Assembly: GCF_003268475.1 (NCBI RefSeq)
Contig: NZ_MCIF01000002.1
Coordinates: 3,890,671 to 3,954,670 of the forward strand
Source: Thermogemmatispora tikiterensis
Lineage (GTDB): Bacteria > Chloroflexota > Ktedonobacteria > Ktedonobacterales > Ktedonobacteraceae
Direction: 5' to 3'
DNA: 64,000 nucleotides
Shown: piece after piece, positions 1 to 64,000 of the stretch
Position numbering within the stretch: the stretch's first letter is position 1
Layout of the letters: every line of letters begins with the position of its first letter
Notes under the pieces: model-generated
Databases searched by the model: none
Seen by the model: the letters and a program-made list of their open reading frames with translations, nothing else
Told to the model about the DNA's origin: nothing
Translations under genes and position numbers: made by a program

Positions 1-1335
1 GGCCTGAAGGTGACCTCGCGTCAGGTGCACGAGGCCCTCAGTGCCCTCGAATTCAAGGTCGAGGAGGTCTCAGCTGCTGCTGATGCTGCTGGCGGTGAGC
101 AGTTGCTGCGTGTCACCATACCAACGTTCCGCGGCGATATCGAGGAAGGGGCCGACCTGGTCGAGGAAGTCCTGCGTATGATCGGCTACGATCAATTGCC
201 GGCGACCGTGCCCGAGGGACCGCTGCCGGAGCCGCACGGCGACCACTGGTTTGAGCGCGAGTATGAGATACGCGAGATCCTCATCGGGCTTGGCCTGCAT
301 GAGATTCTTACCTATGCGATGACCAGCCGCCAGCGCATGCTCAATCTGCTCGCCGAGGTCAACGCCCAGACGGCGCAGGTCCTCCTCCAGAAGCCAGCGG
401 ATGATGGTCAAGCGGGCTGGATCATTGCCAGCGCGCAGGAAAGGGCCGGCTCTGAGGATGGCCTGGCCTCAGACGGCAGGGAACCTTTCGATGCTCGCTC
501 CCTGCCTGCAGTCACCATTGCCAACCCGCTGAGCAACGAACTAGAGTGCATGCGCCTGACGCTGCTGAGCGGCTTGATGGAGACACTGCAGGAGAATAGC
601 AAGCGCAATCGGGCGGGCCTGCGCCTCTTCGAGATTGGGCGGCGCTACTTGCCGCGTGGAGCGGGTGAGCTGCCCGAGGAGCGACGCTGTGCAGGCATTG
701 CTCTCTGTGGGCCGGCGGCCATTTCCTGGGTGCCCGAGCTGGCGCGCCCGGCAGACTTCTACGATCTGAAGGGGATTGTCGAAACGCTGCTGGAGCGCCT
801 GCACATCCGGCGCTATCGCTTCTCGGCGGCCCAGCATCCGACCTTTCACCCTGGGCGCTGCGCTGTGCTGGAGGTCGGGCGGCCAGGCATGGACGGCGGC
901 GAGCGTTTCACACCGGTTGGCTTCCTGGGCGAGGTTCACCCGCTGGTGCAGCAGCGCTACGATCTGCCTCACCGCGCCTATCTATGCGAGCTGGACCTGG
1001 AGACCCTCTATGCCGCGGTTCCCGAGCGCCTGAACTATGCTCCCATTTCACGTCACCAGGAGCTGACCCGCGACCTGGCTGTGGTAGTTGATCAGCAGGT
1101 ACCAGCGCGTGCGGTGCAAGAGGCGATCGAGCGCCACGGCGGTGAGCTGCTGCGTACGGTGGCTCTCTTTGATGTCTATACTGGGACACCGATCCCGCCG
1201 GGCAAGAAAAGCCTGACCTATACATTGCTTTACCAGGCTCAGGATCGTACCCTCACTGATGCCGAGGCCAATGCTCTCCAGGAGCGCATTGTGGCGGCCC
1301 TGGGTGAGGAATTCGGGGCTGTCCTGCGGAGCTAG
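1..1335 (+). CDS. pheT: Phenylalanine--tRNA ligase beta subunit, 3' part (left edge truncated)
   Basis: This is the C-terminal part of the PheRS beta subunit, which with PheS charges tRNA-Phe with phenylalanine in the cytoplasm. The reading frame is open from base 1, so the gene begins outside the window; the GTG at 10 is internal. The visible part starts in a B5-like region with the TFRGDIEEGADLVEEVLR stretch. It continues through the core (NPLSNE motif, then LTLLSGLMETLQENSKRN) and ends in an FDX-ACB anticodon-binding domain (RHQELTRDLAVVVDQQ to the end). About 45 residues between YAMTSRQ and the NPLSNE motif are Q/A/D-rich and look like a lineage-specific insertion. pheS would be expected upstream. 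No strong terminator follows; a weak GCAGAG/CTCTGC hairpin lies just after the stop. Confidence 0.95.
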   Translation, partial: GLKVTSRQVHEALSALEFKVEEVSAAADAAGGEQLLRVTIPTFRGDIEEGADLVEEVLRMIGYDQLPATVPEGPLPEPHGDHWFEREYEIREILIGLGLHEILTYAMTSRQRMLNLLAEVNAQTAQVLLQKPADDGQAGWIIASAQERAGSEDGLASDGREPFDARSLPAVTIANPLSNELECMRLTLLSGLMETLQENSKRNRAGLRLFEIGRRYLPRGAGELPEERRCAGIALCGPAAISWVPELARPADFYDLKGIVETLLERLHIRRYRFSAAQHPTFHPGRCAVLEVGRPGMDGGERFTPVGFLGEVHPLVQQRYDLPHRAYLCELDLETLYAAVPERLNYAPISRHQELTRDLAVVVDQQVPARAVQEAIERHGGELLRTVALFDVYTGTPIPPGKKSLTYTLLYQAQDRTLTDAEANALQERIVAALGEEFGAVLRS

Positions 1336-1953
1336 CGCGGGGCAGAGCGCCGTTGCCTGGCCTCTGCTCGGCCAACCTCAAAGAAGCGCGTTCTTCCTGC
1401 TTTTAGCAGAGAGGAGGCGGGTAAGCAGTCATCAGTCTGAAAGTCGGTGGCTCTTGCCCGTCTCTTGCTTTCTGGCTGCCGCGGCAGGCGCTCGGTCAGG
1501 CGCTCTCTGGTACCGATCGCTTCCCTCTGGCAATCCTTCTTTAAAGGTGATATAGTAGGTAAACGTGGCTGATCATTTTTCCGGCTGCACCTGACTCACT
1601 GAAAGGGGCTTGCCGGCATCAGGTCAGGTAGAGAACTGCTGTCTCCGCTTGCTCTGAAACCCTGACCATTTCCTGGCGCGTACCGCCTGGTCAGAGCAGT
1701 GAGCGAGCAGGCCGAGCGAGGTGAGGGTTTAGAGTGTGAAGCCAGCGGGTGGAGGAAGGAGTGTCGACCGACCTGGGGGCTGAAGGAAGCTTACAAAGCG
1801 CTTCCTGGATGAGCATGGAGCGAGGGCGGTAACTTTGCGGCTGAGGTGGTGGGGAGCAGGTCTTGTGCTGAGGGTCGTGAAACGTGGTGGCTTTTGTTGG
1901 TGGCGCATCCGTGCGTTGAGTACCGGCAAGGCTGGGGAAAACAGAGTACGTCT
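1336..1953. other. Intergenic region between pheT and the BACON-like protein gene
   Basis: This is 618 bases without a convincing gene. A TATAGT hexamer at 1551-1556 could be a -10 box, but no good -35 lies 16-18 bases upstream. The open frame that runs through the right end (from 1846) is in frame with the next gene. It is probably only an upstream extension of it, because the zinc-ribbon start at 1954 is better supported. Confidence 0.5.
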
Positions 1954-4900
1954 ATGAGTCAGTGTTTGCGTTGCGGCAAGCCATGCACAGCAGATACGGG
2001 CTTGTGTGAAGAATGCCGGGCGCGCCTGCAGCAGGCGGGACAGCCCACTGCCCGGGGCGAAGGGTGCGAGCGGAGCGCTACGTCGCTAGCTTCTGCTGCC
2101 GGGAGAGATGCTGCTGCCGGCCAAGATGAGGCAGACGGAGAGCCGCCGCATCGAGAGCGCCAGACTGATCCCGAGGCGCAAGTGCCCAGCCAGCAAGGGC
2201 CGGTGACCCCGCCCCCGGAGGTGCCGCCCGATTTCTGGCTCTCCCAGCTGGTGCCCCCAGCCAGCCGTAACGAGGTCGTGGGCGATCCGGCGCTGGAGAT
2301 GAGCGAGGCAGCGGAGTTCATCAGCGAGAGCGATCCAGGCGCACTCAGACTCCCCCGCCCTTCACGTCTGACCCCGTTGGTGGAGCCAGATCTCTCTTCC
2401 CTTGAGATCCAGCGTCAGAACACCCCCCTTGTGGGGCCGCAGTCGGGCCACGGTCAGATCTCACCCCTGGCCGGGGGAGGGCCGGCAGTCCACAATGAGC
2501 CTGGTGCTTTGGATGACCTGCAGCAGCGTCTGCCCGATCTCTGGCCCTGGATTCAGGATGCCGATGAGGATGAGGGAGATGCTATCTGGCTGCAGCGTAC
2601 CGATCCTCTCCTCTCGCGCCGTCTTCCTACAAGCGCTGAGGCGGCGGCCATCGAGGCTGAAGATATCAGACGCGCTCAAGCGGCAGCCTGGGCAACCAGT
2701 CCTTTGCCGGCGCAGCCCTGGAGCCGGCCACGAGGCCGCCTGCTCTCCTGGCTAGCGCTCTATCCCAGGCGTCTGCGACTGCTCTTCCTCGCCTTGTTGA
2801 TCGTAGCCCTATTGGCGCTGCTTGGCGACAGTCTGCTGGTGCTCCTGGTGCTCACGCGCCAGCAGCCACCGGCCACGACGGCTGCCGGTCCGCCGCGCCT
2901 GACGCTGACGCCAAATGTGACCGAGGTTGGTCAGCGTGTCAAGCTGGCCTTAGAGCGCTTCTCTCCTTCGACTCAGGTGCTGCTCAGTCACGATCTGCAG
3001 GAGCCGGTGCCGGTAGGCCGCGATGGCTCCTCGCTCGTACAGGTCAGTGCCTCTGGCAGTCTTGTGCTCACCGTCCAGATTGACGCCAGCTGGGGGCCGG
3101 GCCTGCATCTGGTCGAAGCCGAGGATGTGACGACACGCTATACAGCCAGCGCCACGCTACAGGTGGCCGGCCAGGGTCTGACCAGCCCTCCCCATCTGGT
3201 CATCGATAGCAGCGGCCCCCTGCTCATGGGCGAGGATTACCAGGGAGCCAATACGATTATGCCCTTGACGCTGCGGAACTCGGGCGGGGGTATCATCAAT
3301 TGGCAGGGCAGCAGCAATCAGCCCTGGCTGCTCCTTTCGCCCTCGCAGGGCCTCTTTAGCGGCAGCCAGACGGTCTGGGTGGCCGTTCAGCGCGCCCATC
3401 TGAAGCCTGGCGAGTATAGCGGCCTCCTGACCTTTACCTCCGATGTAGGAGGCCAGCAAAGCGTACAGGTCAAGATGGTGGTACGCCCGCTACCGGCGAA
3501 TCCCGGGCCTGTTCTGCAGGTGACGCCGGCGGCCCTCTCCTTTATTGCCACCGATGGGGGGACAACCCCGGTGCCCCAGACCCTGACGATCAGTAATCCT
3601 GGCAACAAGCCATTGGCCTGGCAGCTTAATGGCAGCACATCGCTGACGGCTCCTGATCAGACGCCCTACGCGCATTCCCTTGGACCGCTGGCCGATTGGC
3701 TCTCGATCAACCAGCGCGGTAGCACCGTCGTCCCCGGCGGCGCCCAAAGCGTGACCGTGGCCGTCCAGAGCCGCAGCCTGTTGCCGGGTGTCTATACCGC
3801 CCTGCTGAGCTTTGCCTCGCCGCAGAGCGTCATCGATGCCCCGCAGAGCGTGGTTGTGTCATTGACTGTGCTCCCACGTTGCGGCATCATGGTCAACGCC
3901 TCCAGCCTGAGCTTTATGACGGTGGCTGGACGCAGCAACCCGCCGAATCAGGCCGTCACTCTCAGCGAGCGCGCCGGCTGCCTGGATGATCTGACCTGGC
4001 AGGCCAGCAGTGATGCCTCCTGGGTGAGCATAACGCCGAGCAGCGGCGAGCTACATGGCGCGGGCAGCAGCGTCATCGCCATTGGGGTCAATGCTCTGGG
4101 CCTGCCCCCAGGACGCTATACAAGCCTGATCACCTTTACCGCCGGGCACGGCTCGCAGACCCTGCCTGTGCTTCTGGTCGTGCAACCTGCACCTTCGCCC
4201 CGGCAGCCGGTGATGAGCATCACACCGCTCAGCCTCAACTTCAGCGCTATCCAGGGGCAGGGCACGCCGCCGCAAACGGTCGTGATCACCAATACCGGCG
4301 GTAGTACCCTCTACTGGCAGACGCAGGCTACAGCCCTCACCAGTGACTGGCTCGCGGTTAGCCCGACAGGCGGCAGCCTGGCCCCGGGCAGCAGTAGTCA
4401 GATCCTTGTTGGGGTTAATACCAGGGGCCTGACTGCGGGTACCTACAGCGGCCAGATTCTCCTCTTGGGCCGGGGGAGCGATGGCGCTGGGGCCGCTGGT
4501 ACGCCGCAGACGCTGCAGATTACACTTCAGGTGCTGCCGCCCTGTACTCTCGACCAGCCGTCGATGCACTCTGTGGCCTTCAGCACCATCGCGGGAGGAG
4601 CAGACCCTGGTCCTCAGACGGTGACGCTGGAGGTCTCTGGAACCTGCAGTTGGCCCCTGAGTTGGAGCACGAGCCTGACCAGCGCCGCTTCCTGGCTCAG
4701 GCTAAGCGACTCCAGTACCAGCCTGGTCAACGGTCAGACTGCCAGTATCAGGCTGGCTGTCAGCAGTGCAGGCCTGACTGTTGGCAGCTACAGCACCCAG
4801 GTCATCGTCAAAGTCCTTGACAGTAGCGGTGCTCCTATTGCGGGCAGCCCGCAGCTCTTCACTGTAACGCTGACCGTGCTGCCCCCCTGCGTCTTCCAGG

Positions 4901-5490
4901 TAGGCACCTCTGGCCTCTTCTTCAGCGCTGTTCAGGGCCAGGGGCCTCCACCCGCGCAGGCCATTACCTTCAGCAGTACTGGTACCTGCCGCTATCCCAT
5001 CGCAGTCTCCGCCTCGCCGGGCGCGGGCAGTGCCTGGCTGACCGTCAGCAGCGGCAGCGATAATGGCGGCGGTGGCAGCCTGCAGGTCGCAGTTAATCCG
5101 GCAGGTCTGGCCCCCGGTGTCTACAACAGTCAGATCACCATCACGGCCAGCAGCAGCGGGGGTATTCAGAATAACGTACAGGTCGTACCCGTGCGTCTCA
5201 CCGTCACTGGCTACACTATCAGTGGCAGCGTCCAGGCCTGCACCGATAGCAGCTGTAGCAGCGCCGTGCCGCTGGCGGGGGCCAGTGTAACGCTCTATGC
5301 TGGCGCAGCACAGATTGCCAGTACTACCTGCGATAGCATGGGTAACTACCGCTTTGACAATGTGCCACTGGGCAGCTATACCCTGACAGCCACTGGTAGC
5401 GATAGTCAGGGCAAGCAATACAGCGGTTCAGCGGCGGTGACCGTCTCTGACAATCAGACAGTCATTATCAACGCCTTGCCGAACAGTTGA
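1954..5490 (+). CDS. Membrane-anchored zinc-ribbon protein with six BACON-like Ig modules and a carboxypeptidase-regulatory-like C-terminal domain
   Basis: The protein has 1178 residues and its function is unknown. The start was placed at the ATG that opens directly into a short zinc ribbon (CLRCGKPC...CEEC, residues 4-21). A long low-complexity cytoplasmic linker follows, then one strong membrane segment at about 275-301. Outside the membrane, about 411-1084 contains six repeats of roughly 110 residues. Each has a hydrophobic 'L.FSA..G..P..Q...I.N.G' opening, a conserved W near 'WL.VSP..G', and a closing 'L.PG.Y...I.F....V.L.V.P'. This is the BACON/abnormal-spindle type of Ig fold. Residues 1085-1178 (ISGSV...PLAGASVTLYAG...GNYRF) resemble a carboxypeptidase regulatory-like or Cna-B domain. 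The last three modules each carry a Cys near their start and a second Cys further in. A surface adhesion or sensing role is inference only. The gene faces dtd convergently. Confidence 0.85.
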   Translation: MSQCLRCGKPCTADTGLCEECRARLQQAGQPTARGEGCERSATSLASAAGRDAAAGQDEADGEPPHRERQTDPEAQVPSQQGPVTPPPEVPPDFWLSQLVPPASRNEVVGDPALEMSEAAEFISESDPGALRLPRPSRLTPLVEPDLSSLEIQRQNTPLVGPQSGHGQISPLAGGGPAVHNEPGALDDLQQRLPDLWPWIQDADEDEGDAIWLQRTDPLLSRRLPTSAEAAAIEAEDIRRAQAAAWATSPLPAQPWSRPRGRLLSWLALYPRRLRLLFLALLIVALLALLGDSLLVLLVLTRQQPPATTAAGPPRLTLTPNVTEVGQRVKLALERFSPSTQVLLSHDLQEPVPVGRDGSSLVQVSASGSLVLTVQIDASWGPGLHLVEAEDVTTRYTASATLQVAGQGLTSPPHLVIDSSGPLLMGEDYQGANTIMPLTLRNSGGGIINWQGSSNQPWLLLSPSQGLFSGSQTVWVAVQRAHLKPGEYSGLLTFTSDVGGQQSVQVKMVVRPLPANPGPVLQVTPAALSFIATDGGTTPVPQTLTISNPGNKPLAWQLNGSTSLTAPDQTPYAHSLGPLADWLSINQRGSTVVPGGAQSVTVAVQSRSLLPGVYTALLSFASPQSVIDAPQSVVVSLTVLPRCGIMVNASSLSFMTVAGRSNPPNQAVTLSERAGCLDDLTWQASSDASWVSITPSSGELHGAGSSVIAIGVNALGLPPGRYTSLITFTAGHGSQTLPVLLVVQPAPSPRQPVMSITPLSLNFSAIQGQGTPPQTVVITNTGGSTLYWQTQATALTSDWLAVSPTGGSLAPGSSSQILVGVNTRGLTAGTYSGQILLLGRGSDGAGAAGTPQTLQITLQVLPPCTLDQPSMHSVAFSTIAGGADPGPQTVTLEVSGTCSWPLSWSTSLTSAASWLRLSDSSTSLVNGQTASIRLAVSSAGLTVGSYSTQVIVKVLDSSGAPIAGSPQLFTVTLTVLPPCVFQVGTSGLFFSAVQGQGPPPAQAITFSSTGTCRYPIAVSASPGAGSAWLTVSSGSDNGGGGSLQVAVNPAGLAPGVYNSQITITASSSGGIQNNVQVVPVRLTVTGYTISGSVQACTDSSCSSAVPLAGASVTLYAGAAQIASTTCDSMGNYRFDNVPLGSYTLTATGSDSQGKQYSGSAAVTVSDNQTVIINALPNS

Positions 5491-5496
5491 GCGCGC

Positions 5497-5520
5497 AGGA
5501 GCGATCGACCGCTCCGCAGT
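5497..5520. terminator. Possible weak hairpin between convergent genes
   Basis: A GGAGCG-atcgac-CGCTCC hairpin lies just after the BACON-protein stop and before the convergent dtd stop. The stem is only 6 bp and there is no T-tract on either side, so termination by it is speculative. Confidence 0.25.
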
Positions 5521-5584
5521 GCCAGCCTGGCGGCTTCTGCCCCTCTTCCTGAGCCGGCCCTGGCCAGGCTTCAGGCGCTGGGGG

Positions 5585-6040
5585 CTAGCGGCGTGGCAGA
5601 TCAGCGCTGTCCAGCCAGATCGTGACCGGGCCATCGTTAGCCAGCTCGACCACCATGTGGGCGCCAAAGACCCCGCTGCTAACGCGCACTCCATAGCTGC
5701 GCACAAGCTCCTGAAAAGAGTGAATCAGTGGCTCGGCCTGGGCTGGCGGGGCCGCCTCTGTAAAGCTCGGGCGCCGTCCTTTGCGAGCATCCGCATAGAG
5801 CGTAAACTGGGAAACAACCAGCATCTCCCCACCGCATTCCAGCAATGAGCGGTTCATCTTACCGGCCTCATCCTCAAAGATCCGTAAGTGGACAATCTTC
5901 TCAACCAGCGTTTTGACCTCGGCCTCGCCGTCTCCCTGAGTCACTCCCAACAAGACCAGCAGGCCAGGCCCGATTTCCGCTACTATTTCATGCGCTACCC
6001 GAACCCGGGCGTAGCTGACACGTTGCAGTAGTGCTCTCAT
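5585..6040 (-). CDS. dtd: D-aminoacyl-tRNA deacylase
   Basis: Dtd hydrolyses D-aminoacyl-tRNAs (and Gly-tRNA-Ala) so that mischarged D-amino acids do not reach the ribosome. The protein has 151 residues, the usual length, and begins [13 protein letters not shown] as is typical. The SQFTLYAD motif (about residues 77-84) and the late GPVTIWLDS motif, which provides the cross-subunit Gly-cisPro element, are both present. A strong AGGAGG lies a few bases upstream of the ATG. It is the last gene of a minus-strand run, 77 bases downstream of the zinc-ribbon membrane protein gene. Confidence 0.96.
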
Positions 6041-6117
6041 AAGCCTCCTGAAGTTTTCCTTCTCTCTGCCTTGCGCACTTTTTTGTCTTCTGCCGATGGT
6101 TTTTCTCTCTTACTTAC

Positions 6118-7233
6118 TTAAGGGAGTTGGGAGGGGGCTGGATAAACTGTCACGCTGGTGATAGCCGCTGTGGCCGCGGGTGACGAGGTGCCATTGCTCA
6201 CAAAGAGCGCGATCATGCCGCTGGTATAGGAGCTATCGGTCACGCTCGCAATCAGGTGGCCGTTCACTCCCAAAACAATGTGGTCGCCCTTAATAATTAC
6301 TGTCACCTCGTTCTGCTGTCCCAGGGGCTTAATGGCCTTATTCGCAAGTATCCCCGACAGGATACGTACCTGGGTATTGCCGTCGAGGCCAGTCACCTCC
6401 TTGGAGATTGCGTACGTGGCGTCGCCGAAGATGTCCACGCGATAATCGTTGGCCAGCTGATCATCGCCGCGCATGTAAATGCCCATACTGTCGTTGCTAT
6501 CGCCGCTCTCCAGGGTCATATCTACCGTAATCTGGAAATCGCTGAACGTTTGTCGTACGGGTAGAGGAGCCACCAGAATACGGTGATTGCGATCGGTCAT
6601 TGTCAGAGCATGGTTAGCGATCGTCTTACTGAAGCCGGGGCCACCAGTGGTATCCCAGCCCTTGCTATTGTTGGCAAAATTATCGCTGAATAGCGGTGTC
6701 ACTGCGGGGTGTGCCTGTATCAGCACGTCGGGCGAAGGGCTGGGACTGGCGCTGGCCGCCACATGGCTGCGACTGGTGGCAGGCTGACTGTAGAGGCTGA
6801 GGATGAGAACCAGCACGCTGCCGACCAGCACCAGCGCGAGTATGCTACCGATGACCACCACGAGCATGGGAAGTCGCTGTCCCGGCGCAGCTGGCTGCCT
6901 GGTCGGCGGGGCCGCAGCGGTCCAGGGCGGGGGAGAAGGGGGGAAAGGGCCTGCCCTTTCGCCAACGTCACTGGAGGAGGTTGTCCAGGGAGGGGGCGAG
7001 GACAGGGTCGCTGCTGACCAGGAGCTGGCGGGCCAGACAGGCTGCTGGTCAGGCTGCTCAGAGACAGAAGCAGCCGTGGGGACCCCGCTGCTCTCTGGTC
7101 TGGGAGAGAGCAGCGAAGCTGCTGATACAGGGGCAGAAGCCACATATGTGCCGCAATTGCTGCAGAAAAGCTCATAAGGCCCGAGGTGCCTGCCACAGAT
7201 GGGGCAGAGACGATCAGGGTTAGCAGTCTCCAT
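6118..7233 (-). CDS. Zinc-ribbon, single-pass membrane protein with extracytoplasmic beta-sandwich (LamG/DUF1080-like) domain
   Basis: The protein has 371 residues. The N-terminus is a classic zinc ribbon (CPIC at 10-13, CSNC at 24-27). A Ser/Pro/Trp-rich linker follows to about 120, then one membrane helix at about 122-149. The C-terminal domain (about 183-365) has the FSDNFANNSKGWD opening and alternating strands seen in concanavalin-like glucanase/LamG or 3-keto-disaccharide hydrolase (DUF1080) folds. No catalytic residues can be assigned. The topology suggests a cytoplasmic zinc ribbon linked to an outside ligand- or glycan-binding domain. The same architecture, with a different outer domain, occurs at 1954-5490. 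Confidence 0.8.
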   Translation of the reverse strand: METANPDRLCPICGRHLGPYELFCSNCGTYVASAPVSAASLLSPRPESSGVPTAASVSEQPDQQPVWPASSWSAATLSSPPPWTTSSSDVGERAGPFPPSPPPWTAAAPPTRQPAAPGQRLPMLVVVIGSILALVLVGSVLVLILSLYSQPATSRSHVAASASPSPSPDVLIQAHPAVTPLFSDNFANNSKGWDTTGGPGFSKTIANHALTMTDRNHRILVAPLPVRQTFSDFQITVDMTLESGDSNDSMGIYMRGDDQLANDYRVDIFGDATYAISKEVTGLDGNTQVRILSGILANKAIKPLGQQNEVTVIIKGDHIVLGVNGHLIASVTDSSYTSGMIALFVSNGTSSPAATAAITSVTVYPAPSQLP

Positions 7234-7519
7234 GAGGGAAAAGCCTTTCTAGCCCGCCGGGGCTGCAAGCAAGGAGCAAGACAACATCACGACAGACAGA
7301 CGGCACCTTCCTCCACCATCGCAGCGGATAGTCCTGCCAGCCGACTCTCTCCCGATTTCGGCCTCGGGCCATCTGGCTAGCGGACGATCGTTGTAGCCGC
7401 ATGACTGACGACTGGTAAAGAGCCGGCCAGCCGGTCAGCCGACCGGCCAGCCACTCCGGTCTGGGCAGACGAGCGGAGCCGGGCAAAGCCCTCTGGTGTA
7501 GCAATAGCGGATCAGGCCC

Positions 7520-8152
7520 TCAGCGGTTCTGGAGGGAATTCTCGCTCTGGCCGGTTGTTTGGACTGCGACGGCCACAGCGATGGCGAAACCCTGCAGATC
7601 GGCGATGCTGACGTCAAGGGCACTGAGACCCAGCTCCTCAGCTCGCCGGCGGGCGCGACCGTACAGGCGCACCGAAGGGCGGCCACTGCGCAGCTGAACA
7701 ATTTCCATCTCACGCCAGGCCACGCCGCGCAGACCCGTACCCAGAGCTTTACTGATCGCTTCCTTGGCGGCGAAGCGCCCCGCCAAACGGGCCGGTTTTG
7801 GCTCTGGCAGAGGCGATACGCCGCTGAGCGCGCGCCGACCACGGCACTGCAGCACCTCTGCCTCTGTAAAGACACGCTGCAGGAAGCGCTCGCCATAGCG
7901 GGCATAGGCATGAGCCACACGCGCCACCTCAATGATATCGATGCCCACCGCCACATTGACCCCTTGGATTGGCAGGAGCGGAGCCGGAAGTGCGCCAAGG
8001 CCCCCCGGACCAAAGAGCCAGGCGGGTGGCTGTGTATCTGGTCGACTCACCAGGGGCGTGAACAGCAGCGGGGGCGCCTCCGCCCCATCCACAGGCGAGT
8101 CGGAGGAGGCGGAGGGCAAACCTCTCTTGGCCTCATCGTCAGCGATACTCAT
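7520..8152 (-). CDS. acpS: Holo-[acyl-carrier-protein] synthase
   Basis: AcpS transfers 4'-phosphopantetheine from CoA to a serine of acyl carrier protein. The conserved core is clear: [11 protein letters not shown] carries the Mg-binding Asp, FTEAEVLQC follows, and [15 protein letters not shown] carries the second metal-binding Glu and the Lys. The ATG at 8152 gives 210 residues, with about 65 poorly conserved Pro/Leu-rich residues before the core. The usual AcpS length is about 120-140. An internal GTG at 7954, just before AVGIDI and preceded by an AAGGGG five bases upstream, would give 144 residues and may be the real start. With the upstream start the gene overlaps the end of ugd by 14 bases, suggesting coupled translation. 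Confidence 0.93.
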
Positions 8153-9563
8153 CGCCCTCACCAATCAAGGTCCGCTCGCGGGTTGGGGCTGGCGGCGGCG
8201 TTGTACTATCGCTGGCCGGCAAGACCGTCGCAGCTGGCCCTGTGCCCCGTCCAATGCCGCGGTAGGTGAAGCCCAGGCTCACCATCTCGCGCGGTTCGTA
8301 AATATTGCGTCCATCGATCAGCACGGGACGGCGCATCAAATTGCGAATCTGGACCATATCAAGCGACTTAAACTCATTCCAATCGGTGACAATAATGATG
8401 GCATCGGCCTGCTCGGCCGCTTCATAGGCGTTGGAGCAGAAGGTTACCAGGTCGAGTCGGATGCCTTCGCGCTCCATTGCCTGGCGCGCTGTCTCGCGGG
8501 CGACCGGGTCATAGGCGCGGACCAGTGCTCCCTGACCGGTGACCCAGCGAATGATGTCGAGAGAGGGGGCCTCGCGCATATCATCGGTATTGGCCTTGAA
8601 AGCCAGGCCCAGGATACCAATAGTGGCATTGCGCAGCGAGCCTAGAATTGAAACCAGCTTATCCACCACCAGACGCCGCTGGTCCTGATTGATCTCCATG
8701 ACCGCATGCAGCAGCTGCGGATGCAGTCCGGCCTCGTCGGCCATGTGGGCCAGGGCGCGCACATCCTTGGGGAAGCAGGAACCGCCGTAGCCGAGGCCAG
8801 CATCGAGGAAGGCGCGCCCGATCCGTTTATCGTAGCCCATCCCGACAGCCACCTCTTTCACATCGGCCCCCAGGCGCTCGCAGATCTGGGCGATCTCATT
8901 AATGAAAGAGATCTTCGTTGCCAGGAAGGCGTTAGAAGCGTACTTAATCATTTCCGCCGTATAGATATCGGTCATAATGATGGGGGCGCGCAGCGGCAGA
9001 TAGAGAGCAGCCACACGGTGGGCCGCCTCCATATCGGACGAGCCGAGTACGACGCGATCGGGGTTCAAGAAGTCCTGGATCGCGGCCCCTTCGCGCAGAA
9101 ACTCGGGGTTCGAGACCACCGCGAAAGAAACATCGGGACGCGCCAGGTGGGTGCGAATGATGCGCGTCACCACATCGCCGCTGCCGACGGGCACGGTGCT
9201 CTTATTGATAATGACGGCGTAGTGGTCCAGCTCCTCAGCGATCATGCGCGCCGCCATCTCAACATAGCGCATATCGGCGCTGCCCTGAGTGCTGCCGGTG
9301 GGAGTATTGACCGCAATGAAAATAAACTCGCTGTCAGCGAGGCCCTCACGGTAGCTGGTTGTGAAATGGAGACGTCCAGCGCGGACGTTGCGCGCGATCA
9401 TTTCCGCCAGGCCCGGCTCATAAATCGGAACCTCGCCACGCTTCAGCCGGGCGATTTTCTCCTCGACGATATCCACGCAGGTAACATCGTTCCCCATATC
9501 GGCGAAACAGGTGCCGGTTACCAGCCCGACATAGCCCGTGCCGATAACGCAGATCTTCGACAT
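8139..9563 (-). CDS. ugd: UDP-glucose 6-dehydrogenase
   Basis: This enzyme oxidises UDP-glucose twice with NAD to give UDP-glucuronate for polysaccharide synthesis. The protein has 474 residues. The Rossmann motif GTGYVGL is at residues 8-14. The catalytic Cys lies in [11 protein letters not shown] (Cys263). The C-terminal UDP-binding domain contains [16 protein letters not shown] and ends in a short Pro/Thr tail beyond the conserved fold. An AGGAAAGAGCA precedes the ATG. It sits between the MBL hydrolase and acpS genes on the same strand. Its substrate would come from the galU product encoded at 20349-21224. Confidence 0.96.
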
Positions 9564-9626
9564 TGCTCTTTCCTGCTCCTCTACACGTCTCTTCTTCTTG
9601 CTGCTGCTGCTGCTGGCTGGCTCTGC

Positions 9627-10280
9627 TCAGGCCAGGCTCACGAAGGGATTTTCATATTTTTCTTCGCCGATGGTTGTGGGCGCGCCGTGCCCGGGAAAGA
9701 CGGCCAGATCATCCTCCAGGGTATAGAGCTTCTCGCGAATCGAGCGCACCAGCTGCTCATAATTGCCGCCGGGCAGGTCAGTACGTCCAATGCCGCGCTG
9801 AAAGAGCGTATCGCCGCTGAAGACGCAGTATGGACGGCTCACCAGGCAAACGCCGCCGGGCGTATGTCCGGGCGTATGCCGTACCTCCAGCGACAGCGTA
9901 CCGAAGGTGATCACCTGTCCATCCTGGAGCAAGATATCGGGCTTGCGCCGCACCAGGGGTGGCTCGCGTCCAGCGGCGCGGGCTGCGCTGGCGTCGGTAT
10001 AGTAAGGAAGATCGGCGGGGTGAATCGCCAGCGGCACAGGATAGACGGCGCTAACCGCATCGATGGCGCAGATGTGGTCGAAATGGCCGTGCGTATTGAT
10101 GATATAGCGAGGGATCAGCGCCAGCTCTTCGATGCGCTTCAGAATGCGCTCCGGCTCATCGCCAGGATCGATAATCACTGCCTCGCGGGTCTGCGGGCAG
10201 GCATAGAGATAGCAATTCTCTTCGAGGAATCCGACGACGACCGTTGCAACCAGTGGCCTGGCGTCAGCTCGTTCACTCAT
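9627..10280 (-). CDS. MBL-fold metal-dependent hydrolase, glyoxalase II-like
   Basis: This is a zinc metallo-beta-lactamase-fold hydrolase of the hydroxyacylglutathione hydrolase/persulfide dioxygenase-like group. The metal motif HGHFDH, the later VRHTPGHTPGG and the C-terminal FPGHGAPTTIGEEKYENPF are all visible. About 217 residues follow from the ATG at 10280. A longer frame starts at 10364, but a near-perfect extended -10 (TGCTATAAT on the minus strand, 10353-10361) lies inside that extension, so 10280 is preferred. The exact substrate cannot be read from the sequence. It is 63 bases upstream of ugd on the same strand. Confidence 0.88.
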   Translation of the reverse strand: MSERADARPLVATVVVGFLEENCYLYACPQTREAVIIDPGDEPERILKRIEELALIPRYIINTHGHFDHICAIDAVSAVYPVPLAIHPADLPYYTDASAARAAGREPPLVRRKPDILLQDGQVITFGTLSLEVRHTPGHTPGGVCLVSRPYCVFSGDTLFQRGIGRTDLPGGNYEQLVRSIREKLYTLEDDLAVFPGHGAPTTIGEEKYENPFVSLA

Positions 10281-10352
10281 AACAGGGAGGCTCCCACGTC
10301 CAGCAAAGAACTTCGCTTCGTTTCCACCACAGTGCGGGGAAAGATTTGCTTT

Positions 10353-10361
10353 ATTATAGCA
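10353..10361 (-). promoter_or_regulatory. Extended -10 promoter for the MBL hydrolase gene
   Basis: The minus strand reads TGCTATAAT, a perfect TATAAT with the TGn extension. No good -35 is visible 17 bases upstream, which is normal for extended -10 promoters. The predicted transcription start near 10346 leaves a leader of about 65 bases before the ATG at 10280. Confidence 0.6.
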
Positions 10362-10612
10362 CATTGCCAGACCTGGGGCGGCTGACTGGCCTGGCTGAGA
10401 TAAAGCCCCGGCAGAGGGCAGAATCTCCCTCTCCTGAGCGCACCTTGGGCCCGCTGCGGCTGCCCATAGGTTCCCATAGGTACCAGAGAGAGACTACTCT
10501 GGGCCACCGCACCGTCCTGCCGGTTGCGCCGTCCTGACCTGATCATTAGTACTATCCGGCAATAGCGGGCAGCCAGGTAGAGCCTTCCTCTGCTGAGTGG
10601 GAGCGAGCGTTC

Positions 10613-11713
10613 TCAGGACGATTCTGACTGGCCCTCTGCAGGAGGCTCACGGCGGCTGGCAGCTGGCTCCTCATCTACCCGTCGCTCAGCATTGGCAGGT
10701 GGTGTAGAGGCGGCGACTGCCTGCTCCTCCTGCTCCGCAGATGTCTCCTCCGAAGGATTCGTGGCAGCCACGGTGGCCTGGCTTCCTGGACGCGGTGGCA
10801 TACCATAGAAAGCCGCTGCCTCCCCGGGCGGTACCGGGCGCGCATAGCGCGAGCGCAGTACCAGGTAGGTCACGGGCAGTAGCAGAATCAGCACCACCAG
10901 CGAGGTCCACTGTGCCTGCTTCAAGCCCCAGTTCAGGCCCAGAAAGCTGACCACGACATTGGCACGCCAGAAGAAGACAACAAACTGCGTAATCGCGTAG
11001 CCGTAGAGATAAACAAGTGTCAGCACACCAGGGCGGCGCAGACGCCGTGACAGGAGGTAGAGCACTGCCAGCAGCACGAGGTTGCAGAGCATCTCGTAGG
11101 CCGCGGCGGGCTGCACTGGTACGTTGCAATACCCCTGCAGGCAGGCGAAGCTGGCGGGATGCTGGTAGACCGTCGACCAAGGTAAAGTGCTGGGGTAGCC
11201 GATAATATCGCCATTGATCAGATTGCCGATGCGGCCAAAGATCTGGCCGATCGAGGCGAAGAGCACCCCGCCATCGAGGGCTACGAAGGGATTGATCCCC
11301 TCGACACGCGAGCGCCAAAAGAGCACTGGCACCACCAGGAAGATCGCCCCGTAGAAGGCCATTCCGCCCTCCCAGGTCGCCAGAATGCGCCAGGGCTGGA
11401 GCAAGTAGTCCTGGACCAGATCCGGCTGCTGAATCACAAAGTACAATCGGCCACCGATTAAGCCGGCGATAATACACCACCAGAGCAGGCGATAGACGAT
11501 CTCCTCGTTGAGGCCCTTGCGCCGGATGTAGCCCTGGATACCCCAGAGAGCCACCACGATGGCCACTACATACATCAGGCCATACCAGTGGAGCGCCAGC
11601 GGGCCAAGGTGCACAATGACCGGATCGATATTGATATAGATATAGGGCGGACCAATGCGCAGCCAGCCCCAATTGATCAGATCGGCCACGACCGTGGGCC
11701 AGATACTTCCCAT
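10613..11713 (-). CDS. lgt: Phosphatidylglycerol--prolipoprotein diacylglyceryl transferase
   Basis: Lgt is the first enzyme of lipoprotein maturation; it moves diacylglycerol from phosphatidylglycerol to the lipobox cysteine at the cytoplasmic membrane. The ATG at 11713 gives 366 residues and is preceded by AGGAGAAGGAAGGG. A 65-residue upstream extension of the frame is non-conserved. The protein has at least seven hydrophobic segments, ALHWYGLMY, WEGGMAFYGA and the signature GRIGNLINGDIIG. The family signature usually has Glu where this has Asp (NGD). The last 80 or so residues are a hydrophilic Glu/Ala/Pro tail beyond the usual enzyme. Confidence 0.94.
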   Translation of the reverse strand: MGSIWPTVVADLINWGWLRIGPPYIYINIDPVIVHLGPLALHWYGLMYVVAIVVALWGIQGYIRRKGLNEEIVYRLLWWCIIAGLIGGRLYFVIQQPDLVQDYLLQPWRILATWEGGMAFYGAIFLVVPVLFWRSRVEGINPFVALDGGVLFASIGQIFGRIGNLINGDIIGYPSTLPWSTVYQHPASFACLQGYCNVPVQPAAAYEMLCNLVLLAVLYLLSRRLRRPGVLTLVYLYGYAITQFVVFFWRANVVVSFLGLNWGLKQAQWTSLVVLILLLPVTYLVLRSRYARPVPPGEAAAFYGMPPRPGSQATVAATNPSEETSAEQEEQAVAASTPPANAERRVDEEPAASRREPPAEGQSESS

Positions 11714-12399
11714 TGCCCTTCCTTCTCCTTGCGCTCGCAAGGAACTGCCACCGCTCACTCTCTCCTCCTGACTGGCGCCTGGTTGGAACGCCTGAACCAG
11801 CCGCATGGTAGGGGTAGAATAGGCTGACCCTGCGCGAGGCAACTGAGGCCGCGCCGGAAGAGCGGAATCGGACAGATCCCTGCTAGCCAGGTTAATTGGT
11901 TGGTCCACTACCTTCTTGCCCTATGATAACGGCAATCTTTCCCAGTCGCAAGAGGATTATGGGTGAGCGCCCAATAGGAGGTACAATAGACAAAGAATGA
12001 CAATACGAAAATAAGGATTAGGAAACAAAAATAGATCGAGAGGGATAACGAGGGGAGGCAGACAGGTGCTCTTCTCAGGGAGGGCAGGAATCAGGGCAGG
12101 CAAGAGGGTGGCGAGGCCCCTCAAGCTGGCTCACCGCTCTCGCCGCTCACCCTGAAGAGCACCCGATGTCCCTTCTGGCCAACAAAGAAAGCGCACGAAC
12201 CGAAAAATAGTGAAGAAGAGCAAAACGGAATCAGGCGCTGATCGACATGTGGCAGCGGCTGGCAGGCAAGGCGGAGAGGGCTGATGCACAGAATACATCC
12301 CCGCGCGCGTCGCAGGCGGATCGTGCCGTGCCGCAGATCAACTTGCTGACTCCGGGACGGTGGAGGCCGGACCTCGCCATCGCTCACGCGTTGGCTCGC
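11714..12399. other. Intergenic region between the small membrane protein gene and lgt
   Basis: About 690 bases without a convincing gene. It holds the possible lgt promoter (11923-11951) and an A-rich stretch around 11990-12040 that stands out from the G+C-rich surroundings. Short frames here lack recognisable domains or good ribosome-binding sites. Confidence 0.45.
11923..11951 (-). promoter_or_regulatory. Possible sigma-70 promoter for lgt
   Basis: On the minus strand TTGCGA (11951-11946) is followed after 17 bases by TATCAT (11928-11923). Each box matches the consensus in four of six positions. The predicted start near 11916 gives a leader of about 200 bases. Confidence 0.4.
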
Positions 12400-12957
12400 T
12401 TACGAGTGGGAAGGGGCGGCCGCCGAGCGCGACTGCTGGGCGACCTGCGGAGGCTCAGCCTCGACGCGCAGAAGGGCCTTGAGGGCCTCCTCCGAAACCA
12501 CCTTGCCCTGTTGGCCATCGAAGATCAAGTCATCGCGCGCGCAATAATACAGGTGGCGCCAATTCTCCAGGGCGCGGTCCCAGGCGGGGTAACGCAGTGT
12601 CGCCTCCGCATCGCTTTTGACCACGCGTTGGAAAGCAATAAAGGAAACGACCAGGGCTGCGACAATGATGAGCAACGTAATAATCACCTGAGCAACCAGG
12701 CCCGGGCCGCCCAAGCCGGAGACGCCCTCTCCGAGCACCACAAAGATAAAGAAGATTGCCAGTCCAACCAGGACCACGGCAGGCCCCACCAGATTAATCA
12801 TGCGAGTCTGCCGACCAGGCATTGGGGGAGGCGCCAATCGGCTAATGCCGCTGCGGTAAGCCTCCAGCGAGGTCTTGACCAGATCTTCCTTATGGCAGCG
12901 TGGGCAGAGCGGTTTCGCGGTCTGTCCCTGCTGCTGCCGGGATTGATCGGACGCCAT
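12400..12957 (-). CDS. Small two-helix membrane protein with N-terminal CxxC knuckle, unknown function
   Basis: The protein has 185 residues and I do not recognise it. A CPRC motif is at residues 18-21. Two hydrophobic helices follow at about 54-76 and 87-110. A cytoplasmic-looking segment rich in aromatic and charged residues (about 115-165, with WRHLYYCARDDLIFD) carries a third Cys. The tail is Ser/Ala/Gln-rich. GAGGAGG lies 13 bases upstream of the ATG. The CPRC plus the downstream Cys suggests an incomplete zinc ribbon, in line with other zinc-ribbon membrane proteins in this window. Confidence 0.7.
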   Translation of the reverse strand: MASDQSRQQQGQTAKPLCPRCHKEDLVKTSLEAYRSGISRLAPPPMPGRQTRMINLVGPAVVLVGLAIFFIFVVLGEGVSGLGGPGLVAQVIITLLIIVAALVVSFIAFQRVVKSDAEATLRYPAWDRALENWRHLYYCARDDLIFDGQQGKVVSEEALKALLRVEAEPPQVAQQSRSAAAPSHS

Positions 12958-13132
12958 TGTGAGTCTATAACCTCCTCATTGTTGGATAGCGCTCGATTCT
13001 CTGAAGAGCTAGCCTGAATAGTACTACAGAAAAGCATAACATTTTCCAGTCCTCGGCGACAATCCCTGCTGTGGAGCAACAGGCAAACAAGCCAGCCGGC
13101 CCAGCCTGGCCTCGGGGTCCCTTGCTCCCCCT

Positions 13133-13161
13133 TTGACAGCGCTTCTGTCAGGCGCTACACT
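13133..13161 (+). promoter_or_regulatory. Sigma-70 promoter for mazG
   Basis: TTGACA (13133-13138), a 17-base spacer and TACACT (13156-13161). The position rules out translation from the TTG at 13133, because that codon is part of the -35 box. The predicted start is near 13168, about 37 bases before the ATG at 13205. Confidence 0.75.
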
Positions 13162-13204
13162 GTTCCAAGAACAGCGAAAGCGCCGCAGAGAGGATAGAAA
13201 GAGT

Positions 13205-14743
13205 ATGTCGGAGCCGCAAATTACGATCCTGGGGTTGGGGCCAGGACCGTGGGAGCTGCTGACGCGCGAAGCCTACGAGGTGCTGGCTAAGGCAGTGGAG
13301 CGCGGGCAGCCGATCTACTTCCGTACCCTGATTCATCCCATTGTAGAACCCCTGCGTCAGGCTTTTCCTGGTCTGGCGCTGCAATCGTTTGACGCGCTCT
13401 ATGATGCTGCCCAGGACTGGGAGACCCTCTATCAGCGCATGGCGGAGACCATCTGTGCGGCTGCCACTGCTGGGGGCGGTCCTGTACTCTACGCCGTGCC
13501 GGGTCATCCTCTGGTCGGAGACACCAGCGTGCAGCTGCTGCTCCACCTGGCCAGGGAGCGCGGCCTGGAGCTGCGCCTCGTCGCTGGCCTCTCCTTCATC
13601 GAGCCGATCTGCACGGCTCTGGGGCTAGATCCGCTAGAGGCTGGTCTCCAGATCATCGATGCCGTTTCCCTGGCGGCCTTACCCGGCGACGAAGTGGCCG
13701 GAAGAGTCGTACCGACCACGCCCCTGCTGGTGCCTCATCTCTATAACCGTCGTCTGGCCAGTGCCGTTAAACTGGCCCTTGGCGAATGCTATCCCGACGA
13801 ATGGCAGGTAACGCTGGTTCGCCTCAGCGATCAGGCCCAGGAAGCGGCCCGGTTGCAGCGCCTGGCCCTCTACGAGCTGGACCGCCAGTCGCTGGTGGAC
13901 CATCTGACGACCCTCTACGTACCGCCGGTAGAAGCCCTGACCGCCCTGCGCCATCCTGACACCCTTCGCTATATTACCAAACGCCTGCGGCGCGATCCCG
14001 ATGGCTGCCCCTGGGATCGCCAGCAGACTCATCAGACGCTCGTCCCTTTTGTCCTGGAAGAAACGTACGAAGTAGTGGAGGCCCTGGAGGAGAACGACAT
14101 GGCTAAGCTGGCCGAAGAACTGGGTGATCTCCTCCTCCAGGTCTATCTGCATGCTGAGATTGCCCGTCAAGAGGGGCATTTTGCCCTTGGCGACGTCTTT
14201 GAGCAGATCAACGCCAAGCTCATCCGGCGTCATCCCCATGTCTTTGGTGACGTCAAAGTGAGCGGCGCGGGGCAGGTTGTCCAGAACTGGGAGGCTATCA
14301 AGCGAGCCGAGCGCCAGGCGGCGGGTCAGCCGGTGCACGAAGAAAGCGTCCTTGATCGCGTGCCGCTGGCCTCGCCGGCCCTCACCGTGGCCCAGGAGTA
14401 TCAGAGGCGAGCCGCCAGGGTAGGCTTCACCTACGCCGATATGAACGGTGTGCTTGATAAATTGGCTGAAGAGCTGCGCGAGCTGGCTCAGGCCCGCAGC
14501 GACGAAGAGCGTCGCGAAGAACTGGGTGATCTGCTCTTTATGGTTGTGCGAGCCGCCAGTGAACTCAACATCGATGCTGAGGCCGCCCTACGGCAGGCTA
14601 ACCGCAAGTTCCGCCGCCGCTTCCGCCGTATGGAAGAACTCGCGCGCAGCGAAGGGCGACCTCTAGAGGAGCGCAGCCGGGAGGAGCTGCGCGCCCTCTG
14701 GCGCCGTGCCAAAGAGCAGACTGACGCTGTGCCCGACGCGTGA
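13205..14743 (+). CDS. mazG: Nucleoside triphosphate pyrophosphohydrolase with N-terminal tetrapyrrole-methylase-like domain
   Basis: This is a YabN-type MazG of 512 residues. The N-terminal 220 or so residues resemble SAM-dependent tetrapyrrole methylases (ITILGLGPGPWELLTREA, then AVPGHPLVGDTSV). The C-terminal half carries two MazG modules. The first begins CPWDRQQTHQTL, with EETYEVVEALEE and the metal-binding EELGDLLLQV. The second has the degenerate repeat EELGDLLFMVVRAASELNID. MazG hydrolyses (d)NTPs to NMP and PPi, a house-cleaning and stress-related role. The N-terminal domain's activity in YabN-type proteins is uncertain. It leads a plus-strand run with an unknown gene and polX. Confidence 0.95.
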   Translation: MSEPQITILGLGPGPWELLTREAYEVLAKAVERGQPIYFRTLIHPIVEPLRQAFPGLALQSFDALYDAAQDWETLYQRMAETICAAATAGGGPVLYAVPGHPLVGDTSVQLLLHLARERGLELRLVAGLSFIEPICTALGLDPLEAGLQIIDAVSLAALPGDEVAGRVVPTTPLLVPHLYNRRLASAVKLALGECYPDEWQVTLVRLSDQAQEAARLQRLALYELDRQSLVDHLTTLYVPPVEALTALRHPDTLRYITKRLRRDPDGCPWDRQQTHQTLVPFVLEETYEVVEALEENDMAKLAEELGDLLLQVYLHAEIARQEGHFALGDVFEQINAKLIRRHPHVFGDVKVSGAGQVVQNWEAIKRAERQAAGQPVHEESVLDRVPLASPALTVAQEYQRRAARVGFTYADMNGVLDKLAEELRELAQARSDEERREELGDLLFMVVRAASELNIDAEAALRQANRKFRRRFRRMEELARSEGRPLEERSREELRALWRRAKEQTDAVPDA

Positions 14744-14770
14744 GACGATGCAGTGCTGCCGGCAGGCATC

Positions 14771-15253
14771 ATGAGACAGGAATTACTCGCCTGGTTTGCA
14801 CAAGAAGGGCTACTGTTGCAAAATATTACAACTGGTTCAGAAGATCCTGAACACGACGAAGTCAAAGTCATCGTGCGTGCGCCCATTGTCGCCCTGGGGC
14901 ATGGGCGCGAAGACTTTCGCGAATGCCCTGATCCGGTCGCCTTTGGCTATCCAGAGTCATGTCTGGAACTCATGACGCTGGACGATTTTCACTGGTTTAT
15001 TCTGCGCTGGTTCGAGGGGGCCGTGGCTGCCGGGCGCGCGCGCTGTTTCGTCTGTAACAAAGTGCTGGACAACACGTCAGGCCATCCCTGGGATGCCGTT
15101 TTCGTTAGTGCTGATTGGCACTGCTGGCTTGTGGTCCACTTCGACTGTAAGCGCTATCTGGGGCGCGACCTCAAGGGGCGCAACCCCTTCGAAGTCGAAT
15201 TACGCGAGCCGGAAATGTTCGACCTCCGCCTGACGGAGAGCGAAGGTCAGTAG
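14771..15253 (+). CDS. Conserved-looking hypothetical protein with Cys/His motif
   Basis: The protein has 160 residues from the ATG of MRQELLAWF; an upstream in-frame start at 14753 would add six residues. I do not recognise the family. A CFVCNKVLDN motif (about residues 91-100) and a later WHCWLVVHFDC could provide four or more metal ligands, as in a treble-clef-like fold. The protein is rich in Trp and Phe and has no membrane segment. It begins 27 bases after mazG and ends 16 bases before polX, so it is probably cotranscribed with both. Confidence 0.75.
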   Translation: MRQELLAWFAQEGLLLQNITTGSEDPEHDEVKVIVRAPIVALGHGREDFRECPDPVAFGYPESCLELMTLDDFHWFILRWFEGAVAAGRARCFVCNKVLDNTSGHPWDAVFVSADWHCWLVVHFDCKRYLGRDLKGRNPFEVELREPEMFDLRLTESEGQ

Positions 15254-15269
15254 AGGGGAGGCAGCGCCG

Positions 15270-17030
15270 ATGGATAAGAATCAAGTGGCTCAGGCCCTGG
15301 AAGAAGTTGCCACCTTACTGCAGCTCAAGAAAGATGCCAGCCCGTTTGAGGTGCGGGCCTACGAGAATGCCGCGCGCACCATCAGCGCGCTCGATGACGA
15401 CATTGAGCGGCTGGTCAAGGAGGGACGGCTCAAAGGCATTCCTGGCCTTGGGCCGACCATTACGCGGCGCATCGAGGAGCTGGTGACCACCGGGCGCCTC
15501 TCCTTCTTAGAGGAGCTGCGCGCGGCCACACCCTCCATCAAGCTAGAGCTGCTGCGTATTCAAGGTCTCGGCCCGCGGCGTATCAATGCCATTGTGGACC
15601 AGCTGCACATCGCCAGCCTCGAAGACCTGGAACGGGCCTGCAAAGAAGATCGCGTTGCCGCCCTGCCCGGCTTTGGCAAGAAGACACAGGAGAAAATCTT
15701 GCAGGGGCTGGCCTTTCTGGCCGAGCACGGTCACCGCTACCTCTACCCCGTTGCGGAGGCTGAAGGGCTGCGCATGCGCGATGCACTGGCCTCCCTGCCC
15801 GAAATTGTGCGCGTCCAGGTAGCGGGTAGTCTGCGTCGGCGGCGCGAGACCGTCAAAGACATCGATATTGTGGCCAGCGTTGCCGACAACGCTGACAGCG
15901 CCACTCGTCAGCGCGTCATGAACTTCTTCACCGGTCAGCCGGGCGTCCGGCAGATCATCAGCAAAGGTGAAACACGCTCCAGCATCATTCTAGCGAGCGG
16001 CATCCAGATGGACCTGCGCCTCGTGACCGATCGCCAGTTCCCCTATGCCCTTCATCACTTCACTGGGGCCAAAGAGCACCATATTCCCCTACGGCGGCGG
16101 GCTCTGAGTATGAACATGACCATCAACGAGTATGGTCTCTTCCGGGGAAAAGAGCCTGATCTAGAGCTGGTGCCCTGTAAAGACGAGGTTGAGTTCTACG
16201 CCGCCCTGGGCCTGGCCTATATCGAGCCTGAGCTGCGCGAAGACATGGGCGAGATCGAGGCTGCGGAGCGTGGTGAGCTGCCAACCCTGGTCGAAGAGCG
16301 TGACCTGCGTGGGGTCCTGCACGTCCATTCTACCTGGAGCGATGGAAAAAATACCATTCGTGAGCTGGCCGAGGCTTGCTGTGAGCGTGGCCTCAGCTAT
16401 CTGGGCATTACCGATCACAGCCAGAGTGTCGGCTACGCCAACGGCCTCAGCGTTGAGAACCTGCAGCGCCAGTGGGAAGAGATCGACCGCCTCAATGCCG
16501 AGTTCGCTGGTCGCCTCGTCATCTTAAAGGGGACCGAGTGCGACATTCTCAAAGATGGCTCGCTCGACTATCCCGATGAGGTCCTGGCGCGCTTCGACTT
16601 TGTCATAGCCTCCATTCACAGCCATTTTACGCTCTCTCCACAGGAGCAGACCGAGCGTATGCTGCGCGCCATTGCCAACCCGTATGTCACCATCATCGGG
16701 CATCCGACAGGGCGTCTCTTGCTTGAACGCCCGGGCTATACTCTGGATATAGAGGCGGTGATCGAGGCCGCTGCGCGGCATGGCGTCTTTATTGAGATCA
16801 ACGCCAGCCCGCAGCGCCTTGATCTCGACTGGCGCTATGTGCGCAAGGCGCGCGATCGAGGCATTCTGATCCCGATCGATCCCGATGCTCACTCCATTGC
16901 GGGCCTCGCTGACATGCACTATGGCGTCGGCATAGCCCGCAAGGGCTGGCTCGCCGCCGCCGATGTGCTTAACACGCGCCCGTTGGAGGAGCTGGTAGCC
17001 CTCTTGCAACGCAGGAAAGCATCACGCTAA
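15270..17030 (+). CDS. polX: DNA polymerase/3'-5' exonuclease PolX
   Basis: This is a bacterial family X polymerase of 586 residues, used in base-excision and gap-filling repair. The N-terminal 8-kDa-like and helix-hairpin-helix parts include GLGPTITRRIEEL and IQGLGPRRINAI. The nucleotidyltransferase motif GSLRRRRETVKDIDI lies near residues 186-200. The C-terminal third (about 350-580) is a PHP phosphoesterase domain with HVHSTWSDGKN, GITDHS, ASIHSHF and the DPDAHS ligand set intact, so 3'-5' exonuclease activity is likely. A GGGGAGG precedes the ATG. rplY follows 15 bases after the stop. Confidence 0.96.
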   Translation: MDKNQVAQALEEVATLLQLKKDASPFEVRAYENAARTISALDDDIERLVKEGRLKGIPGLGPTITRRIEELVTTGRLSFLEELRAATPSIKLELLRIQGLGPRRINAIVDQLHIASLEDLERACKEDRVAALPGFGKKTQEKILQGLAFLAEHGHRYLYPVAEAEGLRMRDALASLPEIVRVQVAGSLRRRRETVKDIDIVASVADNADSATRQRVMNFFTGQPGVRQIISKGETRSSIILASGIQMDLRLVTDRQFPYALHHFTGAKEHHIPLRRRALSMNMTINEYGLFRGKEPDLELVPCKDEVEFYAALGLAYIEPELREDMGEIEAAERGELPTLVEERDLRGVLHVHSTWSDGKNTIRELAEACCERGLSYLGITDHSQSVGYANGLSVENLQRQWEEIDRLNAEFAGRLVILKGTECDILKDGSLDYPDEVLARFDFVIASIHSHFTLSPQEQTERMLRAIANPYVTIIGHPTGRLLLERPGYTLDIEAVIEAAARHGVFIEINASPQRLDLDWRYVRKARDRGILIPIDPDAHSIAGLADMHYGVGIARKGWLAAADVLNTRPLEELVALLQRRKASR

Positions 17031-17045
17031 AGGAGGTATCCTGCT

Positions 17046-17711
17046 ATGGCACCAATGGCAGAACTGGAGGTTCAGCGCCGCCAGGTCCTGGGCAAAGCGA
17101 CCCGGCGGCTACGCCGCCAGGGGATCATCCCCGCCAATATCTTCGGCCACAAGGAACCCTCTCTGGCCATCCAGCTGGAGGCCGCGGCTTTCGAGCGCTT
17201 TCGCCGCCAGCATAAGGCCGCCAGCCTGGTCACCCTGCGTATTCCGGGAGACTCATTAACGGAGACGGCCCTGGTCCACAGCATTCAGCGCGATCCCTGC
17301 ACCGGTAAGATTCTCCATGTGGATTTCTACCGCGTGAGTCAGGAGGAGGAGGTCGAGGTGAAGGTGCCGCTGCATCTGGTCGGCGAGTCGCCGGCGGTGA
17401 AGGAGAGCGGTGGCACCTTGCTGCGTCTCCTCGATGCGCTTGAAGTGGCCTGCCGTGCCACCGAGATCCCCGAAATGATCGAGGTCGACGTCTCGCCGCT
17501 GGTTGAGGTAGACCAGATTCTCCATGCCGGCGAGATCAAGCTACCGCCCAATGTGCGCCTTCTGACCGATCCACACGAGCCGGTGGTGAAGGTGGAGCTG
17601 CCCGCCGTCGAGGCCGAGGAGGCCGAAGAGGCCGCTCCCGTGGCTCAACCTGCTTCTGCTGCTGCGTCTGCCCAGTCGCAAGCTGGCGAGAGTGCTGCAA
17701 GAGAAGGCTAA
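17046..17711 (+). CDS. rplY: 50S ribosomal protein L25, CTC (general stress) form
   Basis: L25 binds 5S rRNA in the large ribosomal subunit. The protein has 221 residues, so it is the longer CTC/TL5 type. The N-terminal L25 beta-barrel (VLGKATRRLRRQGIIPANIFG) is followed by a C-terminal TL5 domain ending near LLTDPHEPVVKVELP. A Glu/Ala-rich acidic tail completes it. AAAGGAGGT is an ideal ribosome-binding site seven bases before the ATG. It is tightly spaced after polX. Confidence 0.96.
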   Translation: MAPMAELEVQRRQVLGKATRRLRRQGIIPANIFGHKEPSLAIQLEAAAFERFRRQHKAASLVTLRIPGDSLTETALVHSIQRDPCTGKILHVDFYRVSQEEEVEVKVPLHLVGESPAVKESGGTLLRLLDALEVACRATEIPEMIEVDVSPLVEVDQILHAGEIKLPPNVRLLTDPHEPVVKVELPAVEAEEAEEAAPVAQPASAAASAQSQAGESAAREG

Positions 17712-17922
17712 GCTGCGTGCTGATAGCGCAGGCAGGGGTAAGGCTCGCTCAGAGAGCCCCGCTACTCCTGCCTGTCTGCCTGTCCAGGAAGGCAGATCGG
17801 CAGATCGCGCACGCGCTGGCCGCGTGGTGGCGGCTTGCTGCCCCGGCATCGGGGCCGGCCGGTCGCTATCTCCTGTACCTGGCCGCCTGCACAAATACTA
17901 TGCCAAGAAGCGAGCGATAGAC

Positions 17923-19152
17923 ATGCGTATTATGATTGTGACTGACCAGTATCCGCCGATGGTAGGGGGCGTGCCTGTTGTCACCCACGATCTGGCCGTC
18001 GGCCTGGCTGCCCGTGGCCATCAGGTCTGGGTGGTCGCTCCTTGCCAGGGTGCGCGCGACGTCCACCGTATCGAAGAAGGAGTACATGTCTATCGCTTTA
18101 CATCCTTCGAGTGGCCCACTTATCGTGACATGCGCATTCCCTTCCTGCCCATCCTGCCTATTCGGCGCCTGCTGAAGCAAGGCAATCCTGACATTATCCA
18201 TATCCACTCGCCGATCGTCTTGGGGAACATTGCCCAGCTGCTGGCCGGAGGGCTGCGCAAACCGGTCATTGCCACTAACCACTATCTGCCGATCAACATT
18301 AGCCGCACCCTGGCCAGTGATCAGCGCTTCAGCAGACATTTCGATACGCTCAGCTATAGCTATCTGATCCACTTCTACAACCGCTGTGAATATGTGACAA
18401 CCCCGACCCATACAGCTCTGCGCCTCCTTTATGAGCATGGGCTGCGCGCGCCAGCGGGGGTCATCTCCAATGGGGTGGATCTCAAGAAATTCAGGCCGGG
18501 GCCTGCCGATGAGGAAGTGCGTCAGCGCTATCATCTGCCGACTGATCGCCCGCTGGTGTTGCACGTCAATCGCCTCAGCGAGGAAAAGCGAGTCAATGTC
18601 CTCTTAGATGCCGTGGCCCAACTCAGGAGTCAGGCTTACATTGTGCTAGCGGGAACAGGGCCGGCGGAGGCTGAGCTGCGAGCGCAGGCCACACGTCTGC
18701 AGATTGAGGAGCGCGTGGCTTTTCTTGGATTCGTGGCCGATCGCGATCTCCTGGCGATTCGTCGCATGGCCGACCTTTTTGTCATCCCGTCGGAGGCGGA
18801 TCTGCAGAGCCTGGCCACAATGGAGGCGATGGCCTGTGGCTTACCCGTTGTGGCGGCCAATGCCTATGCCCTTCCCGAGCTGGTCCATCATGGCGAGAAT
18901 GGCCTGCTATTTGAGCCGGGGAATAGCACAGAATTGGCGCAGACCATCGACTATCTGCTGGAGCGTCCTGAGCTGCGCAGGCAGATGGGGAACAAGAGCC
19001 TGGAGATTATTGCACAACACGACCGTGAGCGCGTCCTTGGCCAATGGGAAGCGCTCTATCAACGTCTGGCCTCAGAGTTTGCGTTAGCGCGTCAGCTGCG
19101 GGAGCAGGCTCGACGAGCCTTGCGTCTCAGACGTCCATCGCTACCTTCCTAG
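17923..19152 (+). CDS. Glycosyltransferase family 4 protein
   Basis: This is a GT-B fold, retaining glycosyltransferase of the GT4 group, 409 residues from the ATG of MRIMIVTDQYPPMVGGV. The N-terminal acceptor domain shows 'GG...V.DLA..L..RGH.V'. The donor domain has SNGVDLKKFRP, LVLHVNRLSEEKRV, and the nucleotide-sugar motif reading VIPSEADLQSLATMEAMACG before LPVVAANAYALPELV. The Glu of E-x7-E-like GT4 motifs appears as EADLQSLATMEA. Substrates cannot be read; an alpha-mannosyl or glucosyl transferase acting on lipid is the usual role of such sequences. The gene lies 211 bases after rplY. Confidence 0.9.
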   Translation: MRIMIVTDQYPPMVGGVPVVTHDLAVGLAARGHQVWVVAPCQGARDVHRIEEGVHVYRFTSFEWPTYRDMRIPFLPILPIRRLLKQGNPDIIHIHSPIVLGNIAQLLAGGLRKPVIATNHYLPINISRTLASDQRFSRHFDTLSYSYLIHFYNRCEYVTTPTHTALRLLYEHGLRAPAGVISNGVDLKKFRPGPADEEVRQRYHLPTDRPLVLHVNRLSEEKRVNVLLDAVAQLRSQAYIVLAGTGPAEAELRAQATRLQIEERVAFLGFVADRDLLAIRRMADLFVIPSEADLQSLATMEAMACGLPVVAANAYALPELVHHGENGLLFEPGNSTELAQTIDYLLERPELRRQMGNKSLEIIAQHDRERVLGQWEALYQRLASEFALARQLREQARRALRLRRPSLPS

Positions 19153-19406
19153 CGATTACTCTCGCCCCCACGGCGCTCCCCTTGCTCTCGTCGCAGATCG
19201 ATCCAGGAGCGGTGGAACAGACGAGCAAGGCTACGCTCGATGTCCCAGCGGAGCTGAGTCGCCTGGTAGCGTAACCAGCCAACAACAAGCTCCTGCCAGC
19301 TCGGACGAGAGAGAGGGGATGGCACACGGCACCGCTCATCTACGCGGACAAAAACCGGAGCCAGTATCAAAGATCGCGGGCGCTTCTCAAACCTTCGCTC
19401 TTCCAT
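19149..19406 (-). CDS. Possible small basic protein (85 residues), unknown
   Basis: The ATG at 19406 is preceded by AAGGAG about 11 bases upstream. It opens an 85-residue frame rich in Arg, Trp and Leu (WQELVVGWLRY...WDIERSLARLFHRSW). It overlaps the glycosyltransferase stop by four bases, convergently. The composition is protein-like, but no family is recognised and it could be chance. Confidence 0.4.
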   Translation of the reverse strand: MEERRFEKRPRSLILAPVFVRVDERCRVPSPLSRPSWQELVVGWLRYQATQLRWDIERSLARLFHRSWIDLRREQGERRGGESNR

Positions 19407-19813
19407 GCGGTCTGTAGCTCCTTGACGTGTCCCTCCAGCAGGCATGTGGCAAAATGGACAAGACCAAAGCACTGCGATATTTACAGGTAGGTACCAGGGA
19501 GACTCGTAACCAGACTAAGAGACTCTGAGGAAGAGTATAGTGTCTGGAAAAGGATTTGTCCAGGGAATGGCAGGCGCTGTGAACACCTTGGGTTAGCCAG
19601 CTTGAGGCCGGGAGCGGCCAGGCTGCCAGCAAGCCAGGATCATCAGGAATGGGTATGAAAGGCGGAGGAGTGGGGGATCGTACCGGCCCGGTACCGAAAT
19701 GACTAAGGATGCCCGTTTCATTGACAAGAATGGGGGATTTCAGTATACTCTTCGCCACAGGCGAGGAGCCTGTATATTTTGTTTTGGCTTGGGAGCTTGC
19801 CCGAGCAAAGGGA
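19407..19813. other. Intergenic region before the KGG protein gene
   Basis: About 400 bases. Apart from the near-consensus promoter at 19721-19749, I see no gene or clear hairpin here. Confidence 0.5.
19721..19749 (+). promoter_or_regulatory. Near-consensus sigma-70 promoter of the KGG stress-protein gene
   Basis: TTGACA (19721-19726), an exact 17-base spacer, and TATACT (19744-19749). The predicted start near 19756 lies about 58 bases before the ATG at 19814. The promoter strength suggests high basal expression or alternative control. Confidence 0.8.
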
Positions 19814-20164
19814 ATGGTGATGGCTACCAGAGAAGAGGAGAAGCCGGCGCCGATGTCAACGGTCGAGGCCGGTCGTAAAGGGGGGAGTGTTGTCCGCGAC
19901 AAATATGGTGGGGAGTATTATCGCCAGATAGGCAAGAAGGGGGGTACAGCTCTCAAAGAGAAGCGCGGGAGCGAGTACTACCGCCAGATTGCCCAGAAAG
20001 GTGGCCAGGCCAACGTCACGAAGTATGGTCCGGCCCACTTTTCTGAGATGGGGAAGAAGGGTGGCAATGCGACCAAGGCGCGACAAGACCCTGACTTTTA
20101 CAGCCGGATCGGTAAGTTGGGAGGGGCAGCCCGGCGTCGGAAGAAAGCGGAGGCACAGGAATAA
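19814..20164 (+). CDS. KGG-repeat stress-type protein
   Basis: A small hydrophilic protein of 116 residues (114 if the second ATG at 19820 is used, which has the better AAGGGA spacing). It carries five copies of a short repeat around a KGG/LGG core: GRKGGSVV, GKKGGTAL, AQKGGQAN, GKKGGNAT and GKLGGAAR. Copies are about 20 residues apart and alternate with aromatic 'YYRQI/HFSEM/FYSRI' segments. This matches the stress-induced KGG repeat family (GsiB/YciG-like), linked in other bacteria to desiccation, heat or general stress. It ends in a Lys/Arg-rich tail. The biochemical role is unknown. Confidence 0.88.
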   Translation: MVMATREEEKPAPMSTVEAGRKGGSVVRDKYGGEYYRQIGKKGGTALKEKRGSEYYRQIAQKGGQANVTKYGPAHFSEMGKKGGNATKARQDPDFYSRIGKLGGAARRRKKAEAQE

Positions 20165-20348
20165 TTCATCTCATTATAAAGCTGCTCTTCTGGCACAAGG
20201 CAGCGATGTGATCAACAAGGAGCCGGGGAGAGGAGAGAGGCAAACACAGTGTTGGATGACCTGTGGTGCTCTTCCTCATTCCCGGCTCTCTGCCTCTCTT
20301 GCTGGCCGGCTGGCTGGCTGGAGGGCGACCGCTGCGAGCGAGGCGAGG

Positions 20349-21224
20349 CTAGCCCTCCGCTTCCTGAAGGGCCTGCCGCAGAAAGACGCGCAGATCAGGC
20401 GCCAGGTCGGGGCGCTTGAGCGCATAGGTGATCGTTGTGGTCAGCAGACCCAAACGCGTACCAGTATCATAGTAGGTGCCAGTGAAACGCAGACCGTAGC
20501 AGCGCCCCTCACGTGCCTGGTGCTCAAGAGCATCGGTCACCTGGATTTCTCCACCGGAGCCAGGCGGTGTCTCTTCCAGCAGCGGAAAGATATCGGGAGT
20601 CAACAGATAGCGCCCCATAACCGCCAGATTGGAGGGCGCTTGCTCCCGTGGCGGTTTCTCCACCAGGTGGGTGATCCGCAACGCTTGCTCTCCTAGCTCC
20701 TCCACCGCAGCAATGCCGTAGCTAGGAATCAGTTCATCTGGCACGGGGGCAAGCGCGACCACCGAGCCACCGTAGCGCTCATGGATCGCCATCAGTTGGG
20801 GTAAACAAGGCGTTTCCTCAGCGACCAGCACATCGCCTAGCATGACCACAAACGGCTCATCGCCTACCAGGGTCCGTGCACAGAGAATGGCATGCCCTAG
20901 CCCCAGTGGCTCGGGCTGACGCACAGCGCTGTAATGCGCCATCTGCTGCACACGCCGCAGCTCCTCCAATTCCTGCAACTTGCCACGCTGCTCCAACAGC
21001 TGCTCCAGCTCGGGAAAGGCATCGAAATGATCCTCAATGCTGCGCTTGCTCCTGCTGGTGACGAAAATGATCTCCTCGATGCCGCAGGCCACGGCCTCTT
21101 CGACGATATATTGCAAGGTTGGCTTGTCGACCAGCGGCAACATCTCTTTCGGGATAACTTTCGTTGCGGGCAGGATGCGCGTGCCCAGTCCCGCCACTGG
21201 CAATACGGCTTTGCGAATACGCAT
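20349..21224 (-). CDS. galU: UTP--glucose-1-phosphate uridylyltransferase
   Basis: GalU makes UDP-glucose from UTP and glucose-1-phosphate. The protein has 291 residues, the family's usual length. The nucleotidyltransferase signature GLGTRILPATKVIPKEMLPL is at residues 13-32. Also visible are the DKPTLQYIVEEA segment, the MLGDVLV metal motif, and the sugar-phosphate part with HLVEKPPREQAPSN and the QVTDAL element. AAGGAGG lies just before the ATG. It supplies UDP-glucose for Ugd encoded at 8139-9563, although the two genes are 11 kb apart. Confidence 0.97.
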   Translation of the reverse strand: MRIRKAVLPVAGLGTRILPATKVIPKEMLPLVDKPTLQYIVEEAVACGIEEIIFVTSRSKRSIEDHFDAFPELEQLLEQRGKLQELEELRRVQQMAHYSAVRQPEPLGLGHAILCARTLVGDEPFVVMLGDVLVAEETPCLPQLMAIHERYGGSVVALAPVPDELIPSYGIAAVEELGEQALRITHLVEKPPREQAPSNLAVMGRYLLTPDIFPLLEETPPGSGGEIQVTDALEHQAREGRCYGLRFTGTYYDTGTRLGLLTTTITYALKRPDLAPDLRVFLRQALQEAEG

Positions 21225-22063
21225 TAACCCTCCTTGATTCTTGGCAAGAAAGCGCTCCGGTCTACCTGCTCCTGGCGTCCAGCCCTATTGTAGCGACCGG
21301 GCGGTTTGATGGTCAATCTCAGCCTGGTGGCCTCCAGGGGGGCCTTGCCATAGATTAGATGAAACATGAATAGCCGAGCTACTCTGTAAAGCAAGTGAAC
21401 CAGGGTCGAGGTCAGGCCAGGCATCCCTTGCCCACTTATCCATGCGCTCAATGGCACAGGTAAAAAGCTGGGCGGGCCGACCTGGCCTCTCTGGTTGACT
21501 ATTGCTATCATAGCATATTCTAGCGACACTGAGGCGATCGTCAGTATGAAAGACGCTCCTGCCGCACAACTCTGCGAGCCGGCAGGCAGCGCTGAGGCTG
21601 GAGAGAGGCGGCCCAGCCCCTCTCTGCAAGCAGGACAGCAAAAAGATGCGCTAGAAGTCGAAAGGCGTGGCGTTTCTACATGCAGAGCGCCCGTGCTGCG
21701 TCTGCTTCCGCGCTCACTCTCCACCGCGCCGCGAGCGCGGTTCTCTCCAGTTGCCTTGAAGCAGCGGCGGCCTAACGGGTGTCTCTTTCTTACTTGCCAG
21801 GCTAGTGGCTGTCCCGGTTCAGTCGCCAAACCAGGAAGATTCCATTCTCTTCTTCCCCCTGACCTGAGTAGGGGACAGAGTGGAACGCTCATTGCTGATC
21901 TTCTTCTCCCCTATTCCCCCGGGAGCAATATCCCAGCTGTTTCTTCTTGCTGCAAGAATATGCTATAGTTAAGCATAGCCGACATAGTACATTTTTGTAG
22001 TGTATGTCCATATATATTTGCAATAGCAGAAGAAATACTGGGCTGGAGAAAGCGGGGAAGGTA
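21225..22063. other. Intergenic region between galU and the kinase-like gene
   Basis: This region of about 840 bases has no supported gene. A small palindrome (GCTATcATAGC, 21505-21515) contains extended -10-like TGCTATGAT on the minus strand (21507-21515), so it may be the galU promoter with a leader of about 275 bases. Near the right end TGCTATAGT (21961-21969) could serve the plus-strand kinase-like gene. Confidence 0.45.
21961..21969 (+). promoter_or_regulatory. Extended -10 element for the kinase-like gene
   Basis: TGCTATAGT is a TGn-extended -10 box about 95 bases before the ATG at 22064. The -35 region (TTCTTC at 21941) is poor. Confidence 0.5.
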
Positions 22064-24406
22064 ATGCTACGTGAGGGTACACAGCTAGCTCAGGGTCGCT
22101 ATCGTCTAGTGCGCTCACTAGGCAGCGGAAGCCTGGGCGAGGTCTACCTGGCCGATGATCTCCATATGCGGCGCCGGGTAGCCATCAAAATCATCACCGC
22201 CGAAGCTACGACCTGCGTTGAAGCCAGCGCCGCCTCGCAGGCGAGACGATATATTGAGCGTGAGCTGAAGGCCATTGCCCGGCTAGATCATCCTCACATT
22301 CTGGACCTGTACGACTACGGTGAGGAGTCCTGGCAGCGCTTGCTGCTCCTCTACATGGTCATGCCCTATCGGCCCGAAGGCTCGCTGGCGGGCTGGCTAC
22401 GTCTGCGCTCGCAGTTCGGGCCGTTAAGTCCCCAAGAGGTCTGTGATCTCGTCAGTCAGGCCGCGGATGCTCTGCAGCATGCTCATGATCATCAGATCAT
22501 TCATCGCAATGTCAAACCCTCCAACCTGCTGATACAGCTCCATCCGCGGCAACCGCGGCGCCTGCATCTCTTGCTGGGCGACTTCAGCATTGCTCGTATT
22601 GCCGAGGCCAGCCTGACCACGGGTCAGATTATTCGTGGGACACCGATCTACATGGCGCCCGAGCAATGGGAAGGCCAGCCGACCTGCGCCACTGACCAGT
22701 ACGCCCTGGCAATCATGGCCTATGAAATGCTTGTCGGCCAGCCTCCCTTTCAAGGTGGACCGGGGCCGCTGATGTTCCAGCATCTGCAAAAGGCGCCGCC
22801 GCCACCCAGCGGCCAGAATCCGGCTCTCTCGCCGGCCATTGATCAGGTGCTGCTGCAGGCTCTCGCCAAACGTCCCGAGGAGCGTTTTGGCTCAGTGGCC
22901 GCTTTTGCCAAAGCCCTGGAGCAGGCTGTGACCGGCAATGCCCTGCTGCCAGACTCTGAACAGGCGGAGCAGGAATCTGGCTGGCCGGGAGAGGATGGAC
23001 TGATTGAGGTGCGACTGGCCATTAGCCGGAGCGAAGCGCGGCACGGAACGCGCCGGCGTTTGAACGTGGCGGGCGAAGAAGTCGAGGTAGAGATCGGGCC
23101 GGGCGTGGTCGATGGGCAGACACTGCGGGTCGCCGGCTGGCGCCGTCACGGGGCAGACTGGTCAATGTCGGCGGAGGAAGCCTTGCCGGACCTCTTGCTC
23201 AAGCTTGATGTGGTGCCCGACGAGCTGCTGACCGGCGCGGTGGAGGGTGGCGGCTCTGGGGCGGCTATGCCTGTCACAGTAGCAGCAAGCACTCCGCTGT
23301 CGTCTGGCGCCTTCGAGGTACCGCAGTTACCCTTTCCCCCGCCCTCACCGCTGCTCCAGGGTGAGCCTTGGGTGGACTGGCCGGGCCGAAGCGAGCTGGG
23401 ACAGGGACAGGGAACGACCCTGAGCGGGACCTTCCCCGCGATGACTTCCCCAGCTCCGACGCCAGCTTTCAGTGTCACACAGCCTCATCCTCTATCAGGC
23501 CGCTCGGGGGCAACGGGCGAGTGCCGGGCCACCTTTGAAGCCGTACCAACGCCGGCAGCATCGAGTCCGATGGCGGCGCCTCCTCCGAGGAGCCAGAGCA
23601 CGACCGAACTGCGCCGGCTGGTCCGCCCGCCGCGACGCAGCGCCGCTCAGATTGTGACCGTGCTCCTGGTCCTGGCCCTGCTCTTTGTCAGCAGCGGCCT
23701 CCTGGCCTACTTCCTGATCACCAGTCAGCCTGCTGCCCTACGAGGAGGAAGCCAGAATGAGAGCCCCGCGCAGAGTGTGACCACAGCCAGGGCGCCACAG
23801 GGGCCCGACGGAGAGAGCCGGGCCGAGACACGGGTCAGCGCGGCGCCGACAAGCGCTCTACAAGAAGCCACCGCCACGGCACGCGCTCAACAAGAGGTCA
23901 CCGCTACCGTCCAGGCACAGCAACGTGCCCAGCTTCAGGCTACTGCCGCTGCTCAAGCCCAGGTTCAGGCTCAGCTCGCTGCTACCGCCACAGCCCAGGC
24001 AGCTCAGCCTCTGCTGTTGGCCGATAAAACCAGCCTGCAGGCTCACCCCGGCGCCAGCAGCAGCGACTGCGTCTACACATTGCCGGCGGTTGATAACAGC
24101 GGCTACCCGGGCTGGTCCTGCAACCTGACCCTGAGCAGCCGGGGCGCAGCTCAGCAAAACCTCTCCTGGTCCACGAGCATCGCCGGCCCTGGCGGCAATA
24201 GCAGCCTCTGGCCGGTCCCTGCAGGCGAAGGTGGCCGCAGCGATATCTATCTACTCCCGGCAAGCGGGCAGATTCACCCCCAGGGAGTACAGCAGGTGCG
24301 CGTGATCGTGCGGGATTTCTCTCAGGGAACAGGTTGCCCCAGCAGCTACCTCCTGCGCTTCAGTGGACCGGCGAACTACGTCGATGTGCTCTGGGGTTGC
24401 TCCTAG
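22064..24406 (+). CDS. Membrane Ser/Thr kinase-like protein (probable pseudokinase) with DnaJ C-terminal-like module and extracytoplasmic domain
   Basis: The protein has 780 residues. Residues about 10-280 form a Hanks-type kinase fold: GSGSLGEVYLA loop, VAIK Lys42, an ERELKAIARL helix and MAPEQWEG. However, the catalytic loop reads HRNVKPSN (Asn149 in place of the catalytic Asp) and the DFG motif reads DFS (Asp173, Ser175). Phosphotransfer is therefore doubtful. Residues about 313-391 (IEVRLAISRSEARHGTRR to LLLKLDVVPDELL) resemble the DnaJ C-terminal peptide-binding domain, with VEIGPGVVDGQTLRVAG as the typical core. A membrane helix follows at about 527-556. Then comes an Ala/Gln/Thr-rich spacer and a C-terminal beta domain with four Cys. 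The start at 22064 was chosen because the fold begins there; an upstream ATG at 22004 adds 20 residues. Being a receptor or scaffold is inference. Confidence 0.87.
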   Translation: MLREGTQLAQGRYRLVRSLGSGSLGEVYLADDLHMRRRVAIKIITAEATTCVEASAASQARRYIERELKAIARLDHPHILDLYDYGEESWQRLLLLYMVMPYRPEGSLAGWLRLRSQFGPLSPQEVCDLVSQAADALQHAHDHQIIHRNVKPSNLLIQLHPRQPRRLHLLLGDFSIARIAEASLTTGQIIRGTPIYMAPEQWEGQPTCATDQYALAIMAYEMLVGQPPFQGGPGPLMFQHLQKAPPPPSGQNPALSPAIDQVLLQALAKRPEERFGSVAAFAKALEQAVTGNALLPDSEQAEQESGWPGEDGLIEVRLAISRSEARHGTRRRLNVAGEEVEVEIGPGVVDGQTLRVAGWRRHGADWSMSAEEALPDLLLKLDVVPDELLTGAVEGGGSGAAMPVTVAASTPLSSGAFEVPQLPFPPPSPLLQGEPWVDWPGRSELGQGQGTTLSGTFPAMTSPAPTPAFSVTQPHPLSGRSGATGECRATFEAVPTPAASSPMAAPPPRSQSTTELRRLVRPPRRSAAQIVTVLLVLALLFVSSGLLAYFLITSQPAALRGGSQNESPAQSVTTARAPQGPDGESRAETRVSAAPTSALQEATATARAQQEVTATVQAQQRAQLQATAAAQAQVQAQLAATATAQAAQPLLLADKTSLQAHPGASSSDCVYTLPAVDNSGYPGWSCNLTLSSRGAAQQNLSWSTSIAGPGGNSSLWPVPAGEGGRSDIYLLPASGQIHPQGVQQVRVIVRDFSQGTGCPSSYLLRFSGPANYVDVLWGCS

Positions 24407-24421
24407 CTGGCTTTGACTTGG

Positions 24422-24455
24422 CGCCGTGGCAGGCCGTCACTCCACTGCCACGGCG
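24422..24455. terminator. Strong hairpin after the kinase-like gene
   Basis: CGCCGTGGCAG and CTGCCACGGCG form a perfect 11-bp stem with a 12-base loop, 15 bases after the stop. There is no immediate U-tract; a T-rich stretch occurs about 25 bases later. It may terminate or process the kinase-like transcript. Confidence 0.5.
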
Positions 24456-24496
24456 AAGCGCTCTAGTGCTGCGATAGCTGCCTCTTTTTCTCTCCC

Positions 24497-24553
24497 TTGA
24501 CAATATACGTATACATATATTACCCTTGCCCATATCTGGGCTACATATACGTA
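24497..24553 (+). promoter_or_regulatory. Promoter and operator-like palindromes upstream of the EXLDI gene
   Basis: TTGACA (24497-24502) is followed after 18 bases by TACCCT (24521-24526). The spacer holds the perfect palindrome TATACGTATA (24504-24513), and TATACGTA recurs at 24546-24553, just past the expected transcription start. A dimeric DNA-binding protein, perhaps the EXLDI product itself, could block this promoter; that is inference. Confidence 0.5.
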
Positions 24554-24690
24554 GACATAGACGGATAGCCTGTCTCGCCGAAACCAGGCAGGGGGGCGAG
24601 GCGGGACTGTGTGACAAGGCTGAAGCGGAGCGCTCTTTGCGCCTGGCTGAAGGGCAAAGCGCAGCGAAGCGTGTACAGGAGGTACCGACT

Positions 24691-25212
24691 TTGCCAAATC
24701 GCACCATCTATGTAGCAGAGGCTGATCTGCCAATCTTTGAGAAGGCTCAGCAACTAGCAGGCGGCAACCTTTCGGCTACCATTGCGGCGGCCCTCCGCCG
24801 TTTTGTGGAGCGAGAGGAGGCACGACGCGCAGGTTTTGAGGAAGTGACGGTCAGGGTAGGCAGGATAGCCCACGTCTATAAGCGCTTTTTAGGGCGCCTG
24901 CTGGCCCGCGGTCTGAGTCGCCAGCGAGAGGAGGGCCGCGAAATACTCTACCGCATCTATCAGACGCCTAAAGGCAAGTTTGCTGTCCACCTTCGGGAAG
25001 GGCCGGATTGGAGCGACTGGCGGTATTGGTCACAACAGACCTGGCGGCGTCGTGAGTGGGCCTGCTGGCCCCAGGACTACGACTATCGGCTGGAGATCTA
25101 CGATTCTCTGGAGGAGCTGCGCGCTCATCTACCAGTGGAACTCTATGAGGCAGTCTGTCAGGTCATGAAAGCCGACCAGCAGGAAGACGGCGTGGAGTTT
25201 CTGGATATCTAG
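24691..25212 (+). CDS. EXLDI-type protein with ribbon-helix-helix-like N-terminus
   Basis: The protein has 173 residues, starting at TTG (24691) with an AGGAGG nine bases upstream. Longer in-frame starts lack such a site. The protein ends VEFLDI, matching the C-terminal E-x-L-D-I signature of the EXLDI family known in Actinobacteria and Chloroflexi. The first 50 residues (RTIYVAEADLPIFEKAQ, then GNLSATIAAALRRFVE) have the strand-helix-helix pattern of MetJ/Arc-type DNA-binding domains. The rest is rich in Trp, Tyr and Arg (DWSDWRYWSQQTWRRREW). Palindromes lie just upstream and a drug-type ABC exporter 465 bases downstream, so a local repressor role is plausible but unproven. Confidence 0.8.
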   Translation: MPNRTIYVAEADLPIFEKAQQLAGGNLSATIAAALRRFVEREEARRAGFEEVTVRVGRIAHVYKRFLGRLLARGLSRQREEGREILYRIYQTPKGKFAVHLREGPDWSDWRYWSQQTWRRREWACWPQDYDYRLEIYDSLEELRAHLPVELYEAVCQVMKADQQEDGVEFLDI

Positions 25213-25275
25213 CAGGCAGCATGGCAGGGCAGTAGCGTATCTCTCCACTGTCATGGTATTCAGAATCAGGAGATG

Positions 25276-25304
25276 TTGATTTTTTGACAGTCTTGTGATA
25301 AAAT
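25276..25304 (+). promoter_or_regulatory. Promoter for the exporter leader
   Basis: TTGATT (25276-25281), a 17-base spacer and TAAAAT (25299-25304). Transcription would start near 25311 and give a 5' leader of roughly 370 bases ahead of the exporter ATP-binding subunit gene. Confidence 0.5.
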
Positions 25305-25350
25305 GACAAAGACTATGGCATAAATAGCTACCTTGATGTAGAATTATGCT

Positions 25351-25480
25351 AAGCCGAGACGCACCGCAGGGACAGTCAGCGCCACCAGCATGCTGCTGGC
25401 TGCGCTGACTTCCTTACGGAAGTAGCCCGTGAGCGTGAGAGCCTCGCTGCAAGGATCGCTGGTGCGCTGTCAGGACCGGG
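25351..25480 (+). ncRNA. Candidate structured leader RNA (possible riboswitch-like element)
   Basis: A hairpin at 25374-25410 pairs AGTCAGCGC with GCGCTGACT, then CCAGCA with TGCTGG around a three-base loop. A second hairpin at 25408-25423 (ACTTCC-ttac-GGAAGT) shares bases 25408-25410 with it, so the two compete. CGCACC (25360-25365) can pair with GGTGCG (25461-25466) to close the whole element. I could not match it to a known riboswitch class. Its position in the leader of an exporter operon fits cis-regulation, which is inference. Confidence 0.45.
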
Positions 25481-25489
25481 GGAGATTAG

Positions 25490-25511
25490 TCATGAGTAGA
25501 CCTGCTCATGA
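25490..25511 (+). repeat. Inverted repeat in the exporter leader
   Basis: TCATGAG (25490-25496) and CTCATGA (25505-25511) form perfect 7-bp arms with an 8-base loop. No T-tract follows, so an operator or RNA hairpin is more likely than a terminator. Confidence 0.5.
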
Positions 25512-25676
25512 TCGGCAACGGTGTGGGTAACCAGATGCTGTGGATGGGAGTGGGGCGGTCTCCAGTCCAGGTGAACACGCCAGCTTGAGCGGCGGTCTCA
25601 CTGTTACCGGGCTGCGTCTGCTTGCAGGTCTATCACAGCTGCTGAAGCTGTAGAAAGTGAGCAAAGAGAGTAGAAG

Positions 25677-26741
25677 ATGACTCAAACAGACCTGGAGAGA
25701 AGAACATCGATGCAGACAGAGACGACGGAAGAGCTGGCCATTGAGGTGCGCGATCTGGTCAAGCGTTATCCGCGGAGCAAGGTCAACGCCGTTGATGGCA
25801 TTTCCTTCAGCGTGCGACGCGGCGAGATTTTTGGCCTGCTCGGCCCCAATGGGGCGGGTAAGACCACGACAATCGGCATCCTTACAACTAGCGTCTTGCC
25901 CACCAGCGGCACGGTGCGGATCATGGGGGTTGATGTGGTAGGCGACCCGATCGGGGTCAAGCAGCACATCTCGGTAGTGCCCCAACGCAGCAACCTCGAC
26001 CAGAGCCTGCGTGCGCGCGAGATTCTGACCTTTCACGCCGCCTATCATGGCGTACCACGCGCCGAGCGCGAGGCACGGGCCGAGGCCCTGCTCAAAGAGC
26101 TGGGCCTGGAGGGACGTGGCCACGAAAAGATCAGACGCTACTCGGGCGGTATGGCGCAGCGGTTGATGCTGGCGCGTGCCCTCATGCATTCACCCGATGT
26201 GCTCTTCCTCGATGAGCCGACGAACAGCCTTGATCCGCAGTCTCGGCTCTTCTTGTGGGACCGTATTCGCGCCATGCACGAACGCGGCGTGACCATTCTC
26301 CTGACAACGCACGATATGGAGGAGGCCGAACAGCTCTGCGAGCGCATTGCTATTATGGATCATGGCCGTATCCTGGTGCTTGATACGCCCGATAACCTGA
26401 AGAAGCTGGTGCCTGGCGGGACGCGCCTGGAGCTGCGTCTGCGTCTTCCTCAGAAGGTTGAGGCCTCCAGAGGAGACGGGGCCGCCTCATCCGGTGACCT
26501 GCGCGCTCTGCTAGAGCAGTTACCGGGGCGCCCGCGCGTCGAAGAGTTGCCCGCCGATGACGGGCAGGAGAATCATGGCACCCGCTCCTTCCGCCTCTAT
26601 GGCGAAGAAGCGGGCGAACTGGCAGTCGAAGCCATGCGCGTTGTGAGCGCCAGCGGTGCCGAGCTGCGCGATCTCCATGTGGCTCGCCCCAGCCTCGAAG
26701 ATGTCTTCATTTTTCTGACAGGAAGGAATCTCCGTTCATGA
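25677..26741 (+). CDS. ABC transporter ATP-binding protein, DrrA/ABC-2 exporter type
   Basis: This is the nucleotide-binding subunit of an ABC-2 exporter, 354 residues. Motifs in order are Walker A GPNGAGKT (56-63), Q-loop VVPQRSN, signature YSGGMAQR, Walker B VLFLDEPT, and the switch His in LLTTHDMEEAEQ. The C-terminal 90 residues (from about residue 243) form an accessory domain of the DrrA/CcmA group and end in SLEDVFIFLTGRNLR, typical of daunorubicin-resistance-like exporters. The first ATG at 25677 is given; an in-frame ATG at 25710 is an equally plausible start. It overlaps the permease gene by four bases (ATGA), so translation is coupled. The substrate is unknown. Confidence 0.93.
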   Translation: MTQTDLERRTSMQTETTEELAIEVRDLVKRYPRSKVNAVDGISFSVRRGEIFGLLGPNGAGKTTTIGILTTSVLPTSGTVRIMGVDVVGDPIGVKQHISVVPQRSNLDQSLRAREILTFHAAYHGVPRAEREARAEALLKELGLEGRGHEKIRRYSGGMAQRLMLARALMHSPDVLFLDEPTNSLDPQSRLFLWDRIRAMHERGVTILLTTHDMEEAEQLCERIAIMDHGRILVLDTPDNLKKLVPGGTRLELRLRLPQKVEASRGDGAASSGDLRALLEQLPGRPRVEELPADDGQENHGTRSFRLYGEEAGELAVEAMRVVSASGAELRDLHVARPSLEDVFIFLTGRNLRS

Positions 26742-27601
26742 GCGTTGAAACATCGATAGATGCAATTTTTATTGAAAAAGGAGCGAGAGAGAGACGACCT
26801 CGCAACCGGCTGGCGATGATCCTGGTGGCTTTTCTTGCCATCTTACGCCGCGACCTGGTGGTGACGGGACGGGAGTTCATCCCCTTCCTGATCCAGGTGC
26901 TGCTTCAGCCTCTCTTCTTTCTCTTCATCTTTGGCAAGGTGCTGCCCTCGATTGGTGCCGCCCAGCAGAGCTATGCCTCGCTCCTGCTGCCCGGCATCGT
27001 CGGCCTCACAGTAGTCACGACGGCCCTGCAGGGTGTGACCCTGCCCCTGGTCCTGGATCTGGGCTTTGGACGTGAGATCGATGATCGCCTGTTGGCGCCG
27101 CTGCCGGTGAGCCTGGTGGCGCTCGAAAAGATCCTGTTTGCGGCCCTGCGCGGGCTGATCGCCGGGGCCATCATCTTCCCCTTAGCCTATTGGGTACTGG
27201 GCAGCAATTATAGTGTGCGCACCGATGCCATCGGGGTCATCATCGGCATTATGGTGCTGACGGCTCTGGCTGGGGCTACCCTTGGACTGACCATCGGCAC
27301 GCTGGTGAAGCCTGAGCAAATCGGTCTGATGTTCGCCCTGATCTTTACGCCGCTCATCTTCACTGGCTGCACCTACTATCCCTGGAGTCAGCTCGACGGG
27401 ATTCGCTGGTTCCAGGTGATCACTCTCTTCAATCCTTTGACTTATGCCTGTGAAGGACTGCGCTATGCAATGGTGCCTCCTGTCCACGGCTACACCTTGC
27501 CGACGCTGGGCATCGGCTGGGTGCTGCTGGGCTTGGGCGTGACCTTCGTCGCCTTCCTCGGGCTGGGTATCTATACCTTCCGCCGCGCCGTGGTTAGCTA
27601 A
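26738..27601 (+). CDS. ABC-2 type exporter permease
   Basis: The membrane subunit partnering the ATP-binding protein just upstream, 287 residues. After a charged cytoplasmic N-terminus (about 40 residues) there are about six hydrophobic segments. The ABC2 signature region, LTALAGATLGLTIGTLVKPEQIGLMFALIF in outline, is followed by FTGCTYYPWSQL, as in DrrB-like permeases. The ATG overlaps the previous stop codon (ATGA) with GGAA upstream. The pair would export a lipophilic compound or polyketide-like drug, by family analogy only. Confidence 0.92.
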   Translation: MSVETSIDAIFIEKGARERRPRNRLAMILVAFLAILRRDLVVTGREFIPFLIQVLLQPLFFLFIFGKVLPSIGAAQQSYASLLLPGIVGLTVVTTALQGVTLPLVLDLGFGREIDDRLLAPLPVSLVALEKILFAALRGLIAGAIIFPLAYWVLGSNYSVRTDAIGVIIGIMVLTALAGATLGLTIGTLVKPEQIGLMFALIFTPLIFTGCTYYPWSQLDGIRWFQVITLFNPLTYACEGLRYAMVPPVHGYTLPTLGIGWVLLGLGVTFVAFLGLGIYTFRRAVVS

Positions 27602-27968
27602 GCGGCTGGCAAAGGCAATCCGCCACTGCGGCTTCGCTGATCAGCAAGCGAGCGGTATTGCTTCTGTTCTATCATGCCCTGCCTCCTGGTGTTGTCTGGA
27701 CTCCGTGCTCAGCTTCACCTGGCGGCGGGCCCTTGTTCTGCGACCTGGCTGTCAAGCTGGTGGTAATCTTCTGGCTCTCAGTAGAGGTGGGTGTGAGCCA
27801 GCCTGCAAAAACTTGACGCACTCCCGCTATCTCTGCTACACTTAGACTGTTGCCACAAAACATATTGATATATCAATTACAAGGAAAATGCCCATATTGA
27901 TGGAACTTCCCCGAATGCGTCTCTGAGCCGAAAGCGGGAACGGCGATCAAGAAAAGAGCAGGAGCGCC
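27602..27968 (+). other. Intergenic region before the histidine kinase gene
   Basis: A 367-base region without a gene. Near its right end are the kinase promoter (27813-27842) and a perfect 12-bp palindrome TTGATATATCAA (27865-27876). The palindrome lies downstream of the predicted transcription start, a position suited to a repressor. Confidence 0.5.
27813..27842 (+). promoter_or_regulatory. Promoter for the PAS/GAF histidine kinase gene
   Basis: TTGACG (27813-27818), an 18-base spacer and TACACT (27837-27842). The -10 box is preceded by TGC, making an extended -10. The leader to the ATG is about 120 bases and includes the TTGATATATCAA palindrome. Confidence 0.6.
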
Positions 27969-30269
27969 ATGAGCACATTCCCAGAATTACCACCGGCTCC
28001 CTCTGGGGAAGCGTTTCCTCCACTGCCGGGCGAAGCCGCCGGCATTGAAGAGCGCCTTCGGCGCAGTGAAGAGCGCTATCGCTCACTGGTAGCGGCCACG
28101 GCTCAGATTGTCTGGGTGGCCAGTGCCCAGGGACTGGTCGAAGAGGACTCGCCGTCCTGGCGAGCCTATACCGGGCAGAGCCTTGAGGAGGTCCTGGGAT
28201 TGGGCTGGCTAGAGGCTGTCCACCCTGACGACCGGCCTGGGACGCTGCACGTCTGGTCACAGGCGCTGGCCAGCGGTGGCTTTTACGAGATCGAGTATCG
28301 CATTCGGCGCTACGACGGTGTCTATCGCACCTTTTGGGTACGCGGTGTCCCCGTCCGTGAAGCTGACGGTAGCATTCGCGAATGGGTGGGCACCTGCACG
28401 GACATCACCGACCGCAAGCGGCTTGAAGACGAGCTGGTTCAGACGGCCTACGAGGCGACTCTACGCGCTAATCAGCTAGAGGCGACCTTTGAGGCCATGA
28501 CCGATGCAGTCTTTATCTTTGACTGCGAAGGGCAGATTCTCAGCGTTAACGCCGCGGCCCGCCGCTTCTTGAGCCGCGTGGCGCCGCTCCCTGACAAAGA
28601 GATGACCATCGATGACTATCTGGCCCTGCTTGACCTGCGCGATGCCGCAGGGCAGCCGTTGCCACGTGAGCAGTGGCCATCGCAGCGCCTGCTACGGGGT
28701 GAGGTGCTGGCCGATGCCCCGCTGAGCGATCTCCTCTTGCGTCTGCCCGGCGGTTGCGAGCGGCGGATCAGCGTGAGCGGCTCGCCGGTGCGCGATGACC
28801 GCGGCTGTGTCATCGGGGCTGTGGCCATTGGGCGCGATGTTACCGAGCGCTATCTGCTAGAGCGCCGTACCCACGAGGCTCTGGAGGCCTTGCTTGCTCT
28901 GGCCGAGGCCCTGGTAGAGATCCCTCGCGACCTGGCTGGCCCGCCGCCTCAACAGGCAGGCGCCCCATCCGTCGAGGCAGACGGGTCCTGCACGCAACAG
29001 AGGCACGAAATTACGCACCGCCTGGCGCGACTGATCTGTCAGGTCTTGAACTGCCATCAGGTGGTGATCCTGCACCTGGCGCCGGAGAGCGAAATGCTCC
29101 AGCTCCTGGCCTATGCCGGTGATGAAGGCGCTGGCGAGCGCTGGCAACACTGGCTGTCTGCGGATTGTTCCGCTGAGCCCCAGCTCACTCTCTGTTTCTC
29201 CCCCGAGGCTGTTGCTGCCTTAAGGGCTGATCGCTTGCTTGGTCAGCGCGGAGCTGACGGCAGGGTTGTTCCGATCGAGGTTGGTGAGCGTTATACGGCA
29301 GTGATTGCCCCGATGCTCATTGACCAGCAGCTGATTGGCCTGATCCGCATTCAGCAGGCCGAGCGTGAGCACGAATATAGTGCCGAAGAGATGGCGCTTG
29401 TCAGGGCCGTGGCCCGTCTGGCGGCCCTGGTCACTGAGCACGAGCGTCTCTTGCACGAGCGAGCGGAAGCGCGCGCCAATGAGCTGGCTCTGCGTGAGAG
29501 CAACCGTCGTATGGATGAGTTTCTCAGTATCGCCAGCCACGAATTCAGGACCCCGCTGACCACCATCAAGGGCAATGTCCAGCTTGCCCGGCGCCATCTG
29601 CAGCGCCTGTCCCTGACCGCTGAGCTGCGTGAAAAACTGGCCATCGTCCAGGAGCTGCTGGAACGAACAGACCGCCAGACCGGCCTGCTCACGCGCCTGG
29701 TGCGCGACTTACTGGAATCCTCGCGGGCCCAGGCTGATCGCCTTGTGGTGCAGCGTCGGCCTGAGAATCTGCTATCCATTGTCCGTCAGACGGTGAGCGA
29801 TCTGCAGTCGACAGCGACTCAGCGGCGTATTCGTCTGCTGGTGGCTGGCCAGGAGCTGGGACTGGAGAACGAGCCAGCGCCCATCATGGTGCTGGCTGAT
29901 GCTGAGAGCATCGGCCTCGTTATCACCAACTATCTCACCAACGCCATTAAGTACTCGCCACGCGAGAGTCCGATCGAAGTCTCAATTGAGTGTGAAGAAT
30001 GCCAGGCTCGTGTCTCTGTACGTGATCAGGGGCCGGGTCTTCCTCTCGCCGAGCAGCGGCGCATCTGGGAGCGCTTCTACCGCGTTCCTGGCGTCCAGGC
30101 CCAAGGGAGCGCCAGCCCTGGTCTTGGCCTGGGCCTGCACATCTGTAAAACCATTATTGAGCGTCACCAGGGGAGCGTCGGTGTCTCCAGTCAGCCTGGA
30201 GCCGGATCAACCTTCTGGTTTACTCTGCCCCTGCTGACAGATGCTGGTGAGGGCGCAGACCAGCGATAG
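27969..30269 (+). CDS. PAS-PAS-GAF sensor histidine kinase (orphan)
   Basis: The protein has 766 residues and no membrane segment, so it is probably a cytoplasmic sensor. The first PAS (about 35-150) has the PAS-fold WRAYTGQSLEEVLGLGW and the PAC-type GTCTDITDRKRLE. A second PAS follows (about 165-300, ending IGRDVTERYLLE), then a GAF-like region (about 330-500). The HisKA box is SIASHEFRTPLTT with His524 as the phosphorylation site. The HATPase_c domain shows NAIKYSP (N box), DQGPGLP (G1), WERFYR (F box) and GLGLGLHICK (G2). No response regulator gene is adjacent. AGGAG lies four bases before the ATG. Confidence 0.95.
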   Translation: MSTFPELPPAPSGEAFPPLPGEAAGIEERLRRSEERYRSLVAATAQIVWVASAQGLVEEDSPSWRAYTGQSLEEVLGLGWLEAVHPDDRPGTLHVWSQALASGGFYEIEYRIRRYDGVYRTFWVRGVPVREADGSIREWVGTCTDITDRKRLEDELVQTAYEATLRANQLEATFEAMTDAVFIFDCEGQILSVNAAARRFLSRVAPLPDKEMTIDDYLALLDLRDAAGQPLPREQWPSQRLLRGEVLADAPLSDLLLRLPGGCERRISVSGSPVRDDRGCVIGAVAIGRDVTERYLLERRTHEALEALLALAEALVEIPRDLAGPPPQQAGAPSVEADGSCTQQRHEITHRLARLICQVLNCHQVVILHLAPESEMLQLLAYAGDEGAGERWQHWLSADCSAEPQLTLCFSPEAVAALRADRLLGQRGADGRVVPIEVGERYTAVIAPMLIDQQLIGLIRIQQAEREHEYSAEEMALVRAVARLAALVTEHERLLHERAEARANELALRESNRRMDEFLSIASHEFRTPLTTIKGNVQLARRHLQRLSLTAELREKLAIVQELLERTDRQTGLLTRLVRDLLESSRAQADRLVVQRRPENLLSIVRQTVSDLQSTATQRRIRLLVAGQELGLENEPAPIMVLADAESIGLVITNYLTNAIKYSPRESPIEVSIECEECQARVSVRDQGPGLPLAEQRRIWERFYRVPGVQAQGSASPGLGLGLHICKTIIERHQGSVGVSSQPGAGSTFWFTLPLLTDAGEGADQR

Positions 30270-30588
30270 CGCGTCCTTGCTTGTTGACCAGCCGCAGGTC
30301 TCTATCTGGCCTGTCTGCTTGACTGCTTGACAGAAACGGCTCCGTTTTCTAAGCTAAAAGTGTCAGCCAGATCAACCCATCGCTCGTCGTCTCTCGCAAT
30401 AGCTCATCAACCAATCTGCCCCTGTCGTCCGCCGCTGACTTGTCGGTAGCCGTTGCCTTGCTCATCCAGGAGTAAGGGCGGTCAGAGAGGGCCGGCGGCT
30501 TTGGAGGACGAGCATCTCAAGCGAAGGCTGGAACAAGCCGATTGTTCCAGTAGGGACGAAGTAATCCAGCAGGGGGCTGAGTTCTGGT
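30270..30588 (+). other. Intergenic region before the repeat-protein gene
   Basis: The region holds an imperfect hairpin at 30332-30350 (AGAAACGG-ct-CCGTTTTCT, with a short T-run in its right arm) that could terminate the histidine kinase transcript. It overlaps TTGACA (30327-30332), which has TAAGCT 17 bases downstream and may be a promoter for the repeat-protein gene. Both readings are weak. Confidence 0.35.
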
Positions 30589-32526
30589 ATGATCGACCAT
30601 CATGATATGCGACAAGATGCCGAGTGGGCCGCGGCACAGCTTGAGCGTGGCCATCTTCTCGCGAAGCTGTCCACTGGCGATCGGCAACAACAGCTGAGTG
30701 AAGCCATAGCCTGCTACGAGGCGGCGTTGCAGGTCTACAGGCGGGAGGAGTATCCGCGCGAGTGGGCCTCTGCCCAGAAAGGGCTGGGGGATGCGCTGGC
30801 CCAACTGGCCGCAGGCGAGCGCGAAGCGAATCTGAGGCGAGCCATAGCCTGCTACGAGGCGGCGTTACAGGTCTACAGGCGGGAGGAGTATCCGCGCGAG
30901 TGGGCGCAGCTTCAGCACAATCTGGGCACCGTCTACAGCCAGCTGCCGGGCAGAGAACGAGGCGAGCAGCTGAGGCGGGCCATAGCCTGCTATAAAGCGG
31001 CCCTCAGCGTCTTCCGCGGCGAACAGTTTGCCTTCCAGCGCGCGATCACCCTGCAGAGCCTGGGTAATGCCTGGGGGGATCTGCCAGCGGGGGGGCGTCA
31101 TCGCAACCTGAAAAGAGCCATAGCCTGCTACAAGGCGGCCCTCCGCCTCTGCGATCGCCAGAAGCATCCTCTGGAGTGGGCACGCCTCCAGAACAATCTG
31201 GGCACGGCCTATCTGAGTCTGCCCGCGCGCGATCGTCGCCCGCGGCTGGAACGCGCTATTGCCTGCTACGAGGCCGCCCTGCAGATATATACCCATGTTA
31301 CCCATCCCTACGAGTGGGCGACGGTGCAACAGAATCGCGGCAATGCCTATCTTCAGCTGCCTGGTCAGCCACGTCGTGTCAATATCGAACGCGCCATCAT
31401 GTGCTACCAGGCGGCCCGACGAGTCTTTACCCGCGATGCCTATCCGTGGGAGTGGGCGCGGCTCCAGAGCAATCTCGGTATTGCCTATGCCGGGCTGGCC
31501 AGTGTAGGAGAGGAGCAGGAGCGGCATTCCTATCTGGAGCGGGCCTTGATTTGCCTCCAGGCTGCGCTGGAGATACGCACGTCTGAGACGGCGCCGCTCG
31601 ACTGGGCGGCGACGCAGCTCAACCTGGGCAATGTCTACCGCAGTCTACCCGGGCGCAAACGTCAGGAATATCTGGCGCGGGCCATCGACTGCTACCGGGC
31701 GGCCCTGCGTATCTATAGCCGGAGCAGCCATCCCGTTGAGTGGGCGCTGACGCAGAGCAATCTCGGTAACGCCTATGCCGACTGTCTGGGGCCGGCGCGC
31801 TACACCTTCTTGCACAAGGCCATTGCGGCCTATCGGGCAGCGCTGCAGGTCTACACACGCGAAGCTTTCCCATATGAATGGGCCAGAGTGCAGCACAACC
31901 TGGGTGTAGCTCTGCGGCAACTGGCAGGTCACCAGCCTGGTCTGCTGCGCCAGGCGATACGCTGTTATCAGGCAGCGTTGCAGGTCTTGGCGCGCGAAGG
32001 CCATCCCGAAGAATGGGCCCAGCTCCAGCGTGCTCTGGGCGATGCCTGGAGCAGCCTGCGCGAGGGCAATCGCTACCGTCATCTGCGGCAGGCCATAGCC
32101 TGCTATACGGCGGCCCTGGAGGTCTACCGGCCCGACAGCACTCCTACCCTCTGGGCGGCCACCGTGCAGGCGCTGGGTAGGGCCTACCGCCGTCTGCCAG
32201 CCCGAGGCAGGAGCCGTCAGGTAGCGCTGCGCCAGGCTTTGGCCTGCTACGATCAGGCCCTGCAGGTCTACACGCGCGAGACTTTCCCTTGTGAATGGGC
32301 CCAGCTACAATTTGAACGCGGCAAGACCTATAGCCAGCTGGGGCGCGATCCTCGCAGCAGGAGTGGCTACCTGGAGCAGGCGCGTAACTGCTACCGGGCG
32401 GCTTTGCGCGTCTTCTATCGCCTGCAGATGGATCGCCAGGCCGCGGCAGTGGATCAGGCCCTCAGTCGTCTCCGGAAAGCCCAGGCGCTGCAGTTCCGGC
32501 CTCATCTGCCGTACCATCGCCCATGA
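30589..32526 (+). CDS. TPR-like protein with 13 tandem 46-residue repeats
   Basis: The protein has 645 residues made almost wholly of about 12 full repeats and one partial repeat. The consensus is 'RAI.CY.AAL.VY.RE..P.EWA..Q.NLG.AY..LP...R...L'. This resembles the TPR variant found in cyanobacteria and Chloroflexi, often tied to CHAT or signalling proteins, although no CHAT domain is present here. The first two repeats are nearly identical at the DNA level (65 bases, one mismatch), showing recent duplication. There is no signal peptide. It is likely a protein-protein interaction scaffold; partners are unknown. A strong bidirectional terminator follows. Confidence 0.88.
   Translation: MIDHHDMRQDAEWAAAQLERGHLLAKLSTGDRQQQLSEAIACYEAALQVYRREEYPREWASAQKGLGDALAQLAAGEREANLRRAIACYEAALQVYRREEYPREWAQLQHNLGTVYSQLPGRERGEQLRRAIACYKAALSVFRGEQFAFQRAITLQSLGNAWGDLPAGGRHRNLKRAIACYKAALRLCDRQKHPLEWARLQNNLGTAYLSLPARDRRPRLERAIACYEAALQIYTHVTHPYEWATVQQNRGNAYLQLPGQPRRVNIERAIMCYQAARRVFTRDAYPWEWARLQSNLGIAYAGLASVGEEQERHSYLERALICLQAALEIRTSETAPLDWAATQLNLGNVYRSLPGRKRQEYLARAIDCYRAALRIYSRSSHPVEWALTQSNLGNAYADCLGPARYTFLHKAIAAYRAALQVYTREAFPYEWARVQHNLGVALRQLAGHQPGLLRQAIRCYQAALQVLAREGHPEEWAQLQRALGDAWSSLREGNRYRHLRQAIACYTAALEVYRPDSTPTLWAATVQALGRAYRRLPARGRSRQVALRQALACYDQALQVYTRETFPCEWAQLQFERGKTYSQLGRDPRSRSGYLEQARNCYRAALRVFYRLQMDRQAAAVDQALSRLRKAQALQFRPHLPYHRP
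30703..30905 (+). repeat. Direct repeat inside the TPR-like gene
   Basis: Bases 30703-30767 and 30841-30905 match over 65 bases with a single G/A difference. The spacing is 138 bases, exactly 46 codons, one protein repeat unit. Confidence 0.9.
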
Positions 32527-32573
32527 GCCTGAGAGAGGGGGATGGCTCGGGCCGACTCAGGCAAGAGAAAACA

Positions 32574-32603
32574 AAGCCGCAGCCTCGTCTGAGGCTGCGG
32601 CTT
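32574..32603. terminator. Bidirectional rho-independent terminator
   Basis: A perfect 13-bp stem (AAGCCGCAGCCTC / GAGGCTGCGGCTT) with the four-base loop GTCT. It sits between the convergent TPR-like and alpha/beta hydrolase genes. T/C-rich bases follow on the plus side and A-rich bases precede it, so it can serve both directions. Confidence 0.88.
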
Positions 32604-32675
32604 CTTCTGTACGTTACTGCTCAAACCCAGAGACCCGCAGGGGCTGCCTGGAAGACTCACATCTCACAAGGTCAC

Positions 32676-33629
32676 CTAGACGGCGCTGCCAACAAAGGAG
32701 CGAAGCAGCGAATGGAAGGTCTCCGGCTGTTCCTCGTGCGGATGCTCACCGCAGCGTTCAAGGACGTGCGTTTCAAGCTGAGGATTGATGCGTTTGAAGG
32801 CGGCGCTGACGCCGGCGCCGTTGCGTCCCCAGAGCGCCATCACCGGCACAGTCAGGCGCGCAAGCGGTTCACTGACGTCGGCATGCAGTTTGCCAGCCAG
32901 GAGATCGGCCACCGGGAAGCGCGCATCGGGCTGATGAGCGCTGATATAGGTATATTCGATCAGCTCATCGCTGATGAGAGAGGGGTCATAGTAGGCCCGC
33001 TCTTCGTAGTAATTGCGGATCGCGCGCCGGGTCGTCAGTAGATTGTAGGCAAACTGACCCACGAGCGGCAGACGCAAACCGAAGCGCATGGCCACTTGCA
33101 GCGGACTTGGGGAAGGCTCTTCGAGCATCGTCTCTGGGGGCGAAACCAGAACCAGCCGCTCGTAGCTGCCCGGATGGCGGTAGGCGTCGGCGATGGCGTA
33201 GGCCCCGCTCAATCCGCGCGCCACAACGAGAGCCGGTGCACGCACCGCCTCGCGCAGGAAATCGCTGAGCAGATCACTGAGGATCTGCGGCTCATAGGCA
33301 ATGGCCGGACGGTCGGAGAGGCCAAAGCCAAGCAGGTCCAGGGCATAGACGCGAAAGTCTTGAGCCAGAGCCTCAATATTGCGTCGCCACTCGTAGGACG
33401 AGGCGCCAGGCCCAAGGCCGTGCACGAGCACCAGAGGCTTCGCTTCGCGCGCTCCCTGCATGGTGTAGAAGACATCACCATATTTCCAAGGATAGCGGCG
33501 CCCCTCTCCGGCAAGGCCGGGACTCAGCTCGCCGGCCAGTGCTTCTGTAATCTTATTGACCACCGCCACCGTCCCCAGCACACCACTGGCAATGAGGCCG
33601 GTCGCCACAATTTTCCCTCTGATTTTCAT
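32676..33629 (-). CDS. Alpha/beta-hydrolase-fold protein lacking the nucleophile Ser
   Basis: The protein has 317 residues. An N-terminal hydrophobic stretch (residues about 8-27) could be a signal anchor. The fold is clear: LVLVHGLGPGASSYEWRRN (oxyanion region), ALDLLGFGLSDRP, and a late HPHEEQPE with the catalytic-type His. The nucleophile elbow reads ARGLSG: the position normally held by Ser (G-x-S-x-G or A-S-S-L-S in relatives) is Gly139. Either Ser141 takes over or the protein is non-catalytic. AAGGAG precedes the ATG at eight bases. The gene converges on the TPR-like gene. Confidence 0.85.
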   Translation of the reverse strand: MKIRGKIVATGLIASGVLGTVAVVNKITEALAGELSPGLAGEGRRYPWKYGDVFYTMQGAREAKPLVLVHGLGPGASSYEWRRNIEALAQDFRVYALDLLGFGLSDRPAIAYEPQILSDLLSDFLREAVRAPALVVARGLSGAYAIADAYRHPGSYERLVLVSPPETMLEEPSPSPLQVAMRFGLRLPLVGQFAYNLLTTRRAIRNYYEERAYYDPSLISDELIEYTYISAHQPDARFPVADLLAGKLHADVSEPLARLTVPVMALWGRNGAGVSAAFKRINPQLETHVLERCGEHPHEEQPETFHSLLRSFVGSAV

Positions 33630-34114
33630 AAGAATACTCCTTATGTCCCTCTGTCACTCACTAGAAAAAACTTAGTGTAGTTTTGCTCGCGAATAGGTTG
33701 CAGCTATCCACCAGGAAAGGACAGCGCGAAGCATCGGCTGCTCTCCTGATGGTAGCCGTTTGCTGCCGGCGCCGTCCACGTCGCCAGGCATAGTCGTGGG
33801 TCAACCGTAATATATCACGTGGGCTGAAGGAGGGGGAGAGCGGGATCAGCCAAGGAGGAGAAAGGCGCTAACCGAGGAAGGCCCAGGCCAGCCCTTGCGC
33901 ACCAGGTCCGCCATATGTTAAACTCTACTATAGATGGTGAGAGCGGTTCCTCTACCGTTCTCCTCCATCGTTTTCCTTCTCTAACCGTTTCCCCTGTCTC
34001 TGCTACTGCCCCTGCAAAAGGGGCCTTTGTGCGTAGTAAGCCTGTTCTGTGATCGGTACCGGACCTGCTCTCTACGCGCCGTCTTGTGTTGATGTCTGGC
34101 TGGTGAGGACCAGT
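33630..34114. other. Divergent intergenic region
   Basis: About 485 bases between the minus-strand hydrolase gene and the plus-strand methyltransferase gene. Possible -10 boxes are CTACACTAAG on the minus strand near 33675 and TATAGA near 33930 on the plus strand. No -35 partner is convincing and no gene is seen. Confidence 0.35.
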
Positions 34115-34921
34115 ATGACCTATTGTGTTGGTGAGTATTACGAGCGAGCTGAGGATTACGATCTGGAATATCAAAGCCAGAGCGAACAAGATGTTCCCTT
34201 CTGGCATGGATTGATCGAAGAATATCGGCCTCGGCATGTGCTGGAACTGGCCTGTGGCAGCGGGCGCATTGGCCTGCCCCTGGCGCGCAGTTTCCCCGAA
34301 CTCCTCATTGAGGGCCTGGATAGCTCGCCCCAGATGCTCGCCGCCTACCGGCGCAAGCTCGGAGGCGAGCCGCTGGAGGTTCAACGCCGGGTCATCCTCC
34401 ATGAGGGCGACATGCGTAACTATCACTTGCCCGCCTGCGGCAACTTTGACCTGATTTTCTTGCCTTTCAACTCGGCAGGTCATCTTTATACTATAGAAGA
34501 GCAGTTAGCAACCTTTCATTGCACATACGACCATCTGGCGCCTGGAGGGCGCTTTGTTATCGATGTGCTGCTGCCCAACCTCGATTATCTGAGCGCCGCC
34601 CTCAATCGTCCCACCCAGCTCTATCTGGAAGACGAAATCGGCGACCCCGCCAGCGAAAGTACCCTGCTCATCTACAGCAGCCGTCGCTACGATCCATGTG
34701 AGCAGCTTGAGCACATGGTCTGGATTCACGAACGCTTCTCCGAGCAAGGGGAGAACGAGCGCTATCTCACCCAGCTCGATCTCCACATGTACTTTCCGCG
34801 TGAGTTACAGCTACTCTTTCTCGCCAGCGGTTTCGCCGTAGAGGCCATCTATGGTGATTACGAGCGGCGGCCTTTTGGTAAAGGTACCAGGCAGATTATT
34901 GTTGGGCGCAAGAGAACGTAG
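34115..34921 (+). CDS. Class I SAM-dependent methyltransferase
   Basis: The protein has 268 residues from the ATG of MTYCVGEYYERAEDYD, preceded by GAGGA; the frame extends upstream without a good site. The SAM-binding motif I is VLELACGSGRIGLPLA, motif II EGLDSSPQML, and the acidic post-motif is HEGDMRNY, then FDLIFLPFNS. These indicate a Rossmann-like methyltransferase of the general Methyltransf_25 type. The C-terminal half (YLEDEIGDP through IYGDYERRPFGKGT) resembles the small group methylating sugars or small metabolites, but the substrate is unknown. Confidence 0.87.
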   Translation: MTYCVGEYYERAEDYDLEYQSQSEQDVPFWHGLIEEYRPRHVLELACGSGRIGLPLARSFPELLIEGLDSSPQMLAAYRRKLGGEPLEVQRRVILHEGDMRNYHLPACGNFDLIFLPFNSAGHLYTIEEQLATFHCTYDHLAPGGRFVIDVLLPNLDYLSAALNRPTQLYLEDEIGDPASESTLLIYSSRRYDPCEQLEHMVWIHERFSEQGENERYLTQLDLHMYFPRELQLLFLASGFAVEAIYGDYERRPFGKGTRQIIVGRKRT

Positions 34922-35102
34922 TATGAGGAGGGTAGAATAATAGAGTAGGTAGATAGATCGATCCAGTTAGCCAAGGGCACTCCAATCGGACTGACGGCTC
35001 TTGGTCCCTGGTCCCTGGTCCACGTCTCTGTTGCAATTGCCAAACTCCACCCTGCCTGTCTCCAAGTGAGCGGGAGAGCGGGAAGGGAGGGACAGCCATC
35101 TC

Positions 35103-35993
35103 ATGGAAGCCCAATCGAAGAAACTCATGATTAGTGGCCAGCGTACCTGCCACTGTGATCCCTCCCACCTCAACTGCCAGACGCCCAAAGAATGGATCAA
35201 ATGCCAGTTGGGCGTCTGGCAGTTCTCCTACGAGAAACGCGACATTCGCGACAAGCAGAGGCATCCGGCGGCCTTCCCTATTGCCCTGGCGCGGCGCTGC
35301 ATTGAACTCTTCACCCATCGCGGCGAGCTGGTGCTTGATCCCTTCATGGGGAGCGGCACCACCCTGATCGCTGCCCGCGACGTCGGGCGCAACGCTGTCG
35401 GCTTCGACATCCATCCTGACTACGTCGCCCTGGCGGAGGAACGGCTCAGTTGTGTGCCAGTGCCCGGCGATCCCCTGGCGGCCCAGGCTCGTCAGCTTGC
35501 CCTCCAGGATGATGCGCGCAACATTCCTTTGTATCTGGACCCCGAGAGCGTGGCCTGTATCGTCACCTCGCCACCCTACGCTAACCTGCTCAACCGTGCG
35601 CGTCTCAACAAAAGCCGACGCGGTCAGGCGCGTAAAAACGATCAGTACCATCGTGTTGAGCAGTACAGCCAGCTTCCTGAAGACCTGGGCACGCTAGAGC
35701 TGGGAGCCTACGCTGAGGCTATGCGTGAAATCTTTGCTGGGCTACTACCCCTGCTCAAGAAGCGTGCTCATTGCGTCGTCAACGTCACCGACATGTGGTG
35801 GGAGAACCAACGCATCACCATCCACCTGGCCGTGATCGAGGCCCTGCGCCTGGCCGGCTACGAGTTGCGCAACATCATCATCTGGGACCGTACGAATATT
35901 GTCAATCGTGTAGGGATCTTCGGCTGGCCCAGCAATTATATTACAATGGGTACCACCTTCGAGTATCTGCTCGACTTCTGGAAGCCCGAGTGA
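35103..35993 (+). CDS. Solitary site-specific DNA methyltransferase (N4/N6 type)
   Basis: The protein has 296 residues. The SAM motif I DPFMGSGTT (residues 79-87) comes first, followed by the catalytic TSPPY motif (155-159). This order is of the alpha/gamma kind, and the TSPPY form fits N4-cytosine or N6-adenine methylation. The N-terminus has CHC...C...C (about 16-34) that could bind zinc. The region TPKEWIKCQLGVWQF is typical of a Chloroflexota-type methylase group. No restriction gene is adjacent, so it is an orphan methylase. GGGAGG lies 14 bases upstream; an in-frame ATG at 35127 is an alternative start. A perfect 17-bp inverted repeat lies inside the gene. Confidence 0.88.
   Translation: MEAQSKKLMISGQRTCHCDPSHLNCQTPKEWIKCQLGVWQFSYEKRDIRDKQRHPAAFPIALARRCIELFTHRGELVLDPFMGSGTTLIAARDVGRNAVGFDIHPDYVALAEERLSCVPVPGDPLAAQARQLALQDDARNIPLYLDPESVACIVTSPPYANLLNRARLNKSRRGQARKNDQYHRVEQYSQLPEDLGTLELGAYAEAMREIFAGLLPLLKKRAHCVVNVTDMWWENQRITIHLAVIEALRLAGYELRNIIIWDRTNIVNRVGIFGWPSNYITMGTTFEYLLDFWKPE
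35172..35224 (+). repeat. Perfect 17-bp inverted repeat within the DNA methyltransferase gene
   Basis: Bases 35172-35188 (AACTGCCAGACGCCCAA) are the exact reverse complement of 35208-35224, with a 19-base loop between. It lies about 70 bases after the start codon. The DNA can cruciform, or the mRNA can form a 17-bp hairpin, near the translation start. Confidence 0.9.
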
Positions 35994-36122
35994 AAAGCGG
36001 TCAGCAAGTAGAAACGAAACGCCCATGTCTTCTCTGCCGCTGAAAGGGGCGGGAAGGACACGGGCGCTACTGAGAGTGAGCGGACAATTGGCCTTGGACG
36101 GGCGGCCCGGGTGCCTGGCTCA

Positions 36123-38201
36123 TCAGGCTACCTGCCAGACGTGGATCTGGCCGTCGTCGCCGGCGGAGGCCAGGCGCGTGCTGTCGGGCGACCAGGCCAC
36201 GACGTTGACGTCCTCGGGATGCTCGCTATAGGTCAGGAGGTGGTCGCCGCTGGTGGCGTCCCAGACCTGGACGGTCTTGTCTTCGCCGGCGGAGGCCAGG
36301 CGCGCCCCATCGGGTGACCAGGCCAGGGCGGTCACCTCATCGCTGTGATTGGTATAAGTCAGAATGTGATGCCCATTGGTGGCGTCCCAGACCTGGACGG
36401 TCTTATCTTCGCCGGCGGAGGCCAGGCGTGTGCTGTCAGGTGACCAGACCAGGGTAGTCACGCTATCGGAGTGGCCCTGATAGACGAAAATGACCTCCCA
36501 GGAGCTGATGTCATAGATGCGAACGGTCTTATCCAGGCTGGCGGAAGCGATGCGGCTCCCATCGGGTGACCAGGCCACGGCGCTCACCAGGCTCGTATGA
36601 CCGCGCAAAGTCGCCACGCGCTTGCCCGTCATGGCCTCCCAGACGAGAGCCTGCTTGCTCAAACTGGCGGAGACGATCAGGCGACCATCGGGGGACCAGC
36701 TCAAGGAGATCACGGAATCCTGGTGGCCGCGGAAGGTCGTCACGCGGCGTCCACTGGCGGCCTCCCAGACGTGGGCCGTGTGGTCGTTGCTGCCTGAAGC
36801 AATGTAGGTGCCATCGGGCGACCAGGCGGCGGTGCGCACCGGCTCTTGATGGCCGCGGTAAGCGAAGATCTCCCGTCCTGTGGTGGCATCCCAGACCTGG
36901 AGAGTGTGATCGTAGCCGCCAGAGACCACCCGGCGCCCGTCAGGGGACCAGGCCAGAGCAAAGACGCGCTCGTTGTGCCCGCTGTAGGTATAGAGGCGCC
37001 TGCCAGGCATTGGTGTTGACGGAGACACCTCCAGGCGTGGAGTAATAGAAGAAGCGCCTGGCGCTGGCGTCGGCATCGAGATGATCTCGGGCGTGCCTGC
37101 GGCTCCAACGGGAGTCGCTGGCGAAGCGGGGGCGGGCGTCTCTGAGGAGGCCGCCGTCAACGAAGGCAGAGTTTGCGACTGATTAATGAGCTGGCTACTT
37201 GTCTGCATGGCGGCGATGCGCTGCAGCTCCTGCTTAATGGCCGCCATTGAGGCTGGGCGCTGCTGCTCATCGAGGCTCACCATCAGCATAATCAGCTTCT
37301 CCAGCTCGTACTCCAGCGGCTGTGTATACGAATGCATCGCCGTAAAACGGAAGGGGGACTGCGTAGGACTCTGGCCGGTCAGGAGATGGTGCAGGGTGGC
37401 GCCCAGGCTGTAGACATCGGAGCGCGGCGTCGTCTGGGCCTTGCCGTACTGTTCGGGGGCGGCGTAGCCCCACGAGGCGAAGGCACGGGTATCGCGTATC
37501 TGACCTGGCTTGAAGTGGCGCGCGATGCCAAAGTCAATCAGGTAGAGATGGCCCTCGGCGGTGCGCATCACATTGCTCGGCTTCAGATCGCGGAAAATGA
37601 TGGGAGGCTGGCGGCTATGGAGGTAGCTGAGCACCGAGCTGAGCTGAATGCCGATATCCAGCACCTCGGCAATTGGCAGTCCGGGCGGGCCGTTTGGATG
37701 TTCCCGCTGCCAGCGCAGCAGATACTGCTCCAGCGACTCACCTTCGATGAAATCCATCACCAGATACCACTGCCCTTCTTCCGAGAAGTGGTCGTAGATG
37801 CGCGGCAGATTGGGATGCATCAGGTTCGCTAGCAGCAGGGCCTCCTGTTTGAAAGCCGCCGTTGCTTCCGCGATCTCTTCCGGGCCGAGACCGCTCTGGC
37901 TCATCTCTTTGATTGCCACAGTGCGGTCACCAAACTGAGTATCCTGGGCGCGATAGACGGCTCCCATGCCGCCCTTGCCGAGCAGGGCCACGATGCGGTA
38001 GCGCTGCCGCAGCAGATGATTGATCGGAAGCTTGCCGGTGCTGGTGCTCAAATCGGAAGCGGTTTCTCTCTCGTTCCCGGGTGTTGCAGAGAGAGGGCGC
38101 TCTGGCAAGGGCTGCCCACAGTGGAAGCAGAAGCGGGCCTGTGGGCGGTTTGCCTGGCCGCAGCGATCGCAATAGATGGGAGTAGCATCGTCGTTGTACA
38201 T
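36123..38201 (-). CDS. Ser/Thr protein kinase with N-terminal zinc ribbon and C-terminal seven-repeat WD40 propeller
   Basis: The protein has 692 residues. A zinc ribbon (CDRCG, CFHCG) occupies residues 9-30. The Hanks-type kinase (about 66-330) has GKGGMGAVYRA, VAIKEMS, IIFRDLKPSN (catalytic Asp kept; the usual His is Phe), LIDFGIA and AAPEQYG, so it looks active. After a Ser/Thr/Pro linker the last 290 residues contain seven WD40 repeats, each with 'WSPDG...ASAS.D.TV..WDA'. Together they probably form one closed propeller. No membrane helix is present, so it is cytoplasmic. The propeller may bind substrates; that is inference. Confidence 0.94.
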   Translation of the reverse strand: MYNDDATPIYCDRCGQANRPQARFCFHCGQPLPERPLSATPGNERETASDLSTSTGKLPINHLLRQRYRIVALLGKGGMGAVYRAQDTQFGDRTVAIKEMSQSGLGPEEIAEATAAFKQEALLLANLMHPNLPRIYDHFSEEGQWYLVMDFIEGESLEQYLLRWQREHPNGPPGLPIAEVLDIGIQLSSVLSYLHSRQPPIIFRDLKPSNVMRTAEGHLYLIDFGIARHFKPGQIRDTRAFASWGYAAPEQYGKAQTTPRSDVYSLGATLHHLLTGQSPTQSPFRFTAMHSYTQPLEYELEKLIMLMVSLDEQQRPASMAAIKQELQRIAAMQTSSQLINQSQTLPSLTAASSETPAPASPATPVGAAGTPEIISMPTPAPGASSITPRLEVSPSTPMPGRRLYTYSGHNERVFALAWSPDGRRVVSGGYDHTLQVWDATTGREIFAYRGHQEPVRTAAWSPDGTYIASGSNDHTAHVWEAASGRRVTTFRGHQDSVISLSWSPDGRLIVSASLSKQALVWEAMTGKRVATLRGHTSLVSAVAWSPDGSRIASASLDKTVRIYDISSWEVIFVYQGHSDSVTTLVWSPDSTRLASAGEDKTVQVWDATNGHHILTYTNHSDEVTALAWSPDGARLASAGEDKTVQVWDATSGDHLLTYSEHPEDVNVVAWSPDSTRLASAGDDGQIHVWQVA

Positions 38202-38379
38202 CCGTTACGTTACTCCGTTGAGAGAGGAGCCGGGCCGGCCAGGACGCAGACAGAGACTGGGGCCACGGTCTCCGGTCGTCGTTGCCTTGCTGTGCATGGC
38301 ATTGCGTGCTTCAGTGCTCTACACGTTGGCTGAGGCGCGCAGGTTGCCGGTGTAGGAGAGTCGGCTCGCGCTCTCAGCT

Positions 38380-38409
38380 ATAGTAACATTCTCTAAAGAA
38401 AGCTGTCAA
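38380..38409 (-). promoter_or_regulatory. Promoter for the kinase-WD40 gene
   Basis: On the minus strand TTGACA (38409-38404), an 18-base spacer and TACTAT (38385-38380). The predicted start near 38373 gives a leader of about 170 bases. On the plus strand TATAGT (38379-38384) overlaps it and could be a -10 for the divergent methyltransferase gene. Confidence 0.55.
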
Positions 38410-38414
38410 ACACC

Positions 38415-39026
38415 ATGCAGAGTATTCATCATCCGCTTTTTGCCACCGTTTACGAGCGACTGAGCCGCGCCGGGGGTGAGTGGGAGAAGGCCCTGAGAAG
38501 GGAAATAGTAGGGATGGCACAGGGCCATGTACTGGAGGTAGGGGCTGGTACGGGGCTAAATTTCGCCTATTACGACCCTCAGCGGGTTGAGAGAGTCGAG
38601 GCTGTCGAACCGGACCCAGCCATGCTGCGCTATGCCCGGCGGCGCCAGCAGGAGGCCCCGGTGCCGGTTCTGCTCCATCAGGCGCGTGTAGAGCAGCTGC
38701 CCTTTGCCGACGCAACGTTCGATAGCGCGGTTGCCACGCTGGTCTTTTGCTCGGTTGAGGAGCCAGCGCGGGGCTTCGCCGAGATTAGGCGCGTGCTCAG
38801 GCCGGGAAGTCGCTTGCTCCTGGTGGAGCACGTACGCGCAGCCAGCCCCGTGACGGCACGGCTGCAAGACCTGCTGACGCCCCTGATGAGACGCTGTGCG
38901 GGCAACTGTCACTGGAATCGCCCCACGCTCACAACGCTCGCCGAGGCCGGGCTGCGCGTCGCCTCCAGGCGGGATGAGGGAGGCGGCTTGATGCCGCTGG
39001 TCGTTGTGCAGGCGATCAAGGAGTGA
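38415..39026 (+). CDS. Class I SAM-dependent methyltransferase (UbiE/PmtA-like)
   Basis: The protein has 203 residues. Motif I is VLEVGAGTGLNFAYY, motif II AVEPDPAM, then EQLPFADATFDSAV and LRPGSRLLLVEHVRA. This is the methyltransf_11 type related to UbiE and to phosphatidylethanolamine methyltransferases. The C-terminal CAGNCHWNRPTLTTLAEAGL fits that group. Whether it acts on lipids, quinones or other compounds is unknown. Its stop codon overlaps the convergent WD40 gene by 11 bases. Confidence 0.88.
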   Translation: MQSIHHPLFATVYERLSRAGGEWEKALRREIVGMAQGHVLEVGAGTGLNFAYYDPQRVERVEAVEPDPAMLRYARRRQQEAPVPVLLHQARVEQLPFADATFDSAVATLVFCSVEEPARGFAEIRRVLRPGSRLLLVEHVRAASPVTARLQDLLTPLMRRCAGNCHWNRPTLTTLAEAGLRVASRRDEGGGLMPLVVVQAIKE

Positions 39027-40071
39027 ACCAGACTTGCACGGTCTGGTCGTCGCCCGCGGAGGCAATGCAGCTTCCGTCGGGCGACCAGGCCAGGGCGTTG
39101 ACTTGATCGCTGTGACCCGTATAGGTAAAGGTGATCGAGCGGGCGGCCAGCTCCCAGAGGTGCACCTGGCCGTCGTCCCCGCCGGAGGCCAGAAAGCGCC
39201 CGTCAGGGGACCAGGCCAGGGTGTTGACCCAGCCGGGATGGGCCGCGTAACTGGCGACAGCCTCGCCCGTGGAGGCATTCCATAAATAGACCTGGCCGCC
39301 GAAGCCGCCGCAGGCCACATACTGGCCGTCGGGCGACCAGGCTAAGGCTCCCAAAGGAGTGTCATGCTGCCGGGGAGCAAAGAGCTGATGGCCGTTGCTC
39401 GCCTCCCAGACCTGAAGGGTGCCGTCCCAGGAGACGGAGGCGATAGACCGTCCCTCTGGCGACCAGGCCAGGGCCAGCACCTTATGGCTGTGACCGCCAT
39501 AGGTGAAGATAATATCGCCGTCCTTCAAACTCCAAATTTCTACCAGGCCATCTTCGCTGCCGGAGGCCAGCTTCGCCCCCACCGGCGACCAGGCCAGCGC
39601 CAGAATGTAGCGCGCGTGGTCACGGCGCGAGAGCAGCCGCTCACCATCGGCGGCGTTCCATATCTGCATGGTCCGATCGTTACCACCTGTTGCCACATAG
39701 GCCCCATTGGGCGACCAGGCCAGAGTCAGGACCTGGCCCCGGTGACCAGTATAGGTAAAACGCTCACTGCCTGTGGCGGCCTCCCAGACCTGCACGGTGC
39801 CGTCCATGCTGGCAGAGGCGATACATGTCCCATCGGGCGACCAGTCCAGAGTACGCACCCAGTTGCGATGGTCGCGGTAAACATAAAGCGTCGTTCCAGG
39901 TGTGGGCACGGCCAGGACCCCCGTCGCTGCTTTTGCTGCTGTCGCTGTCGCTACACTATTGCCGCTGTGACCGCCAGCTGCGGCGGCTGCGTTCGCTCGG
40001 GCGAAGAGCCAGACTCGTGAAGGTGGGCGGGAAGGCTGAGCGACGGCGTAGCGGCTGGAGCGGTTGATCAT
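39016..40071 (-). CDS. WD40 repeat protein (seven-bladed propeller)
   Basis: The protein has 351 residues from the ATG of MINRSSRYAV, preceded by AGAGG; the upstream frame extension is non-conserved. After a low-complexity Ala-rich segment (about 20-65) come seven WD40 repeats with 'LAWSPDG...ASG..DG.V.VW' cores, enough for one complete beta-propeller. It has no kinase domain. It resembles the propeller of the kinase-WD40 protein encoded 0.8 kb away, suggesting duplication from a common kind of gene. It may be a protein-interaction scaffold; partners are not known. Confidence 0.88.
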   Translation of the reverse strand: MINRSSRYAVAQPSRPPSRVWLFARANAAAAAGGHSGNSVATATAAKAATGVLAVPTPGTTLYVYRDHRNWVRTLDWSPDGTCIASASMDGTVQVWEAATGSERFTYTGHRGQVLTLAWSPNGAYVATGGNDRTMQIWNAADGERLLSRRDHARYILALAWSPVGAKLASGSEDGLVEIWSLKDGDIIFTYGGHSHKVLALAWSPEGRSIASVSWDGTLQVWEASNGHQLFAPRQHDTPLGALAWSPDGQYVACGGFGGQVYLWNASTGEAVASYAAHPGWVNTLAWSPDGRFLASGGDDGQVHLWELAARSITFTYTGHSDQVNALAWSPDGSCIASAGDDQTVQVWFTP

Positions 40072-40458
40072 CCTCGATCCTCTTCTTCCTTCCTTATCCT
40101 CTCGCTGGGTATTTCGTGGATCGATTGTAGGAGAGCAACGTACCGGTGTCAAGGTGCCTCGCTGGAATGGTACTTTTGCATGATCAGATGCTCTTCGCTC
40201 CCTTGCTCCCTGCCATTTCTCACTGCTCAGCTTGTCCCCAGCCCCCACTGACCATTGTCCTGCTGCGGGCGGCCCCATCAGCGCCAGCCTGGCGCTTTCT
40301 CCCTTGGGGCTTCCGCTGCTATAATGTAGGGAAAGAAAAGACAGGGTAGGGATACCTCAAGTCGAGGAGAAGCTTCCCCGGCTGAGATGAGGAGGAAGTG
40401 AGGCCGTCCCCGACCATTGCCTAATCAGATCAGGAGAGATCAGCAGCAGGAGAGAACT
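40072..40458. other. Divergent region between the WD40 gene and ruvB
   Basis: About 390 bases. The only clear element is the extended -10 for ruvB at 40317-40325. No gene or terminator is seen. Confidence 0.45.
40317..40325 (+). promoter_or_regulatory. Extended -10 promoter for ruvB
   Basis: TGCTATAAT is a perfect -10 with the TGn extension. The -35 region (TTCTCC at 40297) is poor. The start near 40331 leaves a leader of about 128 bases. Confidence 0.6.
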
Positions 40459-41580
40459 ATGAGCGACCGGCTCGTCTCGCCGCGCGTGAGTCAGGAAGAG
40501 GAGATTATCGAGAGCAGCCTGCGCCCTCGCCGCTTATCCGAATATATCGGTCAGGAGCGAATTAAGGAGAATCTGGCGATTTTGTTGGAGGCGGCCCGGC
40601 GCAGGAATGAGCCTGTGGATCATGTCCTGTTATATGGGCCGCCTGGCCTGGGCAAGACCACGCTCTGCAACATTATTGCCGCCGAGATGGGGGTCAATCT
40701 GAAAACGACCTCGGGTCCGGCCATCGAGCATGCCGGCGATCTCGCCTCTATTCTGACCTCGCTGCAGGAGGGCGAGGTGCTCTTTATTGATGAGATTCAT
40801 CGACTCTCGCGGGCCGTGGAGGAGCGCCTCTATTCGGCGATGGAGGACTTCGCCATCGATGTCGTCATTGGAAAGGGGCCGGGCGCACGCTCGCTGCGGA
40901 TCTCTTTGCCTCCCTTCACAGTGGTCGGCGCGACGACGCGCGTTGGGGCCCTCTCTGCCCCGCTGCGCGATCGTTTCGGGGCCATCTATCGTCTGGAGTA
41001 TTACAGTGTCGAGGCTCTCAAGCAGATTCTGCGCCGCTCGGCGCGCATCCTGCGCGTGCCCGCCGATGAAGATGGCATCGAAGAAATTGCCGCCCGGGCC
41101 CGGGGCACGCCGCGCATCGTGAATCGCTTGTTGCGGCGTGTGCGCGATTATGCTCAGGTCAAGGCCGACGGAGTCATCACGCGCGAGATCGCCCGCGCCG
41201 CCCTCGATGCCCTGGAGATCGACCACATTGGCCTGGACCTGACCGACCGCCATCTCTTGCTAACCATTATTCACAAATTCGATGGGGGACCTGTCGGCCT
41301 CGAGACGCTGGCGGCCAGCACGAGCGAGGACCCGGAAACTATCGAGGATGTCTACGAGCCGTACCTGCTCCAGCTCGGCTTTATTGCCCGTACCCCGCGT
41401 GGGCGAGTCGCCACCCGCCTGGCCTATGAGCACCTTGGCCTTAATCCTCCGGCAGCTGGCCTGGGTGGACGCTCTCCTGCTGCTCAGGGTCCTGCCGCCA
41501 GCGGTGGCCCCGAGCTGTGGACCGCCGGCGAGGCTCACGAGCGTTCTACGGCTTCCTCCGGTTCCGAGGGCGAGGACTGA
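40459..41580 (+). CDS. ruvB: Holliday junction branch migration DNA helicase RuvB
   Basis: RuvB is the AAA+ motor that drives branch migration with RuvA during recombination. The protein has 373 residues from the ATG of MSDRLVSP, preceded by AGGAGA; an upstream in-frame start adds 14 residues. Walker A GPPGLGKT (60-67), Walker [11 protein letters not shown], sensor GATTRVG and arginine finger region [13 protein letters not shown] are present. The C-terminal winged helix includes [16 protein letters not shown] and the family ending is replaced by a Pro/Ala/Ser-rich tail of about 40 residues. ruvA and ruvC are not in the window. Confidence 0.96.
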
Positions 41581-41651
41581 GAAAAGGACGCACGTGAAGA
41601 CCCGGGTAGCCCGGACTACCGCGGCTGTTCATCGTGGCCGAACTGGCAGCC

Positions 41652-42833
41652 TTACCAGGGATGAAGCTGACCGTTGACCACCTGGAACTTATAAGCTCGC
41701 TCCAGCACCTCTGGAGGAAAATGGCTCGCGTCGGTGGTAGTCAGCAGCACCTGCTCATGGTCGAGAATGGCCTGCAGGAGTTGCTCCCGCCGTCGCTGGT
41801 CTAGCTCGCTGAAGACATCGTCCAGCAATAGCACCGGCTCATCGCCGGTCGCGGCCCGCATATAGGCCAGCTCGGCGAACTTCGTCGCCAGGGCCACCGT
41901 GCGTTGCTGTCCGCGCGAGCCGTAGGTGATCACGCTCATCCCATTGACCAAAAACTCCAGATCGTCGCGGTGCGGCCCCAGCAAGCAGACCCCCTGTTGA
42001 ATCTCCTTTTGGCGCACGGTGTGGAGCTGTCTCAGATAATGCTCCTGGGCCTCGGTGAGCGAGCGCTGCGGATGAGGGTGAAAGGAAGGACGATAGACAA
42101 TCTGCAGCTGCTCGCGTCCCCCGCTCAATTGCTCCTGAAACGGTGCCGCCAGCTCGTTGAGAGCTGACAGCATACGCTCGCGCTCGAACATAATCATCGT
42201 CGCCAGCAGCGTCAGGCGCTCATCGAGGTAGTCCAGCAGGCGAGGATCTTCGTGGTAGTCGCGAATACGCTTGAGCAGAGCGGCACGCTGCATAATGATC
42301 TTCCGGTACTGCTGCAGCGCCTGGCAATAGCGGGGCCGCACCTGACATAGACTGCGGTCGATAAAGCGTCGGCGCTCGTCGGGCGAGCCATCGACCAGAT
42401 GAAGATCGGCGGGTGCAAAGAGCACATTGGTCATGCTGCCGATGAGATCGAGCGTCCGACGTGGCACCTCGTTGATCTTGATGCGCTTGCGCTGCGTGCC
42501 GCCGGGCCAGTGAGGCGGGCGAGTGGCCTGCTCGCCGCTGCCCAGCAGTGGGGGCGTCGGGTCGAAAATGACGATTTCCACGTGCAACTCGCCGTCGCGC
42601 CGCCGGATGCGCGCATCGAGGCGGGCCAGATGATCGGGCGCATACCAGTTGACCACCTCGCGATCTGCCGAGGCATGGAACGAAGTACTGGTCGCGATCA
42701 TCGAAACGGCTTCGAGCAAGTTCGTCTTGCCCTGAGCATTTTCTCCGCAGAAGAGAAAAAGGCCCGGCCCCAGCGACAGATCCAGCTGTCTATAGTTGCG
42801 AAAATCGGTCAGCGCGAGATGTACGAGGTGCAT
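41652..42833 (-). CDS. recF: DNA replication and repair protein RecF
   Basis: RecF is an SMC-like ATPase that loads RecA at single-stranded gaps with RecO and RecR. The protein has 393 residues. Walker A GENAQGKT is at 30-37. The signature LLGPHRDDLEF, the TYGSRGQQRT motif and Walker B LLLDDVFSELD are present. A GGAG lies five bases before the ATG. It follows dnaN by 216 bases on the same strand, the usual dnaN-recF order, although dnaA and gyrB are not adjacent. Confidence 0.97.
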   Translation of the reverse strand: MHLVHLALTDFRNYRQLDLSLGPGLFLFCGENAQGKTNLLEAVSMIATSTSFHASADREVVNWYAPDHLARLDARIRRRDGELHVEIVIFDPTPPLLGSGEQATRPPHWPGGTQRKRIKINEVPRRTLDLIGSMTNVLFAPADLHLVDGSPDERRRFIDRSLCQVRPRYCQALQQYRKIIMQRAALLKRIRDYHEDPRLLDYLDERLTLLATMIMFERERMLSALNELAAPFQEQLSGGREQLQIVYRPSFHPHPQRSLTEAQEHYLRQLHTVRQKEIQQGVCLLGPHRDDLEFLVNGMSVITYGSRGQQRTVALATKFAELAYMRAATGDEPVLLLDDVFSELDQRRREQLLQAILDHEQVLLTTTDASHFPPEVLERAYKFQVVNGQLHPW

Positions 42834-43049
42834 CGACGCTCCAGCTACCTACCTGTCTCCAATAAAAAGAGGTGCTGCCTTGCCGTGCGGCAGGCAGACG
42901 GACAATCCGGCTGGCCTGGCTGGCCCCGCTCCCCGGTACCGACGCCGCCTGGCCTCTGCTGAGCATGCTCGAAGAGCTGGCGGACGGGCGGGCGCCCTCA
43001 CCCTGACCTGTCCGGGGTGAGACCCAAGCGGGGCGAGCAGGCCCGCCAA

Positions 43050-44198
43050 TCAGCTGCGATTCGTGTGCATCGGCATAATAACATAGGTATACTCGGTGGC
43101 ATCTACCGGACGCAGCACTCCGGGGCGCATCGGCGAAGTGACCTCCAGAGCCACCTCCGGTGCATCCAGGACATTGAGCACATCGACCAGATAATCCACA
43201 TTGAAAATAATCTGGATCTCCTCGCCGTCAACGGCGGCATTGAGCGTACTGGTCGTATCACCCAAATCCTCAGCGGTCGCCTCAATCGTCACTGTGCCAG
43301 TCTCCGAGCCGGTGGCGCCTTGCGGCGAGATCTTCAGGCGCGTGATATTCGAACTATTGCGCGCGAAGAGAGCGGCGGCCTTCACACGCTCAGTCAGCGC
43401 CTTCGTTTCCAGCACCGCGCGCGTCTTATACTCCAGAGGGATAATGGCGCGATAGTTCGGGAAGGTCCCGTCGAGCAGACGAGAGACCAGATCGATCTGC
43501 TCCGTATGGAAGAGCACCTGGCGATGGTTGGGGGTGACGATCATCTCGACCGGGCCCTCGTTGGGCAAGATGCGCGCCAGCTCAGTCAACGTGCGAGCTG
43601 GAATCAAGATATCCTCGCGCGGCTCGGTCGCCCCTGGGAGCGGGGCTGTCCGTGTTGCCAGGCGGAAGGCATCGGCGGCCACAAAGGTCACCTTCTCTTC
43701 GCGGACCTGCACCAGCACGCCTGTAAAGACGGGACGCGACTCATCCTTCGCCGCGGCGAAGGCCACCTGGCTGATCATCTCCTTGAGCAGGGGAGCCTCC
43801 AACAGAATCGGCGGCTCGCCCCCCTCGGCGGTTGGAATCAGCGGAAACTCGGAGGGGTCCATGCCCTTGACGTTAGTATTGATGCCCAGACCCAGACACT
43901 GCAGATTGACCACGTGGGTATCCGGCTGGGCCGTCACCTGGACCGATCCCTGGGGCAAACTATTGACCAGCTCCGTGAAGAGGCGGGCCGGAACGGTCGT
44001 TGTTCCCTCCTCGTCGATCTGGGCCTCAACCCAGCAATTGATACCGATCTCCAGGTTGGTCGCCGCCAGCTTCAGCCGCCCCTGTTCTGCGCTCAACAGC
44101 ACATTGGCCAGGATCGGCAGAGTGCTGCGGCTTGAGACGGCGTGGCTTACTACCGAGAGACCACGGCTCAAATCCTGCTGCTTACAAGTGAATTTCAC
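43050..44198 (-). CDS. dnaN: DNA polymerase III subunit beta (sliding clamp)
   Basis: This is the ring-shaped processivity factor of the replicative polymerase. The protein has 382 residues, normal for the family, with the three-domain pattern. It begins MKFTCKQQDLSRGLSVVSHAV and ends in YTYVIMPMHTN, the typical 'Y.I.PM' C-terminus near the peptide-binding pocket. The start is GTG with an excellent GGAGG six bases upstream. A TTGTCC-17-TATACT promoter lies just upstream. Confidence 0.97.
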   Translation of the reverse strand: MKFTCKQQDLSRGLSVVSHAVSSRSTLPILANVLLSAEQGRLKLAATNLEIGINCWVEAQIDEEGTTTVPARLFTELVNSLPQGSVQVTAQPDTHVVNLQCLGLGINTNVKGMDPSEFPLIPTAEGGEPPILLEAPLLKEMISQVAFAAAKDESRPVFTGVLVQVREEKVTFVAADAFRLATRTAPLPGATEPREDILIPARTLTELARILPNEGPVEMIVTPNHRQVLFHTEQIDLVSRLLDGTFPNYRAIIPLEYKTRAVLETKALTERVKAAALFARNSSNITRLKISPQGATGSETGTVTIEATAEDLGDTTSTLNAAVDGEEIQIIFNVDYLVDVLNVLDAPEVALEVTSPMRPGVLRPVDATEYTYVIMPMHTNRS

Positions 44199-44503
44199 GT
44201 TCTTCCTCCAGATACACCATTATGTCCTCGATTAGTATATCCTATGGGGTCGAGGGGGACAACTGTCAGACCCATTTGTCGCTACGCTGGCGACCTGGCG
44301 CGTTCCGCTCGGGGACGGGCCTGGCTCACATGTCAGACCGCTTTGTGAGGGGCCAGCGGAGAGAATCCAGCCCTCTCCTCTCCCCTACCATTCACTGTCT
44401 GCAATGGGTTCTGTTTTGATCATTCTCAGGGGCCAGCGAGGGAACGGATAGGGGGCGGCCTGGTGGCGCTCCCTGCGTTCATGGCTGCCGTATGCAGGGC
44501 AGA
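44199..44503. other. Region upstream of dnaN
   Basis: About 305 bases between dnaN and the CoA transferase gene. The dnaN promoter is at 44234-44262. No TTATCCACA-type DnaA boxes were found, so there is no sign of an origin here. Confidence 0.45.
44234..44262 (-). promoter_or_regulatory. Promoter for dnaN
   Basis: On the minus strand TTGTCC (44262-44257), a 17-base spacer and TATACT (44239-44234). Transcription would start about 30 bases before the GTG start codon. Confidence 0.6.
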
Positions 44504-45631
44504 TCAGACCTTATCATTATCCTCGCCGAGCAGAGGGGGCGCCTTATAGAGCCGGGCCGGGGTCTCTGAGAGGCGCAGTGGTGAGCCGACCAGCTTGATC
44601 GTACCCGCCGTTGGATGCTCGCACTCCCAGACAAAGCCGCGGGCCTGAATATGTGGATCGCTGAAGACTTCGCTTACCTTATTGATCGCTCCGCAGGGGA
44701 TGCCGGCCTCGCGCAGCTCCTGCAGCCAGCTCTCGCTATCCTTCGTGAGCAGCAGCTCCTGCAATATCGGAATCAGCGCCTCACGGTTGCGTACGCGCTG
44801 AGGATTCGTAGCGAAGCGCGGGTCATCGGCCAGCTCCTCGCGACCGAGCAGGCGGCACAGCGAGCGGAAGAGGCGATCGTTGCCGCAGGTGATCACAATA
44901 TAGCCATCGCGGGTGCGGAAGGCCTGGTAGGGCACGATATTGGGGTGTCCATTGCCATAGCGCTGGGCTTCCTCGCCTGAGATCAGGTGATTAGAGGCCA
45001 CATTACCCAGCAGCGTAATCGTGGCTTCCAGCAGAGAGATATCGATATACTGCCCGCGACCTGTGCGATCGCGCACGCGCAAAGCCGTCAGAATAGCGAT
45101 ACAGGCGAAAGTGCCGGCAGTCAGGTCACCGACGGGTGTACCCACGCGCATCGGCTCTCCGTCGACCTCGCCGGTCACCGCCATGATGCCTGACTCAGCC
45201 TGAGCGACGAAGTCATAGCCGGCGCGCTGGGCATAAGGGCCAGTCTGGCCATAGCCGCTGATCGAGCAATAGATCAAGCCGGGATTGATCGCGCGCAGAT
45301 CCTCATAGCCCAGACCGTAGCGGGCTAGCGTCCCAGGGCGGAAGTTCTCCACGAGAACGGTCGCCTTCTTAATCAGCTCTAAGAGGCGTTGACGGTCGTC
45401 TTCGCGCGTGAAATCCAGGGTAATGCTCAGCTTGTTGCGGTTGAGTCCCAAATAGTAGGCGCTTTCGCCGGCGATGTAGGGCGGACCAAACTGGCGTGTA
45501 TCGTCGCCTTTGCCTGGCTGTTCGACTTTGATCACCGTGGCCCCGAGATCGCCGAGAATCATTGTGCAATAGGGGCCAGCCAAAACGCGCGAGAGATCGA
45601 TGACGAGGACATCGGAGAGAGCTGCTTCCAT
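44504..45631 (-). CDS. CoA transferase, CaiB/BaiF (family III)
   Basis: Family III CoA transferases move CoA between carboxylic acids through an enzyme-bound aspartyl-CoA. The protein has 375 residues from the ATG of MEAALSDVLVIDLSRVLAGPY, with GGGA ideally spaced nine bases upstream. An ATG six bases earlier is too close to that site. The catalytic Asp is in AGYDFVAQAESG. The N-terminal DLGATVIKVEQP, GLNRNKLSITLD, and the GTPVGDLTAG segment match the family (formyl-, carnitine- or succinyl-CoA transferases). The acid substrate cannot be predicted. Confidence 0.92.
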   Translation of the reverse strand: MEAALSDVLVIDLSRVLAGPYCTMILGDLGATVIKVEQPGKGDDTRQFGPPYIAGESAYYLGLNRNKLSITLDFTREDDRQRLLELIKKATVLVENFRPGTLARYGLGYEDLRAINPGLIYCSISGYGQTGPYAQRAGYDFVAQAESGIMAVTGEVDGEPMRVGTPVGDLTAGTFACIAILTALRVRDRTGRGQYIDISLLEATITLLGNVASNHLISGEEAQRYGNGHPNIVPYQAFRTRDGYIVITCGNDRLFRSLCRLLGREELADDPRFATNPQRVRNREALIPILQELLLTKDSESWLQELREAGIPCGAINKVSEVFSDPHIQARGFVWECEHPTAGTIKLVGSPLRLSETPARLYKAPPLLGEDNDKV

Positions 45632-45880
45632 AATCATTCTTCCCTTTCGCTTCAAGCCTGTCTAAGCTGTCCCGTTGCCTGTTGCCTGTATAGCGTGCGG
45701 CAGCATAGGAGGGCGCTGGCATAGCGGGAGCAGGCTCCTGCCTGGCCTGGCTGGCAACTATCCAGCCGGGTAGAGAGCAAGCGAGAGCGCGCCGCTGCTG
45801 GAGCGAAGGTCTGTGCCAGCCCGCGCCATCGCCATACAGACAGTTAAGCGGAAGGAGCAAGGGCCTGTCAAGTCATAGTG

Positions 45881-47125
45881 CTAGGGGGCAGGAGAGGATG
45901 GCGGTGAGATGGAAGGCAAGGCGCTGCCCGCGGAGCCTTGAACATCAGGGTCGGGATTGCTCTGCGGCTCGCGTGAGTGTGCGGGACCACTGGCCAGGTA
46001 ATCCTGTAGCACCTGACGCAGCTCGTGAACGATCTGCTGAAGCGGGCCGCTCAGGTAGAGGCCACCGGGCACATGGTGGGCTAGCTCGCTGTGGTAGAGA
46101 AAAGCCTGACCCCCGAAAACCAGCAGCGGACGTGGCTCAGGTAGCTCCTGCAGACGGCGCGCCAGGTCGATCAGAGTCGCCACGTAGGCCGGCATGGTGA
46201 CCGAGATGCAGAGCATGACCGGCTGCATCTCGCGTACCACTTCCAGCAGGCTGCTGGTCTCGATGCTCTGGCCGAGGTAGATCGTACGCATACCGGCGCG
46301 GCGCAGGAGCAAGGCGAGCATCAGCGGGGCCAGTTCGTGAGGTTCGCCGGGCGCGCAGCCGCAGATGATCAGCGGCCCACGATTCTCGTTCACCGAAATA
46401 TAGAGGAGATTTATGAGGAAGCCACGCAGGAAATTACTGGCAAAATGCTCGATGGCCACGCTGAGCCGACCTGTCTCCCAGAGGTGACCGACCTGCCAGA
46501 GCACTGGCGTCACAACCTCGGCACAGACCTGCTCAACCGGATAGAGGGCCAGCAGCGAGGCTAGGAGACGCTGGGCCCGGATGTCATCCAGGCACTTAAA
46601 GGCATCGATCAGCTCCTCCTGTACTCTGCGAATATTGTACAAGGTGGACGGGAGACCGGCGGGGCGGTCGCTGATGGCAGCCGGGCTGGCGCTGCTCAGG
46701 GGCCGCGGCTCTGTCGTTGTTTGGGAACTGCCGCCTCCTTCGGGACAGGTTGGCGTTGCCAGAGGCAGGGCGACGTGAAAGGCCGGGCGTCGCTCGTCTG
46801 GGAACTCGGTGGCCATCTGCTGGAGCTGGCGCGCCTTCTGATATTCTTCCTCCAGGTGGCGCCAGAGGGCCACGGCCTGGCTGATGGCCATACCGCTGTC
46901 AACGCGCTCTTTCAGCCAGCGAATGAGGGCAATATCACGCTCAGAATAAAGACGGTAGGCGTTAGTAGCTCGCTCCGGCGAGAGAATGGCGTAGCGACTC
47001 TCCCAGGCCCGCAGCGTGGGCGCCGGCACTCCAGTCTGCTGAACGACGGCTTTGGTGTTGAAGAGGGGGCTGTCTGAATAGCGCTCCAGCTCGGGCCGTT
47101 CGATATGCCCGCTTTTTCTATCCAT
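45881..47125 (-). CDS. MerR-family regulator with cobalamin-binding domain, CarH/LitR-like
   Basis: The protein has 414 residues from the ATG of MDRKSGHIERPE. An N-terminal MerR winged helix (about 22-90: FNTKAVVQQTGVPAPTLRAWESRY ... NAYRLYSERDIALIRWLKERV) is followed by a Pro/Ser linker. Then come a four-helix B12-cap and a Rossmann-like B12-binding domain. The CarH hallmark W-x9-E-H is present as Trp216 and Glu226-His227. The lower-ligand His in GEPHEL is His263, 47 residues from the Trp, as in CarH. Such proteins bind adenosylcobalamin, form tetramers on DNA in the dark, and release it in light. No carotenoid gene is nearby. A palindromic site lies at its own promoter. Confidence 0.88.
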   Translation of the reverse strand: MDRKSGHIERPELERYSDSPLFNTKAVVQQTGVPAPTLRAWESRYAILSPERATNAYRLYSERDIALIRWLKERVDSGMAISQAVALWRHLEEEYQKARQLQQMATEFPDERRPAFHVALPLATPTCPEGGGSSQTTTEPRPLSSASPAAISDRPAGLPSTLYNIRRVQEELIDAFKCLDDIRAQRLLASLLALYPVEQVCAEVVTPVLWQVGHLWETGRLSVAIEHFASNFLRGFLINLLYISVNENRGPLIICGCAPGEPHELAPLMLALLLRRAGMRTIYLGQSIETSSLLEVVREMQPVMLCISVTMPAYVATLIDLARRLQELPEPRPLLVFGGQAFLYHSELAHHVPGGLYLSGPLQQIVHELRQVLQDYLASGPAHSREPQSNPDPDVQGSAGSALPSISPPSSPAP

Positions 47126-47194
47126 CACTGCAACGCGCTCCGATCTGGCCTGGCGAGCGGCTTGGCCGGGCGGTCGATGCCGCTGACTACCACA

Positions 47195-47213
47195 ACTATA
47201 GCATATCATAGCA
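47195..47213 (-). promoter_or_regulatory. Two extended -10 elements for the CarH-like gene
   Basis: The minus strand carries TGCTATGAT (47213-47205) and, overlapping within ten bases, TGCTATAGT (47203-47195). Both are extended -10 boxes about 70-80 bases upstream of the ATG at 47125. Confidence 0.55.
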
Positions 47214-47217
47214 CGAG

Positions 47218-47237
47218 CCGACCACATGTTTGGTCGG
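47218..47237. promoter_or_regulatory. Palindromic operator candidate at the CarH-like promoter
   Basis: CCGACCA (47218-47224) and TGGTCGG (47231-47237) are perfect 7-bp inverted arms separated by six bases. The site lies just upstream of the extended -10 elements, over the -35 region. Autoregulation by the CarH-like protein is inference. Confidence 0.55.
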
Positions 47238-47336
47238 GTTGGCACCGGCCTACCATATGGCCTATAGGGTCTATCTCTAGAGAGTACTCCCTCCCAGCTC
47301 TGGCCTGTCAGGCAGAAGGAGCGAGCGGACTCATGC

Positions 47337-47366
47337 TTGACAAAGCGCTTGTGGGCTTGCTATCAT
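47337..47366 (+). promoter_or_regulatory. Sigma-70 promoter toward rplU-rpmA
   Basis: TTGACA (47337-47342), an 18-base spacer and TATCAT (47361-47366), with TGC before the -10. It is the best plus-strand promoter upstream of the rplU-rpmA pair, though 700 bases away. Confidence 0.6.
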
Positions 47367-47392
47367 GACAAAGCATCTAAAGTATCGCTCTC

Positions 47393-47424
47393 AGGTGTCG
47401 CGGTCTGACCCTGTAGGTGTCGCG
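47393..47424 (+). repeat. Tandem decamer repeat in the rplU leader
   Basis: AGGTGTCGCG occurs at 47393-47402 and 47415-47424, 22 bases (two helical turns) apart. Each copy is followed by a CTGACC (the first after two extra bases). This spacing fits a pair of protein-binding sites on one face of the DNA. Confidence 0.55.
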
Positions 47425-48066
47425 CTGACCGCGCACTTCAAAGAAGCATCCGCTCCCGCCCAGGCGTGGGCGGCAAGACCGCCCGTGACGGCAGGGCGTG
47501 TCAGGTCAATCAGGCCAGGATTTGCCCCGCACCAGACAGTCTGTCTGATCTAAGGTCGCGGCTGGGATTAGCGTGCCTGGCCTGGTATAAGGAAAGAGAC
47601 GCGCTCCTCTCCAGGCTCTAACTGAGACCTTACCAGATTGCGACTGGCCGTGTGCCATCTGTTCTGCCAGAAAGGCTTGCTCGCTGAGGGGCAGCTCACG
47701 GCTGCAGGCAGGCAGACAGGCAGATAGAGAGGCGGAACAGACTGAGGCTGCTCCTCGCGGGCAAGGGCGCGCCGCACCTTCTCTCTGGAGCAGCAAACGC
47801 CGCTTTACCGGCTCGGTGCTCTCCAGCGCTCGATCGACGATGGGGGCAAGCGAGCATCATTGTGCGCACGGCCCGGGAACTGTGCCGAAGGCCTCCACCC
47901 ACGCCTTCGACGTATCCCGTTCGCAGACCTGCGTGCCTGCAGTGACTCGTCCTGGCCGGTGGCTCAGGGCAGGCAGCAAGACAGAGGAGCGATTGACGCC
48001 TGGAGAAGGTGATTGCCGCACAGCGTTGATGAGCGGAGGTAGAGGTAAAGGAGCCGAACAGAAGCG

Positions 48067-48591
48067 ATGTTCGCAGTTATTAAAAGTGGTGGAAGACAAT
48101 TCAAAGTTGAGGTCGGCGAGACCCTGGAGGTCAATCGCCTCCCCGTGCAGGAGGGCACCCAGATCCGCATTAGCGAGGTCCTGCTGCTCGCAGACGCTAA
48201 TCGCACTGTGATCGGGCGTCCGCTTGTGGAAAACGCCAGCGTCCTGGCCACTGTCAGGCAGCATGCACGGGGTGATAAAATTGTCGTTTTCAAGTATAAG
48301 TCGAAGAAGCGCTATCGTCGTCGCCAGGGTCATCGCCAGGAGATTAGCATCCTGACCATCGATGACATCCTGCTCGACGGAGTGAGCCTCGTAACCGGCC
48401 AGACCCCCACGGCAGCTGAGCAGGGTACGCCACTGTCGGGGGCGGCTCTGCAACCCGCGGCTGAGGAGCAGGGAGCTGCCGCCGAGACTCCTGCTGGCGC
48501 CTCCGAGGAAGAGGGGCAGGCCAGGACTCGTCGCCGTCGTCGCGTACGGCCCCAGGAGGGTGAAGCTTCTCAAGCCTCAAGCGAAGAGTAG
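48067..48591 (+). CDS. rplU: 50S ribosomal protein L21, with long C-terminal extension
   Basis: L21 is a large-subunit protein that binds 23S rRNA near the L20 site. The first 103 residues are a standard L21 (MFAVIKSGGRQFKVEVGET, then KSKKRYRRRQGHRQEIS). The following 70 residues are an Ala/Glu/Arg-rich tail not part of the usual protein. rpmA starts 27 bases after the stop, the normal rplU-rpmA order. Confidence 0.96.
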   Translation: MFAVIKSGGRQFKVEVGETLEVNRLPVQEGTQIRISEVLLLADANRTVIGRPLVENASVLATVRQHARGDKIVVFKYKSKKRYRRRQGHRQEISILTIDDILLDGVSLVTGQTPTAAEQGTPLSGAALQPAAEEQGAAAETPAGASEEEGQARTRRRRRVRPQEGEASQASSEE

Positions 48592-48617
48592 AGTAGAGAT
48601 CGTGAGGTTTACCAGCT

Positions 48618-48938
48618 ATGGCGCATAAAAAAGGTGTTGGTAGCTCGCGCAATGGTCGCGATAGCAAGGCGAAGCGCCTGGGTGTGAAGCGCTACGATGG
48701 TCAACTTGTATCCGCCGGGACCATTATCGTACGCCAGCGCGGTACGAAGATCAAGCCCGGCGATAATGTGGGTGTCGGGCGCGATTACACGCTGTTTGCG
48801 CTCATCGATGGATATGTGAAGTTTGGTCATGCCTCGCGCACTCAGCGCAAGGTGAGCGTCTATCCAACCTTCCCCGGGCGGCCCTCCGTTGAGGAGTTGG
48901 TGGCTCAGGCCCAGGCTCAGCTTGAGGCTGGGAGCTAG
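48618..48938 (+). CDS. rpmA: 50S ribosomal protein L27
   Basis: L27 sits at the peptidyl-transferase centre. The N-terminus is [16 protein letters not shown], without the cleavable Firmicutes-type extension. The protein has 106 residues, about 20 longer than the family norm because of a C-terminal Gln/Ala tail. GAGGT lies eight bases upstream. A clear terminator follows. Confidence 0.97.
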
Positions 48939-49069
48939 CTACCTTTCTCTGCCTGAGCGGGGAGCAAAAGATAGCGCAGCATCCCAACCGCTTGCACTGG
49001 CCAGCGCCGGCTTGGCGATCGCTATCCCGAGCGAGGGGCTGCCAGGGCAGGTCAGTACTCAGCAGACAC

Positions 49070-49114
49070 AGAGAGAGCAGGTCAGATCAGTCGTCTGCCT
49101 GCTCTCTCTTTTTT
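49070..49114 (+). terminator. Rho-independent terminator of rplU-rpmA
   Basis: A perfect 12-bp stem (AGAGAGAGCAGG, 49070-49081; CCTGCTCTCTCT, 49098-49109) is followed by TTTTT. The loop is 16 bases. Confidence 0.88.
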
Positions 49115-49197
49115 GCTTTGGGGACCAGCCTATGACATCCATGCCATAGCCGGCCCGGCCACTATGCTCGCTGGTGGGTGGCCTGCCAGTGCCTCAC

Positions 49198-50679
49198 TCA
49201 CTGGCGAGTATTGGCCGGGCAGGTTACCACGATCTGATGTGTCCGCCGGTCGCTCATCAGGCTACAGGTCTGGCCGTTAAGGGTCGCTGTCCCGTTGCAG
49301 CCTACCACCAGCGTGCCATTGACGTTACAGTCGAGCGGGGTGTTAATGACCTCGCCGTTGATCGTGGCAGCGATGGCTACGCCCTGGGGCGTGCGCTGAA
49401 CCTGCACGGGATCGGGGACATGCAGCAGCCTGGTACAATTGAGGCCATCAGCTTCGAAGGTTGTAATGAAGCGCTGTGCCAGGAAAGTAAAGAGTGAGTT
49501 AGCCGCCGCTGGATCGGGCGAAGGACGTGTTTTCGTGAGCGAGGCATCGACGAGCAGGCGTAGCGGAGCGATGGCCAGCAGGTTGGCGCAGTACAGGGTT
49601 GTGCTGGCAAAGACCTGATCGCGTACCTGGGGCTGGTCGACGCCAGCGCGGTAGGCGTTGAGCTTGGCAAGGTTGGGGTGGCCAGCAACGGTCACCATCG
49701 GGTCACCATTAGGAACCAGGGCGACTGGCGCCCGCTGCCAGACAGCGGCCTGTAACTCGTTGAGCGGCAGGGCAGTTGTCACCTGGCCTGGATCAGCCAG
49801 ATCGGGGGCCATCCAGGGTGTGCAGCCCAGAGCGCCATCCAGCCCGAGCGCCAGCAGACGGTTATCACTGCCATTCACCTGGGGCTGGGCATGCTGTAGG
49901 ACGGCGATGGCATGGCGTGTCATCTGAGCCGTGCGCCCATCCCTGGTAACCAGATAGGCCGTCGTCACATTATCGCTCTGGTCCTGGTCTACCAGCGCAA
50001 AATCACGCACGCTGGGGCAGGGGAGGCCGTCGCGTGCCCGTCCTAGTGGTGGCGGCTTCAACTTGCCAGCACGGATGGCCTGATTGGCGGCAGCAAAGAA
50101 AGCGGGTGCATTGCAATAGGCGAACTGGCCAAAGAGCGAGCCGCGGATGCCATTCACGCAGTGGCCTTCGGTCAGACTATTACCGCTGCTGCGCAGCGTC
50201 AAATTCTCGCCATTGAAGCCAAACCAAAGCGCCACAATACCCCCTGCGGGCAATTGCGGCACCACAGGGGCAAGCGCCGGCTTCTGACCCCGATCAACCA
50301 CCAGGGGGTTGTAAATAGCGATTCGTCCCGTTGCTGGATCAATCACCGCTGCCTGGACAAAGGCCGCCTGATCAGGATTGGCCTCGTGGCAGGGACCGCG
50401 GGCCGGGTCAGTGGCCACGAGCTGATAGGGCGTGGCCAGACCGCGCGCCGTGAGCGGGTGAGATGGCACAATCAGCGTACAATCGGTATTGGCGGGCGCG
50501 GCGGCGTGCGAACCGGTGAGTCGTGGAACCAGGTAGAGGGCACTGCCCGTCAGGGCCAGAACCAGCGGCACCACGATCCCCACCAGCATCAGCGGAGAGA
50601 AACGTCGACGCCTTCGTCGGCGTTCGGACCCCAGGCCGGCTATCGCCGGCCTGACAGCCTCTTTGAGCAGTGACTTCAT
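49198..50679 (-). CDS. Membrane-anchored extracytoplasmic protein, unknown function
   Basis: The protein has 493 residues. A basic N-terminus (RRRRRRR at about 20-26) precedes a single hydrophobic helix (about 28-52), the pattern of a signal anchor with most of the protein outside the cell. The outer part has about a dozen Cys residues, likely in disulfides, and Gly/Asn-rich segments (GNSLTEGHCVNGIRGSLFGQF, NVNGTLVVGCNGTA). I do not recognise a family. AAGGGGG lies upstream of the ATG at about 11 bases. Neighbours are unrelated housekeeping genes. Confidence 0.75.
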   Translation of the reverse strand: MKSLLKEAVRPAIAGLGSERRRRRRRFSPLMLVGIVVPLVLALTGSALYLVPRLTGSHAAAPANTDCTLIVPSHPLTARGLATPYQLVATDPARGPCHEANPDQAAFVQAAVIDPATGRIAIYNPLVVDRGQKPALAPVVPQLPAGGIVALWFGFNGENLTLRSSGNSLTEGHCVNGIRGSLFGQFAYCNAPAFFAAANQAIRAGKLKPPPLGRARDGLPCPSVRDFALVDQDQSDNVTTAYLVTRDGRTAQMTRHAIAVLQHAQPQVNGSDNRLLALGLDGALGCTPWMAPDLADPGQVTTALPLNELQAAVWQRAPVALVPNGDPMVTVAGHPNLAKLNAYRAGVDQPQVRDQVFASTTLYCANLLAIAPLRLLVDASLTKTRPSPDPAAANSLFTFLAQRFITTFEADGLNCTRLLHVPDPVQVQRTPQGVAIAATINGEVINTPLDCNVNGTLVVGCNGTATLNGQTCSLMSDRRTHQIVVTCPANTRQ

Positions 50680-51393
50680 TGAATTTCAGACCCCCTTGAG
50701 AGCGCCAGTCCGCTGGCGTGCTGACTGGTACCCCCTTGCATCCTGCTGAAATGCGGTGAAAGAATCCTGTATCGAATAATGCATGTTGATCAATGCGATC
50801 TGGATGAGATAATACCCTGAGCCTCTGCCGATGTTGATACTTCGGCCAGAAGCTGGCAGGAAAGTACCATCAGGCGGTTAAGATGGCGAGCGCGAGCAGA
50901 GAAGCGGCAGTATGCCGAAAAGAGGCAGGGCCAGACTCCAGCCTTTGGCGGAGGGCTGGATGCTAGTCGAGAGGTCTCCCCTTTTTGCTATACTATGCAT
51001 TGAAATTTCTGCTCATCCGGCCAGCGGACCAGTCAGGTGGCGGGCTGTTCTGCCTTCCTGATGCACTGGCAGTCAGGAAGCTCCTTCAGAGGAGTAGGGA
51101 AGGCTTTGCAGGCGAAATGGTACTGTGGCAGCTTTCTCGTCTTGCAAGTATAAGTGAAGAAGAAAAGGCAGAGCAGACAGAGAGAGGAAGGATCGTCTTC
51201 CTCCCGGCAGGAGGCGCAGGTCGGAGCGCTGGCCCCGCCGAGAGCGGGTGTCGTGGCGGCCACTCAGCTCGTGAGGCCATGTGAGCGCGGGCGGGGCAGG
51301 TACGAAGGCGAGCAAATATGCTTTGCTTGCTCAGCAACAAATGTGGAAAGTGGCTCTACTCGCAGCCCAGCCAAGCGAAAGGAACGAAACAGC
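50680..51393. other. Intergenic region upstream of purH
   Basis: About 714 bases. TGCTATACT (50986-50994) is an extended -10, placing a purH leader of about 390 bases downstream. No purine-riboswitch pattern is recognised. The frame in register with purH continues upstream to 51154, but it is basic, low-complexity and unlike PurH. Confidence 0.4.
50986..50994 (+). promoter_or_regulatory. Extended -10 upstream of purH
   Basis: TGCTATACT with no convincing -35. It lies about 400 bases before the purH ATG. Confidence 0.45.
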
Positions 51394-52965
51394 ATGCGAG
51401 CAATCATCAGCGTAGCCAATCGCGAGCATCTAGACGAGCTAGGCCATGCCCTGGCAGAGCGCCAGGTGACCATTTTTGCCACTGGAGGAACCGCGGCGGC
51501 TCTGGAGAGCGCTGGCGTAGCGGTTCAACCGGTCAGCAGTCTCATCCAGTTCCCCGAGATCCTGGGGGGGCGTGTCAAAACGCTGCACCCCCACATTTAC
51601 GGGGGCATCCTGGCGCGGCGCTCTGATCCGGCCCACATGCGTGAGCTAGAAGCACATGGCATTGGCCCCATCGACCTGGTGGCTGTCAATCTCTATCCTT
51701 TCATCGAAACTGTTGCCCGTGAAGACGTGAGCCTGGAAGAAGCCCAGGAGCAGATCGACATTGGAGGCGTGGCCCTCATTCGCGCCGCCGCCAAGAATTT
51801 TCAGGATGTCCTCGTCCTGGTGCGTCCCCAGGACTACGAGCCTGTCCTGCAGGAATGGCAGGAGCGCGGCGAGGTCAGCCAGGAGACGCGGCGACGGCTG
51901 GCCGCCATCGCCTTCCAGTATACGGCCAGCTATGATACCGCTATCGCCGAATATTTGCGCAGCCAGGACACCGACTACTTTCCTGAAGAGCTTACCCTGC
52001 CGTTGCAGCGCATTCAGACCTTGCGCTACGGCGAGAATCCCCACCAACGCGCCGCCTTCTATCGCTGGGGAGGACTCTCGACCGTCAAGGACTATCGACC
52101 GGCGGTTGCCACTGCCGAAGTGCTGCACGGCAAAGAGCTTTCTTTCAACAACCTGTTGGATCTTGACGCGGCCCTGGCCGCCGCTGGCAGTTTCGTCGCG
52201 CCCACAGTAGCCATCATCAAGCATACCAACCCCTGTGGTCTGGCCTGTGGCGATACCCTGCTTGAAGCCTATCGCAAGGCCCACGCCGGCGACCCGGTCT
52301 CGGCCTATGGCGGTATCATCGGCTGCAACCGGCCCGTAGAGGCTGACGTGGCTCAAGAAATTCACCAGCTCTTCTATGAGGCAGTCATTGCGCCCGACTT
52401 CACGCCCGAGGCCCTGGCCATCCTCCGCCAGAAAAAGAACATTCGCCTGCTTGCCACGCATGCCCCTATTGATCCCTCGACCCTCAACGCCCAGATCTTC
52501 AAATCCGGGCGCTTTGACATCCGCAGCGTCAGCGGCGGCCTCCTCCTGCAGACAGCCGACTTCATTGGCGAGCACGAACTGGAATATCGCGTTGTCACCG
52601 AGCGCAAACCAACGCTGGAAGAAATGACCGACCTCATGTTCGCCTGGAAGGTCGTACGCCATGTCAAATCGAACGCCATCGTTCTGGCGCATAAGCTGGC
52701 GGTCGTGGGCGTTGGGGCTGGCCAGATGAACCGCGTCACCAGCGTGCAGCTGGCTGTCGAGAAAGCGGGAGAGCGTGCTCGCGGGGCTGTTCTGGCTTCA
52801 GACGCTTTCTTCCCCTTTGCTGACGGTGTCGAAGCTGCCGCCAAGGCCGGGGTGACGGCCATCATCCAACCTGGCGGCTCCATTCGTGACGAGGACTCTA
52901 TCCGTGTCGCCAACCAGCACGCCATCGCCATGATCTTCACCGGCAGGCGACACTTCCGTCACTAA
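51394..52965 (+). CDS. purH: Bifunctional AICAR formyltransferase / IMP cyclohydrolase
   Basis: PurH carries out the last two steps of de novo IMP synthesis. The protein has 523 residues from the ATG of MRAIISVANREHLDEL; an upstream in-frame start would add an 80-residue non-conserved region. The N-terminal MGS-like cyclohydrolase domain has GGRVKTLHPHIYGGILA. The formyltransferase domain has YGENPHQRAAFY, the KHTNPCG catalytic motif and DAFFPFADGVE. AAAGGAAC precedes the start. It stands alone, not in a pur operon. Confidence 0.97.
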   Translation: MRAIISVANREHLDELGHALAERQVTIFATGGTAAALESAGVAVQPVSSLIQFPEILGGRVKTLHPHIYGGILARRSDPAHMRELEAHGIGPIDLVAVNLYPFIETVAREDVSLEEAQEQIDIGGVALIRAAAKNFQDVLVLVRPQDYEPVLQEWQERGEVSQETRRRLAAIAFQYTASYDTAIAEYLRSQDTDYFPEELTLPLQRIQTLRYGENPHQRAAFYRWGGLSTVKDYRPAVATAEVLHGKELSFNNLLDLDAALAAAGSFVAPTVAIIKHTNPCGLACGDTLLEAYRKAHAGDPVSAYGGIIGCNRPVEADVAQEIHQLFYEAVIAPDFTPEALAILRQKKNIRLLATHAPIDPSTLNAQIFKSGRFDIRSVSGGLLLQTADFIGEHELEYRVVTERKPTLEEMTDLMFAWKVVRHVKSNAIVLAHKLAVVGVGAGQMNRVTSVQLAVEKAGERARGAVLASDAFFPFADGVEAAAKAGVTAIIQPGGSIRDEDSIRVANQHAIAMIFTGRRHFRH

Positions 52966-53031
52966 GCAAGCGGGTACTATCCTCTCTCCAGCTGCCAGGA
53001 GATCTTCTTTCCGAAGCTCCAAAACACGAGA

Positions 53032-53063
53032 GCAGCCGCTCCCCACTTTCGAGGAGCGGCTGC
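53032..53063. terminator. Hairpin after purH
   Basis: GCAGCCGCTCC (53032-53042) and GGAGCGGCTGC (53053-53063) form a perfect 11-bp stem with a 10-base loop between convergent genes. Neither side has a strong T-tract, so termination would need other factors. Confidence 0.55.
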
Positions 53064-53120
53064 CAGGTATCTGCAGCATAATAAAGGTAGGTACGGTCCC
53101 GACCGACAACAGCGAGACTC

Positions 53121-53498
53121 TCAAATCAGCTCATCGCAGAAGAAGTAGACCCAAAGAATCGCCACAGCGAGGCCACCGATCAGCGTAAAGAAGCCGACGG
53201 CACCCGCCGCTGTATTGTTCGGGTCCTTGAAGGGATAGAAAATGATCAGGGCAAGCCAGACCAGTGTCAGGACAACCGTCAGGCTCAGCTTCGTAATAAT
53301 CGGCGGGGACGGGTAGAAAATATGATAGAGCACCAGCACCAGCAGACCGATGATCGCTGCCAGCAGGAGCAGGTTAATCATCACCCCGCCGCCGAAGTCG
53401 AAGACCAGCGTCGGCTTTATGAAAAGAAAGCAGCAGATCCAGAGGATCGTCAGAATAATGCTGCCGATGACTTTGCCCTTTGGTGCAACAGAAATCAC
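53121..53498 (-). CDS. Small four-helix membrane protein, unknown function
   Basis: The protein has 125 residues from a GTG at 53498. AAAGGAG lies nine bases upstream, whereas the longer frame to 53666 has no such site. Four hydrophobic segments are predicted (about 12-27, 35-56, 66-84 and 98-118), with short loops and a Pro-rich turn (YPSPP). No family was recognised. Confidence 0.75.
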   Translation of the reverse strand: MISVAPKGKVIGSIILTILWICCFLFIKPTLVFDFGGGVMINLLLLAAIIGLLVLVLYHIFYPSPPIITKLSLTVVLTLVWLALIIFYPFKDPNNTAAGAVGFFTLIGGLAVAILWVYFFCDELI

Positions 53499-53708
53499 GT
53501 GACAAAGCTCCTTTCGCGGAGTACCCAGGGGGTCCGCGGCGAGGTCAAGTATCAGGCCCCGACCTGCCACGCGAACAGCGTCGTTGCCCGGGATCTCAAG
53601 GCACGTCTCCTTTCTGGCACGTGCTTTCCGACTTCCTATTGTAGTCCTTAGCCGACGAGAAATCAACAGGAACCGACCTCTGGTGGCCGACCTGCCATCC
53701 AGACAGAC

Positions 53709-54656
53709 TCAGGACCGCCCACTGACGGCGCAGTAAGCGCGCGCAATGCGAGCAGCCACACGAGCATTATTGAGCAGTAGCGCGCAATTAGCCCGCAGGC
53801 TAGCGCCTCCCGTGGTCTCAGCAATCTGGCCCAGCAAGAAAGGCGTCAGGGCGGCCCCGCTAATGCCCTGGGCCTCTGCCCTGGCCAGCGCCGCCGTGAT
53901 AGCCGCCTCCACCTGCTCGGCGGGCAGGGCTGCCTCCGCCGGCACCGGCGAGCACACGAGCAAACCAGCCAGGCCACATTCCCAATGTGTGCGGGCAATA
54001 GTGGCCGCCTGCACCTCATCGTCGACGCGCTGCTGCAAGCGCAGACCACTGCGCGGCGTATAGAAAGCTGGAAACTCATCCGTTTGCCAGCCGAGGACTG
54101 GCACCCCTTGCGTCTCCAAATACTCCAACGTACGGGGCAGGTCCAGAATAGCCTTGGCCCCGGCGCAGACCACCAGCACCGGCGTTCGACTCAGCTCCAT
54201 CAGATCGGCGGAGATATCCAGCGTACTCTCACCTCCACGATGCACGCCTCCGATACCGCCAGTGGCAAAGAAGCGGATACCGGCCAGATGGGCGCAGAGC
54301 ATCGTCCCGGAGACCGTCGTCGCCCCCAGCCGCCGACTCGCCAGCGCAAAAGCCAGATCGCGTCGACTCACCTTCAGCACATCCTGAGCCGTTGCCAGCT
54401 CCTCAAGGGCCGCTCTGTCAAGGCCGACCATAATTCGACCGGCGCGGATCGCAATTGTCGCCGGCACGGCTCCCTCCTCACGAACGGCCTCCTCCATAGC
54501 CAGGGCTGTCTCTATGTTGGTGGGATATGGCAGACCGTGAGCAATGACCGTGGATTCCAGAGCCACCAGCGGGCGGCCCTCGGCCAAGGCGTCGCGCACC
54601 GTGGGCGCAAGCAATAGATAACGATCAGCAGCAGCTGCTGCTGCAGAGAAAGGCAT
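53709..54656 (-). CDS. psuG: Pseudouridine-5'-phosphate glycosidase
   Basis: PsuG splits pseudouridine 5'-phosphate into uracil and ribose 5-phosphate (reversibly), part of pseudouridine catabolism. The protein has 315 residues from the ATG of MPFSAAAA. The catalytic region ALESTVIAHGLPYP, the KVSRRDLA segment, ATGGIGGVHRGGE, and the Schiff-base Lys in CAGAKAILDLPRTLE are conserved. NNARVAARIA is near the C-terminus. The partner kinase gene psuK is not adjacent. A GTG four codons upstream overlaps the ribosome-binding site, so ATG is preferred. Confidence 0.95.
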   Translation of the reverse strand: MPFSAAAAAADRYLLLAPTVRDALAEGRPLVALESTVIAHGLPYPTNIETALAMEEAVREEGAVPATIAIRAGRIMVGLDRAALEELATAQDVLKVSRRDLAFALASRRLGATTVSGTMLCAHLAGIRFFATGGIGGVHRGGESTLDISADLMELSRTPVLVVCAGAKAILDLPRTLEYLETQGVPVLGWQTDEFPAFYTPRSGLRLQQRVDDEVQAATIARTHWECGLAGLLVCSPVPAEAALPAEQVEAAITAALARAEAQGISGAALTPFLLGQIAETTGGASLRANCALLLNNARVAARIARAYCAVSGRS

Positions 54657-54740
54657 GCTCTCCCTCACCTCAACTAGCTAAGCTAACATGGGCGGGTGCC
54701 GCGCTCAGCAATCCTGGGGCGGATAGAGACGTTCTCTCGC

Positions 54741-55955
54741 TCAGGAGCTGGCGGGTGTCTCCTCGCCCCCTACCGGGTTTGGAGCCTGGAGCGCCAGTTG
54801 ACGGATCAAGCCCGCCAACAAGGCCCCACGCAGCACCAGCGAAGGAACGCGCAAAAATTCCTCGCGCAACACATGCATTTTCCCTCCCACTGGTCCGAGG
54901 CTATCCAGAGTTGGAAGGCCGGTCTGCATCAAGAGATTGGCATCCGAGACCCCCCCCTTGGCCTCAGCCACCAGCTCCAGGCCGAGAGCCTGTGCCTCCA
55001 GACGTGCCACTGCCACCAAAGCCCGCACCTGGGGAGTTGCCTGGTAAGGAAGGCGGCCTCGAGTGCGTGTCAGGTAAGCTCGTGTGCCAGGCACACTGGA
55101 GCAAGCGGCGATCTGCTCCAGGGCCTCGGCGGCGGCCTCCAGTCCCTCTTGAGTATAGGCCCGCACCGAAATCCAGCAACGGGCCATCTCGGGCACCACA
55201 TTGAGCAGCTCACTGCTACCGAGCCGCGTCACATTAAAGGTCACCCCTGGTAGAAGCGTATGCAGGTGATCGATTGCCACAATCTTATGGGCCAGCTCAA
55301 TGACCGCCGAGCGGCCCCGATGTGGCTCAGCTCCCGAATGGGCTGCCTGGCCACTGATCTCCAGCAGATAGCGGTCAGCGCCTTTGCGTGCCTCCGTAAT
55401 GATCTCTGGCGAGCGTGTAGGCTCCAGCACCAGGCCGACGTCAGCCTGGCGGGCCAGCTCCCGAAGGAGCGGAGCGCTCGATGGCGATCCCATCTCCTCA
55501 TCGCCGTTGAAGACCAGGCAGATCTCCCCGAAGTCCGCAAAGTGCGACTCCAGCAGAGCGCGCAGGCTATAGAGAGCCATGATGACGCCCGACTTCATAT
55601 CAATCACGCCGGGACCGAAAGCCAGCTCGCCATCACGGCGGAAAGGGCAGGCCAGCGCGGAGCCTGGAGCATAGACAGTATCGACATGGCCCACCAGCAG
55701 GAAGCGCCTACCCTCGCCGGGGCGGCTTCCGCGGAGGCGGGCCACCAGATGAGGTCCATACTGGCCACCATCGTGAAGAGTCACCGAGCAACCGAGCGCT
55801 TCCAACCAGGAGCGGAGGTAGCCCATAATGCGTGTGACCCCCTCGACCTGGCCAGTACCCGAATCGATATTGACCAGCAGGGCCAGCCGCTGCAGCATCT
55901 CCTCCTCGTAGTGCTGCAGGGTCGTGAGGTAGGCTTGCGAGAATGTAACTGACAT
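54741..55955 (-). CDS. M20 family metallopeptidase (carboxypeptidase G2/ArgE/DapE type)
   Basis: A two-zinc peptidase or deacylase of 404 residues. Zinc-ligand motifs are LLVGHVDTVY, FGPGVIDMKSG and NGDEEMGSPSS (the Glu-Glu pair includes the general base). The dimerisation domain starts near SGQAAHSGAEPHRGRSAV. A late 'GGVSDANLLMQTGLPTLD' matches the CPG2 subgroup, which cleaves C-terminal Glu or related amides. The start ATG has only a weak upstream site. It is 85 bases upstream of psuG on the same strand. Confidence 0.9.
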   Translation of the reverse strand: MSVTFSQAYLTTLQHYEEEMLQRLALLVNIDSGTGQVEGVTRIMGYLRSWLEALGCSVTLHDGGQYGPHLVARLRGSRPGEGRRFLLVGHVDTVYAPGSALACPFRRDGELAFGPGVIDMKSGVIMALYSLRALLESHFADFGEICLVFNGDEEMGSPSSAPLLRELARQADVGLVLEPTRSPEIITEARKGADRYLLEISGQAAHSGAEPHRGRSAVIELAHKIVAIDHLHTLLPGVTFNVTRLGSSELLNVVPEMARCWISVRAYTQEGLEAAAEALEQIAACSSVPGTRAYLTRTRGRLPYQATPQVRALVAVARLEAQALGLELVAEAKGGVSDANLLMQTGLPTLDSLGPVGGKMHVLREEFLRVPSLVLRGALLAGLIRQLALQAPNPVGGEETPASS

Positions 55956-56327
55956 AGTACCTGTTCAAGTGAACCAGGGCCAGAGACGAGAACCGAACTG
56001 GCCACAGCGAGAGAGAATAGCGCGAGAGGCGCCGCGCAGTTGCTCTTATTGTATCGTCCACAGCGGAGCGGCTGCAAGCCAGGTTAGTCAGATCGAGCGG
56101 GAAAAAGGAGTTGGCGGGCGGGCACCGGTTGCCAAGGAGAGCGTCGCGCCGAGATGAGGGCGTCGATATGAGCCACGAGTGCGAGGGGGTAGGGAAGAGA
56201 AAAGAGAGCGAGGAGATCTTACCTGGGCCGGGTCCAGACGGGCCTGTTCCTGGAGAAGGGCAAGGATACAGACAGCCAGGCCAAAGCAAGAACAACCAGT
56301 CAAGGCAGGTGGAGGCGCTGTACCAGC
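55956..56327. other. Intergenic region between the M20 peptidase and sigma-like factor genes
   Basis: A 372-base stretch with no gene. No strong promoter or terminator was seen. Confidence 0.4.
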
Positions 56328-57011
56328 TTAAGCGGCCTGAGCGCGCAGCTGGCCCTGAACAATGCGAGCGAGGCGCTTATAGGCCAGACTCAGCAGAGAA
56401 GCATGGCGTCCGCGCTCCGCCGGGTCGGCGGGCAACTCGCGCTGATACTGCCGCAGATCGATGCCGACCTCCAGAAAGGCACGCTGGAGCGCCGTGGGCT
56501 GCGGACCAAAATGCATGCGGTTGGCCAGGTCCATGAGAAGAGCGGTGCGCTGCTTCTCAGGAAAGTTGACAATCTCGTGCGCCAGGAAAGAGAACAGCCA
56601 TTCCTCGAAGACATGATCGAGGACAGCCTCGAACTGATCGGGGCCGGAGGGGAGTGAACTGGCGCGCTGAGCGGCGTAATCTCGCTGTATAATATAGATG
56701 AGGCAATGGTCGCGGCGCCAGAGATCGCGGAAACAATTGTAGGCCACGATCAGGCCCAGGTGCTCTAGCGAATCGATAGGTGCCACCTCTCCTCGTTCAG
56801 CTCGTCGTGCGTAGTTCAGCAGGCGCATCATTGTCTCCTGGACGATGTCGGTCACGATCTCATCGCGTTGCCTTGACCAGGAAGAGAGAGAGGAAGAGTG
56901 GACCCAGTGAGCCACTCTGGGGCGCAGGATGCAATAGAGCTGTTCCCAGGGCATGTCGCTGCCAGGGGCCTCGGGAGAGCTGCGGCAGGAAGAAACCGAA
57001 CGCAGAGTCAT
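56328..57011 (-). CDS. ECF-like RNA polymerase sigma factor
   Basis: The protein has 227 residues from the ATG of MTLRSVSS, preceded by AAAGGA eight bases upstream. Residues about 20-95 resemble sigma-70 region 2 (WEQLYCILRPRVAHWVHSS ... DIVQETMMRLLNYARR ... IVAYNCFRDLWRRD). A later 'NFPEKQRTALLMDLANRM' resembles the start of region 4, but the final helix-turn-helix is weakly conserved. It would redirect RNA polymerase to a small regulon. No anti-sigma gene is adjacent. A divergent regulator gene starts 590 bases away. The divergence from typical ECF factors makes function uncertain. Confidence 0.75.
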   Translation of the reverse strand: MTLRSVSSCRSSPEAPGSDMPWEQLYCILRPRVAHWVHSSSLSSWSRQRDEIVTDIVQETMMRLLNYARRAERGEVAPIDSLEHLGLIVAYNCFRDLWRRDHCLIYIIQRDYAAQRASSLPSGPDQFEAVLDHVFEEWLFSFLAHEIVNFPEKQRTALLMDLANRMHFGPQPTALQRAFLEVGIDLRQYQRELPADPAERGRHASLLSLAYKRLARIVQGQLRAQAA

Positions 57012-57280
57012 AAGCGCTTCCTTTCGCCTCTGACCAGCAGAGGTTAGTCTACGCACAAGAATCGCGAAGAGGGCCTCCGGGCAAAGCGAGCGAGCGAGCG
57101 AGCCGCTCTGGAGCAAGCCGAAGCGAGCCAGGCGAGTGCGCCGCGGTGACCCGGAGGCGCTGAGCACCTTCCCCTCTTGATCCCTGCCACGCCAGCGAGC
57201 TATCGCTCCCTGAACCAGGAGAAGGAGCTGAATATAAAGAAATCTGGGAAAGGCTAAAGATAATCTTAGTATGCATCAGT

Positions 57281-57310
57281 AGTATACAGCAGAAAACTTC
57301 TTTCTGTCAA
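57281..57310 (-). promoter_or_regulatory. Promoter for the sigma-like factor gene
   Basis: On the minus strand TTGACA (57310-57305), an 18-base spacer and TATACT (57286-57281). The leader to the ATG at 57011 is about 260 bases. Confidence 0.7.
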
Positions 57311-57338
57311 GAGGAGTCTTCCTTAAAAGTCATAAAAG

Positions 57339-57367
57339 TTGACATAGAGCTAAGGTTTCGTTATAAT
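57339..57367 (+). promoter_or_regulatory. Perfect-consensus sigma-70 promoter for the MerR-GAF-GGDEF gene
   Basis: TTGACA (57339-57344), exactly 17 bases, TATAAT (57362-57367). All twelve positions match the consensus. Such a perfect promoter before a regulator gene suggests repression or a need for strong constitutive transcription. Confidence 0.85.
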
Positions 57368-57602
57368 AGAGACATGGGAGCATAGGGACGGTAGAATGTT
57401 TGTCATTGTTACGACGTTTGCAGCACTTGCGCAGCGCATTGTAGGTGGAGAGGGTGCGGGGTGGTTGCCCTCGCGCGTATCCCGTTGTCAGTTCAAGCGT
57501 GTGCGAGCGGGCGTATCTGCTCTTCTGCTTGCTTGCTAGCTCGCTTGCCGCTGTTGGAGAAGGAAGGACGCTTTGCCTGGTGAACCAGGAGAGGAGGACA
57601 GG

Positions 57603-59846
57603 ATGGATGATCGCGTGCTCCAGAGCATTCGCAAGCATCTGCAGCAGCCAGAGACCTGGGAGAGGATTCGGGGCTATCTGCAGCTCGTCAGCGAGAAGTT
57701 GACGGTGACGATCGGTGAGGCTGCCCAGCTCTTCGATTTTACGGAAAACCAGCTGCGCGATTGGGAAGAGCGAGGTCTGCTTCGTCCTCTGCGCTCTCGC
57801 CCGAATACTGGTCAGCGGCGCTATCCACCCACCGAATTGGAGAAGCTGGCGATCATTCGCGATCTGATCAATGCTGGTTACCCACCTGGAGCTATTCCCC
57901 TCAATATTGCGGAACTCTGGCATTCGCTCGGGCCTGCCAGCTTCAATGGAGGAGGCAATGCCGGGGCTGGCGTTGGTGGCCAGGCGGCTACTGCCTCTTT
58001 GCCGCTTGATCGGCGCGTGGCTCAGACGGACAGCGCCCTCCTCTGGCGCTATTTTGCCAGTCAGGCTCTTCATCATGCTTTGTTGTTACTCTGTGAGGAT
58101 CTCTCTCGCAGCCATGCGGCGATTCTTTTGCCACGTCGCGCTCCCGACGATGGCCGACTCGGGCAACCGCGCCTGCCCGAGGAGCTGGCCCGACTGGGCG
58201 AGTCACTGATCGGCTGGCTCAGTCATGGTCGCTCCCTTCACCTCTTTCTTGAGGCTGCCCCCGCCTTCGAGTATCCCAGCGATTTCCGCGTTCAGCCCCT
58301 GCTAGCCGAGGGAGAAAGCTGGCCCGCCGATCCTACCTTGCTTGTCGTTCCTCGCCAGATGCACTCGTTGAACCTGCAGCGCCCGGTTGTCCATCTTGTG
58401 CGCCGCCTGCTAGCCCCGCTCTATGCCTGTGCCGCTCAATGGACAACCTATTTCGCTCCTGATCTGCGCAACTGGCTCTATCCCGCGCGCGCCTTTCCCA
58501 GGGGCATAGATCCCTCCGATACCGTGCTCAATGGCCTGATGGATCTGATCATTGCTTTGGGAGGCCAGACGCCCGCGGGTGATGATCGCTGGCATTGTTG
58601 TTGCCTGATGATGCCTGAAGATCCAGCGGCCCCTCCAGGACAACAGGTCCTGATGGTAATGGCCTGCAGCCGCAATTCGCCCCATCGGGCAGGCCAATCG
58701 CGTATCTTCCCCAATGAAAGCCATGTTTATTTCCGCGCGCTGCGCTGCCCCTATCTCCTCTATCGCCCTCACCTGGCAATCCGCGACAGCGCGGGCCTCT
58801 CGCAATGGCCTGAGCGCTTTAGCGGTGCTGGCTCGGCAGTGGCCATCCCCATTGGCTGTCAATCTGGGCCTGCTCTCGGAGTCCTCTATGTCTTCGCGAT
58901 TACTCAGGAGGCCTTTTCTGAGGATGATCTGCGCTTGCTGCGCCTCATGGGCTTGATCGTGGAAGACCTGCTCTTGCTCTATCGGGCCAGACTCGAGGCC
59001 ATGCAAGGTCTGGAGCAGCTGGTGAAGGCGCCCGAGGTCGTGAATGACTCCTTTATCAACTTCCTCTCTGAGAATGAGTTTATCCGTGATCTGGAGATCT
59101 TGCTGGCACACTTGCAGCAAGAGAGTGCTCTGGCTGGAGATGGGGCCGTGAGGGCCGGAGCGGAAGCGAATCATGAGCGACAGGAAGAACACTTGTCTGC
59201 TGCTGTCTCGAAGGGTTCTCCCTCCGCAGTGGACCCTGGAGCCGCGGAGTTGCTCTATCTCTTTCCGCTACGCGAGGCGGGCGAATTGGAGACCCTTTCG
59301 ATTATTGCCCTCGATATTGACAACCAGAGCCAGATAGTCCGTCGCTATGGGGAGCTGGCGCTGCGCAATCTGACTCAGGCCATCGGCCAGCGCATTCAGC
59401 GGCAGCTCGTCGATTGCCGCCTCTACCATATCTATGGTGGACGCTTTTATCTGCTCCTCAAGAATATTTCTTTAGAACGGGCGCGGCAGATCGCGCAAAC
59501 CCTTCGCCAGGCCCTGCGGCGTCCCTATCGGGTCGAACTTCTGCAACAGTCGGTCTGGCAGTTGGAGCCGCCCGAGACCAGCGTGGAGCTGCCAGATGTG
59601 AGCGTGCGTCTCGGGGTGACGCTCTATCTGCGGGCGAAGCTGATCGAGCTGCTCCAGCGCTATGCCGCTGCTCCAACCTCGACCCTGGCTGAGGTGCGCA
59701 GCCTGATTGTCGGCGACCTTGATCAGGCCCTCAATCTGGGTCAGGAGGAGGGCGGCGATTGCGTGATCAGCTGGGACCCCCAGGCTGAGGACCGTGGCCC
59801 CCATGTTCGACGCTTTATCCGGCTGGCGTCCCCCAACGGCTTGTGA
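57603..59846 (+). CDS. MerR-type HTH, GAF-like and degenerate GGDEF regulator
   Basis: The protein has 747 residues from the ATG of MDDRVLQSI, preceded by GAGGAGGACAGG. A MerR-like winged helix (about 37-105: TIGEAAQLFDFTENQLRDWEERGLL ... GQRRYPPTELEKLAIIRDLI) is followed by a long middle region ending in a GAF-like domain (about 400-470, with GVLYVFAITQEAFSEDDLRLLRLMG). A GGDEF-like fold lies at about 560-680 (LSIIALDIDNQSQIVRRYGE), but its signature is YGGRF (611-615) instead of GG(D/E)EF. It therefore probably cannot make cyclic di-GMP. The role may be nucleotide or signal sensing coupled to DNA binding; that is inference. It is divergent from the sigma-like factor gene. Confidence 0.84.
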   Translation: MDDRVLQSIRKHLQQPETWERIRGYLQLVSEKLTVTIGEAAQLFDFTENQLRDWEERGLLRPLRSRPNTGQRRYPPTELEKLAIIRDLINAGYPPGAIPLNIAELWHSLGPASFNGGGNAGAGVGGQAATASLPLDRRVAQTDSALLWRYFASQALHHALLLLCEDLSRSHAAILLPRRAPDDGRLGQPRLPEELARLGESLIGWLSHGRSLHLFLEAAPAFEYPSDFRVQPLLAEGESWPADPTLLVVPRQMHSLNLQRPVVHLVRRLLAPLYACAAQWTTYFAPDLRNWLYPARAFPRGIDPSDTVLNGLMDLIIALGGQTPAGDDRWHCCCLMMPEDPAAPPGQQVLMVMACSRNSPHRAGQSRIFPNESHVYFRALRCPYLLYRPHLAIRDSAGLSQWPERFSGAGSAVAIPIGCQSGPALGVLYVFAITQEAFSEDDLRLLRLMGLIVEDLLLLYRARLEAMQGLEQLVKAPEVVNDSFINFLSENEFIRDLEILLAHLQQESALAGDGAVRAGAEANHERQEEHLSAAVSKGSPSAVDPGAAELLYLFPLREAGELETLSIIALDIDNQSQIVRRYGELALRNLTQAIGQRIQRQLVDCRLYHIYGGRFYLLLKNISLERARQIAQTLRQALRRPYRVELLQQSVWQLEPPETSVELPDVSVRLGVTLYLRAKLIELLQRYAAAPTSTLAEVRSLIVGDLDQALNLGQEEGGDCVISWDPQAEDRGPHVRRFIRLASPNGL

Positions 59847-60225
59847 CCTGCCTGCCAGGCTCCTCTGTCTGACGGGCGGGCCACGCTGCCCATTCATCCA
59901 GGCTCGCCCGTCAGTTCCTTTGCGCGCTCTCTCTCTGGCCGTCCCGCGCGAGCATGGCCTGCAGTCCTCCCTCTCCCCTGTCGTCTATCCATCCCTCTTC
60001 TACAACGAATTTTTTGGCTTCCCGCTCTGATAACGGTACCGCAAGCGCTTCCTGCGGCGATTGACGGCGAAAAGTTCTCCCCCTGAGACGTTATACTCAT
60101 GTGAAAGTGCTATTTAAAGGCAAAGGCTGTAACACAAGAAGCCCGTGCTTGATCCTTCACTTCGTTATACAAGACGACTGTGGAGGGGGCGCGGGAACCC
60201 GTGAGGTTGGAAAGGAGTTGGTATG

Positions 60226-60876
60226 ATGGCGCTCAAAGTATTGCTCCTCGGAAGACCGGGCAGCGGCAAGACGACAGCCGCTCACTATTTTCTCCAACGT
60301 GCTGCCGTGGCCGGTCTGCGGGCCACGCATGTCGACGACTATGATCTGCTGGAAGAGAAATGCCAGGCCGACGCAGAGCAGCGTCGCTTTCGGCCATTGA
60401 TCGTGAATGGTCGCTACTGTGGCTTCGATGTGCTGGACTTCGGCGTCATGGATGAGGTGCTGCTTGAGGCTGAGGCCCGCGTTGAGCAGCATCTTGCCCG
60501 CTATCCTGACAACGGTCTGGCCATGCTCGAATTCGCGCGCGACGATTACCTCCATGCCCTCCACCTGTTCAGCCCCCGCTTTCTGCGCGATGCCCGGCTG
60601 CTCTACTTTCGCATCGATGTGGAGACGGCCATTCAGCGCGTGCGCCAGCGCTACTGCCAGACTGGTTGTCAGCTTGTCTCGGAGCAGATTCTCCGCAGCT
60701 ATTACCGCGATGATGGCTTCGTCGACCAGCTCTCTCTGATTAAAAAGGATTTTTCCTTGAATCAGACTATAGAAATTTGTGACAATAACGAAACTTTGCA
60801 ACTATTTTTACAGCGCCTGGATCGCTTCTTTGAGCTGCTCTTGAGGCAAGAGGCCAAGGCCGGTCTGATCTGCTAA
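60226..60876 (+). CDS. P-loop kinase-like ATP-binding protein, unknown substrate
   Basis: The protein has 216 residues from the second of two adjacent ATGs (60223 and 60226), where AAAGGAG is better spaced. Walker A is GRPGSGKTTAAHYF (about 8-21). HVDDYDLLEEK could be the metal-coordinating or lid part, and a later FRIDVETAIQRVRQRY resembles the lid arginine region of small-molecule kinases. It is like adenylate/NMP or uridine kinases in outline, but no substrate-specific motif was recognised. A TTATACT box (60091-60097) is upstream. Confidence 0.8.
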   Translation: MALKVLLLGRPGSGKTTAAHYFLQRAAVAGLRATHVDDYDLLEEKCQADAEQRRFRPLIVNGRYCGFDVLDFGVMDEVLLEAEARVEQHLARYPDNGLAMLEFARDDYLHALHLFSPRFLRDARLLYFRIDVETAIQRVRQRYCQTGCQLVSEQILRSYYRDDGFVDQLSLIKKDFSLNQTIEICDNNETLQLFLQRLDRFFELLLRQEAKAGLIC

Positions 60877-61051
60877 TGCTCAATCCTGCGTCGCGCTCCT
60901 GGCGGCTGGGCCAGCGTGCTCGCTGGAGCGAGCCGGGCACGGCTTGAGTTGAGCGCAGCGGGTCCAGGAAGGTAAGCCACACTGTGGTCTCCCTGGACCC
61001 GTCACCCGTGAGGGAGGTGAGGACGGCCATTCGCTCCCTGATGGTGGTATG

Positions 61052-62323
61052 TCAGGCGTTCACTGTTCTTGGCTGGAAGCGGAAAAGGGCCAGGCCGAGG
61101 ATGAAGCAGAGGAGGCCGTAGATGATCAAAGCCAGAACGTTGGGCAGCACCTCGGCCAGCGTACGCCCACTGATCATCAGACCATTGAGAGCCTCCATTG
61201 CCCAGGCCACGATGCCCACGTGAGCCACCATCTGCAGCCATTGTGGCTCTAACCACAGTGGCCACCAGGCGCCGCCAATGGCTGACGTTGTCAAGGTGAC
61301 AATGGTCAGCACCAGGGGCAGTTGGCGCCGCGTTCGAACCAGCGAGACCAGCAGAATGCCGAAGCCGGTCATGGCAAAGCTGGTGACCACCAGCAAGATG
61401 ATTACTCCAGGCCAATTGCTGACGTGCAGCTTAAAGAGGAAGCTGCCGACCGCGAAGAGCATGAGAAGCTGCAACATGGTCACCAGGAACTGCGTGAGGA
61501 GCTTGCCACCAAGCAGGGCGTAGCGCTGCACTGGGGCGACCAGCAGACGGCGCAGGGTGCCGCTCTCCCGCTCCTCCAGGATGCTACCCGCCACCGCCTG
61601 CAGACCAAAGAGGGCAAAGAGAATGGCGTAGCCAGGCAGGGTCACATCGAATACATTGACCTGGGGCGGGACATTGCCGGCGTGCAGACTGGCCACCTGA
61701 GCTGGCGGCACAACCTTGAGGCTCGCCGCCCCTACCCGGCTGGCGATCGTCTGCGGGTCGACGCTGCCTGGCTCGCAATGATTGCCCGGCTGCTGGCAGA
61801 GGCGTTCAACCTCCTGAATAGCGGCGCTGCCTGCGAAGGTTGCCGTAGCCAGCTGCCCTACAGTGCTCGTGACCAGGTTCTGAATAACGGCGCTGCTCGG
61901 GTCGTTGCTGCTGGGAATCGTATAGATCTGTACCAGGTTCTGCGTTGGCTCACCGCGGGCGGCGGCCTGCTGCAACCTGGCTGTCGTTCCTGCCGGGATC
62001 ACTACGCCAGTCACAGAACCCTGTCCTTGAGAAACGGCCTGCTGCACACCGGCGGCGTCGCTGTAACGCGTCAACTTGATGGTCAGCTGAGAGCTGTGCT
62101 GATCCAGGGCCTTTAAAACCGCCTGACCGACCAGGCCGTGATCCTGATCGCTGACCGCTACCTGGATCGTAATAGTGTTCTGGCCGCCTCCATAGACGCT
62201 GCCGAGGGCGAAGCCGACCGTGGCAACAAGTATCAGCGGGACCAACAGCATCAAGATCAGCGACGATCGGTCTCTGAGGATCTGTAGCAAATCTTTTCGT
62301 AAGATCGAGAACATGGCTCGCAT
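61052..62323 (-). CDS. ABC-2 type exporter permease with large extracytoplasmic loop
   Basis: The protein has 423 residues. The first membrane helix (about 20-40) is followed by a large outside domain (about 42-215, rich in Gln/Ala). Five further helices begin at about 225 (VTLPGYAILFALFGLQAVAGS) and include the ABC2 signature EERESGTLRRLLVAPVQR. This is the YhgE/NodJ-like or YbhR/YadH arrangement in which the loop may contact outer or membrane partners. The ATP-binding protein gene lies just upstream on the same strand. The substrate is unknown. Confidence 0.92.
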   Translation of the reverse strand: MRAMFSILRKDLLQILRDRSSLILMLLVPLILVATVGFALGSVYGGGQNTITIQVAVSDQDHGLVGQAVLKALDQHSSQLTIKLTRYSDAAGVQQAVSQGQGSVTGVVIPAGTTARLQQAAARGEPTQNLVQIYTIPSSNDPSSAVIQNLVTSTVGQLATATFAGSAAIQEVERLCQQPGNHCEPGSVDPQTIASRVGAASLKVVPPAQVASLHAGNVPPQVNVFDVTLPGYAILFALFGLQAVAGSILEERESGTLRRLLVAPVQRYALLGGKLLTQFLVTMLQLLMLFAVGSFLFKLHVSNWPGVIILLVVTSFAMTGFGILLVSLVRTRRQLPLVLTIVTLTTSAIGGAWWPLWLEPQWLQMVAHVGIVAWAMEALNGLMISGRTLAEVLPNVLALIIYGLLCFILGLALFRFQPRTVNA

Positions 62324-62407
62324 AGCCGCTCCATCCTCCTATCTAGCCGTATAAGGCGCCAATGAATGAGGTGCCATCCCAGGCAAGGCCTGGCTGGCCG
62401 ACCGGGG

Positions 62408-63241
62408 CTAGAGATCACGCAAGGTCTTGCCCGTCAACTGGATGAACAGTTCCTGCAGTCCGTGGGGACGATAGGCGGCACGTGTCTGATCACGCATGGC
62501 CAGAAGCTGCTCCAGCGTCCCCAGAGCGATGATGTGCCCCTCGTCCATAATGGCGATGCGCTGACAGAGCCGCTCGGCCTCCTCCATATAGTGGGTGGTA
62601 TAGAGGATGGTTGTGCCACTGGCGGCCAGCTTTTCAATGTTCTCGAAGATGTGCTCGCGCGACTGAGGATCAACGCCGACGGTTGGCTCATCGAGGAGCA
62701 AGACCCGCGGGTGGTGCATCAGGGCGACGGCAAAATTGAGCCGGCGCAGCATCCCACCAGAAAAGTTCTTCAAAGGCTCCTTACGGCGCTCATAGAGGCC
62801 AACAAAATGCAGCACTTCCTCGGCTCGCCCACGGCGCTCGGAGGCGGGCGTGCCGTAGAGCGAGGCAAAGAAATCGAGGTTCTCCAGAGCGTTCAGATCT
62901 CGATAGAGGGCGATCTCCTGGGGCACTACCCCCAGCAGGCGCTTGACAGTCTGGGACTCGCGTCTTACAGAGTGACCGCAGATCAGGGCCTCTCCCTCGT
63001 CCGCTGGCAGGTAGCCGCAGAGGATATTGATGATGGTGCTCTTGCCAGCTCCGTTCGGCCCGAGCAGACCAAAGATCTCGCCTTCCTTGATACTAAAGGA
63101 GACACCCTTGACAGCCTCCAGTTTGCCGAAACGCTTGACGAGGTTGCGCACCTCGACAAGATGACCAGCCTCAGACCCGGCTGTCGCCGCCGGCGTGGTA
63201 CGGGCCTCTGCCCTGAAACGTGTCTCTTGCTCATCTGTCAC
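62408..63241 (-). CDS. ABC transporter ATP-binding protein
   Basis: The nucleotide-binding subunit for the permease encoded 84 bases downstream; 277 residues. Walker A GPNGAGKST, Q-loop VVPQEIALY, signature NFSGGMLRRL, Walker B VLLLDEPTVGVD and the switch His in LYTTHYMEEAERL are present. The N-terminal 25 residues (EQETRFRAEARTTPAATAG) are extra. GGGAG lies six bases before the ATG. Family analogy is to multidrug or lantibiotic-type ABC-2 exporters. Confidence 0.95.
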   Translation of the reverse strand: MTDEQETRFRAEARTTPAATAGSEAGHLVEVRNLVKRFGKLEAVKGVSFSIKEGEIFGLLGPNGAGKSTIINILCGYLPADEGEALICGHSVRRESQTVKRLLGVVPQEIALYRDLNALENLDFFASLYGTPASERRGRAEEVLHFVGLYERRKEPLKNFSGGMLRRLNFAVALMHHPRVLLLDEPTVGVDPQSREHIFENIEKLAASGTTILYTTHYMEEAERLCQRIAIMDEGHIIALGTLEQLLAMRDQTRAAYRPHGLQELFIQLTGKTLRDL

Positions 63242-63634
63242 TCCCTGATACCTCCTCTCCTCTCTGCAGAGGTAACAATGTCGCTTTGCTTAAAAAAGGT
63301 AATACCTGTATGTATAAGCCAGGTGGATCTGAGAGCATGAGACGCCTTCTATCCTGTGTTGCTACTGGTCTGCGTCTCCAGTACCCTGTCACCGTTGCCT
63401 GGTTTTGGCTTATGGGGGTAGTATAAAGAGCAGCCAGGCTGATAAGGAAGGATCGAAGGATCTATTTTGAACTGTGGCTTCACATGCGTTTATGCCTATG
63501 ACGAAAGTCACGACTGGGGTGATGGGAGGGATGATGAGCCGGGCCGGACAGACAATCCTGCCGTGATATACTGAACTGGCTGATTGCTGATCAAGAGCCG
63601 ACCACCCTGAAGGAGCAGAGGGAGGGAGAGAGCT
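63242..63634. other. Divergent region before the last gene
   Basis: About 390 bases. An 11-bp palindrome AGGTA-a-TACCT (63297-63307) lies about 60 bases upstream of the exporter ATP-binding gene and could be an operator. No -35/-10 pair is convincing. Confidence 0.4.
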
Positions 63635-64000
63635 ATGCGTTGCCCCTATTGCGGTCAGGCCAATACGGACGCTACACGTTATTGCCTGCGCTGTGGACGA
63701 GCCATCGGCACGGTGCAGCAGCCACCCCTGTCGATGCGACCCCAGATAACGCCAGCCGTCCCGCCGCCGGCGGGGTCTAGACCAGGGGTGCGGAGCCAGC
63801 CTGTCCGTCTGCCAGGTCCAGGCATCGTGGAAGCTACAGCTACAGCTCAGCCTGCGGCCACGGCGCCGCCAGGGGAGCCAGTGGCCGCCCCAAGCCCGCC
63901 AGCGGGCTTCCCGCCAAAGACGCTGACCCAATTGCAGGAATTGGCGACGGCGGCCCTCGCCTACACGGTGGGGAGCAGCAGACGAGAGGCCGGCAACAAA
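63635..64000 (+). CDS. Zinc-ribbon protein, N-terminal part (right edge truncated)
   Basis: An ATG at 63635, preceded by GGAGGG, opens a frame that runs without a stop to the last base. The N-terminus is a zinc ribbon (CPYCGQANTDATRYCLRCG, residues 3-21). A Pro/Ala/Thr-rich linker follows, and a possible folded part begins near residue 95 (KTLTQLQELATAALAYTVG). The head is like those of the zinc-ribbon membrane proteins and the kinase-WD40 protein elsewhere in this window, so a membrane or signalling protein is likely. The rest lies outside the window. Confidence 0.75.
   Translation, partial: MRCPYCGQANTDATRYCLRCGRAIGTVQQPPLSMRPQITPAVPPPAGSRPGVRSQPVRLPGPGIVEATATAQPAATAPPGEPVAAPSPPAGFPPKTLTQLQELATAALAYTVGSSRREAGNK

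Follow-up and report, generated by a model that had tools for sequence, protein, structure and literature searches.

A predicted receptor-like pseudokinase with a DnaJ-type C-terminal domain in Thermogemmatispora tikiterensis

Here we describe a gene of the thermophile Thermogemmatispora tikiterensis whose predicted product joins a Hanks-type kinase domain lacking its catalytic aspartate to a DnaJ C-terminal domain (CTD) and, across the membrane, to a putative ectodomain. The gene encodes 780 amino acids, occupies positions 22064..24406 of the forward strand of the window (the whole 64,000-nucleotide stretch of DNA that was analysed), and has orthologs in conserved gene order in five other Thermogemmatispora genomes. 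Comparison of these sequences indicates that the aspartate is lost in all orthologs and the other nucleotide-site residues are kept, that kinase domain and CTD are both under selection, and that the CTD is homologous to, and predicted to fold like, those of J-proteins. On balance we favour the reading that the protein is a single-pass receptor-like pseudokinase, controlled by its ectodomain, whose output would run through the docking of partners by the CTD, without phosphorylation.

Gene layout and the altered kinase domain

The start codon is the ATG at 22064, which follows a Shine-Dalgarno-like run (GGGGAAGG), and the stop codon lies at 24404-24406; the mechanical open reading frame begins at an earlier in-frame ATG (22004), and relatives start at the 22064 position instead. 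All features lie on the forward strand. The kinase domain (residues about 1-290; 22064..22933) is followed by a DnaJ-like module, a fast-evolving Pro/Ser-rich linker (residues 393-522; 23240..23629), a single membrane helix (residues about 530-553; 23651..23722), a low-complexity Ala/Gln/Thr stalk (residues 556-655; 23729..24028) and an ectodomain (residues 656-780; 24029..24403) with four cysteines (Cys669, 686, 758 and 779), all kept in five species. The basic run RRLVRPPRR on the N-terminal side of the hydrophobic helix would, by the positive-inside rule, place the N-terminus inside the cell. The first-pass annotation had proposed a transmembrane receptor with a membrane helix, a low-complexity spacer and a cysteine-containing outside domain, and this layout is borne out by the hydropathy scan, the single helix with its N-terminus inside, and the conserved cysteines. 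A Pfam search matched the ectodomain to no family, an AlphaFold2 run on it gave a pLDDT of 37, and in one comparison it showed weak similarity to the ectodomain of a relative, L020 (BLASTP E=0.006).

The N-terminal domain is readily recognised as a kinase fold (PF00069, 8.5e-38; 130.7 bits against a cut-off of 31.7, with positions 1-255 of 263 of the profile covered), and its best solved relatives are PknB-type kinases (3e-41). Its motifs read GSGSLG, VAIK (Lys42), alpha-C Glu66, HRN147-149 followed by VKPSN, DFS173-175 and APE. We compared six orthologs in all, drawn from the genome of the window, Thermogemmatispora aurantia, T. carboxidivorans and Thermogemmatispora MAGs; the Gly-loop, the VAIK lysine, the alpha-C glutamate, the catalytic-loop lysine and asparagine, the DFS aspartate and APE are kept in every one. 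Earlier inspection had singled out the retained ATP lysine (Lys42; 22187..22189) and the replacement of the catalytic aspartate by asparagine (HRN; 22502..22510), and the alignment agrees on both points, with codon AAT at position 149 in all six orthologs; most relatives in the wider family carry HQD, HLD or HKD together with DFG. The same inspection had pointed to DFS (22580..22588), in which the metal-binding aspartate is kept and glycine becomes serine. Ser175 is indeed identical in all six, but it is no sign of inactivity, since DFS also occurs in three HQD relatives (within locus L144) and in one HRD kinase of the T. tikiterensis genome. Asn149 is therefore the single lesion.

Bacterial pseudokinases are defined at the sequence level by the loss of at least one of the beta-3 lysine, the HRD aspartate and the DFG aspartate (PMC12599244). 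In this protein the HRD aspartate, the mark of an active Hanks-type kinase, is gone, the beta-3 lysine and the DFG-type aspartate are present, and none of the six genus orthologs has intact HRD and DFG at these positions. Pairwise dN/dS within the genus is lowest in the kinase domain (0.03-0.09), followed by the CTD (0.07-0.09), the linker (about 0.2) and the stalk (0.12-0.57). To judge from these alignments, the protein is a pseudokinase by the usual definition, its aspartate lost in all orthologs under purifying selection. Decay of the gene was considered and is ruled out by the low dN/dS, which identifies the protein, at the level of sequence, as a maintained pseudokinase. In the T. carboxidivorans copy (L034) a frameshift interrupts the linker that joins CTD and membrane helix (about 7148-7359); the stretch is GC-rich, and a sequencing error may account for the shift.

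It seems unlikely that the protein is instead an active or weakly active kinase with an atypical catalytic loop, its CTD serving for substrate docking as presumably in the Asp-containing relatives. Such a kinase would be expected to keep its remaining catalytic residues, as this one does, and to have a kinase domain under very strong constraint; HQD or HLD is retained in most of the fused relatives, and weak activity has been reported for other HRN domains, with very low activity for those of HER3 and JAK2 (as cited in PMC9988210). Against this, the HRD aspartate is replaced in every ortholog, which is enough to class the protein as a pseudokinase in the accepted sense (PMC12599244), and a long branch (0.62-1.0 changes per site) leads up to the radiation of Thermogemmatispora, as would follow from altered constraint. 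The first-pass proposal of scaffolding in place of phosphorylation thus stands in part: with the aspartate lost from all orthologous sequences a non-catalytic role appears likeliest, but full inactivity is uncertain because of the very low activity reported for the HER3 and JAK2 domains, and the architecture as such is compatible with catalysis, since relatives keep an intact aspartate.

A pseudokinase is in itself nothing unusual in this genome. It holds 75 Pkinase matches in 5.97 Mb, a very large kinome for its size, and 13 of the 68 readable catalytic loops of its kinase-like genes lack the aspartate. The second kinase of the window (36126..38201, reverse strand) has at least seven WD40 repeats after its kinase domain and intact FRD and DFG motifs. 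Assignment of the pseudokinase as an anti-phage kinase (PD-T4-6 or MAD6 in PADLOC) was rejected, as the matches span the kinase domain alone and the neighbours examined are not defence genes.

The DnaJ CTD and its distribution

The module behind the kinase (residues about 313-388; 23000..23227) is a predicted cytosolic domain resembling a single DnaJ CTD I. Its own match to DnaJ_C (PF01556) is weak, whether in the whole protein (E=0.023, 15.2 bits; NCBIfam DnaJ model 1.4e-6 at residues 314-368) or as the separate module (20.5 bits, again below the cut-off of 26.6), and it becomes firm through its relatives, profile comparison and structure. The homologous modules of all four relatives tested pass the cut-off (28.1-41.1 bits), as does that of a kinase-less paralog (28.6 bits), and a profile built from nine module sequences finds the solved CTDs of T. 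thermophilus DnaJ2 at 1.8e-19, with CTD I matched best. When aligned with CTDs taken from true DnaJ proteins encoded in the same genomes, the modules follow their pattern, again that of CTD I. An AlphaFold2 model of the module has a pLDDT of 75 (90 or more at 31 of 91 residues), and a Foldseek search with it returned T. thermophilus DnaJ as the top match (E 4.8e-5) and J-proteins as almost all of the top 40, with DnaJ2-client NMR structures and Sis1 among the other matches. The HMM searches and the structure prediction thus uphold the earlier assignment of residues 313-391 to a DnaJ C-terminal fold: the relatives pass DnaJ_C, and the predicted structure resembles J-protein CTDs and not a confidently different fold. 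We conclude from sequence and model together that the module corresponds to one DnaJ CTD I repeat. The protein lacks the second CTD, the J domain and the dimerisation part that Hsp40 proteins have; no Pfam match to a J domain was found in the 780 residues, at whose N-terminus the kinase stands, and this is not a J-domain protein.

The fusion is no isolated accident, for we found 32 kinase-CTD genes in 18 of 29 Ktedonobacteraceae genomes, mostly with the HQD or HLD aspartate intact. No such fusion occurs in the 18 other genomes of the order, and in a sample of 301 genomes from the phylum the strong CTD matches outside Ktedonobacteraceae sit in DnaJ-sized open reading frames. Five kinase-CTD-membrane helix genes stand in tandem in one large Ktedonobacteraceae genome (L144; G009:C1:5906500-5921000), three of them combining DFS with intact HQD. 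The CTD persists where the kinase fold is degraded, as in L146 (HQN, alpha-C glutamate missing) and in L127-L129 (HLG/HMG, Gly loop and activation segment gone). It also persists where the kinase is missing altogether, as in L140 (G000:C2:5395500-5399500) of the T. tikiterensis genome and in about ten other proteins of several genomes that consist of CTD, membrane helix and ectodomain. Throughout, its position is constant, between the membrane helix and either the kinase or the N-terminus. Several of the kinase-less proteins have LamG/3-keto-disaccharide-hydrolase-like ectodomains, and that of L140 matches 3-keto-disaccharide hydrolase (PF06439) at 2.8e-10.

Catalysis is therefore dispensable for this arrangement, and the series of active, dead, degraded and absent kinases on one chassis suggests that the part formed by CTD, membrane helix and ectodomain has a function of its own, most likely to dock peptides or loops of partners on the cytosolic side of the membrane. 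More tentatively, Ktedonobacteraceae may possess a receptor chassis, with a variable ectodomain, a membrane helix and the DnaJ CTD as constant cytosolic signalling element, to which an active, a dead or no kinase is attached. In the best trees the aspartate changes three times (HRN in Thermogemmatispora, HQN in L146 and HLG/HMG in L127-L129), but trees that force the Asp-less groups into a single clade are not rejected (p-AU 0.47 with the kinase only, 0.093 with kinase plus CTD), so that independent losses, which we had considered, are not claimed.

That the CTD fold is a structural spacer or a juxtamembrane oligomerisation part that has lost peptide binding strikes us as improbable. There is a single CTD, its loop is longer and variable in the Thermogemmatispora copies, and such a fold could make homotypic contacts; against this reading, its core positions are conserved in kinase-bearing and kinase-less proteins alike, following the DnaJ CTD I pattern, and its dN/dS is only 0.07-0.09.

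Proposed mode of action

According to the docking reading that we favour, the ectodomain would control the clustering or conformation of the cytosolic half. The kinase fold probably still binds ATP-Mg without efficient phosphate transfer, and could act as an ATP-responsive scaffold. On the cytosolic side of the membrane, the CTD would hold a partner protein by a short hydrophobic segment. The output would be docking itself, with partners gathered, shielded or presented and not phosphorylated; they quite possibly include one of the many active kinases of the genome. In this scheme the signal is presumed to pass from outside to inside. Gene neighbourhood suggests no partner gene for the receptor. 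The conserved neighbours are galU, a gene for an EXLDI protein, an ABC transporter and a histidine kinase. The EXLDI gene (24526..25212, forward strand; TIGR04342, 4.5e-25, with no Pfam match) adjoins the pseudokinase gene in the genus-mates checked. Upstream lies a small gene for a KGG-repeat/LEA_5-like stress protein (19709..20164, forward strand) with 99-100% identity in genus-mates.

The suggestion that the receptor senses misfolded proteins finds no support, because the CTD lies inside the cell, is single and comes with neither a J domain nor a dimerisation domain, the DnaK tails of the genome have no EEVD, and the neighbours examined include no chaperone gene. The missing J domain, the DnaK tails and the neighbours also make it quite improbable that the CTD recruits DnaK (Hsp70) and makes the protein a membrane-bound co-chaperone or stress sensor. 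In class B J-proteins CTD I is able to engage the Hsp70 tail, and the Foldseek matches include the complexes Sis1-Ssa1 (2b26) and Hdj1-Hsp70 (3agz); nevertheless the two DnaK proteins of the genome end in IEGEYKEM and IEGEYREV, which weakens the case for docking of an EEVD tail.

If Ktedonobacteraceae do have a chassis with the CTD as its constant element, peptide capture by a chaperone domain would be a principle of membrane signalling in bacteria. Few bacterial pseudokinases have known jobs. Since one family offers a natural series of active, single-residue dead, degraded and kinase-less forms, experiments can tell apart what catalysis and docking each contribute.

Relation to known systems

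A full-text search with incomplete coverage of the literature returned no paper joining DnaJ and Ktedonobacter kinases in a relevant way, and in the literature searched we found no DnaJ CTD serving, without a J domain, as juxtamembrane docking part of receptors. A review of bacterial pseudokinases from 2025 has no mention of Chloroflexi or of DnaJ (PMC12599244). The search was confined to full-text papers, and automatic annotation may already show such a fusion.

Among known systems, transmembrane Hanks kinases of the PknB/StkP type share the N-terminal cytosolic kinase, the one membrane helix and the C-terminal ectodomain. Unlike them, the window protein has no PASTA repeats and no catalytic aspartate, and carries a DnaJ CTD between kinase and membrane; the PASTA kinase model NF033483 reaches 211.5 bits against a cut-off of 450, over the kinase part only. 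Class B J-proteins of the DnaJ/CbpA type share the CTD I fold and pattern, which also appears in the 319-residue DnaJ of the same genome, but the window protein lacks their J domain, G/F region, CTD II and dimerisation domain and is membrane-anchored. Human PSKH2, too, has HRN as its sole alteration at the catalytic positions and is predicted still to bind nucleotide (PMC9988210), although that protein is eukaryotic and of unrelated architecture.

The ActPs2 pseudokinases likewise have the HRD aspartate replaced by asparagine and a membrane helix C-terminal to the kinase. These are actinobacterial, however, with the beta-3 lysine changed to arginine and DFG mostly deleted (PMC12599244), whereas the window protein keeps the lysine and the DFG-type aspartate; of the three features only the Asp-to-Asn change is shared, and we do not place the protein in this group. 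EssB/YukC, a bacterial pseudokinase that is likewise bound to the membrane and serves as a scaffold (PMC12599244), gives non-catalytic scaffolding at the membrane a bacterial precedent, although all three of its motifs are degraded, it is part of type VII secretion and it has no DnaJ CTD. What is new in the protein described here is the combination of domains, a variation on the bacterial transmembrane pseudokinases already known.
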